A DNA stretch of 64,000 nucleotides from assembly GCA_008933995.1 (NCBI GenBank), contig WARS01000007.1, positions 3,040,230-3,104,229 of the forward strand, read 5' to 3'. The notes under the pieces were generated by a model that was given only the letters and a program-made list of their open reading frames with translations, had not been told where the DNA came from and did not search any database. Both the position numbers and the translations under genes were made by a program. Positions 1 through 64,000 of the stretch are shown one piece after another. This DNA is from Datnioides undecimradiatus (taxonomy: Eukaryota; Chordata; Actinopteri; Lobotiformes; Datnioididae). Within the stretch, counting starts at the first letter, position 1. The number at the start of each line of letters is the position of its first letter.

Positions 1-2206
1 GACACACAACTGGCAATAACACAGTGGTCATACACACTGAGTATCAGACTTTTAAGGGAAAGCAGATGATAGAACGATAGATAACCTGATACAGCTAATA
101 TTTATATTCTAATATCATTAGCTGGTTAACATTACACGTTGTAGGGCTGTGGTTGAACACAGATAATGCCTCGTGTTTTACTTTTACATAAATAAACAAC
201 AACAAATGAATACATCAGAAATATCTTACGCTGACAATCTGAGCTAATCGCTAATAAAAGAATAAGAGAGCAAAGTTGCATCTGGCATACTGGATGACTT
301 CCATCCCATTCTTATTAAAAAGCCATCACCCGCCACCTCCCAGCTGGCGGCTCATAATCCTGATCATTCTGTTCCATTTTTACATGTAAATATAAAAATA
401 AGCAGCCCACCGGGCCAACTTTAATATTAGCATAACATGACAAACACACAGAAAGATGATACCGAGGAAGCTGAAGTCCCATCTCCGGGTTTTATTTATC
501 AGCAGAAATGAAAATAAGGATTCCAAGAAGGGGAATTCACCCCCATATCTGAGAATTTATCCTGTTTGTCTGTATCCTGTACCGTGAGCTACAGAACCTG
601 TAGTACATTATGTAATAGTAACATCAGGCAAGGGCAGTGAGAGTTATACATTACGATATAAAGATTCTTTCATGTGACTGTGTAAACCTCAGATTCACTG
701 GATATTTTAAATGTGCCAAAGCGGCTTCAAAGTTAAGTGTTTCCATCTCTACCCAGCAGAAGTCAGAGCTGTAATGCACACACGTGAACCTGTGGGACAG
801 AGAGACAGGCAGGCAAACAGCCGTGCAGAAGAAGAAAGAAGCGGACACGTCGGGCCAGCAAGACAGCGGGAGAGGAGCGGGAAAGAGGCAAGCAGACAGT
901 GTGACAAAACACAAATAAGCAGGCAAGACGGGAGAGGCGGGAAGACACGCAAGGTGACAGGAGCACAAACAGGTCGGGGGTAGAAGTCAGAGTCAGCCGT
1001 ACACTAATAGAAATGATTATAAAGACAGGCAGGTCGACAGAGAGCGGCAGGCAGACAGGTCATTATGTGGGTCAGACAGAGACGCGCAGGCAGACGGATA
1101 GTTACGAGCGCTTGTTTTTGCTCTCCACAGGAGGCTGGCGCAGCAGGTCCGGGGACACGTCCACGTCTGAGCGCGCGCCGGCTCGTATACATATATGGCT
1201 GGCTCTGCAGATGCAACAGCCTGTCGCTCCTTCAGCTCAGCTGCAGTTCAGTTTTAATCTGCTGGAGCCTTTTTTCTGCTTCGCGGTTGAAACATGTCTT
1301 ACCTCTGTCTAACTCTCAATCTAAACAACTATATATGAAAATCATTTAATTTGCATATCATTTCAACTTTAAACGGACTCTTCCGTACCTACGGTCTATG
1401 TTGTGCAGCATAAAGGGTCTACAACTTTGGCTCTACTGCACAACTCTGTGTTGTATGAGCATCAGGGCAAGTCCATGACCTTGACAACAGGTAGACCTCA
1501 TGTAGGTAAATGGAGGCTGACCCATCTTTACATATAAAGCACTGATGTATCACAGTATCATACAACACCTTTCATCACACATGAGACACACTGTTTAAAC
1601 TGCACATTCTATTATTAATGTACGTGTCCAGGTGGAGAGACTGAACTGGTGATTCAGTGTGTGCCGCTGTTAACACTGTCAACACTAATGTTGCATCTAG
1701 AGAACACTTAAGCTTTTCTAGTCTCTCAGGTTTGATTTGTGTTAAATACACAGACATTTGGCTTCTCAGCAGTGCCCCGGTCAAATCAAAAATGTTTTTA
1801 AGAAACTGTCTATGACGCAAGAGAAGCCTGTTTAACAGAACTGTGCACATTATAATAATCATAGCTCAATATTATCCCAGTTATCAACTTGGTGCAGACA
1901 GAGGGATCACACTGATAAGAAGGTGTTAGTCCCTTAGGTCCCTTGGTTATGCTGCTGTAGGCCGAGGCTGCTGGGGGACGTCCCATGATCATCTCCACAC
2001 TCCTCCTCTCCGCTCTCTCTCCTCAAACTCATTTTAACCATCACAGATTAACCATTAACTCTGTGTCCTCTCTCCCCTACTGCTGGGCTTGTTTCTCTCT
2101 GGTCTCTCTCTCTGTACCTATCAGATCAGAGCCATCTGATCTGTGGCTCCACCGACCTGCCCCGTGTCCTCTGCTGCCATTTGCTGTCATTATTCTATAT
2201 TGTACT

Positions 2207-2238
<32 letters not shown>

Positions 2239-4758
2239 CCCAAGCGGTCAAGGCAGATGGCCGTCCACCTAGAGCCAGGACCTGCCCAAGGTTTCTGCCT
2301 GTTAAAAGGAAGTTTTTCCTTGCCACTGTTGCCGAGTGCTTGCTCATGGTGGAACTGTTGGGTGTAATTAATAGTAATGAGTGTGGTCTAGACCCGCTCT
2401 GTTTGTAAAGTGCCCTGAGATGACTTTTGTTGTGAAATGGCGCTATATAAATAAAATTGAATTAAATTGAATTGAATTGAATTTGTTGACTGTTCAGCTG
2501 TAACGTGGTCACATTACATTACTCCCCCTCAGGTGTTGCCTGCCAATGTGTCACGCAGTCTTTCGTAACATCCTCCTGATTAAACTCAGCTGGCACTGGA
2601 TCAGTATGCTGCCAAAACCAATTATCGGTTTGCCAGACTTGGTATCTGGTCTGTCAGAGACTGGCCTCTGCTCACCACCATAATTTACGGAGCTGATGCA
2701 AAATGTAGTCCGTGGCTACAGCAGCATAATGAGTTTATTGGTTACCGGTACAGTGTTAATTAGTTGGCATTCAAAGTTAGACTAGTACTTCCAGTACTTG
2801 GCAGCAGGGATCCCCACAACAGGAAATTCATTAGGGCTCTATAGGGGAAGAATAGGTTAAATGTCTAAGACCTACAGCCCTGTTTCCAATTCCATCAATG
2901 CCCTGCATTCAGATACGTGGATGAACACCAAGTTCAGACGGAGTCAGAGTACAAAAGAAGACACTAGCTAGGACACGATGTGCGTACAGTGTAAAGCAGC
3001 ACAAAGAGATACACGCAAACACGGACTGGAAGCAGAAAGCACACAAAACTAATTAGGAGCTGGCACATGAGTATGGTATGTACACATTTTAAAACAGAGC
3101 CGGACAGGGAGAGGAACTGGTACATGAGAGGATAAGCTTTAATTAGTACCAGTGACAATACCAACATCAACGTGAATGAGAATTCTTTCCTAATTAAGGC
3201 ATAATACACAGAGTACCATTATGCAATAGCTTTCAATACTCTTTTCAACAGATTAGGTATTTGATTAACAAGACCTTTTGTGTCTTGATTCGAAAAATAA
3301 ATAAATAAATAAATAAATAAATGTGTGCAGACAGTCAGATGGTTATTGTTTCTCTGTCCCTTCAATGTTCCTGGCCACCTCGGCCAGGACAGACCAAATA
3401 AAAAGCGTAAATCGTGTGTCAGAGTCAGATACAGCCGCACATGTTCTCCACACTTTTCTCTGTGTGTTTGTTGGCTGACGTACAGACCTGGAATGCTTTA
3501 GTGCTTCTGTAATAAATTCCCGTCCAACTCTCTGTCAAATGCCTATCGATGCAGCGCCGATGCGATCCACTGCTAGCGCTGTCTGAGTGGAAGCTCTGGT
3601 GTAAAATTTCTATTTCCACATGCCAGAGATGTACGGAAAAGTAAAGGAAAAGTGCAAATGCAGAGATGGGAAAAGAGCAGAGGAGAAAGGGGGGGTGGGA
3701 GAGGAGAGCAGAGGGGAGGAAAGGGCAAGACCAACATCTTGTCACCACCTGGGACCCAGCTCGCTGCCCGGGGATGTTGCCTTTACATAAGAACACTGGA
3801 CAGAGCTGTGGCCGAGAAAAAAAAAAAAAAAAGACTCGGGTGTGGGTGGAGGTGGGGGTGTGGGGGTGTGGGTGCCTAACTATCCACAGCAGGGCTAAGT
3901 CACTGCTGATCCTTGCACACATGACCACACAGGCAGACATATACACAGGCGTGCGCGGCGGCTCTGTAACTGAGAGTCAAAAGATAGCTGTCACTCCTGA
4001 AGCTGTGTGAGACAGAGGCACGCAAGCCGCATGACAAACCTGATGCTAAAATGATTAAATATAAATAATCAGCATATTTTCACCTCACAGACCAATCGTT
4101 GAACACTTTATAGCTTAATACAGGCAATGTCTGGCCAACGTCCAGGCCCAATTCACGGCAGAAGACAAACTTTACATTTTCTGAATCTTGACCTTTTTCT
4201 TGACGTATTCAGCAAATTAACCCCACAGCTAACCCGATTCCTTACTTTCAGGTACTTGGATACATTCTGTCTTAGCTTATCAACCAGGTATAAGACAATA
4301 CACCTCAGAGTTGCAACAAGAAGTTCAGGATTATTCGTTTTTCAGTTTTCTTCTTGAGTAAACCTGCAGAACTCTTTCCCTTGCATAATGCCAAAAGCTG
4401 TCAGCTGGCAGGATCTACCGCAGCGCAGAGGCAGCTACCGTCACAAGTTTCAAGCACATGAGAAACTTATGAGACAGCGCCATCAGTGGACCCTGAGGTA
4501 AGCTCTCAAACAACCGTTGCCAAGGACGATGACACTAACACAGGCTGTGTACTTTGGCCAGAACAAACCAAAAACAGAAACAGAAATTATGTCTGTTTGA
4601 CTGAATCGTGTTTCAGTCACAGGGATCAAAATATGAAAGCAGACAGGACAAAGCTGTTATCTTGTGGGAGAACGCCGCCAATATTAGGGGGTAGTTTCAA
4701 GGTAATTTAGTGTGTCCTGACCAACCTGACAAAGACAATACTTTTGGGGGGGTCTTAC
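1..4758 (-). other. rabgap1 intron 12 (left part)
   Basis: No exon recognised. It holds the dispersed repeat at 1915-2482, an AAAT repeat at 3296-3322 and an A-rich tract near 3817. In mammals GPR21 lies in a RABGAP1 intron; no GPCR-like frame is visible here. Confidence 0.7.
1915..2482 (+). repeat. Teleost dispersed element with LINE-like 3' end and ATTGA tail
   Basis: Shows the recurrent fish signature: TATGCTGCTGTAGGC near 1950, a CT-rich body, TTTCTGCCTGTTAAAAGGAA near 2291, CGCTATATAAATAAAATTGA near 2441, then a tail of ATTGA units to 2482. No reverse-transcriptase frame is present, so it is a 5'-truncated or non-autonomous copy. Recognised from memory; family name not certain. A CT microsatellite at 2207-2233 lies inside. 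Confidence 0.65.
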
Positions 4759-4909
4759 CTTTGTAATAAGAGTGCGGTACTCTTCCACCTGGTGGTCATT
4801 GTTATGACAGCCTGCCAGGAGCTGCCACACCTCCCCACGGAGAGCCTCGGGGATGCCACTCCGCACCAGAGCTGGCAGCTGCCTGGGACGCACTGACAGG
4901 TTCATATGC
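4759..4909 (-). CDS. rabgap1: rabgap1 coding exon 12 (start of TBC domain)
   Basis: It encodes [20 protein letters not shown], then [20 protein letters not shown] and EEYRTLITK. This is the first part of the Rab-GAP TBC fold. The donor is GTAAG, phase 0. No later exon was found between 4758 and base 1. Confidence 0.96.
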
Positions 4910-7311
4910 CTGAGAGGAGAGCAGAGGAGTCAGCCATGGCAGCTTACCAAAGACACACTCATTTGAACATTATTTAGTGTTACTTATTCAATCGGGCCTT
5001 AAAGCATGACACGCTGATAACTACCTCATTACACCAGCTGTGCATGTGCAGTCTTTCTGTGCACACCTGCCTCACACGTCTACCAGAAACACTGTTTTCA
5101 CTGGCTCTACTATGAATCTAAAAAGGACCATCATGACCTGTGCAGATGGTCCGCCGGGCCAGAATCCCAACAACGGTGAGGAGTTATATCACCTAATACC
5201 ACAAGTGTAAGGATTTACATGCATAGCAGTGTTTCAGTTCCAGGCGCACTCCGGGAAGGGATACAATCCATCACAGACTCATGTTATTGTTCCAGAATGT
5301 GCTATTTCTGTCCAGAAAACATGTGGCTCTTTATTTATCCCAGAAATTCATTTTCAGTTTTAATATTCCACTTCTTTCACCGACACTTGTGCATTAGTTT
5401 TGCACCATGCTGGCAGGGAGGGAAAACAAGAAGACAATAGAGGACAATCAGCCGTTAGAAAATGCAGAATGTCTTCGTCAGTCTTCATCTCCGGCTGTTG
5501 AGGGAAACGCTCCTCTCAGGATTTACACTGTATGCAGCGCAAAATGAACTTAGGCATCTGCCCTGTGGTCACTGACAGAGACGGAATGAGGTAAACTTGA
5601 AGGTACAGCTGCACCTACCTACCATCTATCGCCTGACTGGAGCCGACAGAAAATCCCTGAGTCCCTGACGGCTCTCTCACCCCCGCCCCCCTTCTTAATT
5701 CACCCCCCTCTATTTTCTCTGTTTGTTTGCTTTATTTGTTCCGTGCACCAGGTTATGCAATATGTGGCATTTTCTGCTGAGACTAAGAAGGGAAACAAAA
5801 GTATACTGTGTGTACGTGTGTGTGCATGCATGTGTGCGTGCATGTGACGTAAGTACTGCCAGGCCTGCTCCTCCGGGGCAGGAGATTGTAAAGGGCTTTC
5901 TGTGACTTGCCTTTCCGTGCTCCCCGAGCGCCGCATCACACAATGCCACAACACACACACACATACACTCACCAATCACTCACACAAAGACTAGTATTAT
6001 TGTTATTATGACAGGCCAGTCTTATGATTCCCCTCTTGATTAAGGCATCATTTTTATACAGTTTTTATCAAGCGAGACAAACAGTCGATGTTTTAATAAT
6101 CATGTCAAGACCCTGAAATGGTCAAAGGACGTCATAAACACACAAATGATGGAAGAAATCAAAAAATGACTTGTTAAATACAAATCATTTTACAAATTCA
6201 AACAAATCATAGTGATTTCTTGAAAACCATACATGAGAACAGATGCTGCTATGTGCTATGTAGGGAAGTGCATTTGTGTGTGTGTGTGTGTGTGTGTGTG
6301 TGGAGCTTAACTTGCAGCTAATTAAAGTCCAGGCAGTTTCTATTCAGTTCATCACAAGCTTTTGATTAAAAACAAATGCAGTAATGGAAGAGGGAAGCCA
6401 TCTTAATAAGCTGCTTATCAAGAACTCCTGCCTGCTGCTCTTTCTCCCACTAACCCCACCCTAAACACACAAAAACGATCTGTGTGTGTATGTATGTGTG
6501 TGTGTGTGTGTGTGTGTGTGCATGCATTCACAGTAAGAATGGAAGAACAAAGTTAATAAGGGAACAAAGCCTTACCACTTGGATAACAAGTCTCCCCAGG
6601 TCTCCAGGATCTTCTCTGCACACTCCTTGGAAACGTCACCTGAGCCACTGAGTAACGGCTCGTCGTTATCTGGACACACAGAGTGAAACGAAGCCAGATC
6701 CATTACTGCCCATTCTTTCATCTTTAGGTTAATCCTTCAAAGACTCCAAATGCTATCCAATTCACCAGGGCAAAAGGAACACGGTTACAGAAACGTTTTC
6801 TCATCCTAAGGTGTTTGGTGTCTCGTGTATTCAGGCGCAAACTTTGTGTTTTTGATTAGTGAGATGGTGCCGGCTCTGCTTAAAGAGTTTTTGTTTACAG
6901 GTGTGTAATAAATAGTTTATATCGCAGGCTGAGATTGTCTGGTTTGATGTTTTGTGAGGTTATATATAGTTTCAGCTGAAAAACTCTACTATCTACATTA
7001 TATGTACTGCACTAAGTTAATATGCACAGGCAATCAGTGGACATGCAGTCCAAAGAGTGAGACCAAACTGTACCACAGGCCAGTGGACCAAAGACTAACA
7101 CACAGCCAGACACCAAAAGTACCTCAATTATGCTCCCTGCCTTTTATTCATGTTACTACCACTCACATTCACACAGAAATCTCACACACTCACACACACA
7201 CACCACTGCTAGCTAAGTGCTCTGTGAGGATACAGTACAATCAGTCCTGTAACACGGTGTCTGACCTTTTATTCACGTTACTACCACTCACATTCACACA
7301 GAAATCACACA

Positions 7312-7361
<50 letters not shown>

Positions 7362-8894
7362 ACTGCTAGCTAAGTGCTCTGTGAGGATACAGTACAGTCA
7401 GTCCTGTAACACGGTGCCTGATCTCCCAGGGGTTGGCTCCTGTGGACCAAAAGTCTACATCTGGTCCAGGGTCGTGTTTTAAGGTTCGATGTAAAGTGTG
7501 AGTCATCAGGTCATTTATGCTGGATAATTGTGTCGGTGTCATGCAGAAAGACAGAAATGCTTTTGTCGTTGTGTACTTCTGGCCATCAACACCATGTTGG
7601 TTCAGTAATGATACGATTTACTATACTAGGGATTTAATTTTAAATGATACTATTATTCAGAATTCTCCCTCTTCATTCTTCTGTATTTTGTGCATGTAAT
7701 ACAGTAAAATAAGAAGTGACTAAGCAGAAAAGGGTCCGACAGGATCCAGTCACCTTCTTCTTCATCGTCCTCGGGTGGTGAAGGGACTGTGGTACCAGGC
7801 CCTGAGGGCAGGATGCCGGGGCTGGCTGTGGTCTTCCTCTTCTCCCTCTCAGTCTCACTTTCCAGACTCACCACTTCATAAAGTGTGTCAGACGCAGGAC
7901 TCTTGCGCTCCTTACGCTCCATCTGAACAACAGGAGGAGGAAAGTGTCATGAGACAGTTCACTGACTGGCTGATGCAACATTTGTTACATTTATTTTCCC
8001 TCATTACTTAGCAATTACAAAAACACACTGAATTGATGCCTAGGGGGATATGTCACTTGAACTGTTTTAATCTCAGATGTCTTGACATACCTGTCGTAGC
8101 TTAAGGTAGAAGGTCTCAGTGTAGTTCCTCTTGCTGAAGGGCCAGAACAGCCTGTCGTTTGGGGAGCACACTCTGACCCTAGTCTCCAGCAAGAAACGAA
8201 CTGGCTCCTCCACCTCTGTAATCACCAGGTCCACCGCTGTCGTCATGTACATGAATTTATCTAAAAACAAAGAACACGCTTAAAGGTTGCCCCTGGAGAC
8301 CGATTCCCTCCTGCTCGCCACAAACACAGGCCATTACCACAGCCTGTGAGCATGTTATTAAGGGTCTTTGACAGTTGCTTGGTGGTGCACCATGTGGCAC
8401 AAGTACAGACCACAGTCAGAACTCTGAAGTCATTCAATGGTTCTTTTTGTTTAATCATGAACTTTCCACCAATATTCATGTGTAATCTCTCGATATTGGT
8501 GCTTCTTTCCGCGTACAGTGCAGTGTGGACTGATGATTTGACCAGAAAATGATCCCTCACAGCATGATCTGAGGTCTTGTGCAACCAGTTTACGCTCGAA
8601 ATTCTTTCAAATATTAGTGTGAAGATGTGACTGAATAAAACAACCAACAACCGGGCTGAATGTGAACCTGGCAAACAGCAACCGTTGCAAATGATTCTGT
8701 TTTATTTGGCTCTTTTCGACACATTTCTGGCTGTTACCTTTGGGCGTTTCCTCATTCACAGCCTGGAACTGAGGCGTGTTGGGGTTCCAGCTTCCTGTGA
8801 TGATGTAAGACTTCCCGTCTGAGCTCTTTCCCATTGGATTCCTGCATAAGCACAAAGTTAAGAAGAAGCGAAGGAACCATACAAACGCATGATG

Positions 8895-8985
<91 letters not shown>

Positions 8986-11900
8986 ACAGTGGCCCACCAG
9001 GTCTAGCAGGTGCATGTCGCTGTTCTTCACATTTTTCCCTGGGCTGAGCAGGAGGCCGAAGCACCTGTAGAGGAGACACACATGAAAGCGCATCACACGT
9101 TTAGGCAAATGCACATACAGATGCACACAAACACACAGTCATGTAGCGTGACAGGAATAGGATTGCATAAGGAAAAGGGAGAGAATTAAAAAAAGAGAAG
9201 AGAGCAGGAAGCAGACACGGAGCAATAAATCTTCCTATAGAGTGAAACCAGTTGTTCCCCATCACATGTTACTGCAAATAGCTTCCTGGACTGATCCGCT
9301 AACACAGAACAGAGCATGGAGAACATTAAACACAGCGCTTCAAGCCTTACCTTTTCTGGGTTCATCAAACAATAACAAACCGGTGTGAAAGTGGACGTCG
9401 GCGAGAAGGTGATGGAATGTTTATAATTCAGCAGATTTATTAAAATGTGGAAGACAGCGAGCTGCGGAGACAGGCTCCCATCAATCGCTGTCTCACAGAT
9501 GTGCGAGGACACTTCAAACCTGACACGAGCCGACACACGGATGTAAAGATGTTCACCGGCATGTGTTTATCAGATTGAGTAAGTCCTTTCTCATGAATGT
9601 CTGCTTGTGTTTTACGCACACGTATCTCAACTGTAGCAAGGAGGAATCTGTGGATATCAGTGTTCACTTATTCCCGTTACTCCCCTTGTTGTTTACATCA
9701 ACGCAGGTTTATCAGGTTTAGAGACACAACTGTTGTCTTGTTCGTATTTCATAATAAATCCTCAGAGATCATCTGCGTACCACATGTTCTGTAGTGTCAT
9801 CACTGATAGCCTATGTGAATAACTCTCAGTGATCCTGAGGCGCTCCGCAGTAAACAAGTACATCTGAGGATGCTGCTCAGAAGTCACTCTGTGTGTGATT
9901 GCTTCAGCTTTACTTACCTCTCAATGGCCAGTTCCTTATTGGAGGTCTGCTGGACGTAGATGACAATTTTCTTGTCCATTCCTGCTCGCAGCTTGAAGCT
10001 CTGCTTGTCCTTGTCTTTTGCTACAGCGCTGAAGATGTAAAAAAGCAGAAAAGATGAAGAAAAGGGCATGAAGTAAACGATACGTTGCATCATAAGTAAT
10101 AGAGCAGACAGTGTGACAGAGGCAGGTTTACTGTCATCTCAGACCTTATATTTGACAAGAATCCAGAGACATTAATGACAGTTAAAGGAAACATTTGACC
10201 CCAGGCTGACTAGACGGCTCAGTTCTGTCTGCACTGGGAGGAAAAACAATAATTTTGCAGTTTTTACTTTTGATACAAAGTTCTTCTATTGGACAACTCC
10301 CGAGTTGCAGTCCAAAAACTTAAATAGATCCATTAATCACACTAAAACTATGCACAAGAGCATTTTTTAAACACACACTGAAAGCAGAGGTTTGAGACAG
10401 GAACGGTAATCAACACTCTCCAAAACTGCGCGGACACAAATTCCTGAGGAAACTCTGAGGAAACCCTTAATAGAGAGACTCCTCAGTTCAAAAACAACAG
10501 TCTATTTCCAATCTGTGCCATGATTTCAGGACTCAGCGTCATGGTTTTACACTGTGACTAGGTCCTCCGATAAACAGATAAACAGGCTTGTTTACGCTGC
10601 ATTAAAGGAGAAAATGATAATCAACCAGATAATCAAAAGCTAATGATGAGGAAATGTGTGCGGGCTAAAAATAACAATTTGCTTTGTGTTTGGCAAATAA
10701 GATGAGTATCTGGGGCTGTTTGTGAGCACGTGGAAGTGACTCAGTGATATGGGAAAACAGAACAACAAAGGTCAGGGAAGACGGCTTGAAATGAGCTTAC
10801 ACAGGAACTTTGTGTTCTCCTCGTATGCTCTGCTGTGAGACAGGACCGACTCCTCAACCCCTCTCCTCCCTCTGCCCATCCTCTTTATTTCCTCTTTAAC
10901 TACATTTTTATCATTTCACCGGGACTTTCATGCATTCATATTTCATCTACTGACACATGCTTTATGTTCATTAAGATGATGCTCCCCTCATGGGCAGAGT
11001 GAACTGTGCATGCTGTCAACCCGGACAAGGTTGGTGACTTTTGTAACTGGGTCACCTGAAAACAGGCGAACTTTGAACAACATTTAATCCCCTAAAGTAG
11101 GACCGCGTGTCCCCGTGATTGTATGCAAGACACAAGTTATTTAGCGAGGGTCTCAAGGGGCAGAAGTTCAAGATGCTGTGCAATGCTTTGAAGACATTTT
11201 CCTGATTTGCACAACTGTGTAAGCTTTAAAAATCACAGTCTGATGCTCTAAACCTTGAAATACCCAACATGTGAGAGTATGCCTCACCTGAAAGTACCCT
11301 TGCCATCATCCTCCTTGATTTCCAGGCTGACAGTGAAGGTAAACAAGTCGCTGTCGGGGGTGAGTGGAGCAGCCTGCTGAGACGATAGAATTGCCTTCTT
11401 TGCTGACCGCCGGAACGCTGTGGCGAAGCTGTACAGTATCCTGCTCACCTGCAAGAGAAAGGCAAACGCACACAGGACAACACTAAATTAAGCCTCTGTC
11501 ATGGCAGAGGCAAAATCAGTGTAGAGACAAATGATTCTGCAGAGCTGTCACGTGACCTGTAGCTTATTCTTTAGTGTCATGTTATTATTTCAGAGGAAAG
11601 TGAAATCAGAAGATGTTTGCAACAAACTGCCGCACATTTTGAGTTGGAGAACAACGAACATATACAACCATTCAGTCCAACAGTCCAAGTGTTTAATCTG
11701 TGCAATCAGATACAGACTGTGCCAATCTCATGTTATCCTCTGCTGCCTCAAGTTGTAAACACAGGCAACAATGACAAGTCAGTTGGCTAATCAAATCAGA
11801 AATCCAACTGATACCGAGCAGACAGACAGTATCAAAAAGCAAAAATAGTCTGCTGTGCTTTTTTGGCTTTGGCACCAAGTGTAGCAGCTGCCGTGGCTGC

Positions 11901-14900
11901 TGTAGCTGCAGTCTTGCGGTCCATAAAATGGAGTTTTCAAAGCCAAAAATATCAGCAGCAGGGCAAAGTCGCAGTAATCACAGAGCCATTAGTATTGATG
12001 AAATGCTCCATCAAACCTTTGCAGATCTGTTATTGCCATTTTGTGATATGGAGCACCAAAAAGTTTACCTAATGACCCACTGCTCCACTGACAGCACGGC
12101 CTACAACATTAACCATTCTGAGTTTTAATCAACATGCTGATATATAGTAACAATGAGTATTGTTCCAACTAATATTAAAAAGCCACAGTCAATCGATGCA
12201 ATGAGTTCCTCAGTGTGTGCTGTGTTGTCTGAGAGTTCGCAGAGTGTGTTGTTCTCCAGACACCAGTGATGTAGCTGGTGTTAAGGAAGAACGACACACT
12301 GTTTCAGCTCCGACTTAGTGTTGCCACTAAGAAACTTGTTCTGCTCGCTTGTAATCTATGTTTCCAACAGTGAAAACGGCATCCTAAAATATAAGAACAA
12401 AGGATGGTTTAGATGAGGCTACATTTTTCAGTGTTTTCACTCACTTTATGAAATTCAGCCATGTTTAATTGAGCATACAGCCAAAGAAATCCATCTGAGA
12501 GTAAGTCAGGCTGTGTCTCTATTCTGGCTGAAGCCGTGGCAGAAGAAATGGTCAGGGGGGACCAAGCAAACATTTGCTCTTTTGTTGGCTGCAAGAACCA
12601 GCGCAAAGGTCTTCATCAACCGCTGCCATCTGAGGATGTCAAGATCTATTAACTATATACTCTAGGTAAATAACAGAAATATCACCCACAACATGTTTTT
12701 ATTGAGTTTATTTTGTAGTCTAGCCTGTTGTGGTTAACGTAATCCTTATAAGAAGACAACTTAATAACGAGAGTAGTGTAATCTTGTGTAACTTTGATTT
12801 GTTTTGACCCAGCAGCTAGCTTTCTCGGTGGGATCATGTGGAATGCATCGTTGCTGTGTAGCCACTGCCGACAAGCCTCCATGAGGAGGAGAAGTCAGAT
12901 TTCTCACACAGTATAGCACACACTGAGGGATTTAGTGCTTCTGTTGACTAAGTTAACCATCAACACTGATTGGACATCTGTATAAAATGTGATGAAATGT
13001 CCCTTTAAACAGAGACATGCAGTCTTTCCAGAGAATGCAGGATTCTGCTAAATCTCCAAGCCTAAAGAGAAGCAGAGCTGGGGTGGGGGAGGGGGGCAGC
13101 TGCAGAGCTACAGACATTAAGTGTGGAAAACTGGGTGTTAATGATTTATTTATATTCACTAAATGTACTTTTCCACTCACAAGACTTAAGATTTGTGAGC
13201 TTTGCATTCAGTCAAGAAAAAGCCTTTTATTTTTGATTATAACTACCCAGACATGTGTGTGTGATAATAAACAGAGTGCTCCCCAACTCGAGGCCCACAG
13301 CACAGTGGTTTTGGATCATCTCTAATTCTGGTAAACAGCAGAGCTTGGGGGGTTACTGACTGAGGGATGGTGTGGGCAACTGCTGTTATCAATAAATAAC
13401 AACGCTCTTTGGCTTTTTGCAAGGCCTGAGTATAAAGCAGCTTCTAACCTCTGCTGCACAAAGCCTTTTTGTTATGCTCTCGGTACAGGAGGAGGATGTC
13501 AGGGCATCATGGGGGTTTATTTGTTGAGAAATAATGGGGGGCTGGATGTAAGAGATGGGGAATTGGTTGAGTTAGATGGAGGTTACCCCCTGCATTGATC
13601 ACAAGATGACAAATAATAAAATTGTTATGTACTCTTCAAATCAATGCTGGATCAGAACTGACCACCATAACAGTGTTGTGTTTCTACGACTAGCCTTTTT
13701 ATTTAATGTGGGCAGAGTGAAAAAACTCTGTTACAGCAGAGTAATGCACTGCAAACAAATGCATTCTGTCAGGTTATTTCACTGATACTGGATGCTTCTT
13801 GTATAACAAGGACAGAAGTATCTAATGCATTGTCTTTCTCAATTTACAGCTTTTAGAAGTGTCATCAGAAATGTTTATTTAGGGGTTGTTGTTTTTTTAA
13901 CCATTGGTAACCTTGGAGCTTGGTTCAATGGGTTTGTCCTTGGTCATCTGTGTGCTTCATGCAAATTTAGGCAATCATTTGTAAATATGTCAGATGGAAG
14001 TGTTTAAATGTGACTGACAGATGTCTCATGAAATGTTATTCCACAGGTCGTTTGGGATCTGGAACATGTTCAGTATGCTGTTACGTGGTATTAACCTCCC
14101 ATCCAGGATATTTCGATTCTCTCTTTAATGGCAGCAGTATCTCCATGTACTTAGTGACACAAAGCTTTTTTAACTGTATTCATTTTGTCAGTGCCTAATT
14201 TCTGTGTGGCTCTCGTGAAACATATGATTTAATTAGTATTAGGAGCCAAAATCACCTGAGTGAAACCCATCTATTGAAGCTCTACTGGTTTGAATCAAAC
14301 AGCCCGAGATAAAGAGCATCTCTGGATGGGAGGAGCAACTTTACGGGCACCGAGGGAAGGTGTTGGTATGAGACTCAGCAGGGCTCTGCATCCCCATCAA
14401 CACCAGAGAACTGGGAATTGTTAGAAACTAGCTTTGGGGCCTGACTAGGAGGTCTGGCACAAAGGAGTCAGAGTGGGACTGAGGAGGTGGTTTGCTTTAT
14501 GTATGAACAGTTCCACTCTGAAACCACAGATCTGTTTACAGAAAGAAGTTACACATTACAAAATCACCACAAAGCACACGATCACAAACCTAAAGGTACG
14601 AGGTGCTATCAAGAGGTTCTCGGACAGCTTCTGCTCTTCCTGAATGCAGAACAGCTGCAAGCAAGAACTGCTGTAAAGTCAGTATACAGACTTACACTGT
14701 GTGATCATCACTGGAAGCTGTGTAATAAGTGCTTTTGTGTGCAAAATCTGTGTCAACTCTGAGCTTTGTGTGGTGGCTCATCACTGGTGATATGGTCTCA
14801 GAGATGGAAGATGAGTGTGTTAGCTCTGAAGCCCAACAAAGAGCATGCAAGTTGTTTTCTTTCACAGGGTTCTGCGTCATGGATTTACCCCCCTGGGTCG

Positions 14901-17900
14901 AACTTTCAATGGCGAGCTCTGTTGCATCGTTCTGAGGTCTCTAAGAGAGGACACTCCAAAACAACCTGAACTAGGTGCAACGGTTCTCCATCGTGGCACA
15001 GCATTGCTGCCAAGTGTCCTCTTTTCTTTCCTACCCACCATTCTTGCTTGATTTGACTTCCTGTGACTTTTTCCTCTTTTCCAAAATGGAATTCAAGCTA
15101 AAGTGACAGATTGTTTGAGTGGAGGAGGTCCAGAGGACATCCAGCACACATGACACATTTCCACCAGGTACTGTTTTTGCTTGTTATAGGAACTGACTCA
15201 GAAACTTTAGCAGCATCTTGTACCTACTGTTAATACTAAAACCCAAAAACCTCCTTCCAAGTGACCATATTTTTGAAATAATGAAAAGGATGCTTCAGAT
15301 GCTCTTCACAATTTGATTAAATAATTGGGTCACTTGCTTTAAGCAAACAGGACAGCTGAGGCAAATAAGACAGTAAATAGTTTTGTGATGGACTGCCCAG
15401 GGTTACCTCAGTACACATCTGGAAGTTTGTGTGGGTATACAATCATAAAATTTATTTTAAAAAATTGGTAAATTTATAAATGTTAGGAATAACTACACAA
15501 TAAATCAGTAAAACATCTTAATCAATAAATGGTTTAGGGGGTATTTGGAGTTGTTTGCAGTTGAATTTAGGCTAATGTGAGGCATATGACTGAAACAGCT
15601 TTTTTATTAAAATGGAGGCAACTGCTGGGCTGACTCAGCCCAGTCTGAGAAGAGAGGCCCCCTCCAAAAAAGCTAAAACACACTGTAGATTGGTTTGTTT
15701 GCCGATGGGGTTAGAAAGGAAGCGAGAAGCAGGTTAAAGAGGAAGAAGAGAGGGAGGAAGGAGCTGAAGACAGATGTCCGGTTGCTAAGTAAAGAAGTGA
15801 ATTGGGGATTAATCTGTGTGCGTGTGTGAGTGCGCGCTTGTGTTTTAGAGTGAGCATGTGTATTCTGGGTGGGTGTCTGGGAAGCTGGATAGTGGGATGA
15901 TGTGGGGCTGATAGAGTGGTGTCTGTCTGGGGGCTCTTAGTGACACAGAAGGAGAATGCTTCCATGAGGGATAAATCAGGTCACTGAACACTGAAGCAGT
16001 TAGCTTCAACCCAGTTTCATGAGTGGATTCTCCATTCTCTTCCTCTATGTTTCTGCTGAACCTCACGTATATAAGCAATGACACTTCCTCTCTCCTACAA
16101 GCTGGCTGGGGGGATTGCGTGTACTTTGTGTTTATATATGGGGGCGATTGCAGTGGGGTCTGCGGGGCATGATCCCATGTTGGAGAATATGAAAGATGCT
16201 CCTGCACTGACAGTGAACCCTGAGGGACAGGCTACGGGGAGATCATCAATTCAAGACAAGGTCAACCAGAATATGCTGTTAATTACATGGTGTAAACGTT
16301 TATATGAACTTGTGGAGGAGAGAACGACAGAGTGTGTGAAATCCAGAGTGAAGTATTTATAACAGGAGCGTTTGCGCCCCCTTTGGTTCACTAACTGAAC
16401 TGCAACAACACTGCACGTTACTGGTTGTATTTTTAAATACTGGTTTCAGTGTGTGTGTCATTTCACCTGTCCATACTATGAGGTCCAGCAGTCATAGTTA
16501 TAGTTTCCCTGAGCAGTGTTTCTCTGTCAAGCTGCAGTCCAAGTGTAGTGTAGCTTTAACTGTAGAAGATATCTAAATATGTCTTAGTCAGGCTGCTGAA
16601 GCCTGCACTAAACCCTGATCATTTCAGGGTGTCTTCATTTAACATAGCTACCCTTAAAACAAACGACACACATCGACGTGTGATGGAACACTCACTGCTT
16701 CTTGGATTTGGCAGCGGAACACGTGGATCCTGAAGATCTCAGCGTTGTAGTGGCTCTCAGTGAAGGCAAAGCAGTCACTCTCTGGTGTGCCATCATGGCC
16801 TCGCACACAGAACAGAATCTTATAGATAGGGTAGTTGGCAATCTCCGTACTTGCATTGGGGTCCAGCAACCTGTTTGAATAGAGATTGAATGTGAATGAC
16901 AGTATGTGATTTGTTAAGTGTGTTTCACTGTAGAACCGGAACTAATAACTCGTATGTTCCTCGCACCTGACGGTTCCTTCGGACACGCCTGGCACAGACA
17001 GTGTGACATCCAGGGGGACTTGGCACTGCCCTCTGAGGATGCTCATCATACGGAGGGCCTCTACCTCACTGCGGGGGGCGTTGACCGAGGCACACCCCAG
17101 ATATGTCAGCTGGCTGAAGACGACGCTGTCCTCATCTGGAATGGGACTGACAGGGCTGCCATCTGATGACGATTCGTCTGCTACAATAGGGGTAATGGAT
17201 TGGGAGAAGAACAGAAAAGAAAAGGATCTGATTATTTTATGATTTCCATTACCGTCATACGGTTGTGCATCAATATTACTTTCCGATCTGAGATAAGCTG
17301 ACATGTTTTCTTCAAAGGAAAATGAGGTAAAGCAGGATGGGAGATAGTTGGTTGTGAGAGGAAAAACAGTTACTAAGTGAAATTCATTCAAAACAACAAA
17401 ATGGTAGGTGTTCTCTGTGTCAAAGGATATAAGTGGCACGACTTGCAGAACACTGTATGTTTTAGGGACCTGGGTGATTCTGTGATATTACTCTGAAAGT
17501 CTTAGAAACACTTCTGCAAAGCTGAAGATTAGAGCCATTGTGTGAGACAAGAAAAGAGGATAAGTAAAGTCATGGCTCACCTCGGTACGACCTCTCATTC
17601 AGCTCGCTCTCCTGAGGCGTCTGAACTGGGAGCACCATCTCCAACTTGGGTGGGGGTGCGCTCAGAGGGTCAGAGCCTGGCGCTACGGGTGACGCCGTAG
17701 TGGGAAGGAGGCCATGGTCGCCCCTAGCGAGGCTGTCCATTCCTGCTTCTGATCCGAGCCCAGTGTCAGCTACCGATGGGTCCATGAGGACATCTTCTAA
17801 CTCCCTCTGGAGCTGCTGCTCACTCCCATTCCCCACAATCTGGTGCACACAGACACACACACAGAAACAGACATGAACACAACCCAACAAGGAGCAGGGA

Positions 17901-20900
17901 CAAAAGGAAGCATAAAGAGCAACATATGGACATTTAATAAAACATCAACAGATACTGTTACAAAAGAAAGTGACTGTAGGAATCACCCTGACATATGACA
18001 TTAAAGCTAATCTTAAGGCCTGTTTCAACTGCATTACAGTTTCCTCTTAAACATAAAAATGTGATGTTTGACTGCAGTGTTTAAGGGGGAAAGATGCCTT
18101 GTGTCGTGTTGATTGTCAGAAATATGTCCTTATCACTTTACATCCAATATTAGTGATTAGTAGAGAGGTGAGTCTGAGTTGTGAGATACCTGTATCAAGA
18201 CACTGGAAGAGCCATGACACTAGTTTAGTGAGTTTATTCCAGAGCTATAAAATAGCACAAACACTCAGAGAGCGAGGCTGAGGCTGCACACGCCGTGAGG
18301 TGCCACAGAAGGAGGCCTGGCCCCATTTTCCCTGCCCGCTGTGGCTGCAGCCTGATGTTAGGTAAGAAATGGAGAGCTCGCTTCAGCTGCAGAGGGCACT
18401 GCTGCACCGAGCAATAAGGGACAGGAAATGAGGTTTTTCAGCCTTTATGCTACGAGTGAATATTGCATGGCTCAATATTCAGATTAACATTTCCATGTGC
18501 TGTATGCTCTCCGTGTACACACAGCCATAAATAGTATCTGTGCTTCAGAGGAATATGCAAATCTGTTCAGTGCTGTTAGACTCAAGCAACTGTCCAAAGC
18601 AGAGAGGTTACTACAAGACAACTACTGTCTCTATGTAAATAGTTCTAGCACCATATAATAAAAAACTATTATTGGGAGACAGATGTAAAGCAGCTATCAG
18701 TTCTATAATTGGGTTCAAACATATGACTAACATCACTATGCAGCTGTGGTGGTTAACAGGTAGGGCTAAAAGCCTTGGTGGGCAGAGCAGAAACCCTGCA
18801 TGTGGGAAATGTATCACTGCCATCAACAAAAGTTAAGTGTTAAAGAGGCTGGCTTCACTCAACAGCCAGTGGAAATACACAGAGCACAGATAATCACAGA
18901 CAGAATCACCATGGAATCACATCACAGAAAGAGGGAAAAACGGGTACAAGGCAGAGAAACAGAGAGAAGGAGGAAAGGAGAGATAGTGAGAGAAGAGACT
19001 GACCTTAAAGCTGACCCCTTCCTCAGAAATCACCTGCATAACAAACAACAAGTTTAGACACACTGACTCCTCTCTGACTGGATGGGCTGACTGGGAGGGA
19101 AACGTGCACAAGAGAGTGTTTTGGCCGAAACCAATACATGATATCTGGATGACCGAGTGTCGGTGAATGGAGTGATTTCACTGCTACATATTGACAACAG
19201 TGGGTGTGTGGGGGGTCCTGCTTTCCTTCTCTCTGACAGCTGGCAGACAGTCGCCACTGGGCTGCACCCAGCGGATACCTCAGCTCAGTTTTGCATCAAA
19301 ACAACTGATCCTTGATCCTTGAACAGGCTCTGTACTCGTGGGATATGCAACCTCACATCCTCTCATCTCCAGAAACAACAAATTCCTCCTCCTCATATCA
19401 ACTCAACGTGCAACATTCAAGTTCTGCTGGCGCCATCTTCTGGTACCTTTACTCCATCAAGTCAACAGCTCCTTCCTTCACACGGAACACAGGTACAGGG
19501 ATGATATGAAGTGATGAACACAATCAACATGTGAGCTAGCTACTTAAACAAATTCAGTAAAAGGAAAGAGGAGAGGAGAGGAGAGGAGAGGAGAGGAGAG
19601 GAGAGGAGAGCAGAGGAAAGCAGAGGTGAGGAGAGGAGAGGAGAGGAGGGAGGGAGAGGAGAGGAGAGGAGAGGAGAGGAGAGGAGAGGAGAGGAGAGGA
19701 GTAACCTGAACCCATAAGGGACACACACAGGATGGTGGCTGGCAGCTCAGAAAGTCTTCCTTCTCTTTGTGGAGACACACCCTGGTCACAAAACACCATT
19801 ATTTTCCCCGACAATGAGTTCAAAGCACTCACAGCTGCACTGCCACACTGCTTGTAAAGTAAAATCAGCCGAGTGAGCACTAACTGAAGCACTGAACTGA
19901 GCCGCAGAGGGCCTCCTTGCATGTCGTGACACACTGCGGAGCTATAGCACATGCTGTATAATAACAGAACCAGCTGACAGACTGCACATAGGAGAAGTTC
20001 TACCGAAGTTAAAACATGCAATATGCAATGTTCAGCCTCACTGTATGTTCCACTGGAGCGCCAACGTCTCAGACCAAAACAAACGTGTGTGTGTGTTAGT
20101 GGGAGAAAAAAAAAAAAAAATCACAGAGGAAGGAAGAAAGCAGCAACACATGGTGAACTGAACTCAGCCTTAATCAGGCACCGCTGCTCAAATATAAATC
20201 AGAGTGTTACTGCATCGCCCTCGTGTTTTCAGAAATGTAATCAGCTTCTAATTTTTTTTAAATATGAAAACATTTGTCCACAGGTGGCTGTTAATTCCCT
20301 TCCTGCTTCAAAATGGAGGCTCGTCAATCTCAGATGAAACTAGGTAGAGCTGATCAAATGCCGCGGTGCCTGTTTCGCACCTCAGCTGTTTTCAGAAACA
20401 TATTTTAGTCACTGTTTCACTCAAGTATGAAAATGTTTGTGACCTAGCCACCACGTTCAAACGGACATGCATGCAGCTCAGATAACGCCACACATGTGAT
20501 TTTGTGCTCCAGTCAACATTTCTCCTCTGTGTCATTAAAACGTTTTTCCACTGACTGTCTGTTAAGGCTGAACATTGCATACTGCACCTTTAAGTGGAAT
20601 TCAGCTTGCTGAAAGTGACTGATGGTCTGATATATCAGCTGACTCGTCTTACACGTTAGAGGATTTCTGGGTTTTCTTCAGCTGTACTCCATCCTGCTTA
20701 AACGACAAACACAAAACACAAATTGAATTTCTCACAGGCTTACGAGATAAGCTCCTCCCTACAAACAGACCCTGTGATAATGTGCTCTCGGTTTCTGGTG
20801 ATGTGCACAGGTCAACAAGGAGTCGAGGGCTTCCTTCCTCTGAGCAGCAAATGAAGGAGAACGCTCACAGATAAAAGACACAAATCTAACACCGACGATG

Positions 20901-21526
20901 GGAAGAGAGGTAGAGTGAGAATGTGGGAAAGGCAAAACAAGAAATGGTTAGGCTTATGGTTAGAGTGTGAGGCCGCACGTTTGCAAAGATGGATGAGGGT
21001 TCTCGACGTGAGCAATGAACACAACCTGTAGAAATGGAATATGTATGAAGTGTGACCCTGACCTGCACTGTCAACTGAAACTGCTGACAAAGAGGCACGA
21101 ATGAAATGAATCAGTTGTAAATGTGCTCATACGACAACGTACTTTCCCCTTTCATCTCCTGATCACTGCTTTACAGTTTGTCCATTACCAGTACTGAGCA
21201 TACTCATGATATTCATAGTAAGAAGCATATTGGGGCAGGATTTGAAGTTATCACTGTAAATGTCAACAGACCAGTGATACTCAGAACCTAAGCGCTGATT
21301 GGAGCAGTGCAGCTCTGAAGTCCTTCTTCTCTCCCTTGTACTTGCGTCCATACCTACACCCAACCATCCTTACCTTCAGTCCTGTCTTTTCGTCATCACT
21401 ACCATTATTAGTGGAGGAAGGTGTCTCGTCCCCCAGCCGGGACACAAGGACAAAGTCCTCACTGTTGAGAGTGGACACCGAGTCCGAAGACACACTAATC
21501 TTCCCCACCGAGCCCTTGTCATCCAT
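4759..21526 (-). CDS. rabgap1: rabgap1, Rab GTPase-activating protein 1 (5' part; 12 coding exons, continues past base 1)
   Basis: RABGAP1 is a TBC-domain protein that speeds GTP hydrolysis on Rab GTPases and acts in endosomal and centrosomal traffic. Coding exons: 21374-21526, 17581-17839, 16967-17180, 16696-16870, 11288-11448, 9918-10028, 8998-9064, 8738-8841, 8091-8260, 7754-7922, 6576-6669 and 4759-4909. They encode about 609 residues, each matching human RABGAP1 in order. The start is [20 protein letters not shown], nearly identical to human. Seen in order: acidic N-terminus, PTB/PID domain (about residues 145-290), the kinesin-like region, an acidic linker, and the first TBC helices ([20 protein letters not shown]). 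The arginine and glutamine fingers of the TBC domain and the C-terminal coiled coil are not in the window. All junctions are GT-AG and in phase except exon 7/8, which is off by one base. The close paralogue rabgap1l is less likely because the N-terminus is RABGAP1-specific. Confidence 0.96.
4910..6575 (-). other. rabgap1 intron 11
   Basis: No gene seen. Two TG microsatellites (6274-6302 and 6481-6521). Confidence 0.75.
6576..6669 (-). CDS. rabgap1: rabgap1 coding exon 11
   Basis: It encodes [20 protein letters not shown] and [11 protein letters not shown], the segment leading into the TBC domain. Too short for a simple open-frame scan; found by homology and splice sites. Confidence 0.95.
7141..7424. 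repeat. Tandem duplication in rabgap1 intron 10 with unequal CA expansion
   Basis: Copy 1 (7141-7265) and copy 2 (7266-7424) both run from CTTTTATTCA, through TTACTACCACTCACATTCAC and CCACTGCTAGCTAAGTGCTC, to CAGTCCTGTAACACGGTG. They differ at few bases, but the CA stretch is short in copy 1 and about 50 bases in copy 2. Confidence 0.9.
7754..7922 (-). CDS. rabgap1: rabgap1 coding exon 10 (acidic linker)
   Basis: It encodes [20 protein letters not shown], a Ser/Pro/Gly stretch and the acidic run PPEDDEEE. The initial ATG is an internal methionine directly after the acceptor, not a start codon. Confidence 0.95.
8091..8260 (-). CDS. rabgap1: rabgap1 coding exon 9
   Basis: It encodes [20 protein letters not shown] through to [20 protein letters not shown], strongly conserved with human. 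The donor is GTATGT, phase 0. Confidence 0.96.
8738..8841 (-). CDS. rabgap1: rabgap1 coding exon 8 (frame conflict at its 5' end)
   Basis: The conserved reading is [20 protein letters not shown] then [12 protein letters not shown], matching human. Seven bases (GAATCCA) precede the conserved Met codon where human has six. Entering in phase 0 therefore reads the wrong frame. Confidence 0.9.
8897..8981. repeat. (AC)n microsatellite, about 42 units, in rabgap1 intron 7
   Basis: Fills more than half of a 156-base intron and reads as TG on the transcribed strand, starting 17 bases after the exon 7 donor. Confidence 0.98.
8998..9064 (-). CDS. rabgap1: rabgap1 coding exon 7 (small, 67 nt)
   Basis: It encodes [20 protein letters not shown] and ends DL before a weak GTGGGC donor. 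A long TG tract starts 17 bases into the following 156-base intron. As drawn, the exon leaves phase 0, which does not fit the next exon (see findings). Confidence 0.9.
9065..11287 (-). other. rabgap1 introns 5 and 6 (exon 6 lies between)
   Basis: Introns 9065-9917 and 10029-11287. No gene, repeat array or RNA recognised. The 8261-8737 intron likewise holds nothing recognisable. Confidence 0.6.
9918..10028 (-). CDS. rabgap1: rabgap1 coding exon 6
   Basis: It encodes [20 protein letters not shown] and [16 protein letters not shown], the start of the kinesin-like region conserved with human. Phase 2 in and out. Confidence 0.95.
11288..11448 (-). CDS. rabgap1: rabgap1 coding exon 5 (end of PTB domain)
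   Basis: It encodes [20 protein letters not shown], a short variable linker, then [19 protein letters not shown]. The exon follows a 5.2 kb intron. Phase 0 in, phase 2 out. Confidence 0.95.
11449..16695 (-). other. rabgap1 intron 4 (5.2 kb)
   Basis: Apart from the THAP fragment, no gene, RNA or array recognised. Open frames are short and lack family similarity. Confidence 0.6.
12548..12652 (+). pseudogene. THAP-domain fragment of a DNA-transposon-type gene (copy A)
   Basis: A 34-codon frame opens ATG and encodes [15 protein letters not shown] then LPSEDVK before a stop. The spacing of CSFVGCKN and a following L-x-LPS resembles THAP-containing predicted proteins repeated many times in teleost genomes. 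Only the first zinc-finger segment is present; the rest of the THAP fold and any transposase are missing. It lies antisense in rabgap1 intron 4. Confidence 0.5.
16696..16870 (-). CDS. rabgap1: rabgap1 coding exon 4 (PTB domain)
   Basis: It encodes [20 protein letters not shown] and continues to FRCQIQEA, nearly identical to human. The donor is GCA followed by GTGAGTG, phase 0. Confidence 0.96.
16967..17180 (-). CDS. rabgap1: rabgap1 coding exon 3 (start of PTB domain)
   Basis: It encodes [20 protein letters not shown] and the following PTB strands up to VSEGTV. The [17 protein letters not shown] segment is the hallmark start of the RABGAP1 PTB domain. Phase 1 in, phase 2 out. Confidence 0.96.
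17181..17580 (-). other. rabgap1 intron 2
   Basis: 400 bases; nothing recognised. Confidence 0.7.
17581..17839 (-). CDS. rabgap1: rabgap1 coding exon 2 (residues 52-138)
   Basis: It encodes [20 protein letters not shown], shared with human, followed by a fast-changing Ser/Pro-rich linker that differs clearly from mammals. It ends in phase 1 before GTGAG. Confidence 0.95.
17840..21373 (-). other. rabgap1 intron 1 of the coding region
   Basis: Holds the GGAGA minisatellite; otherwise nothing recognised. Confidence 0.65.
19566..19701. repeat. (GGAGA)n minisatellite
   Basis: About 27 purine-only units with a few variant units (GCAGAGGAAA, GAGGTGAG). The purine/pyrimidine strand asymmetry could favour triplex DNA. 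Confidence 0.95.
21374..21526 (-). CDS. rabgap1: rabgap1 coding exon 1 (residues 1-51)
   Basis: It begins [20 protein letters not shown] and ends at DDEKTGLK before a GTAAGG donor, phase 0. An upstream acceptor (TTTTCTAG) puts the exon start near 21609, so about 83 bases of 5' UTR share the exon and transcription starts further upstream. Confidence 0.96.
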
Positions 21527-22019
21527 GGCTGCCGCTGTTAAACTCAGCCACGCTGCTCATGAATGGAAGACGGGAGGAGGAAGTGGTGGGAGATGATGAG
21601 CAAAATCACCTAGAAAAGGAAAAAAATAAATAAAGAAAAGAAGCAGAAAACAGTCATGATGTGATGAAATCTATGAGAAGCATCTTTTAAAGCAACAAAC
21701 CTGGCTACTGAGAAACTAACCCTCTAAACAAAGGGTGATTTTCAATTTATTCACGTTTAGCGTTCTTTTAAACACCTGTAGGAAACCACAAGGCAGCTTT
21801 ACAAACTCCAGAGAGGGAGCGGAAAAGAGAAAATGGAGATTGCAAAGAAAGGTTAACCAAGGGAGCCCAGCTCAAGTGAAAGTGAGACAACAGAGCAATG
21901 AAAAAGCAAACAGAGCGAGATCAGGGAAGAAAAGGGGATCTGTTGGTCATTTCAGGGAATTTTGTCGATCTCAGCAGAATAAAGGAAAGGTATTTGCGAA
22001 ATAGCTTGAGGCGACGCAA

Positions 22020-22340
22020 AGCCATGGTGATGCAATTTCAAAAAAGTGCATGAGAGCGAGGAGCCGGCTGCAGCCGTCCATCTATTCATGTCAGAAATGC
22101 CCCTGCCGAAAGATTCCATCGCGGTGCCCCCACCACCACATTACACGGACAACAGAAACATATTAACGCACACAAAGGGATGTACTGATCGTGCTAACTG
22201 CATTGCATGCACTCCGCACCGCACGACTGTTCTACCCGGCCTGCCGCCGCAACCGCAAACAACCTGAGCGCAGATCCTGTGGGACGCGCTGCACATCATC
22301 AGCTAGTTCCATGCTCGGCCTTGCAACGCAGCTCCACCCA
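22020..22340. other. CpG-enriched block in rabgap1 first intron, possible second promoter
   Basis: CG dinucleotides are denser here (GCCGCCGCAACCGC, GGGACGCGCTGC) than in surrounding intron. It lies about 500 bases upstream of the first coding exon and could be an alternative promoter. The nearest minus-strand donor-like site is weak. Confidence 0.25.
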
Positions 22341-25300
22341 TTATCCATCAGCGACGTGTGAACGACATCATATTTTGGCGAGATAAACACGTAAAATGAG
22401 CCACAAGCATGATGCAAGGGAAGTTTGTCAATTCTCAAATATCATATTATAATTTGTGTGCTGGAAAGAGGAAGTATGGCTGGAACAAGTTTAGGAAGGC
22501 GAGAAACAAAAGACGAGGAGAAAACATGTTTCACTTTTAACCTCTGGCAGCTGAGTCAGAGGTCACATTTGGTCTATTTGGAAGTTTGGTTTAGTTTCAC
22601 GACAGCAGGAGCTGGTGTCAAGGTGAGAATCAGATGGCTAAGCAAACTAGGTAAAGTTCTTTCTCCGCAGCCGAGGTGAGAGGTGGCTACTGCAGAAAGG
22701 GAGGTGCCACTGTGTGTAACACAGGAAGACAGGCACAACAGAGGGTTCTGGCAGAGGTCCAAGAAGAGACCATAACAGGCTATTTCTGGTCGGTCCCCCT
22801 CACCACTCTTTCTCCACTCCTTCCCTTCATTCTCTCTGTCCGTCTCCCTGTCTTTTACTACCTTTTACTCGTTTCTTCTTCTTCCCCCTCTTATCTCTCC
22901 CCTTGCAATCTGCTATTTTCTCAGCTGTCGCGGCTCTCGTATAAGGGCTGCCCCTGCACGCCTCCATTTTTCTAAAGGTTTCAGCTGCTGTTTCTTCCAC
23001 TTTGCTCTCCTGTCAAACCCCTGCCCTTCCTATTTAAAGCAGGTCCAACAATGGAGAAGTAATAGGAGAAAAGAGTCTACAGCGGAAAGGTCAAAGCAGT
23101 TAATAGAGTGTATTACTTATGATAACACTGTTCTACTGACCCACAGTAAACCTCAATAAACGGAGCTATGTCGGTGTGACTAGAGGGTTTTACAATACCT
23201 TGTGTTGATATGAAGCTTATTATTAGGCTACCAAACACAAAGTGAGTAACATCAGCTGACAGCTTGGGCTTGTTCTCTTTATCTGTACGCAGCAAACTGA
23301 GGAAATGAGGGACCGGTCTCCGTGGGTGACATGGGTCCCCGGTGTTGTTTTTCACTTGCATTGCAAAACTGCATTTGAGCATCAGGGTCACTGGGTATGT
23401 TGATTCGTCAAGTTATGCAGAACTTCGGTGCATTTTATGGTTTTATTCAACTTTCCTAATCTCAGGTATCACAAAAAGCCCCAGATGAAGTGACTGATAA
23501 TGAGCTTTATCGAGACTGCAACTGGATCTCGGTGATAAGCATGACAGCGTCGTGGAACTATTTCGAGGGCCTGGTGAGCCTTTTGGATTTGATGTGTCAG
23601 TTCAGTGTGTTTATCATTCTTGTAATTTTATACGGTTTAATAACGCCACATTCATCCCAGCTCCAACCTCCAACCACAGCACTGAAGCACCTGTGCGTGT
23701 GTGTGCAGGGCCCTTCATTCAGGGCCCACCCTGTTATCTGCTTGGCTGTTTAGTCAAGCAAAGTTCTTCCTACATACATGCAGGGTACAGTTAATAATAA
23801 TAGTAAACCTAACAGTCCAAGAGAGCATCTGACTCAGTAGCAATCCTAGAGGGACGTCTGCACCGCTCGTCAGTCCCTTTTTATCTTCCCAGGCTTGTAA
23901 TCGTGAAGAGACACTGCAGATGTTTACTCCACTTTTGGCTCAAAGGCAGCTGCTTTCCATTTTTAGCACGTGTCCTCTGAGTGATTAGTCTGGCTCTCTC
24001 TCCTCAGATTTTGTGTTGATGAACTATAAGCTGCACTCTTTTGCAAACTATTTTCTGACTCGAGCTATTATGCCAATTAGGCTTCAAGCAGCAAAACACT
24101 TACGGCACCATCAACCTTTGCAGTTGAGCCAAGATGCACATATGCATATATAAACAGACAAGTGAGTACTGTTTGATGCTGGATCACTCATACCCTACAC
24201 ACGCCCAAGCAGCTGTATTATGAACACTAATGAGCACTCACCCACGGGTGCACATGTGCATGCACACAGAAATCTCATACTCAGTCTCTGACTGGCTGGC
24301 AGCTTCAACAGGCCCATAATGGCTGCCTTGTCACCCTGCCTTCCTCCCTAGCCTCAGCAACAGCCCTCTGCCCGCTCCTGAAACTGTTCGTTATCAGCCT
24401 TCTTTCAGTGCCTTGGTCGCCCTCCAACAGCACACACTATTCATTTCCAAGCACGCTGCTGATTGATAACAAATAGCAATAGCGTTTCCTTCATAAATGT
24501 CTTTAACTGAACGACATTTCTAGACTTTCTGACAGTCATTTTGGAGACAGCACCAGCAGACGGACAGTCATTCCGTCTCACTATTTGTTCTCCAGCCACA
24601 CCCTCTCTCTGAGTTTTCCAACCTCTTGTTTGGTTTCATTTTTAATTTCAATCTTGCTTTGGAAATCTTTCATATTTCCTTTTCTTTTTTACTTTTTACT
24701 CCCCTTTTCTCTGATTTAGAGCTGAAGAGAAGATTTAATTACTAAACAATCCATTAATTATTTGGAAGTTTTTCAGTTTCTACGCTCAGGCAGACACATA
24801 AACTGTAAAATACAAACAAAAAAACTAATCAGATAAAGTCAATCGGATATTCTCACTGACAAACTCAAAGCGCTGGCTTTGTCTGTCCAACAGTCCAAAA
24901 AGTTATTTTATTAACAATTTACACCAAAAAACCATCCTGTTTTCTGAGAGGATGGGTCCATTTCTCATGACAGCCGCTCAACTGACTGTTTTACAGATTC
25001 AGATGCACTTGCCACTGCATTAGAAGGGCATGTGACAGTGTGAACCCTGCGTGTCACATTGTTGACATTGTGTGTCAGCTGACACCTGACATTATAACAG
25101 CAGTTATGTTGACACAGTGAACACATTAACAATATATGCACATTCAACATTTCGTTTGTGAAATGAAAACAATCCCAGTCCTGAGGAGCATTTTAGCACA
25201 GGTTCAGGATTGACCTAAGTCTGTACTAATGTGCCTGAAAATTCAAATAAACAACAAACATCCTACTCCTTACCGCTCAGCTCAGTATTGTCTGTTGGCT

Positions 25301-28159
25301 GGCTGGAATATTGTGTTGTACCAATTTTCCAACCAAATTAGGACACAATCCTTCCCAGAGGTTGATCAAAGGCCGATCGGGACCTTTAGCAGTTTTCTCA
25401 CAATTTCTAGGGAGCAGCATCAATAAAACTATCCCACCAGACACTGGTTCAGCTGTTTGTCGCACTTAAAAACAGAAGCAAGGTATTCAGACCTGTATCC
25501 AGCATGTCTTGTGTCAATCCATGTGTAAAAATGTGCATGCTGGAAACCCAGGCCCAGCTTTTTTCCTGCTCCTCCCTACCACTCTCCAGCTGAACGGGCT
25601 GTTCTGGGCTGCCAGCTGGGCCCTGTGTGCACCTCACAAGGGAGAGGAAGACACAGCCAGACACAGTCAGAGAGCATTCAGGCTTGCAACACAGTCCCTT
25701 TCGACTCGCCTCACAGCAGTGATTCCAGCCAGGCAGAGATATCAGAGAGAAAGACAGACAGAGAGGAAAAGAAGAAAGGATGGCTGAAAAGGCTGAACAC
25801 CACGAGGTGAATCACAAGGTGCAGGAGAAAAGGGAAGAGAAGGAAATGAAACAGAAGAGCAGCTCTCAGGCCCTAATTTCCATCTTATTTGTACTGCGGG
25901 AGCGTCTAAGAATCATCTCAGTTCGGCTGCACAGCAGAGCACAGACACCCAGTCAGCCATCCAGGGATGAAACTTCTGCATGTACCACACTCAGCAACAA
26001 AACCATCTCACATGACTGAGGGGAAAAACAACTGGATCACGCAGTGCAGACCTGCTTTTAACTTCTGAAATGGAGCACTGTGTGCAACAAGCCCTCCGCT
26101 GTAAGATACTGGGCTGCACAATGTGTGGCTATTCACAGACTTTTATTTAGCAGTGGGTTACAGAGAGCACAGCTATGGCTTATAGAGGAAACCTGACACT
26201 TATGTGTGTAAGTGTGTGTGCTTCAGCAGCAAACTGTCGTTATGAGTGTTAGGAATTCAGAAATTAGAACTGAAAGCAAGTGGCATTTACTAGTTTAATA
26301 TGCAGTGAAAAGGGAAGAGTATGTTTATTCTGTAGTTGACGCATGTACATTGTAAAAAGTCAAAGAGAAAATATTCACTGGCTTCGCTCTTAAAATATCA
26401 AATATTAATGTTTGGTGTTAAGTAAACAACGCTTTTAGAATGTAAGGGACTGCCTGTGGATTCAAGAAGTAACACTATGCCATGTGATTGCAAAAGGAAC
26501 TGAAACACTGAGGATACATGTGCGGGGATTACTTCTTAGTCCATACACATGTACATATTCACAAATAAACTGCTTGCCACAACACATTTAAACTGACAAC
26601 TGATTGAATCAAAGTGTAAAAATCAGCCAGATAATCTGAGATTTCTACCGATGAAAATTTTCAAATGGTAAAATAATTAATAAGCAGCCAGTGATTCGTC
26701 ACACTGATTAAGGCTCCAGCTCTCCTGGGGTGATCACTGGAGATCTGAATAATTTGAGGAAATTGATTCAATTTGAATAGAGGGCTACATCGTGTGTCTC
26801 AGAGTAAGTCATTAAATATCATTAAAGCAAACACTGACTCAGTGATCTGAATGAATAGCTGTGTGTTTTACAGTACCACACACTGACACAGAGATCACCT
26901 GCTGAGTAAACAGGCTTTGATTTCAGATGCAGGTGAGCTGCAGGGGATATGAAGGGTCAACTTGTCACCGCCGATGTTTTACTTTTAGTTACTGGCGCAG
27001 ACATTGTCCGATGTCACCAGCATTTCCAGCAAACTCATTGTGTCCTTTCACAGTCTCATTTCATCTCACACACAGCAAATGCGAGGAAACACTGATCCGC
27101 TCCAGCTGAAGACCCCCACCCCCTCCCTCCCTCCAATGACAGGTGCATCTGAGGGGTGTTGTTAGGATTTCAGAAAATTCAGGGCTCAGTCCAGACTCAG
27201 AGATAGAGCTATAATAAGAGGGACACAAGGGGGCATGCTAAATTGACATATTGGTTCTTTTGGGGGGGAATTATGTTCATCATACATGATTATGGCTCAG
27301 AAGTTCAAGTTTTGTATTTCATCAGGGCTGACTTTAGAGGACACGTACAGATGTTGAAGTGTTGCTATGTCATTTTAATTTTTATCAAAAGAATGGTTCA
27401 TTAGTCTCTTCAATCATCTTAACTTTGATTAAGCATGGAACAATTTATGCAATCGTCCCCGTTACTCCTCTGAATAAATGATTCAGTCATCATGAGAACC
27501 ACAGTTGTGGTTCTTAACGGCTGCTCACAAGGAGGCATTTTAAAGTTTTATTAGATATGCACATCCACAGACACTCAGATCTGGGTTATGTTTTAGTTTA
27601 TGTGTAACCTGCATTACCTGCAGCAAGGTTTTACTGTAAGACCTGAGTTTCAGGAAATAGAACAGGAACAAAGGGCTGAGGCACGCGAGGTGACGGTTGG
27701 TATATTGGGTTCACTGTTACCATGCATATTATCCATTACTGGGAAGTTACCGAGCTCACAAAGAGACAAAAGCTAGTGGTAACAGTCTCAGGCATGAGGA
27801 TGACAGCTAGTTCGCTGCTGCAACAAAGTGTGTCTCACTATCAGCAGAGAGTGAGAAAAATCTGGATATAGCTCAGTACAAATGAATTACTTGCTCAAAA
27901 TATCAAGAGTGTGTTAGCACTATTGCACTGCTAACTGACAGATGGATCTGAGCAAGGCTACCCACAAAACACAGGCCTTATTCTACGTTTTGGGTGTGTG
28001 TGATGGAGATTTCTGTGCATAAATGATCTGCAAAGTGACAAAGCCCAAAGTCAAAGCTCTCTTCCAAAGAAGACACTGCTCCTACACTGCATGACATGCC
28101 TCCTCAGTAACACCAAGCATAATGCCCACCTGTAGTACAGCGGGGGGAGGCGCACCGAT

Positions 28160-28230
28160 TCCTCTGTTGTTGGCTGCAAGGACTAACAATAAAATCTTTA
28201 TCTAGTCCCATCATCTGAGGATGTCGGCCA
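28160..28230 (+). pseudogene. THAP-domain fragment (copy B, more decayed)
   Basis: Shares TGTTGGCTGCAAG and CATCTGAGGATGTC with copy A, 28 versus 31 bases apart. The frame contains stops and a length change. It lies in the first intron of rabgap1. Confidence 0.45.
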
Positions 28231-29926
28231 ACAGCGGGTGTTGTTTTACTATTTGTTTTGTACATTACAGCAGCCAGATTAAACTTATCAATTAAAAGTT
28301 TTTGCTGATCAATCTAGCCTCGGCGATTGGAGCAGTGGGATAACTAACCAAGATTGTTTTGCTGAGCTCTATTTGTCAGTGAAGTTTGAATGAAGTGCGC
28401 TTGAGCATGTTTTAACAAAGCTATTAAGCTGATCAGGGATCAATGAAAAAGAGAAACTTGAAACCAGAAGGTGTACAGTTATATTTATATGTTTAATAAG
28501 AACAACACATGTCCTTTCTGGTTGCAGGGCTGAGCGGGGTTGGTTCTTACACAGCTAGACTTTAAGTGTATTACAGAATTACTTTTTACATAATGGGTGC
28601 TGTGCCTAATTAAGAGCAGTGTTTCGTTGAGCACAAACTAACCAAGCTCGTTCAGGAAATGACGACAACAGACAACTCTCAAACCTGAAATGCGTCTCAA
28701 CACCCATGCAGACCACAACAAAGAGTTCAAAACAAACTGTGATGGAGCCTCCCATGTCATGTGACAATAACAGAAAAATCACCTGCTAACTAAGAGTGCA
28801 TTACTCAGACATCTCTCCTGTGTACTTGTTTAGCTCCCTTAGTATTTACTGCCAGAGTTTTTAACAGATTTACACAAAGATTCAGTCTAGTACAATAAAT
28901 GCTTTCCATTGAACGTAATGTAAAACAACGAAGTGGCACAAAACCAGACATGTTCACTCTGAGCTGCCAGGATTCTTTCCATCATCTGCTCTGAAAGTGT
29001 GCGTGCCTTTACACATGGATATCAGTATGAACCTGTGTTTATTTGTCTAGCTCCCCCGATAACGCATTTAAAAAACACTGTGTTAGTTAATACGATCAGT
29101 GCACTGTAAAGTATTATTGGCTAATTAAATGTGCAACAACAAAGTGCAGAAACCGCAAAAGCTCCAGTGTATACAATCAGAGCACAATCAGCTGTCATGT
29201 CGCGGTGGGTTTAAATATTAACAGTGACCAACAAAGCAGGGCAGCAGGTATGGAGAAAAAATACTTCAGTTAACATTTTACAGCTGCCATGGCCATTGCA
29301 GAATGGTTGTGTGCCGTTAAACACAGATGTACCGGCGGTGTGCGTTAATTGGCTCTGTGGTCTCACCGGTGCGCCATTTAATCTGGACACAAGCGAACCT
29401 GCTACATGTCAGAGCAGCCTGATAAGCCGCGTGGGGCCTTGATACGTTTCAAACCCCACAGCTCTTTCAGAGATAAACGGTTAATCAGTTTTGCTTGGTA
29501 ACATTGGGCGAGCCTCACGTAGCTAACTTAGCTCCAGTGGTAACTTACTGCCACAATTAGCCCTTAACAACCTGCCTGACGTTAGCTAACATAGCTAGCC
29601 AACGATTCAAAGTGCGATAAGAATGGCTAACTGCACAGTGAGCAATTAGCGAAACTATCAAGTCGCCGTAAAGGAATGGTTTTAAACTGCTGTGTAAAGG
29701 TTATGCTATGTAAATTAGGTGAAGAAACACGCTGACAGGCCGTCGCTGGAGGGAGCTTTCATACAGGCCATTACTGTATATAGCTAGCTAGCTAGTTGAC
29801 GCCTGCTAGCCATGCTACCCTGGCAGTTAGAGTCAACAGAAAGGTAGCGACACATCCTCGTAACTGAACACAGACACACACTGAACTTTGAGGTTAAAGG
29901 CGCGTGCAAATGTAAAACAGCTCACC

Positions 29927-30090
29927 TTTATTCCCACGGTTGTTTTTATTCCAATGGCGGTTGGCAGTGGCACAACATTGCACTTTCCCAATAACATCAG
30001 CAGCCAACAGCATCCAGCCGAGCTGTAAACACAAGCCCAACCAACCCGCTGACACCCGCACCGCGCATGCGCCTGTCAGTGCCCCTCTCG
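29927..30090 (-). promoter_or_regulatory. rabgap1: Likely rabgap1 non-coding first exon and promoter
   Basis: On the minus strand a CG-rich stretch ends in AATAAAG then GTGAGCTG, a good 5' splice site (last exon base 29926). It contains GCGCATGCGC at 30063-30072, the palindromic NRF1 site, and a CCGCCATTGG segment resembling YY1 and CCAAT motifs. The first coding exon has an acceptor at 21609, so an upstream non-coding exon is needed. This is the best candidate, giving an 8.3 kb first intron. No transcript evidence. Confidence 0.55.
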
Positions 30091-30154
30091 TCTGTGCTGA
30101 GGGAGGGGAAGCGTCGGCATTACCTAACGACGTGATGCTCACAGACCTGTCTCT

Positions 30155-30310
30155 GGGCCTATAGAGGCAAGTCCCGTGTAACTCGAGGCAAGTCCAAGTC
30201 ATGTCACGAGTCAGATCAGATGAGTCTGATTGTCAGGTCTCAGCTCTTGTCAAGGCAGGTGACAAGTCCATGTCCCCGCTCTTCAGAAGTAAATTACAAG
30301 TCATTTGTGT
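30155..30310. repeat. AAGTC-rich degenerate dispersed repeat
   Basis: Contains GAGGCAAGTCC, AAGTCCAAGTCATGTCACGA, GACAAGTCCATG and TTACAAGTCATTTG. Such imperfect AAGTC/CAAGT runs are widespread in teleost genomes. It lies just upstream of the proposed rabgap1 promoter. Confidence 0.45.
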
Positions 30311-33300
30311 TCTGCTGAGATCAGTCTTTATAAAAACAAGTTTACTTGAAATAATAACAAAAGTGTATGAGTACGTTGTTCAGCCTGGTGCATGTTGTTC
30401 CATCTTTAATATAATCAAGTGCTTCTGCAGTTTCGGTGCTATTCAGTATTTCAGATGGTTGGTTGGGACAGCACCCACTTGTTTCCAACAGATTTGTGAG
30501 TGGCTCTGATTAATCAGTCTGAATCTGCCACCAACCCACAGCAGTCAGCTGTGACAAACACACCCACTGTTCTCATTGTGTTGTGGTCATGTTGGCCTTT
30601 CCTGTCCTGCCTGTCTGGACTTGCTCTATCAGAGTTGGACCTGGCAACACAAAGCACACTTTTCCTTTTTAACATAATACAACCTACATCCCACAGTGGG
30701 CAGGGAGTTCCTCAGGTACACACTTACAAATCCTGGAAGCGTGTTAACAGAATAGTTTACGGTCACACTAACTATAAAGACTCCTCGGTCTATTTCCTTC
30801 CATATTTTCTGCAGGAGTTTGGAGACTTTTAGCACCCCCTTGTGTTCAGTTAACACTCACATTTGCCTGATGAGATATCCCAGAATTTTAAATAAATATG
30901 AATAAAATGTGAAAAGTTATATAGTTAATCCCGGTGTCAGGCCTTCACGGAGATAGGCCACTGTTTTAAAGAAAGATGGATGGGATACCTGGATTGTACA
31001 ATAACCAATTCTGTCCCATTAACATCAGGTTGAAAACAGAATGTTAAGACAATACTTATTCTTAACTGAACAAAGCTCAAGGCCAATACACTCGTTATGT
31101 TGTGGAACTCCTCCTGTCATACAATTCACAAATGATGACAAGAAGCCAAAGCAGGTATTCTTTGTTGTCTGTTTATTGTAGCATGCAATTTCATGTGCTG
31201 AAATCTTCCTTTTCATGATTTCATCTCTCAGTGCAACACAGAAGCAGTATGCTGCTCGGCCAAGCTGTCTGTACGTCAGTGTAATACAGATGAACAAGTC
31301 AGAAAAAGCACAGAAGAATCAATCGGTTAGTCAAACAATACTCAAACAGTTTCATCAATCCTAGGCTCGACTTACTCCAGTCCTGCATTACCTTACAGTA
31401 AGTAAAAGGGAAACCTTTCACAATGTGATATTTCCAAGGAAATAAATGGAATACGTAACAGTATTATTCATTATGGGGACGTTTTAGATATGCTGTCTCT
31501 TAAGGATTTTATTTTCCTCATTCTGAAACATTACACAGCTGCCCCAATGATTTAAACATTTAAATATATCTGATTATCACAGGTTGTATAAATGAGCGTC
31601 TATACTATAAGTCCATCTAATGATGGTGCCAGACTGTATACAATGACGGATGTGTACCATCTCTTAATAGTTCATTTACATTTCAATCGAACAATAGATT
31701 CGCAAATAAAATGTCTAATACAGACATGAATAGTCAGAAAACATCAGTTCATCATATGTTTCACAATCAACAAACAGGCTTTTCCCTATATAATATAGAA
31801 TAATGAGACACTGTCTTGTCTAATAAAAAATTTCAGCTGTCAATTGTCAAATTCAAAACAAAGAAGCAGACTTAGAATATACCAAGAAGAAAAAATACCA
31901 CAACAACAACCAAATGTGGTAATAACAATAGTCAGAATAATAATATAATCTCTATGAAACAATAATTCATTTTCATGAGCAAACAAGTAAAATGCTGCAA
32001 GCAAACTTCAGCACTTGACGTGGCCACACAGTGGGCATGTGCAGAACTCTTACAGCGCTGGGTGTGTTGTATCACAACTACAGAATCATCAATACTCCTC
32101 CGCCATCACAAGAGGGACTATATCGCATGCATGACGCAGGAGGATGCAGGGAGAACAGGGTGGTGGGCGGAAGGAAAGTCGCTGTGAGGTGCGGGTGGGG
32201 CTTCGGGCGGGGGTTCGGGTGGGGGTGACACTCACTGGCAGAGTGCACGCGCTGGCAGCATTGGGGTGGGAGTTAGTGCAGTGCAAAAAGCCACTACAGC
32301 AGTGCTCTGTAGACACTTGAAAGGGAACAGGGGAGTATCACTTTGACATTAGTTCAATGCTCACAATACTGCTTTTACATACAGTAGTGCCCAGCCCTTT
32401 CCCATGAGAACAGGAATAGCAAAGCCAATATTGATACTGAGAGGCAAAAGAAAACACTGGCAAAGTAAACACCGGCAAACAATATAATCAGCGTAAACCT
32501 TCAAGCCATTTATGCTCCGGGTGAAAGGGCCAGTTATCAGCGAGAGAAATCCAGAGAAATACCTGTGCAGAATATTGAAGTGACGGATGTAGAAAAAGCC
32601 AAAGTAACTGAGCAACTTAGGTCTTCCCTGAGCAATTCAAGACAGACAAGGATCTAGCCTCCTCTAATGGAACAAAGCAGGACTACAGGAGAAGTTTGTC
32701 ACTCCTCACACCTGACCCAGCCTTTCCCTCCTCATACAGTTTACAGTAGAGGAATATGAAAAAGCTACAGGAAAATCGCAGGGACTGATTGTACTGAACT
32801 GTACACAACATGGCACTTAACGTTACATGACTTCAAAGGTGAAGTTGTAAACAGATTAAGAGCGACAGTAGGTAGCTGAGATGATTTCAGGACTCTTGCC
32901 TTTTCATCTCAATGCACCCTGCAAAACATTGGAGAGTTTTCTAAAGAGAATCATCGCGTCAAGTCACACCAATTCGCCATTTGTGAGCCAGCTTCTCCAA
33001 GCACACTACATGTTGTGTGGAGAATGGGGAGAAAAAAACAAACAGGTTAACTGTTCGTTGTTGGTTTATAAAGATCAGAGTTGAACTGAATAAGCAGTCC
33101 TCTCATGTACAGGTGTTCTGCCATCCTCTAAAATGGGATTAAATGTATAATCTGAGAGGAGAGACAGCGCTGCTGTAAAGGTACAGTAGCCTGGGTGAAA
33201 GGAGGCTTGAAAGATTCAAAGGTGAGTCTTCTCATTCTACACAAATCTCATAAGATTTAGAATAGGTGTAAACAAACTCAGAGTCTTCATGACTTTAAAT

Positions 33301-33555
33301 CCTGTATATCTAAAATGGGTTTATGTTTTTATGAAAGTCACGCATGATGGGATGCCTCATATCTATAAAAGGGAGTGAGGCGGGGCTGTATGGAAAACAC
33401 CCATACTGAACTAAATGATGATGAACTAGACAAGCGTACTCACGGCGAGGAGACGCGGGGGAACATTAGACTTCAGACAGTTTTGTCTCTGTGATGTAAA
33501 ACGCAGCAAACGAAACAAGAGCAATGAGGATCCTGATACAAAATATCCGACACAC

Positions 33556-33570
33556 AACTTCACAGAAGTT
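33556..33570 (-). promoter_or_regulatory. Constitutive-decay-element-like stem-loop in the presumed rc3h2 3' UTR
   Basis: On the transcribed strand: AACTTC TGT GAAGTT, a six-pair stem closed by C-G with a U-G-U triloop. This fits the published Roquin consensus UUCYRYGAA. It lies about 1.7 kb past the rc3h2 stop codon. The extent of the 3' UTR is unproven. Confidence 0.6.
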
Positions 33571-33964
33571 AGCAATGCATGAAATACAACAAAACAGAAA
33601 CTTTTAAAAAAGTTCAACACAGCATGACGGAAACAGAACAAGTGGCGCCCCTCAATTGTGTAGGCTTCAGCTTGAAACATCACGTACGACCTCTGAATAT
33701 TGTTTACACTGTACGTAAAGGTGACTGGACCGGAAAGCACAGAAAATGCCAAGGGCTCACAAAAATGTCATTCCCAGTGTTCTGTTTCTGATTACACCTC
33801 TGAAATAGGATGGGAGTCTGTCAGCGGGCATGGACAAAAGTCAGTGTAGAGCCCAGTGTTTGGGTCTGTAGAACACCAAGGAGAGAAAGGCCACCGTATT
33901 GCATGTGTCTGTCTACTGTGTGTGAATGACAGCTCGTGCACATTTGTACTATGTGTCTGTGTGT

Positions 33965-33965
<1 letters not shown>

Positions 33966-34002
<37 letters not shown>
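33966..34002. repeat. (GA)n microsatellite
   Basis: About 18 GA units in the presumed rc3h2 3' UTR, CT on the transcribed strand. Confidence 0.95.
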
Positions 34003-34129
34003 AGTGAGACTAGTCAGCAGGATAAAATGCCAGAACCACTACAGGCACACAAAGACAAAATCATCATTTTAAAGATTAATCGTGAGTTCATGTGGCCCAG
34101 AAATCTACCGAGTTTAGCTCTATTTGCAG

Positions 34130-34145
34130 ATTTCAGTATGAAAAA
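34130..34145 (-). promoter_or_regulatory. Weaker triloop hairpin in the presumed rc3h2 3' UTR
   Basis: The minus strand reads TTTCA TAC TGAAA, a five-pair stem with a pyrimidine-purine-pyrimidine triloop but an A-U closing pair. It resembles a decay element only loosely. Confidence 0.25.
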
Positions 34146-35258
34146 GAAATGTTTTTGATGCTAACAGTAGGTTAATGCAGATAAAAAAAGAGGTGAACGC
34201 ACATCTTTGCTTTGTTGTCATCCCCCCTGACCTCCACTCATCATTTGACCACCATTGATTGATGATCATTTGCAAATTTATTCATTTATGACTGCCTCTT
34301 TGTGTTTGGTGATCCCATGACAGTCCAGGGAACTTGGAGGTTAACATTGAAAAGGTCATATGACTGACAAAAGACAGAGGCTTGTTTGAGTTTGAGCACA
34401 GTGAAGACCTCTGTTTCCTGCAGGCTTTTATTTTCTCGCAGCGTTGGTGTTTGTTCTCGGCATTATAACCTCCGTCTTGATTTTTCGGGGAATACTTGTG
34501 GAAATGCAGCGACACAACAGAGGCTGCAGACTAAACCAGTGGTTATAGAGTTGGATGTTTATGGAGCAAATGCATTAATATGTAAAGAGATGGAAAGACA
34601 TGAAAATAACTGTCAGGTATTTAAACTTGGCAAAAAGTGCCAAATGAATTTCTTTAGTGTACCTTTCAGGAAGCTAGACAAGCGCCTGCCTTAGAGTGGA
34701 CAGGAAGAGGCTACAGACATGTTATTTCCTGCTGCCAGACCCAAAAACATGACCTGTAGTGTACTGTATTCTACTGCAGCTGCTGTTTTTCAGACCATGT
34801 CAAACGACATGAATCAAACAGGACTCTGTCTTTGTCAGCCATGTTTGGATAACAACAAACCAGATGATGTTTAAACCTCACGTGTGGGACGATTCTGTTA
34901 GATCAGTAACAGCCTTCCTGCCAAATGGGACTGCAGCTGAAACTGTAAATATCACTCACTAACTACTGTAGGCAAACAGGCCACGTACCTCACTAGGCAT
35001 TAACAGTGATATCACTAAATTCTCTGTGTACATTGGTGAAAATCACCACTTGCGAGGCAGGACAATGTTTTCTCTTGCCCCAGGCGATGTGGCGCAGCAC
35101 AGACTGATGAACCCATGTCTGTCAGGTTTTATTTAGGCATGTGACTGACACTGATATGGAGGCTGGAATAAAATGGTATTCCCTTTAACCAGGACCTGGT
35201 TGAGGGTAAGCGACTCAGCTCTAGCTTGGTGCAGGTCAGTGTCTGACTTTGTGTCCCT

Positions 35259-35406
35259 TTAGCTTCCATTGAGCAGCATCTCTGTCACGGGCGTTTCAGG
35301 ACAAGCCCGAGTGGAGGTGTCCCCAAGCCGGGGAGGTCCTGTCCTCAGTACCAGCTTGCTGACTCCCAGACCTCCTGAGACCAGCCCTCCAGGAGACAGA
35401 GACTTC
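35259..35406 (-). CDS. rc3h2: rc3h2 coding exon 19 (C-terminus)
   Basis: It encodes [20 protein letters not shown] and ends VTEMLLNGS before TAA at 35259-35261. The end resembles the human SAGNLILKTHVMSED and VNS terminus. Confidence 0.85.
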
Positions 35407-38400
35407 CTGGAAAACAGAAAGAGACGTAGGAAGGAAGAAAGGAAGGAAGGAGTGAACACGGCCAGCTTATCACATCAAAGAGGACTCAGACTGAGCCTGA
35501 GGGTGATTCTGTAAAACGCTGGTTACCATGGTAATTCACCTGAAGGCCATCTTTTTCAGCAGGTGAGCATCCATCTTTTCTGTCGAAGAACCCTCCGTCT
35601 GGGGGTGCTCCTCCACAGGAGAAGTGAGGAGGGGAGAGGAGCAGGGAGGCGGGAGGAGGTGGGAAGCATCCTGAGACTGTGGGGTGGCCAGGTCTAAAGA
35701 CTCCTGAGATACGAAAAAACAAAAAAGAGAAAAAGAGAAAAAAAAAAGAAAGATGATAAACATTTAACCTGCAGTACGGTTCGTATCTGAGTCTGTCATT
35801 CAGAAGGCTCCCAGACACACTCAGCTCACATCCTACCAACCTGAGACTTGATCTCCTGGTGGTCCGAATCCTCCATGTCTAGAGCGCATAATTCGAGCTC
35901 AATGTCTCGATCCGGGTCGGGTTCGCTCTCGGCCCGGCCCCGCTCCTGACTGTAGGTGGTCTGACAAGCTTGCAGATCAGACACGATTTTCTCTCCGCTG
36001 CTTATTGAAGTTCGACGGCCGTGAAGCTCTGATGCACAAAGCTGCTCACTGAAACCACAAAAACAGACAGAGGTACGGACGACTTTTTAATTTCTTCAAA
36101 CGTTATATCACATTACATTTATGGCATGCTAATTGGATATAATAAAGGAGTCATTCAAATCACATGTCGGTATATTGCAATATGATCTGTGCATTAGACA
36201 CATCAGTGAAGGGTTTTCCTGCCCAGTGGGTTTATACCAACCAACTAGCTGCTCTATTTTTAGCCTGACCACAGACAGGAAATGACTGGAGCACAATGAG
36301 AGAGGCAGAGTCAGAGCAAACGTGTTATGAACAATCAGGAATTAACTTCCACGTGTCCCCGGGGGAGTGTAAGCAGAGAGACATGTAACCAATACAGTTT
36401 TCATAGGCCCTCTGTGACCTTAATGATTTAAGTCCTCATGCATGTATTGAGAAACAGTGTTGAGGAAGGTGTGCTGTTCATGCTTCTCCCATGTCCATGT
36501 CAACATGAAAGAGCCGAAAGAAAATAAGAAAAACCCAGACTGCGTGTTGAGTGTGTTGTACCTCTCCAGGAAGCTGGAGTGGCTGGAAGAGTCTGATCCT
36601 CTGGAGCTCCACCTGTAGTCGCTGTGATCCAGGTGGGGGTTGTAATCTTTGAGAGAAAAACAAAAGAAGAATTTAAGAAAATCTAAGCAACATTTCCCCG
36701 ACATTAATACTAGAAATCAAATATGTATCACAGTTAGTGAATCTGAATATTTAACCCAGTTTACAAAATAACTTAGACATAGAGGACGGTGAATGGTTAA
36801 TCAGCTGCATCACAGTGAGAGGAAGCTTTAGTCAAAAGGCTTTAAATAACAAGAAAAAAATAATTAAGTCCAACTGAAAAAACAATATCCATCACCATGG
36901 TGACATGTATATAATAAAGGACAAAGGCCATAGCTCATATTCTAACACTGAAAGCTAGAAACATACATGAATATAAATAATTATGTAAATTCTCTGTCTT
37001 CCTTTGCCACTTTGCGCCAGCCCCGCAGCATCTTAGACTTCCTGTCTACGTTCATTAGTCTTTTCCGCTGCTCTTACACTCTAACATCCCTCCTTACCTT
37101 TAAAGTTGATGGGTGTGGTGCTGGCGCTGCCCTGGCAGGCTGTAGCTTGGACAGGGTCGGTTGTGTGGTAGCCTGTGCGGGACGCCCTGGATATGGCGCC
37201 CCACTTGGAGATAATGGGCCCCTCACTGAAGGGAATGATTGGGTCCTCGTCTTTCAAGCGCCGGTAGTGATCCAGTGAATGCAGCCACTGCTTCCCGACA
37301 CCACTACCGCTGCCACCACCACCTCCATTACTGTCCAGCTCCTGCACGAGAGAAACATGGACGCTGTTAGGAAACAAGTGCACACTTCCATAAACTGTTT
37401 GTCTTTCAGTGCTTGTCTGAGTTTCTGGGCAGGCCTGATGAAGGAGTCTCACCGAGTGATCTGAGCAGGAGTGTGCCGAGGTGTGTGTGAGTGTTTCGGG
37501 CTCAAAGGGGCTGAGGCAAGGCCCGATGGTACCACAAGACCAGGGGGAGTAGTGCGCTAAACTTTCCTCTCCCCTGAACCGGCACCCCACGCACTGGCCT
37601 CCACTGCTGTCCACATGCTGAAAGACAGAACAGTAATCCTTAGACCATTAGTCATGCTAAACGTCCTGACCTGAATGCCAAGCACTTGTTTCAGAGTGAC
37701 AGACAGACGCAAAGTGTTTTGGGAAAGCAGCTGTTTGCACAATGCAAAGGGTGTGTACCCTGCCCGACAGGTAGTACATGAAAGGACAATGTCACGTGTG
37801 AATAATATGAATATTCTAGATGAGGTCCAAGTTTTTGCAGGGCTCGCACACCTAATTTGAATTTATGCTCCCACTGCCAGCGCTGACAAGCTGCCATTTC
37901 GTTACCATCCCTGTGGCAAGCACTGCATATCATTAAATAGAAATAGCCAGTCTTTTCGCCAGTGGTCTTGTTTGCATATGCTTGTTATGCAGAGGCAACA
38001 ACAATTACACTGGGACCAGTAAACAGACAATTAAAGAGTCCTTGCGGCTTCTTTAATAAGCGCTCGATTTTAAAGTGGACGTCTTTGTAAAAACCTATCC
38101 GATGTGCTGTTAAACAAAGCTTTGCCCAGCTGAAAGCCTGAGTCACTGCTGGTTAAAGTCTCTCCTCTCGCTTTCTCTTTCTCCCGTTCTCTCTCTCTCA
38201 CACACACGCACACACACACCCACACATGCCACAATTGTGCATTGCTATGATATCTTCCTCCACTGTTGCTAAGCAACTATCTCCCACTTAAATAGCATTG
38301 GACACAGCCGGAGCGCAAGCGTTTGGGATAGGAATTAAATGTTACATGTTTCAAAAATGGCAAAATACACAATCAGTTCATTACAGTGAGTTTCAGGTGG

Positions 38401-41400
38401 TTGCAGGGAAGCTATAAATAAACTGCTCACGGTGAGGTTTTAATTCTAGCTCTGTGCGTTTGTGTGTGCGCATATGTTGTCTCTCTCATTTGCTTCCCCT
38501 ACCTCACTTCCAAAATCGATGGTGAAGATGGGGGAGGACTGGGAGGGCCTGTTGGCGTTGTGATGGTGATGATGATGAGCCCACTGTTCCTGCTTCCTTC
38601 TGAACAGATCCTCATAGCCCAGAGGAACACGGCCATAATCCTGCAGAAGGAGCGTTGGACAAGACAGGAAGAGCGAGGAAAAGAGAACAGATCTAAGAAT
38701 ATATTTCAATGTTTGAATTAATAATTTGCTGATCATGTGATTAGGCAGCCAACATAACTGATGATTACCATTCAGAATAGCTAACAAATATGTTACTCAT
38801 ATGGTGCTTTGGATTTTCAGTTGTATCAGATCTGATCAGTTTTCCTCCGTCCTGTCAAGTTTAGATGCTCTGACTGCATTTCATGTTTGCTCTGGGTCTA
38901 GACATCAGGCCGGGCAGAGGAGCCTTTCATGAAGATGTGGGGGTGGAAGCAATAAAAACAGCTGTACAATATAATGCAATGTAATGCAAAGACTCCAATA
39001 AAAAACAGTAAAGCTTCTATTGTTTCCTTATTGCCTTGGCTCCAGAGAGCACTTTACTCTAAATTATTTTTGAAGTTTCGTTATTAGTGGTTTTGCATTT
39101 GCTTGCCTTATAATGTAATGTCTTTCTTACCATTCATCTTGTACACATAAGTGGTGGACACAAAGTATAATCAGTATTTCCACAGACTATTACAGAACAA
39201 TTACAATGTGATGTACAGTCTTGCTATTATGAATGTGTGTTTCTACTCAACTGAGATATTTTAATTTTATGGTATCTGGCTCACAGTACAGCTTCAAGTC
39301 CTGCTGCTAAAGTCTTTGTTTAGATATTCTTCAGTCACAATTTTATTTATTTTGCAGCAAGATCTGAAGCTTTTCAGCATCGCTCACGTGTTGTTTGAAC
39401 AAGGCTGCAACAAGATGCAACGACACAAACAAACTTACGTAATGTATTATTTTTGCTTCCTTGATGTGTTGAGTCTGAGTCACAAAAAAAATTGTAAAAA
39501 TCCAAAATGCACAAAGTGGGAATGTGGCAGTCCGCACACAGCATTATCGGTCAAATCTGCTGGAGTATTGCAGAAGGCAAGCCGGTAATGCTATATAATA
39601 AATGTGAGAAGAGGAGAAGTGCGTGGGGGAGGGAGAGAGATACATTTGGGTGAGAAGTGGGAGGACTACAGAGGAGGTTGAAGCTACATGCTGCAGCTCT
39701 GTGGCTGGCAGGGAAGGTGGAGGTGAGATGATATGTGGGTGTAAAAAGAGAAAGCGAAGGAACTGAAATGTTGCTGAAAAGAAAGCAGCAATGAATCTGT
39801 TCACTGACGAACACTGATTAATGCAGGTGTTTTCATTGGATGCACTGGGTGCTACACAAGACATACACAAGAGATATGGCATCACTTAGAGAGGAAGCAT
39901 AATGCTAATACACCCCTCAGCAGAGAGCATTATTTTGTCATTTTTGCATGGCTCCATGTGGATTATCTGTCTTTGGGTAAGCCAATTGAGCACTAATTAT
40001 AATACACTGTGTTTAAATGCATTTTGCTCTTTAAATGAATTCTGTGTTTGCTCTGCCTACAGTAAACCTCACAATAAATATTACTCAAACAAGTGGGAGA
40101 AGCTGTAGCCAAGTAACGGCCAGTTTGTACAGTTTTTGAACGGATGTGCTTGTTGTTACCTGAAAATAAACCCCACAGCCAATCAGCAGCGAGTATCCTC
40201 CGTGATGCTGCTGTGAGACGTGCGTTGTTCCACCTACCCTGTGCAGCCCTGCGCGATGCTCAGCTCCAGAGCAGTAGTTGCTGTCTAGAGAGTTGAACCT
40301 CTCCCTGAGTGGAGGCTGGTAGACGGAGGAATGCAGCACCTCTGGAGGCAGTGAGTTGCTTCTGGCATCCTCTCTGTGATACAGCTGCAATTATAACATT
40401 CATGGTTACAATTTTAAGTTATGGACTGATAAACGTAGCAACATAATAACCAAGAGAAATCTAACCTGAGGCCTCCATACTCTCCTGCTGTCATAGAGGG
40501 GAGCATAAACACCGTGAGCAGGAGCCAGAGGCCCATACTGAGGCTGCCCCGGGTGAGGATGGAAGGCAGGAGGTCCCATTCGATCTCTAGGCGGATGAGG
40601 CGGGTACCCCGATGAAGAGGAGGAAGGTGGGTGTGACGTTTGAGGGTCACTGGGGTAGGAAGATGGTGGAGGGCCCATCGTGGGTGGCAGAGAGGATTCT
40701 GGGACATTGGAGGATCTAAGGAAGCGAGCCATGCAGGGTTTGTGAGGAGGATGAAGAGTAGATGGGTAGTAGGAACCTGCTGAAGAGGAGGAGGAAAAAC
40801 AAAAAGAAGAGAAGATTTGCACTTTCCCAAGGCAACGAGGAAGCTGTTTTTAACTCAAGCTTTTCTGTGCAAATGGACTCACAGGTTGGCTGATAATGGG
40901 CTGTGTCATATGCAGAGTGGGGCTCCTGATAGTACAGCTCTGACGCCTGAGAGGGATGTGGTGCACGCAGCATGAACTGATGTTTGGGCATAGGAGCAGC
41001 CCCATCACCCCGCCCGACCGTTGTCAAGGGGGACGATGCTGAGGAGTGGCTGACTGGAGTCCTGGGAGGAGAGACGGGCTTCCTGTCAGACAGGATGACA
41101 ACAATAAAATGTAAATGAATGAAAATCACATTTTGTCACACTAACAATCACTTTAATAATTCATTTTATGAAACTGAAAGAAATGTGTCGCAGGGCTGAG
41201 TGGTGTGGACAAAAATCAATTATCTATATTATATATCTTGTCGCATATCTCAGTATCACTATAACATCTAAATATTGCCCACACCTATGTACTTACTGCA
41301 GTTATTCATTTAAACAAGTCTGATTCCAGGAAATGCTAAACTGAAAGTTACATCAGACTTCCTGCTAGCAGAAGAGGTACAGGCATCAGTGAGTGAGTGG

Positions 41401-41819
41401 ATGAATAGTCTTACTGTTCATTTGACCCCGACGTGTTTCTGTTGGTGCCTGAGAGCCCGTTGGACCCGTTTGCCCCATTGGATCCATTTGGCACGGCTCT
41501 CTTCATCTCCTCCATCATGTCGGCCCCTCTGGCGATCAGCTGGGGGTGAGTCAGGCCGGCCACTCCCTCAGTAAGGGTGGGTGTGCTCTCCCCTGTGCCT
41601 TTGAGGCCTTGCCCCACCCCTGCAGACACATCTGTGTGGATGCTGCCCTCCATGGTGAAGGTTTTACCCATAACCCCCGGTGCAAGAGGGAACCCACGGC
41701 CCACACTGCTGCTCTTCTTGTTCCTCAGTCTAAACCTGTAGAGACAAGAGGGGACAAAAATCAGCACTGAAGGGAGGGGTTGGGTTTTCTTCTGAGGAGG
41801 ACATCTCAGGAAATATAGT

Positions 41820-41850
<31 letters not shown>

Positions 41851-44800
41851 CGCGCACACGTGTGTGTGTGCATAGCCACAAACCACAAACTTGTCGGAGG
41901 ACATCTTTTAAATCCTCTTGTAAATTAACATATGCATGGATAATAAAACCAATTTAAAACAAGTGCGTTTGAAACAAGCAGACCTTTAACTTACATAAGT
42001 CTGAATCTAACTCATTTATAAAATTAGAGATGCAAATTTCGATGGCGGGCCCTGTTTTCTATCCTGAGTACAGTGAAACTCTTTCAGCATGTATGTGCAC
42101 GCTCACTCACTTCTCCAGCTCATCCTGCGTGTGTGCAAATGTACAGTTGGTTCCTCGGGGACAGCCTCCCTGCTGACGAAGGTCTCTGCACATGCTGGTC
42201 TTGTACTTGCTGTTGGCCTGAGGCTGCGAAATGCACAATGTACAGTGAACATTCGTGGAATTAAACAAATACATGGAAGTCTTTAACAAACAAGCACAAA
42301 GCATCTCAGTGCTCTCCCCAGCACATTAGTCAGACATGATGTTTATTGTTAATATTGTTGAAACACTGAAGTAGATTAACGCACAAATGTTGGTTTTATA
42401 ATCATAAAACACAGGTGACACTGAACCATGATAGTGTGTAAAGTTCATGTCAAGATGATAGTTAATGTTTACTCTCCACAGTGACTAATTAACTGCATCC
42501 ACAGTTAATCCATCTTTTATTTGCAGACTTGTTTAGGAGATGTTGAAAGTGAAAAGTCTAAAATGTAATCAATGTCAAACTGTAATTACTCCCTTTGCTG
42601 TATACTGTGAATGGTAAACAAACGTAATGTTGAGATCTGCTGTCATTAACAAACTGCCTCCTTTGTCCCAGTGTGTTATTTAACAAGCACTGACAGTGAC
42701 ACACAGGACAGCTCCAGCCTGGATAGATCCACTATATTCAATGCACTGCGAGAGACTCTTTTCACAGCTGCATTATCTGTCAGTTACAGTTATTTAAATG
42801 CTGTTCTGTCAGTGAAACCAAATGTTGCTGTTAGCAGCCCGAGACCTTGTCATGTCATTTTAACTATCCTTGATGCAACAGCCAGGAGGAACGATCCTAG
42901 ATCCTGAACATCTTATCCTTCATGTCCATGGCCTTTTATGGTGCCTGAGTGGAGCAGCAGAACAGCTTCTCCCCCAGGATTGTCCTTCTTTAATATTCCG
43001 CACTTTTCCACTGTGCAATTATTGTGTCTATGATCTCTCTCATTTCTGCTCCATCTCATTTTGTGTTCCCGTCGTCTGTTTTAAATAATACCGCTGTCAC
43101 AAACTCATCGGCCTACCTGTGGAGTGTCGTGGCTCTTCTTGCTGAAGTTCTGTATGAATTCCACTAATCCGTGAACGACTAACTTCACAGCCAGCATCAC
43201 GCTTTCCAGCTCCTCCCATGATGGTGCCGGGGCATCTGCACACGGATCAGCAACACACTCTGCTTAGTTGAGATTTTTGTCACTGTACATAATCTGAAGA
43301 TTACAGGTATTTGATGATAAACCGAACAACTGAGAATTTCCAAATTCTACCAGAGGGGCTGCATGAAAAGGTTGTTAAATAGTTTCATGACACTAAAATG
43401 ACTAAATTTAACAATAAATATATGAGTGCCAATCGCATCAAACAGCCTGCATGTTGTGCTTTGATTATAAATGTTTCACACACAGAATGAATCAGTAGTT
43501 CTAATCTCTTTTGTGCTCGTTGATTGCATTTTGGTATGTGAGTGCCACAGCTTGTCCGTTTTCTTCACTTTTCAGTCTCATTAAGCGCTGCGGAACTGGA
43601 CGAGCCCTTCTTTCTGAGAAGTGTTGATCATCCCTGCTCATTAGCATTCATTCAGATGGATACTGTTAAACAAACAGGAAGTACCTGGGTTGTGGTCTAT
43701 GTTGGCTAGCAGCTCGAGGTGTGGTCTAAGGCTTGTGAGGTTGGCAGGGTCTCCGGTCCTCTGCAGAACGATTGTCAGCTCCTGAACACTCTTTGCAAAC
43801 GACTCTGGAGACTGCAACTGTTGCAGAAAACAGAAGACAAGAGTGAGTGTTTGAAGTTGAGATGAAATGAAAGAAGCATCACAGTCATGTCGCTCACCTA
43901 TTTAATGTGATGTATGTGCTAAAAAGTCAGTTTCTTTTAATGCTTGTATCACAATCTGGTCATGTTTGAAATATGACTTATTGCCACAAAAGCTTGGATC
44001 AAACAACAATATCATAACATCCACCTGTCAATCCTTCTTCAGTTTTAAGCAGCACAGAGCTAAGATTTACGAGTCAGCTAGCAACAGCCTGGTACGTCAG
44101 TGTGTCTATGGCTTTCCACCACCTCACACCCAGTTGAGCACACCTGAACCTTGGCCCCGCTCATTTTCCACAACTCATTTGTCCTGAAATGAAAACTCAT
44201 ATGAATCCTACTGCTACCTTGTCAATAATAGACTGCATATGTGACTTGTGGACCAGGTCTCCGTACAGCAGGGAGGACCACTGCTCGGGTGAGATCCGCA
44301 AACCGGCCTCCATGGCGATGTGTACGATCTGAGCGTCATGTTCTCTTCTCAGAGCCTCGTACGTCCGGAACTCCTCCTTCAGCTGCATCAGTGAGGAATC
44401 CTCATCACGCTTAGTCACCTGATGAGAGATGAAGGAGGGAGATATAGAGGGAGAATAAGAAAGAGGATGAGTTGAGAGACAGGAGAGTACAAAGAGAGAC
44501 GAGGAAGAGGATGTGGGCAGATTATTATCGTTTATGAAACATCTGAATGAACACAAGTACTGAACAATAGAAAAGAATAATCAGTCAGTCTTTAAATATA
44601 TCTTGTAATATCTATAATGTATTTGTAATTTGCCCAGTCTCAACAGTTTACGTGACACAGGGCTGAGTAGTCGATTACAAAATTAAATATTCATTCTGAC
44701 TTTTGGTATGGGAGGTCCCAAGTCAGGTGATTTTTGAATAATGCAACCAAATTTAACGACTGGTGAGTGTGTCAGCACGTGGTGTCCTCAGACCAGTAAA

Positions 44801-47712
44801 CTCAAATTCAGATCAGACAAGGGGATTCCCCCCTCCTCAGAATCTGCCCTATGAGTAATCATCACAAGACACCGGCACAACCCGCCCGCTATCACTTACA
44901 CATCTGCCAAGCTCAGTGGTCAAAATTACAGCTGAGCAGGGTGGGATTTCACTCAAACTCTAGCTGCGGTCTGTCCTCTGTCAGGCTTTCCCTCTGTCCC
45001 CGCACATTCAGCTATCTTTCTCTGCATCTCTGTGCTGTCCCTCTCTGTGCAGCTAGGCGGGGCAACAAGGGCAAATATAGACTGCTGTTACATCACGAGC
45101 AGATAGCTGGCATTTCTGCCCTACCAGCGATGTCCGTCATCAGATAACAGGCACAAAAATACATGCACATAGTGTGTGTATAGCCACAGAGGCCAATATC
45201 CTTATTACAGACCTGACTTTTATGCAATATAATATTATTAGTGGTGTAAGCAAACCATTTAGGGAATGACTGGCTTTAAAGACAGACTGGGTCATGTTAA
45301 GTTGGAGAAAACAGCTGATGAGGTTCTTTTCCAAAGCTCCCCCAGATGCTTTGACTAATGTGAAAGAGAATCAGTGTTTTAGTTGATCTTAGTTTGATGG
45401 AGGTTCTTGTGTGGAAAAATATTATAATTAAACTAAAAAACAAAATAGCAGTTTATAACTGATGGCGTAAAAGGGAGCAGTATCTCTGCGGTGAAGGGAT
45501 ATGTGGTGGTAAATGAGTGTCTATTTAAATACCCATCATTTAATCAGGTCATTTATTATGGCTTGGGTTCTTGGGACAGCAGCAAACTGAGGTGCTTTTG
45601 TTCAGTTTGACATAGACTACATTCAAAGAGCTGTGGATAGCTTCGTTTTTGAATGAACCACTTGATAGAGAAGCCCGCTCACATGTTCTTGACTGCGCAT
45701 GTATTTATGGGCTCGATGTGTATCTTTAACATTGGGTGTACGCTCATCCATGCTGCCGTACCTTGAAGCAGGAGGCCCTGTAGAGGAGCTGCACCACGTG
45801 GCCTATGCTGGTTTTGGAGGCCTGGGGGAACCGAGCCTCAAGCTTTTGGACTACAAACAAAACCAGCACCTTTCTGGACAGAGCTGAGCCGTCCTCCAGG
45901 GCCAGTAAAACAAGCTTCAGTGCATCCTCTTGCATAGCTGGTTACAGGTTACAGTGGCATGTAACAGTACAGAGAAGAAAAAGGAGTAAGACAGAGTGAG
46001 AGAAATACAGAGATATTGGAGAGAGTCAGAAAGACATATTCAGCCATATAAATAAAGAGAAGAGTATGCATTTGCATGTAAACACTGCAAATAATACATG
46101 CAACATTATACTCAGAAATACTAAACAACAGACAAATCTATTTGCAATTCTTTGAGGCTCTAAGAACCAGGTGTCCTCAGACTTTTTAATGAACTCATTC
46201 TGTGATCACGCTGAGAAACAGTTTCCCAGTCAGAATCTGCCCTATGAGTAATCATCACAGGACACCGGGTACCATCACCAGCATCGCTTTGATGAGGCAA
46301 TCAGGAGCACACATCCAACAGTCTTACAGCATCAGGTAAGCTCCTTTTAAAATTCATACCGCCTCAAAGAGTTCACAAAGTATTCACCACCTTTAAAAGT
46401 TAAATGTTTGTTGGTGACACTTACAAGAAAAGATGCAAAACTAATCCAAAGTGTCAAAATGTTTAAGTGTCACTTTCATCTACAAGACAATGACGGGTCT
46501 GAACACCCACCTGGTCCCAGAAACTGGCAACCCCGTGCCCTCACCGCCGCCCAGAGGTTGGCAGAGAGCTGCTGGGGGTTCTGGTGCTGCAGGATGAGCT
46601 CAGTGACGGTTCGCTCCCCAAGCGAGCGGCCTGCTCGCACTGCCCTCACGCGACCCTCCTCCTCCACCAGCTGGCAGTTCACTAAGGTCACCAGCTTCCT
46701 CTGCATCGGCCGACTGAGCACGCTCGGGCTCAGAGTCGCCACACCTGCAAAAGGTAACAGCTCAGTGGTGGAACAGTGTATCTGTGCATCTTCAACACAT
46801 CAAGAGCATTTACTTTAGTTATCAGTCATGTTTTAGTGTCATTCAGCTTGTTATAATGAGCAGTGTAGGTGGATTTAAAGGCCTCATCTCTAACAAGCTT
46901 CAATGCTTGTTAGAGCACCAGACTTGAGGATGTGTAAATGTTCCAAATGATCTAATTTGCCACAGAGAACAAATGCTACCACAGCACTCTCTCCCAGAAC
47001 TGGCTGAACAAAAAAAGGAAGCTATTGGTCGATTTCAGAGCCCTTCATCTTTCTTGCCCGGTTACGCAGAGAACTGAATTTTCCCTCAGTACAATAAAAG
47101 TACAGCAGCTTTCAGGCGTCATTAGAAGTGTGACAAGCAGGACTGCCAAGTTGCACAGAGCACAGGCAGCTCGAAAGCAGCCCCCGCACATTTAGGACCA
47201 AGAGCTTGATTCTCTTTAGCAAATGTACACAGACAAAATTTACCACCAAAAACACTTGTATGGTCGTTCGTACACTAACCTTTTGCTCCGCTGATCGGTT
47301 TTAGGTAGAGAGCCAGCTCTTCCACGCACACCCTGCAGACCTCGTAGTTCTCAACATCTGCTGCACTGTTCAGGCTCACGGGCTGCACATCTGGCACCTA
47401 AGAGACACACACCATGAGCACACACAAACACACGAAGACACAGAAACACGGAACAAGGAGGCTTGTTTCTTCCCGACTCACCTGAGCTCCAACCAGCTGC
47501 AGCAGGGCACAGTTAACCGGCAGCAGGTCGATGTCGGTGCTGATGGGCGTCTGATCAAAGGGGCAGGCCTTGCGGTGCAGTTTGTGTAGGCAGGTCTTAC
47601 ACACCGTGTGGGAGCAGCCCAGGCTGATGGGCTGGTGGCCGCTGCTGTCAAACTCATTGTAGCAGATGGGACAGGACAGGAACTCTGTCCACTGGGCTGC
47701 CTGCACTGGCAT
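35259..47712 (-). CDS. rc3h2: rc3h2, Roquin-2 RING-type E3 ligase and RNA-binding protein (19 coding exons)
   Basis: Roquin-2 binds stem-loop decay elements in mRNA 3' UTRs, recruits CCR4-NOT deadenylase and represses immune and developmental transcripts. Coding exons: 47482-47712, 47280-47397, 46511-46744, 45762-45937, 44218-44418, 43685-43817, 43117-43235, 42111-42223, 41415-41735, 40883-41082, 40466-40776, 40238-40384, 38503-38640, 37453-37617, 37098-37341, 36562-36646, 35841-36048, 35540-35703 and 35259-35406. All phases agree; the sum is 3456 nt, 1151 residues (human about 1190). Seen: RING finger at 14-54 ([24 protein letters not shown]), ROQ/HEPN region about 90-400, CCCH finger near 410-438 with spacing C-X8-C-X5-C-X3-H, then Pro/Ser-rich sequence, conserved [18 protein letters not shown] and a C-terminal acidic patch. 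The start [20 protein letters not shown] matches RC3H2 rather than RC3H1. Confidence 0.97.
35540..35703 (-). CDS. rc3h2: rc3h2 coding exon 18
   Basis: It encodes [20 protein letters not shown] and ends KKMAF before GTGAAT. Little identity to human; placed by phase, splice sites and position. Confidence 0.8.
35841..36048 (-). CDS. rc3h2: rc3h2 coding exon 17
   Basis: It encodes [20 protein letters not shown] and [20 protein letters not shown]. The DRDIELEL motif is shared with human RC3H2. Phase 2 in, phase 0 out. Confidence 0.92.
36562..36646 (-). CDS. rc3h2: rc3h2 coding exon 16
   Basis: It encodes [20 protein letters not shown] and SHSSFLE, matching the human DSRWSSYGNEATSSAHYVER region. 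Phase 1 in, phase 2 out. Confidence 0.9.
37098..37341 (-). CDS. rc3h2: rc3h2 coding exon 15 (conserved [14 protein letters not shown] block)
   Basis: After a Gly/Ser run it encodes [20 protein letters not shown] and [20 protein letters not shown], almost identical to human and the best conserved piece of the C-terminal half. Phase 0 in, phase 1 out. Confidence 0.96.
37453..37617 (-). CDS. rc3h2: rc3h2 coding exon 14
   Basis: It encodes [20 protein letters not shown] and the family signature [12 protein letters not shown]. It ends CSDHS before GTGAGA, phase 0. Confidence 0.92.
38503..38640 (-). CDS. rc3h2: rc3h2 coding exon 13
   Basis: It encodes [20 protein letters not shown], a six-histidine run, and [15 protein letters not shown]. 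It aligns with human RRKPDQWAQYH and PLFSVDF. Phase 0 both ends. Confidence 0.93.
40238..40384 (-). CDS. rc3h2: rc3h2 coding exon 12 (3' end uncertain)
   Basis: It encodes [20 protein letters not shown] and [20 protein letters not shown], conserved with human. Two in-frame donors are possible: AGG before GTAGGTGG (end 40238, preferred because the extra residues look unlike the family) or CAG before GTAACA (end 40160, adding 26 residues). Confidence 0.85.
40466..40776 (-). CDS. rc3h2: rc3h2 coding exon 11 (proline-rich)
   Basis: It encodes [29 protein letters not shown] and [15 protein letters not shown], all recognisable in human RC3H2. The acceptor is a CAGCAG tandem, so the exon may start at 40776 or 40779. 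Confidence 0.93.
40883..41082 (-). CDS. rc3h2: rc3h2 coding exon 10
   Basis: It encodes [20 protein letters not shown], then [20 protein letters not shown] and a Tyr-rich end. It corresponds to the human PPKTPVS region. Phase 2 in, phase 1 out. Confidence 0.92.
41415..41735 (-). CDS. rc3h2: rc3h2 coding exon 9
   Basis: It encodes [20 protein letters not shown] followed by Gly/Ser/Thr/Asn-rich sequence including a [10 protein letters not shown] repeat. Only the first residues match human closely. Phase 2 in and out. Confidence 0.92.
42111..42223 (-). CDS. rc3h2: rc3h2 coding exon 8 (CCCH zinc finger)
   Basis: It encodes [20 protein letters not shown] then [18 protein letters not shown]. The three Cys and one His of the CCCH finger are intact. 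The exon ends two bases into a Lys codon before GTGAGTGA. Confidence 0.97.
43117..43235 (-). CDS. rc3h2: rc3h2 coding exon 7
   Basis: It encodes [20 protein letters not shown] and [19 protein letters not shown], the last helix before the CCCH finger. Phase 1 in, phase 0 out. Confidence 0.95.
43685..43817 (-). CDS. rc3h2: rc3h2 coding exon 6
   Basis: It encodes [20 protein letters not shown] and [20 protein letters not shown], conserved with human. Phase 0 in, phase 1 out. Confidence 0.95.
44218..44418 (-). CDS. rc3h2: rc3h2 coding exon 5 (ROQ core)
   Basis: It encodes [20 protein letters not shown] through to [17 protein letters not shown]. The segment [20 protein letters not shown] is invariant with human. 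Phase 0 both ends. Confidence 0.97.
44781..44873 (-). ncRNA. snord90: Box C/D snoRNA, second SNORD90-type copy, in rc3h2 intron 4
   Basis: The RNA reads GGTGTC, box C (GTGATGA), the same guide, box D' (CTGA), a diverged middle, box D (CTGA), then GGACACC. The terminal stem is six pairs plus a wobble. The 39-base block 44837-44875 (from just outside the 5' stem to just past D') differs from the intron 3 copy at one base, while the part between D' and D is unrelated. So the 18S guide is kept but any second guide is not. The stem, boxes and guide all look functional. Confidence 0.9.
45762..45937 (-). CDS. rc3h2: rc3h2 coding exon 4 (ROQ core)
   Basis: It encodes [20 protein letters not shown] through to [17 protein letters not shown], part of the RNA-binding ROQ core. 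It sits between the two intronic snoRNAs. Confidence 0.97.
46170..46266 (-). ncRNA. snord90: Box C/D snoRNA, SNORD90 type, in rc3h2 intron 3
   Basis: The RNA reads GGTGTCC, box C (GTGATGA), guide ACTCATAGGGCAGATT, box D' (CTGA), a C'-like GTGATCA, box D (CTGA), then GGACACC. The ends form a perfect 7-bp stem. Ten bases before D' (ATAGGGCAGA) complement UCUGCCCUAU of 18S rRNA. By the D+5 rule this directs methylation of the second U of UCUGCC, which fits human Um354, the SNORD90 target. Human SNORD90 also lies in an RC3H2 intron. The 97-nt length is usual for the class, and its 3' end is 232 bases before exon 4. Confidence 0.92.
46511..46744 (-). CDS. rc3h2: rc3h2 coding exon 3 (ROQ region)
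   Basis: It encodes [20 protein letters not shown] and [20 protein letters not shown], ending CQFLGP. Nearly identical to human RC3H2. Phase 1 in and out. Confidence 0.97.
46745..47279 (-). other. rc3h2 intron 2
   Basis: 535 bases; no snoRNA boxes with a closing stem and no repeat recognised. Confidence 0.65.
47280..47397 (-). CDS. rc3h2: rc3h2 coding exon 2
   Basis: It encodes [20 protein letters not shown] and [16 protein letters not shown], the HEPN part before the ROQ core. Phase 0 in, phase 1 out. Confidence 0.95.
47482..47712 (-). CDS. rc3h2: rc3h2 coding exon 1 (RING finger)
   Basis: Residues 1-77 from [20 protein letters not shown] to LLQLVGAQ, followed by GTGAGTC. The cysteine and histidine ligands of the RING are all present. 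A CTCACAG acceptor places the exon's 5' edge at 47810, so about 98 bases of 5' UTR are included. Confidence 0.97.
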
Positions 47713-47810
47713 CCTGCCACCACACCACTGAGGGAGGCGTCGCCGAGCTCAGGGGGAACGCATGTCAGTGGGCCCCGACAACAGCTCCTGCTCGCCAGAG
47801 CCGCCGACGA
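47713..47810 (-). promoter_or_regulatory. rc3h2: rc3h2 5' UTR segment with a four-codon upstream ORF
   Basis: The exon upstream of the start codon begins after CTCACAG at 47811. It holds a complete upstream frame ATG CGT TCC CCC TGA at 47763-47749, 37 bases before the main start. Such short frames commonly lower downstream translation. Confidence 0.7.
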
Positions 47811-50203
47811 CTGTGAGGAACAGGACGTAGTCAGTTTGCAAGTCAGCACAAAGAAACACAACAGTGATTTTGCTATGGCCAGATATACTGCTAAAGACAC
47901 AATGCTGTCACTAAAACTTATTTTATTATGTGCGACTGAGTAATTGTTTCAGCGCTAACCAACAAAATAACTGAGTCTGGATAATCCACCAAATGCAATA
48001 ACATATAACATATTCAGAACCATCGCAGTGCACATGAAATAACAATAACATAACTTCTCCCGTAACTCTAGCAACACCGGAAAAGACAAAAAAATGCATA
48101 TCAGATCCAAACAATAGAAGAGTGTAATGTTAGAATTTGTGTTTTATCAACTACACCTACATCAGAAAACATCAGTAATTTAATAGGAACAGAAGCATTA
48201 TAAGACTGAACAGATAATAATACAGTTTGCTGTGTTTTAGATGTGCATGGTGTCGAGCAAATGGGGGAGCTCTGTCGAGTGAAATAAGCATTTTAGACAA
48301 GCACACCAGCAATCTTGCCATAAAAGTCATAAATCTGTTTTATCTAATGTGGGCAATAAAAGTGCTCTCTCCCTCTCTAGTTGCCAAATTCTCAACGCAC
48401 ATTACATTAAATGGTGGCCCATAAAGAACAGTGTTTGAACAGCTATGAGTCCTTATTTCACTCTTCTCATTACAAACACTGGACGGGCCATTATTTAAAT
48501 AACATCATAAAAGATTCAAAATGTGTTTTGTAAAATACAGTTTGGAATCAGTATGAAATGAGCAGAAATAGCTGTAGAAAGTAGAAGAAGTAACAGACAG
48601 AGAGGACAGCTGTCTCTTTAACAAGGTTCAGTATTAATCTGAGAGCAAGGCCAGTCACATATGAACCACCCTGGCCTCCACTTTGCTCTGTAAGACAAGC
48701 CTCGTCTTGTCTAATGAGGGCTGAGTTGACGCCGAATCACAGTAATACTGAAGAATGAGCAAATCAGTCCACAGACGCATGATAAACACAGACAGTTTCC
48801 ACAGGTTGACACAGATAAAGCTGAATAGTAGCGGCATCCTGTTTCTGGGAAAGTGTCTGTCTAAATCAAATGTTCCAAAACATCTTATGAGCGGGACGCA
48901 GCGTTACAAAACGAAGCAGACAAGTTGATAAGAACAGATGACGCTCATTACTGCAGGATAAACAATTATTCTCTTTGTTTTCTGCAGCAATTCATTTTAC
49001 TTTTACTTTGCTGAAAAATAATGTTGAATCTGAAATAACATCCATTATTCAGAAAGGCATCATAAGGTGAAGGTGAATTTGATCATGAGGGAGGAGAGAT
49101 TCAAGCCTCTGCTCTCCAAAACCTCCGCCGCACAGACACGATGCAGATTTGGGATGCACATCAGTATCGTCTTAACGAACCACACCACTGCCGCACACTG
49201 TTAACAAACTTTGTCTATATGACCTGGGGGAGCGAGCGCTGACTGGCGAGGTGAGGCGGAGAGTAGGGTACAACATAGATGGAGCCAGGTAGATGATCAG
49301 ATCTGAAACTGACCCCCTTTCTGAACTTCAAACCTTAAATCAGATGTTACTCTTCTTACATAACAGTAAAGTACAATAGCTTACTTTGTTGCTCCCTTTA
49401 TGGCTGCGTTTATGCTATTCACTCCATCAATTCCCTTAACCAAAAACATAAAATACATGCAAACATAAAAAAAAACACCCCACAATCCTCCTGATTCTAT
49501 TATGCAAAGTATTTTGGACACAGCGTGCAGACAGCCAGCACCTGTTGCTTTGAGTCTCTCACATCTGTTCAAACTGCTCACCGAAGTAACAGCTGGTCCT
49601 CCTCACAGAGCAGGTGGCATAAAAACTGAAAAATCCGTTCACATGGGTTTAGAGATACAGTAAAACTCCCTGCATACACAGACAGGAAGTAAAAATAGAG
49701 AATAAAGGAGATTAGAGGGGACAAAGCACGTGTTAACTGACGACACCGGCTCTGGAAATATGCTGCAATCAGTGCGTGTGTGTGACTCTGAGAGCCTGTG
49801 CAGCATGCTTAAACTGCATGTGGACAGAAAAATGTATTTTATTTGCCTATAAACACTGTATTGTATCTGTGTCCCGTGACAAAACTATACAACTGACTCC
49901 ACGTCTGGAAAAACAACACCTACTGAGAGACAAAGAAAGACTTTTCTACAAATTATCTGAGCTTAAAAACGACATTTTACGAAAAATATATCGAATTTCT
50001 TTCCAATACGAACTCGCCAGCACAGGAAGTAGACTGGGAAGAGAATAAGAACAGAATAACAATGCCTAACGCACAAGTTACGTCACACATTCAACAAATA
50101 TACCGAAAAAAACCCACCATTCACAAAAAATACATTAAATTTATTTCGTGTATCCTATGATATATATGGCGACGTGCCAGTCTTAATGCCAGTCATACGC
50201 ACC
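47811..50203 (-). other. rc3h2 5' intron
   Basis: No coding exon recognised. A donor-like TACTTCG then GTGAGCAG near 49582 on the minus strand could belong to an alternative non-coding exon. Confidence 0.45.
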
Positions 50204-50330
50204 TGCCCAAACGGCCTCAGCGCGCGGTGCCCGCGGTGCCTCCTTGGCCGCGTGGCCAGCTCCGCTCTCTCCTCGCGCGTCATATTTCCTTCCGCGAGGA
50301 GCCCAAATATAACACAGATTACGACTATTG
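50204..50330 (-). promoter_or_regulatory. rc3h2: Likely rc3h2 non-coding first exon and CpG-rich promoter
   Basis: The minus strand reads TTTGGGCAG then GTGCGTATG at 50203/50202, a good donor, at the edge of a dense CG block (GCGCGCGGTGCCCGCGG). This would join to the acceptor at 47811 across a 2.4 kb intron. The transcription start is not defined. Confidence 0.55.
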
Positions 50331-52316
50331 TAGCCTACAAGCTGCTGAACCACCGTCTGAGGAAGAGTGAGGCAACGCTCATGTGATGAAACGGGCTCGG
50401 GGGAAGTTTGGAGACGACGGAGGAGGGGAGTTTTATCCAGGAGCGTGAGCCTGGATAAAACTCTCTTTCTGTGTGTATGCCCGCGGATTAGGGAGTGGTG
50501 CAAACTCTGGGGGCAACTGTTAACCGTTACTCACTGGCTGTAGTCACGTTGACAGCCACCTGTTCCTGCTCTGAGCAACTGCTACATCCTGTTTTTACAG
50601 AGTCCTTGGCTACATACAACAAGTCTGCCCTGCCTGTCTGTGCGTGTACAGAAAGAAGTCCTGCAGATACGGCTGGAAACAAGTCTGTGCACTGTCACAC
50701 CATTAGATTAATGATATGCATGAGTACCTCATAGCACATGGGGAGGCTACAACACCACGATGTGCACAAGACTTCAATTACTTGCCTGAATGGATCACTA
50801 CTCATGTATGTATGCAAGCAGACCACATGCACACACACAAAAAGCCCCACAGTCATGAATCTTGTGACAGGGAGAAGTGGGTGTGTTGTATTATTACAGG
50901 AGACTTCAGCTTCCTCATCTCTCACCGATTACTCTGAAACAAGGAAACTGACCTATGAGCTCTGCTTTCTACTCAGACTCAGACTCGATTGTCCCTGACA
51001 TTCACCTCGGGTGCTCTGTAGTGTAGGAAAAGATAGAAGTTGTGCCATTTTCAACAAACCCCAAGCTTCTGAAAAGATGCAGCACGTGGAGCGCGCAATT
51101 TGAAAAGTAAAATATCTCTAAAATTGCTAAAAGAACTATAAACAGCGATTTGCTGTAGTGGACTGTGAAGCCACCCACTCTACTGAGCGGAGGATGAGAA
51201 GTACATTGCGTCTTTACAGCCAACAGTTGGCGAGCTATCATCTGGCTCAGGACAGTGAGTCCTCACTTGGCCCCCCTCCGTGTGGGGGAGGGCATCTGGA
51301 GTTTCCTTTGGCATGTCTCAGAGAGAGAGAGACAGAAAGAGAAAGACAAAGATTGTTTTGAGAGATTGTCTTTCAGAACGCTGAGGTAAAACATTTTTAC
51401 AATATGACGACATTCTCCTCACCTTTCAGACGGCTTTGTTAGATCCAGACTTTGGTTTAAGCTTAGCACGAGATTTACTATTCGGTTGAAGTTAGGTTAA
51501 GTTAAGGGTAAAGGTTGACGGTCTCACATTGCCAGATCTTGTCAACATGTCTGAGCCATGCCGGTGAAAGGTCAGGAGGAAGACAGCAGGTAGATTCATC
51601 CTGGTACCGCTGGGAAATAAACAGTGTTTGGCTTTTTAAAACCATGTTTGTGACTTGTCATGCAAGTGAAAGGGAGAGTACAAGGAAGCACACTACAGCT
51701 ATCAGCCAATAGGAGGTTGATCCATGTTGTACACACCCTCATGTAGGGAGTAGGTTATGGTTGGAGTAAGAGCTAAGGTTTGGCGTGCAGATATGGTGGA
51801 CTGATGAAGCTGTTATGGCGTCGTAACACATTCGTGTGTTTGTACATTGCTCTTTCTGTGTGTCCTATCCCATAATAGTGTTGTGCCATGACATTTAACA
51901 GCCACTTTGCAACTCCAGCTTGGGTATTTCTGTAGGCCCTGTGGAGTAACTTGGCACGGTTACCTCTATTGCACCCCAGCATCTGTAGAGAGACACATCA
52001 GGGACAGCATGTGTGTAAGGAAGGTGACTAATGGGCCTGTGTAAGTGTGAAAGCGGAGGGTTTAGGTTTTAAGCCAGTTTCAAACAGTGCGCGGTTCATA
52101 CGAAACGAGAAACTTACTAAGATGTTATGATGTGTTTGACAACAGACAGCAGAGATTAGCTCTAACAGCTGTGAGTTCGGCTCCTGCAACGTCCCAGAGA
52201 CAATTCTGACACGAGGATGTGTGTCGTACGTCACCCCCGCGCTCCCCCTCTGTGTTTCCTGCCAATCTCAACTACTGACTCTCAAATAAAGGAAAAGAAA
52301 AAACATCTTCAAGTGA

Positions 52317-52365
<49 letters not shown>

Positions 52366-52448
52366 CTCCACAGAGCATGAGTTTGACATGAAGAAGAAGA
52401 ATCTGGAGTAATATGAGTGACCCTAGAATTAGAACATTCCCTATAGCG

Positions 52449-52489
<41 letters not shown>

Positions 52490-54709
52490 ATGCACATGTG
52501 AGCCTGCGTGTTAGATGTCACCGGTTTAGTAAACCACCTAGTGTTTTCACCAGATATAAACATTTATGTGATTGTGATTATTCATAAACCTCCTGAAAAC
52601 GAACATCTACAACTAAAAACGTGAATCGGCCCACGGCTTATATGTGATCAGTCGTGTACTGTAGTCTGAAATGTTACTGATGCAGTTACTCATCTGGAGA
52701 AACATGTGCTTCATGTGCTTCACACACACACGCTTTTTTTTTTAAGGCACCTGTTTTTCAAAAAGTTCAAATATTTCTCATGACTCACTTTTTTCAATTT
52801 CATAAATGTGATGATGACCTTTTCAGTTCCTCCCCAAATATGTCTCGCCCGCCACCACGCAGCCCACCTCTACAACATGAACGAAGACAAGAATTTTACC
52901 GTGAACTAAAGAGAGTCGGCTTGGTGACAACGTGGTGGCTACAGCACAATAAGACTGAAACCAAACACAAACCATAATGCTGAATAAAAACTGAGATACT
53001 GTACTGCATCAGTTTAAAGCCAAATAAGAAAGGAAGAGTATAAACTTAGCCAGAGTTAAACACTGGTGTTTATATCAGCAACAATGCTCCAGCTTTAGCA
53101 GTTTTGGAAGCAGCACCTGTCGACTGCGAAGTGAACACAATGCTTGTAACCATGGCAAACAGGTAAATGACAAAGAGAAAGTTAAACTTTAACTTTAACT
53201 GAGGACTGATGACGCTCGTTAATCTTTTGAAAGACTCAACGGGGACGCAAACCCAAGTTTCTGTTGCTTCGGAGCACACTTTGCAGCCTGCGATGACAAT
53301 GGGCGTGAAATCACATCGTATGCTTGCAACATCATCTTGCATTTTGAATTTTGTTGTTTTATGGCAACGCCACATAACAAAGGAGCTAGATTAGCTGGTT
53401 CTTCTGTAATATTCGAAAATGTTTCATTCCATAATTTATCACAGGATTACTACAGTTTTTCCACCATGCCTGCTCGCTTGTTTTTGAGTGTGCTGTGGGG
53501 GTATGTGGGTCTCTGTGATTATTTATTCATTATGCCTGTCATCACAGTGTGTGGGGGTAGTTTCTAGATGGGAGGCAGGGCAACCATACAGCTCACGGGC
53601 TGCATTATACAGCACATAATAGTATAGGCCTACTTTACTGCCCCTGTGAGATGTGTCTGCAGCATCAGGAGTAACCCGGAGTTATGCAATCTTTGTGAAC
53701 CATCAGGTTGTTGCAGCCACGGATAATAATGTTTGAATATCCGGTTGCTTCCAGTTGCAAATCAGCAGGTTATAGAGTAACCTCCAACATGACAGGCTGC
53801 TGAACACTTAAACTTTACGATGACGGCGCTGCCTTTCAGACTGATAGCTCCTGTAAATGTTATTCAACACTTCAACTTGGAAACTGCTGTGCTGTGGCTC
53901 AGGAGTCACACTGAGAGCAAAAGTGATGCTGCATGGTAAATTTCACATTTGTGCACATTTCCAGGATCATGCACGGGAGCTAACGTTAACCAGTCTCCTC
54001 CATTGCAGCGACCTACAGTTTCATGTTGCTTTACAGCATTCGGTGACTGCCACAACTCTTTCTAGAAAACCTTGTTTTGCATTCGTAGCTGGCTCTGAGC
54101 TACGGGCCCATATTTTCAATACAAGCAGCCTTTTTGGAATACTCCACCAGCACCAGTTGCAGAAATTGATGATGAGCTAGGAGCCGAGTAGTTCCAGGTC
54201 TAATGAATTTCTGTTATCTGTAGCTGCTTGAGAGATCCATAATATTCAGACGTTTCAGATGAGGGGAATAATAACAAGAACATATATTCCTAATCTGGGA
54301 TCAAAATGTCAAAGGCTTTCTACAAAATCTCGATCTGATGAGCAGGCGAAAGTAGCGCGCACCTCTGGATAAGTCACTTACCTCACGCACTACACCAGAG
54401 CACCAGAATAAACATATTCATCCACAGAAGCGCATCAGAATAATGAAAAAAAGCTTCATCAGTCGCACCGCAGCGGGCTGCACACGGGGAGTCTTCGTGA
54501 TGCGGGAGCGATCTGGCGCTGCATTTCAGAGCATTAGAGACAGGTCCCCTGGTCCAGTTTTGATCTTCTGCCCCCCCTTTCAGACAGCATATGACGGGAA
54601 CGTTCGCTCAGGTAGAGCCACACGCTCTGGGCTTGACAAACCAGGGCTGAGAGGAGATGGTGGTATCGCTCCGCCGGTGATGGTGCCTGAACTGCGCCTC
54701 AGACTCACC
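50331..54709. other. Region upstream of the main rc3h2 promoter
   Basis: No recognisable protein. CA (52318-52362) and GT (52446-52493) microsatellites lie close together in opposite orientation, so the strand could fold back on itself. Confidence 0.55.
52318..52493. repeat. Facing CA and GT microsatellites
   Basis: A CA run (52318-52362) and a GT run (52446-52493) are separated by about 83 bases. CA and GT on one strand are complementary, so this is a large imperfect inverted repeat. Confidence 0.9.
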
Positions 54710-54900
54710 ACCGGACTGCACGGGGGAGAGAGCCGCTGCACCGCTACGCATCGCGCGTACTCCGCCCGAGACGCGGTTTAGTTAACCGTCGGACGGTTGA
54801 ACGAAAAATGCTTGTGCGTAATTATCGGAGGAGTGGAGCGGGGGGGCACTATTTTAATGTTGTGAGCAAGGATAAAAAGATGTAAAGGGGCAAGCCGGAA
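54710..54900 (-). promoter_or_regulatory. CG-rich block with a strong minus-strand donor; possible distal rc3h2 first exon
   Basis: The minus strand reads GTCCGGTG then GTGAGTCTG (last exon base 54709), a near-perfect 5' splice site at the edge of a CG-rich block. A 15-base inverted repeat AACCGTCGGACGGTT lies just upstream at 54784-54798. rc3h2 is the nearest downstream gene on this strand. A plus-strand promoter is equally possible. Confidence 0.35.
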
Positions 54901-57900
54901 CAAGCCGCTTTTCGAGGCGTGGGCTGCCTGGTTTTAAAGGAACAGACCGAGAGGCAGCGCAGCGGAGGATGCGCTTCAGCAAGTGCGCCTGTCAAGAGGA
55001 AGTTCTCACACACAGGCAAACACACAGTTCCCCGCTCGTGTTATTGCAGCCATGTGTTTAGAGAAGTGGAAGACGTGCCTGAACTTACTTTGCGTTCCCC
55101 AGAGCCGATCACGTTTACCTTCCCGCATCCTAACCATTAATACGTGTGTGATGTGCTAAAACTCTGAGCAGAAGCCTGGGTGGCACAATAACTATTCTGA
55201 ATGAGCTCAATCTAGTTATTATTATTTAAGTTTTCCACTGTTTAGCAATAACTTAAGTCAGTCTTTGATGAAAATATTAAAAATGTCTTTACATAAAATC
55301 TATAAAATAATAATGTAATTGTTTTATATTAAGTATTTTTATATACACAGGACTGTTTAATAAAACACACTGCTGAATGCAGCTTACTGAGGTGTGCTGG
55401 ATAGCATCATCCTGCACATTAAAACGGACTTAGTCTGGAATCTAGTAGTAGTAGTCTAATGGTTTTAACATTTGACATGAGGACTAAATGTGTTTATTCT
55501 TGTGACTGACTGCAGAACAGTTCACTTTATGATACATACTGGACGGCTGATTCTGTGTTAAATTTCATGGCCTTCTGGGAAAATTACATACAAACTTCCT
55601 GTATGGAAAAAATACGACCTAAGAACTACGTTTCATCTCCACGACCTTCTTGCTGTGACTGGAGACAATCTTCATGCAGCATGTGCTTCATGGCATGTCG
55701 TGTTATTCCTGCAGCATGACAGCAGGAGAAGCTGACATCTTTTGCACCCCTCTGCACGTTACTGTTGAAGCAAGCTATTTGTACATGCAGCCTGTTGGTT
55801 TAACGAGTTTGTTAAAAATCTGTCTCCGTGGTAACAAGCGGTGCATTTGGCATTGTTAGGAACTCAAACTCAGTTACATAATGAGCCTGGATCACATTAC
55901 TGTCAATTAAACAGTGATTGAAGCCTTTCTCTCTGAATGGGTGCTTCATTCATATGTGACTGACAGTCTGGAGCTGTTTGCATCACAGAGGGATCCCTAA
56001 TAAAACAGCTGGTCAGTATTGCAAACACGGAGGTCATCACACTGTTATATTATCGGAAAAGTAGCATTTAACACCACATCAGAGCAGTGCCACAGCACCA
56101 CAGTGTTTCAGAAAACGTGCATAATAGTCAGGCTGTTCTGCTGGAAAGGGATGCACAAAGTATTATTAGAGAATAAGTCATCACTCAGCTCCACATAAAT
56201 GTGGCTGTGGGTTGTGTTGCATGATGTTGAAATGATCAGTGGAATAACTTGACAGCTGCAGGATGCAGCTCCAAAATGTTCAGCCAAACTCACGTGAAGC
56301 CTCAAAAAGGAGTTTTTTTCTAAACTGCATCGACAAAGCACATGCATACAGTCAGTGATGCATTCGAGATTGTCCTGCAGCAAAGACAACCCAATATTAC
56401 AATGTGACTTACTGCAATTATTATTATATGTGTGTAATCCAAGCATTATAGACCTGACTGTTTCTACAGCTCTGCTTTCAGGGCTTTACACTCTTATCAG
56501 CCATACAGAGCTTCATTCTTTGCTCGCATTAAGCCACACTTGCATCGCAGCTATCGGGATGGCAATGTTGGTTTTTCATTTTGGTTTGTACAAATCTTAA
56601 CAACTGCCGGAGACATCGCCATTACATTTAAACAGACGTCAACACCCTCCAGAGGACGTATCCCCAAACTTTAGTTCCACCGGCAATTTGACATTTGTGG
56701 TTTGTAGTGTTGACAACTGTTGTGAATGAACTGACATAAAATTTCCAATTCTAGTGCAAAACTAATGACATTCCATCAGTCTCAGCTGTTGTTACAGAGC
56801 TCTGCTTTGACATAGTGGTATCATGATGTGTAATCTCAAAGATATCTAATAGAGGGCTCTCAATGTTACCTTTTGAAGAGCTTGCAGAGATAAGAATTGA
56901 ACTGGAGCTTAGCTTTTGGTATGGTTTTTGGTTTTTATGGCTCAGAGGCAAAATGAGTCATCCACAGATCAGAAGATCGATAGTTCAGTAATGGCTTCCT
57001 CTAGACTGTTTATCTATGTATCTGTAAACATCCTGAATCCCCAATCGGTCTTAGCTTATGAACAGTTTTATATTCCTTGTGGTAGCCCCACGGCACTGCA
57101 TTGCAGCTGTTTGAAGGAACTGTCTGCAGTCTTTTGAGTGGTGGGATGACAGAAAAAGAACGACACCATATAAACACAGTGCATCCCAATCCCATCATCC
57201 CACGTGCTGGCTGTATGTTTGGGTAATAACTGTGCAGCCAGTACAGACTCACAGATGGCTAGCATGGCTGTGGACAGCAACTCTGCCGGAGGTTAACACA
57301 ATGACATCTTTTTTCAGCGACGGCCTGTTCTACTCTCCCACAGTTAGTCATATTCACACCTGCACAACCACAGTTTGATCACACTGGCCACCGAGCAGCT
57401 TTCCCATACCACAGTCGGAGGTTGAGGGCCTTGCTCAAGGGGATTTCAGCAGCGGTTGTCAAGGAGGAACAGGTGAACTCCTCCATGGACTCCTTTGTGT
57501 TGTCATGGTCATGCATGCATATGCATTTGAACATTTAAATTATTATAATAGCAAAAAAAAGCATGTTTTCTACCACTACTCCTCTATCTTCCACATTGCT
57601 TTCATACTCGGCATATTTTATACATTTCAGTCTCTCATTCATAATAGAAGTGCCCCAAATACAGTGTCTACTGTGCGTTTGTGCATGTGTGCATTGACCA
57701 TGTCAAATTGTCTCAAGCTAATTCCTTTTAACATTTCATCCCACATAAAGGATGTTTTACATTCACTAATTAAAAAGCAAATGGTTCTGAGGAGGATATG
57801 GACATGTCTTTTTTTTATCTGTCTGCCTCAGTCGCACACACAAGCACATATATAATTTTGAACTGAATACTTACCCCATCAAGCAATCATTATTTGCACA

Positions 57901-58828
57901 AAGATGCACAGATTTCAAACCAGTGACCGCCTCGGACGCCCCGAGGAGGGCAACATCTACCGTTCGATTCAAAGAGATGAGTGGCGATTACACCTCTGGG
58001 CCAAAAGGAGAAAAGGAAGGATGTGAGGAGAAAGAATGGAGTGAGGGAGCATGGAAACCCTCTCAGCCATGTGGGAGAACCCACTCACTTAGAACATAAT
58101 GCTCAGCCAGCTGAATAAAATTTCAGTCGGGTCAAACGGAGAAGCAACGGTTGTCTGTGAACCTCAGCCTCAGCTCAGTGCAGGGAGTATATATCAGTGT
58201 TCAGTAAACCCAAACCAAGAAATACTCCTTTATTTCTTTCACATTTTCTGCAGAATTTGATGTGAATTTGAGTAAATACAGCAATATTCATAAACCTTTA
58301 CATAGTTACATATAGCTTAGCCAGGCAGAATAAGCCTTGGCTGTGGAAGCAACAGATGCCCATATTGATTATGCTGCAATCTAAACACTATAAAATTTAC
58401 AGCCACTCTCATGGGCTCTGAGAACAATTCCCAACTCAACCTTATAAAAGAATTAGACATGGCAGATGATAAACCATTATAAAATGTGTTCATTGCATGC
58501 TGAAGAGCTTAATTTGCCGTGTTGTACTGGCAACAGGAGAAAACAGTGCACAGAAGGAAGCTCACTACTCTCCATTAGCCAGATGTTAGAGTGCAAATGC
58601 ATTCATGTAGTGATTCTCAGTGTGACAGCAGACAACACTGTAGCAGAAAATGGTATAATCAAATGTACTTTGAGATTTATTATGTTATTATTATTACCCT
58701 CCAACTCAGGGTGTTAGTCAGTGTTATATGGCTTATTGTGCTCTCTGATACTGTATTTGAAATTTTCCCAATATGGTAAAAGCAAGACACTGCTACTCAA
58801 GGCACTGTGCTGCAACTGCATCTTTGCA
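54901..58828. other. Intergenic DNA between rc3h2 and the zbtb26-like gene
   Basis: No protein-coding exon recognised. The 3' UTR of the zbtb26-like gene probably occupies the right edge, with a possible AATAAA at 58676-58681. Confidence 0.55.
57400..57480 (+). repeat. Fragment of a teleost dispersed repeat
   Basis: Contains GGGCCTTGCTCAAGGGGATT followed by CAGCAG. Variants of the phrase CTTGCTCAAGGGCA recur across fish genomes. Family not identified. Confidence 0.35.
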
Positions 58829-59923
58829 TTAGTCCACAACCTCCCCGTGTTCATTTTGCAGGCTACTCTTACCATTAACGTCCTTCAGGTGGCGCCTGAA
58901 ACCTGGCTTATAGGCAAAGTGTACAGCACAGCGGTTACACTTATGGGGTTTGTCCCCTGTGTACAAATTGAGGTGGTCTTGCAGCGTGGCCTTCTGGGAA
59001 AATGTCTTGTGGCAGAGCGGGCATCGAAAAGGCTTGACGCCAGTGTGGACATGTATGTGTCGGGTCAGGTTGCTCCTCTGAGAAAAGCCTTTCCCACAGA
59101 CCAAACAAAAGTGCTGCCTGTGCTCCTTCAGATGCCGCACATAGCCCTCCAGGTGCTGGAAGACTCTATCACACCTCCGACACAGGTACGGCCTCTGGAC
59201 CAATAAGCTGTCTGAATCCTCTATTGGAACCTCACCAGAGCAGTGGCTCTTTGGCAGATGTGCTTCAGACAGACTGGAGTCTATCAGCTTGCCACATTTT
59301 TGCAGTTGAGCTGCCAGTAAAAACATTTTCTCCTCTTCTCTGTGCTTTTCCCCTCCTCCATTCTCTGGGTTGTGCAAACTGTCCACTTGTGCATCAGACT
59401 GATCAGAGCCCCCTCTGGATGGGCAGCATGTATGATCAGGTACAGGAGGGCACAGTTTACATCTTAGGGCACTCGTAGTTTGGTGATCTTTATATAACGC
59501 CTGGTTTGTGTGAACAGGCTGGGTTTCTCCACCTTCTTCCAACTTTGGACAACATGCTACACCTTCAGATAACTCTACATTGTTTATAACCACCTTCTTA
59601 TCATCTCTGGCCTCATTCAGTCCTTGACTATCTGCCTCAGCTCCTTGGCTGACCGTTGACTTGGACTGAATCACAACTGGACCCCGTTCCTCAGTATTTG
59701 CTTCCTGGATGCTCATGCTGGGATGGGCTGCATCCCTTTCCCACTGATTTATGAAGCTGTTTGGCTGCTGCATTTCCTTCACCTCTGACTGTGTCTCCAG
59801 GTTCATGAATGCTGGCGTGGGACTGAGGTACTGGGAGATGGCCTGGGCACACTTCTCCACCACCTGGCTCATCTGGAGTGCACTGGCTGCAGTCAGGTAG
59901 CTCACCAGCTCCCTCAGAGGGAC
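58829..59923 (-). CDS. zbtb26: zbtb26-like coding exon 2 (end of BTB, linker, four fingers)
   Basis: Begins VPLRELVSYLTAAS after CCATAG, continuing the BTB domain exactly. Then an acidic, poorly conserved linker and fingers beginning YLCRRC, HFCLVC, FRCPLC and HKCNRC. Ends HGEVVD then TAA at 58829-58831. A possible AATAAA lies at 58676-58681. Confidence 0.92.
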   Translation of the reverse strand, partial: VPLRELVSYLTAASALQMSQVVEKCAQAISQYLSPTPAFMNLETQSEVKEMQQPNSFINQWERDAAHPSMSIQEANTEERGPVVIQSKSTVSQGAEADSQGLNEARDDKKVVINNVELSEGVACCPKLEEGGETQPVHTNQALYKDHQTTSALRCKLCPPVPDHTCCPSRGGSDQSDAQVDSLHNPENGGGEKHREEEKMFLLAAQLQKCGKLIDSSLSEAHLPKSHCSGEVPIEDSDSLLVQRPYLCRRCDRVFQHLEGYVRHLKEHRQHFCLVCGKGFSQRSNLTRHIHVHTGVKPFRCPLCHKTFSQKATLQDHLNLYTGDKPHKCNRCAVHFAYKPGFRRHLKDVNGKSSLQNEHGEVVD

Positions 59924-60539
59924 CTATGGTAATACATATGTAATGGAAACCAAACCAAACAGTGAATTGATAAGAGAAAAACAACCAACAAAATACCAGA
60001 TGTTCACAATTTAAACACACAATCCTTCTTACTGTGGGGATTCTGAGGCTGAGTAAGGTCTTCCCATCCCAACTTTGATTCCACGGAAAACTATAACCAC
60101 TAATAAATTAAGCACTGTCATTCTGAGGCAGTGATTTAATCTTGATTGTACAATAAAACAGCTGTGAAAAAGTTGCGATAGATTTGGGGATTTTTCTGTA
60201 AAATTACTAGATAAGTTATAGATCATGCTGTACCTCTAAGAGACCTGTGTAGCATGACAGGAGAAGTCTCCTCCCGATCTCCACACTGGGAACCACACCC
60301 ACGCTCAGCTCAGCCCGGCCTTCGTGGAGCAGGAATTGGTCACGTAGGAAGTCTGAGGACGCTGCGAGCACCGCTCTGTGACCGTGGAAATGGAGAGGCT
60401 GGACAGTTGCACCTCGTGGACCCCCGAGGAGGAGTGTGATGTCACAAAAGCGATGTTGCTCTCTCAGAGCATTAATTCTGCTGAGGATGGAGTCACCGTG
60501 AGCGGGGAAATGAAACTGTAGAGTGCAGGAACTCGACAT
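58829..60539 (-). CDS. zbtb26: zbtb26/zbtb6-type BTB-C2H2 zinc-finger transcription factor (2 coding exons)
   Basis: BTB zinc-finger proteins dimerise through BTB and bind DNA through C2H2 fingers. Coding exons 60234-60539 and 58829-59923 join in phase 0 to give 466 residues. The BTB domain (about 15-125) includes REQHRFCDITLLLGG, FLRDQFLL, LLLSCYTGLLE and ELVSYLTAASALQMSQVVEK, matching both human ZBTB26 and ZBTB6. Four C2H2 fingers lie near residues 350-452; GDKPHKCNRC and FAYKPGFRRHLK favour ZBTB26. The ATG at 60539 starts MSSSCTLQFHFPAHGDSILS, aligned with the human start. Fingers 3 and 4 lack their final histidine (Tyr and Asn instead). The tail after finger 4 is about 14 residues, shorter than human. 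Assignment to ZBTB26 rather than ZBTB6 is uncertain. Confidence 0.9.
59924..60233 (-). other. Intron inside the zbtb26-like BTB domain (310 bases)
   Basis: GT-AG intron splitting the codons for LLE and VPL. Reading through the donor reaches a stop after five codons, so splicing is needed for a full protein. No repeat recognised inside. Confidence 0.85.
60234..60539 (-). CDS. zbtb26: zbtb26-like coding exon 1 (first part of BTB domain)
   Basis: Residues 1-102, ending SCYTGLLE before GTACAG. A TTTGCAG acceptor at 60576 marks the exon's 5' edge, leaving 36 bases of 5' UTR. A further non-coding exon must lie upstream; AAACG then GTGAGG near 60795 is a possible donor. Confidence 0.9.
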
Positions 60540-60575
60540 GATGGTCTGCCTGTGTGAATACGGAAAAGCTGGGAG

Positions 60576-61043
60576 CTGCAAAGATAGATTTAAATAGGAC
60601 GCGGTCTTTAAAGCTGCTTTTAGTCCAACAATGTGAGTACAGTTTTGAAATTTGTCTTGGCACACCTTGTGAAAATGCATCCATTAGACCTACACCACTA
60701 AAGTACAACACAATCAAATTCAATCTACAATGCAGCACTACAGTCAGTCACAGTTACCAGAGAGAATGCACATGGACGTGATGATCCAGCCTCACCGTTT
60801 ACTGCAGGCTCATCCTGAGATGGTGAATCCAGTGGGTCAGAACAGCTGCTTTTCTTGATTGAAGATCACAGTTAACTTAGAAAATTGACAGAGACTCTGT
60901 TCACCAGATGTCTGGCAGAACCAAAATTACTGACAGGACTAAAAACATTAATGGGCTTTGCATGCCGATGGATGAGATGCAGCTTCCAGCAACAGTCATC
61001 CTGACCTCCTCTGTATTTTCTGCTGAGGATTTTGAATTTAGAC

Positions 61044-61080
<37 letters not shown>

Positions 61081-64000
61081 GTGCCAGAGCACTCAAGCTA
61101 ATTAACCTCTTCAGTGCTGTTATTTCAACCAGATCTTTAAATTCGAATCACACCAAGTATTTCACCTGACATAATGCTGCACAGAACCCCCTCGAGCTGA
61201 GAAAATGTACAATACACTGAAATAATGCAGTTTTTTGTTTTTCAGTAGTTATCGTTGATAAGTCCTTCACTTGTACAATGTGTGTATTGTATGCAATATA
61301 ATGCATATATGATTATATGCTGCAAGCTGTGAGTGAAAGTGACTACTCAATTGTTCATTTATAGTTTATAGTTACAGTATATTGGTGATGAAAAAATATG
61401 CAATTAACTTTGGGTTTTTTTTTCAGTTTTATTAAAAAAAACACTAGATTACATTTAAAACGCAACTGGGTTATCTTTATGAATGTTATTACAAATGATT
61501 AAGTATTCAGAATGTACTTCCTGCCATTGACTTGGTTGTGTTGATGCTTTTCTCATGATCTTTCATTGCAGCTTTTGTCTGTGGGCCTTTTTGGAAGCCT
61601 GTTTTCTTTTATTGCATTTCAAGTGAAGCGCTAAGGTCAGACCTTGATCTCCAGTGCCTGTACTCAACTGCTGACTGTGTCCGGTAAATAAGCGGAGGAG
61701 GTTCTACATTCCAGCACAATGGTTTGACCACCTTTGAGACAGAAGTTTAAATGTTGCCCTCTCCCACACAAACCAGCTTGTATTTGTAATGAGTAAGTCA
61801 TTAAATAGTTCTGGTTTGAATTCATTGTGTTGATATTTAAAGGTGTAGCGTTAAAGTTCATTTTGTGTGTTCATCTGTGGTTCCTTATTGGATCATATAA
61901 AGTCCACTCCGAAGAATCTTGGTGACTGATCTGAGGCAAGTGAAGTTTTCAACAGCGCACTACAATCCAGGTGAAATCAAGCTTTTATTGTTCTATAAAT
62001 ATGCACCAAACAAAGATGTAAAAATGTTAAAATATGAAATTGTTTGACTCATTGATATAATTTTTAATATTAGGTTGGTACTAATACTAGTACTTAATTA
62101 AGCTTTGAGAGATCAAAGCAAATCAGGAGTTAAGACAAGTTACGTGTGGTGATTAACAGACTGTCAGTCACAGAACTTCCTAATGTGCCTGTACACAGTG
62201 TGAGGTTTTAACTGGCAGGATGACATTTAGGGGGAAAATTCAAAATGACAGTAATCAGCTTCCATTTCCAGTATGTCATAATCGCTTTTAATATCTTAGC
62301 ATTAAACAGACTTCATCAGGCTTGTTAGTGGTATATTTATCTGTCTTGCAAATTAAGTTATGACTGGGTTATTCATTTGTCTCCAGTCAAGTCTTTGTAG
62401 TAAATCCACTATCTTCAGACGCAAATATAGCTTATGATCTCAAACAAATCAAAAAGTGTAATTCATATGAGTCACGCCTTTTGATCAACTCACACAAGCC
62501 GCCGCCTACTATATTAAAAGTTTTTTATGAGGCTGCCTAAACTCCCAACAGACTTATTTCTGGGAAAAACAAAACAAAGCAAAGAAACAGTAACTGGACA
62601 AAATCCTTTGGCAGAATCTACATCTTCTTGTTTTCTTCTTATAATGAAGATCTGGAGCTCTAGTTGACTCTCTGGCATGTTCATGTAGATTGCTTTCAGA
62701 GAGAGTGTCAATTTCACTAAATGTGAAGTAGAAAGGATATCTGGCAATATCAAAATCTTATCTAACTCCCATGAGTACTGTACAAATACTTTGGGACCTT
62801 ACTATTGCAGGGTAGATTACGTGATTGATTTGGATGGTAACACACCATTTAATATCTTGGCTTACTGTCAATAAGTGCAATAAATATCAACTCTATGACT
62901 CTCCCCAAGAATGGGAAAAAGAAATACTTTTTTTGACAACTGATACAACAATACTGTCAGTTAGTGGTGATTTAGCAAACCTTTAACCTTTATAACTGCT
63001 CTACAAAGAACCTGAGCACAGACACCAGCCAAAGTCCTTCCCCCTCAACCATTTATGTCTTTTCAAAGTGACAGTTTGTGTATGATCAAACACACATACA
63101 CCATGACATGAATAGACATTTCTGAGAACCACTTGACCTGGAACCACATGACAGACCCTAGAAAGTATGTGACGAGTATGAACCTCTAATAGGATTGTCG
63201 TGGCCATGCATGTTTGGTCTTAGACTCACATATTAAAACACACAAATACACTGTGATGTCATCAAAATATGCTTCTGTTTTCTTCCTAAATGATGTGTAC
63301 TGCATACTGAAAAGCTTCTTCAGCAATGTCTGCACATGCATCTTCCATAGTTTGCAGACAAAAAAGTGCATGTGACGAGTGCAATCGTAGATCTCATCTC
63401 ATCAGAGATTCTGACTCCCTGGTCTCACTCCTCCTACCTCTCTCTTCTATGTTGCCATCCATTGTTTCATAATAGCGGAGCCAACCTGAGGGCGTTTAGT
63501 GCGCTGATGCTTAAGAGCTCTGACTGGGGTCAGAGTGCATTATGGGAACGTCATGTTTTGAATGTCAGTGTGTTCTACGTGTACACAAGAGGTATTCATA
63601 AAAACTGTGCTGAATGTTGACAATTGTGTGTCACGTTTAGAGAAAAAAAGAGTGCGGTTCAGAGCTGCAGTCTGGGTGTAAAACAGGAAATGTAGCTGTA
63701 TTTTAGCAGAACTGGTTTAGGGGGGTGGTAAGGTTACAGGTTGTGGCCATTGTGCCTCAAGTACCAGTATTGGTGTTTAAGCAATTAAGAAAAAATGCAA
63801 AGGCAAGTCGATTTAGACTTCACTTCAGCTTCCTCTTTTTGAAATCTGTCTATAAAAGAAGCAGGTCTTTTTGGATGTGCAGGCTGAAGTCTGCAGCGGG
63901 TGTAAAGGCTGTAAGTATAACGTTCTCTAAGTGTGATTCTCAATTTTATTATGAATGCATATATTATGCACACAATGAAAAATAGCAATGCAGGGCTGAG
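60576..64000. other. Upstream region of the zbtb26-like gene
   Basis: No recognisable protein. A TG microsatellite lies at 61048-61079. A plus-strand TATAAAAG at 63851 with GTAAGT at 63911 is noted but unsupported. Confidence 0.5.

Follow-up and report, generated by a model that had tools for sequence, protein, structure and literature searches.

Two SNORD90-like box C/D snoRNA genes in adjacent rc3h2 introns of Datnioides undecimradiatus

The stretch of 64,000 nucleotides analysed here (the window) raises the question of whether two short sequences in adjacent introns of rc3h2 are both genes for the box C/D snoRNA SNORD90 (formerly HBII-295) and, if they are, how the pair arose and what it guides. 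Judged from sequence, the two (copies A and B) are very probably SNORD90 genes that arose by intragenic (cis) duplication and would guide methylation of the equivalent of U354 in 18S rRNA. The duplication itself is ordinary and runs along a described vertebrate pattern; it is the question of Um354 that deserves experiment. The host gene occupies the minus strand, where coding exons 3 (46511..46744, upstream of copy B), 4 (45762..45937, between the two snoRNA introns) and 5 (44218..44418, downstream of copy A) were delimited by splice sites placed by eye and by a match to Roquin-2, which also backs the frame of exon 4. Joined, these exons encode 204 residues that score 409.5 bits against Roquin-2 versus 392.5 against Roquin-1, and Pfam finds a ROQ domain in them; the higher Roquin-2 score bears out an earlier note on this DNA, which had named the host as rc3h2. 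Both snoRNAs are on the minus strand, sense to rc3h2, and the human SNORD90 host is given as RC3H2 (PMC8210301), so that host and orientation are those of a SNORD90 gene.

Coding exon 4 separates the two, copy A (44781..44873, minus strand, 93 nt) lying in the intron that follows it and copy B (46170..46266, minus strand, 97 nt) in the one that precedes it; both are recognised by their boxes, their stem and their alignment to the consensus. Each is a complete box C/D snoRNA gene whose elements follow one order on the minus strand: box C GTGATGA (44859..44865 in A, 46252..46258 in B), the spacer TTACTC, the guide ATAGGGCAGA (44843..44852 and 46236..46245), TT, box D' CTGA (44837..44840 and 46230..46233), a variable middle, and box D CTGA (44788..44791 and 46177..46180). 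Boxes C and D were located by a box scan, D' by a pattern scan and the guide by its pairing with 18S. The ends, GGTGTC(T/C)...GGACACC in both copies, form a terminal stem of 7-8 pairs, and the elements that define a box C/D snoRNA (RUGAUGA, CUGA and a closing terminal stem) are found in both. A comparison of pairing places a hairpin between D' and C' (44819..44835 in A, 46212..46228 in B; minus strand). In copy B, GTGATCA (46203..46209, minus strand) is probably the C' box, a name given by position and likeness; its counterpart in copy A is TGATC (44811-44815, minus strand), at an equal offset from D'. The coordinates, lengths, boxes, closed stem and common guide given in the earlier note all agree with the sequence.

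Chance is a poor source of such layouts. A scan of the window for box C, D', D and a stem of at least 5 pairs finds two places, which are copies A and B (the place of copy A is also matched with one alternative D box), and 100 mononucleotide shuffles give a mean of 0.04 matches per window. The pattern of box C, guide and D' occurs twice in the window and in none of 100 dinucleotide shuffles. In the whole 581-Mb assembly, exact matches to this pattern number two, again copies A and B, a count that would miss diverged copies; a search of viral contigs gives none. When full-length copy A is searched as DNA against the assembly, the only matches are A and bases 1-37 of B. Folding is more stable than in shuffled sequences, with a z of -4.71 for copy A (0/200 shuffles as low) and -2.57 for copy B (5/200).

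The guide is the main sign of the family. The longest run equal to the Rfam SNORD90 consensus (RF00579), in its printed form with variable positions included, is 20 bases in copy A and 18 in copy B, and it covers the guide and D' box, the sequence by which a SNORD90 gene was to be recognised here. The GUGUC/GACAC terminal stem is common to the consensus and the fish copies, and in the consensus, too, a hairpin stands between D' and C'. Taken with the host gene, the guide and D' run makes descent from SNORD90 the simplest account, and the SNORD90 identity proposed earlier holds on these 20 and 18 consecutive bases. The covariance check that the earlier note had named came out otherwise. At curated cut-offs Rfam has no matches in the whole window, and under loose settings the SNORD90 model gives copy B 21.7 bits and copy A 17.7 against a gathering score of 41, so that neither copy has a SNORD90-level score, which taken literally is the outcome that the earlier note had named as refuting. 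The model probably fits fish poorly; SNORD90 is accepted despite the sub-cut-off scores because the guide is the part that matters. Searching the genome with the model yields nothing at E<=0.001, which says little, since 48 of 127,835 first-look candidates were scored and 0/14 control genomes were positive. With fish sequences falling below the cut-off, model-based annotation may miss the gene in fish.

The two copies are nearly identical in their first part. From the first base to D', 36 of 37 positions are equal, and two common bases just upstream give the 38 of 39 reported before; the guide and D' box are the same in both, which confirms the predicted conservation of the guide half. The sole difference up to D', at position 7, where A has T and B has C, leaves its stem pair intact as U-G or C-G. 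The final 13 bases are also equal. The earlier statement that the copies then diverge fully does not stand, as the 3' halves retain part of their sequence and the hairpin. Compared without gaps from D' on, 19 of 42 positions are equal (52 of 20,000 shuffles reach this value), and the C'-proximal part, beginning with the C' box, has 14 equal positions out of 21 (54 of 20,000 shuffles reach this in their best anchored 21-base window), both counts using a fixed offset from D' chosen after a MAFFT alignment had been seen. On these D'-anchored matches, total divergence of the 3' halves is rejected. End-to-end alignment of the halves gives a weak signal (67/5000 shuffles) and unanchored local alignment none (838/5000 shuffles; 688/5000 random window segments). 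The hairpin is maintained through paired changes, 4 of its 7 pairs being altered on both sides and still paired; with two sequences only to compare, 32 of 500 shuffles pair as well by these measures.

The near-identity up to D' may have a cause other than selection: a recent partial gene conversion could have overwritten one 5' half, the change at D' then being the conversion boundary. In its favour, the spacer TTACTC between box C and guide is equal in A and B and differs from the SNORD90 consensus, so that the identity of the copies exceeds what the guide alone needs. The equal last 13 bases and the 14/21 match of the C' part nevertheless fall outside such a tract, and part of the spacer, ACTCA, is pairable with a TGAGT common to both copies, a possible structural reason for its retention, although the length of the resulting helix next to box C (5 pairs in A, 6 in B) is within chance (1411/5000 and 502/5000 shuffles). 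Conversion is on these grounds possible but doubtful, and selection is presumably what keeps the D'-side half.

Intragenic duplication, the preferred reading, agrees with what has been described elsewhere. Almost all chicken snoRNA paralogues are reported to stem from intragenic duplication, the novel ones lying mostly in adjacent introns, and many vary widely while retaining guide and structure (PMC2653536); placental mammals show a trend to fewer C/D snoRNA gene copies (PMC3349704). The fish pair fits all three of these patterns. Human SNORD58, SNORD50 and SNORD12 and the chicken cis-paralogues likewise sit as copies in separate introns of one host and, like the fish pair, keep guide and structure with the rest variable (PMC2653536, PMC8178906), but their guides and hosts differ from those of the fish pair. 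For chicken, one isoform of HBII-295 is listed, in RC3H2 intron 5 (PMC2653536), against two copies in the rc3h2 of this window. Copy A lies in coding intron 4, which corresponds to gene intron 5 only if a single non-coding exon comes first; copy A may occupy the ancestral intron, B then being the addition. Human has one SNORD90 copy against the two in this rc3h2. If the genome is that of a ray-finned fish, it follows that the RC3H2-SNORD90 host-guest pair is older than the fish-tetrapod split. The open-access papers searched for SNORD90 and HBII-295 describe no such pair in a fish. The flanks of A and B show an upstream similarity that 27 of 1,000 shuffles reach, at unequal distances from the copies, and a downstream similarity that 782 of 1,000 reach. 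Retroposition was considered and rejected, no A-rich tail being visible by eye beside either copy.

In the proposed mechanism, both snoRNAs would be released from spliced rc3h2 introns, with the usual box C/D proteins holding them at the terminal stem and C/D kink-turn, and the D' guide would direct fibrillarin to 2'-O-methylate 18S at the U354 equivalent. Selection would keep the D'-side half constant, and the other half would have drifted with its hairpin and C' box retained. Expression, processing and methylation are in each case predicted. One copy might instead be functional and the other intact but silent. Surplus snoRNA copies are often unexpressed, and the distance to the next acceptor (the 3' splice site) is 231 nt for copy B and 361 nt for copy A, compared with an optimum of about 70 nt for C/D processing. 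A copy silent for long would not, however, be expected to retain an intact 5' half, boxes and hairpin, and both copies have an unbroken 5' half, every box and a hairpin that pairs despite strong drift elsewhere, which makes silence of one copy unlikely.

The target predicted from the D' guide is present in this genome. Its 18S holds GTCTGCCCTAT, which forms 11 pairs, one of them G-U, with the bases beside D'; the 18S copy used (contig C18) lacks its 5' end, and expression may come from another copy. Loose target scoring discriminates poorly even for the true D' guide (1/60 and 4/60 shuffles reach it in two runs), and the strict in-register test was relied on for that reason: 94 of 20,000 shuffled guides reach an in-register match of 10 contiguous pairs. 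The rRNA complementarity beside D' expected of a C/D guide is thus found, in the +5 register and with the genome's own 18S. The base at D'+5 in the fish 18S is U, and the same rule applied to the human 18S leads to U354. The pairs and the register together uphold the guide to the U354 equivalent that had been predicted. In two published accounts the site is assigned to SNORD90 (as U354 in PMC8210301, as Um354 in PMC9941101).

What this target means is less plain. Table 1 of PMC8210301 credits mouse with methylation of U354 and enters it as absent for zebrafish and yeast, and PMC8797249 counts Um354 with the human sites that X. laevis lacks. SNORD90 has moreover been called an orphan and reported to lower NRG3 (PMC10335830). 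These entries favour a reading in which A and B are SNORD90 by descent but no longer methylate 18S, either because the guide has another use, such as mRNA binding, or because methylation was lost. This reading is unlikely: A and B have the same guide and D' box, their runs of 20 and 18 bases agree with the consensus, the 11 pairs are in register with the genome's own 18S, and Um354 is near zero or high according to human cell type, with a reported level of 0.02 in HEK293T and 0.59 in differentiated SH-SY5Y (PMC9941101), so that surveys can miss it. Two intact guides where zebrafish and X. laevis are listed without Um354 point to tissues outside the surveys or to another use of the guide. It may be, and is put forward tentatively, that SNORD90 is an old vertebrate guide, kept or duplicated in some lineages despite no listed Um354, and that the real reason for its conservation is either a tissue-limited methylation of U354 in fish (a regulated marking that preceded mammals) or a second, non-ribosomal target. 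As it stands, the fish pair supports 18S U354 as a conserved target of an RNA termed an orphan in 2023. Given that Um354 depends on cell type and reaches high levels in human neurons, two intact fish guides offer a direct test of whether regulated Um354 predates mammals.

The D side gives no comparable signal. Among 18S, 5.8S, U2 and U6, no D-side target stands clearly above shuffled controls, and the search for rRNA and snRNA targets suggested in the earlier note therefore gave nothing convincing. The best 18S match of the copy A D side spans 15 positions with 5 G-U and 1 mismatch and is reached by 11/60 shuffles; those of copy B and of the SNORD90 consensus are reached by 59/60 and 42/60. 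The D' side also matches U2 over 9 positions with 2 G-U (2/60 shuffles reach it), and two conserved 28S strings have no match in the assembly. The proposal that the D-box guide is free to specialise fares badly, since the 3' half retains sequence and a covarying hairpin and has no convincing D-side target among these four RNAs. In the SNORD90 consensus (RF00579), box C is followed by nine bases that are fully complementary to the nine preceding box D (6/5000 shuffles), which would leave scant space for a D-side guide; the fish copies have at this site a helix of 5-6 pairs, set back from box D and within chance. The 3' half is more likely a scaffold than a second guide. The 9-pair helix of the consensus also overlaps the 5' end of the 18S guide, and is perhaps linked to the variable activity of SNORD90.

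The best Rfam match of both copies is to another family, snoZ118 (RF00142), a plant C/D family; it scores 46.7 bits for B and 29.2 for A against a cut-off of 48. Whole-length pairwise scores for copy A separate the two families (SNORD90 72.0, snoZ118 62.5), and for copy B (78.5 and 79.0) they mark a C/D snoRNA but probably not which family; 0 of 1,000 shuffles reach any of the four. That A and B are a snoZ118-like snoRNA with a chance match to SNORD90 is, despite the top Rfam scores and the equal pairwise score of B, barely credible, because the likeness is one of general C/D layout: the longest run equal to snoZ118 is 10 bases in A and 11 in B, near box C, against 20 and 18 for SNORD90 across the guide, snoZ118 has a guide of its own that differs from that of the fish copies, and the host gene agrees with SNORD90.

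Some further features of the window and assembly may be recorded. The intron of copy A also holds a C/D-like element of 66 nt (45085-45150, minus strand) with TGATGA, TAGGGCAGA (9/10 guide bases) and the 6-base complementary ends CTGTTA/TAACAG; it is without a D' box and has GTGA instead of box D. Its alignments to A and B are reached by 645 and 679 of 18,080 other stretches, and its only Rfam match has 8.8 bits (E 9.5). As a third copy it was not upheld, having no D' box and no significant alignment, and it is possibly a decayed one. The 18S copy on C18 (545-3013, minus strand) lacks a discernible 5' end. After it come a 5.8S gene and, some 200 bases later, TTAGGG-like repeats near the contig end; it is probably a truncated rDNA copy. 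Elsewhere in the window, an open reading frame at 58829-59923 (minus strand) encodes C2H2 zinc fingers according to Pfam, and a peptide at 16942-17487, which matches none of the Pfam families, resembles RABGAP1. With these two features the gene order is reminiscent of the human arrangement, RC3H2-ZBTB6/26-RABGAP1.
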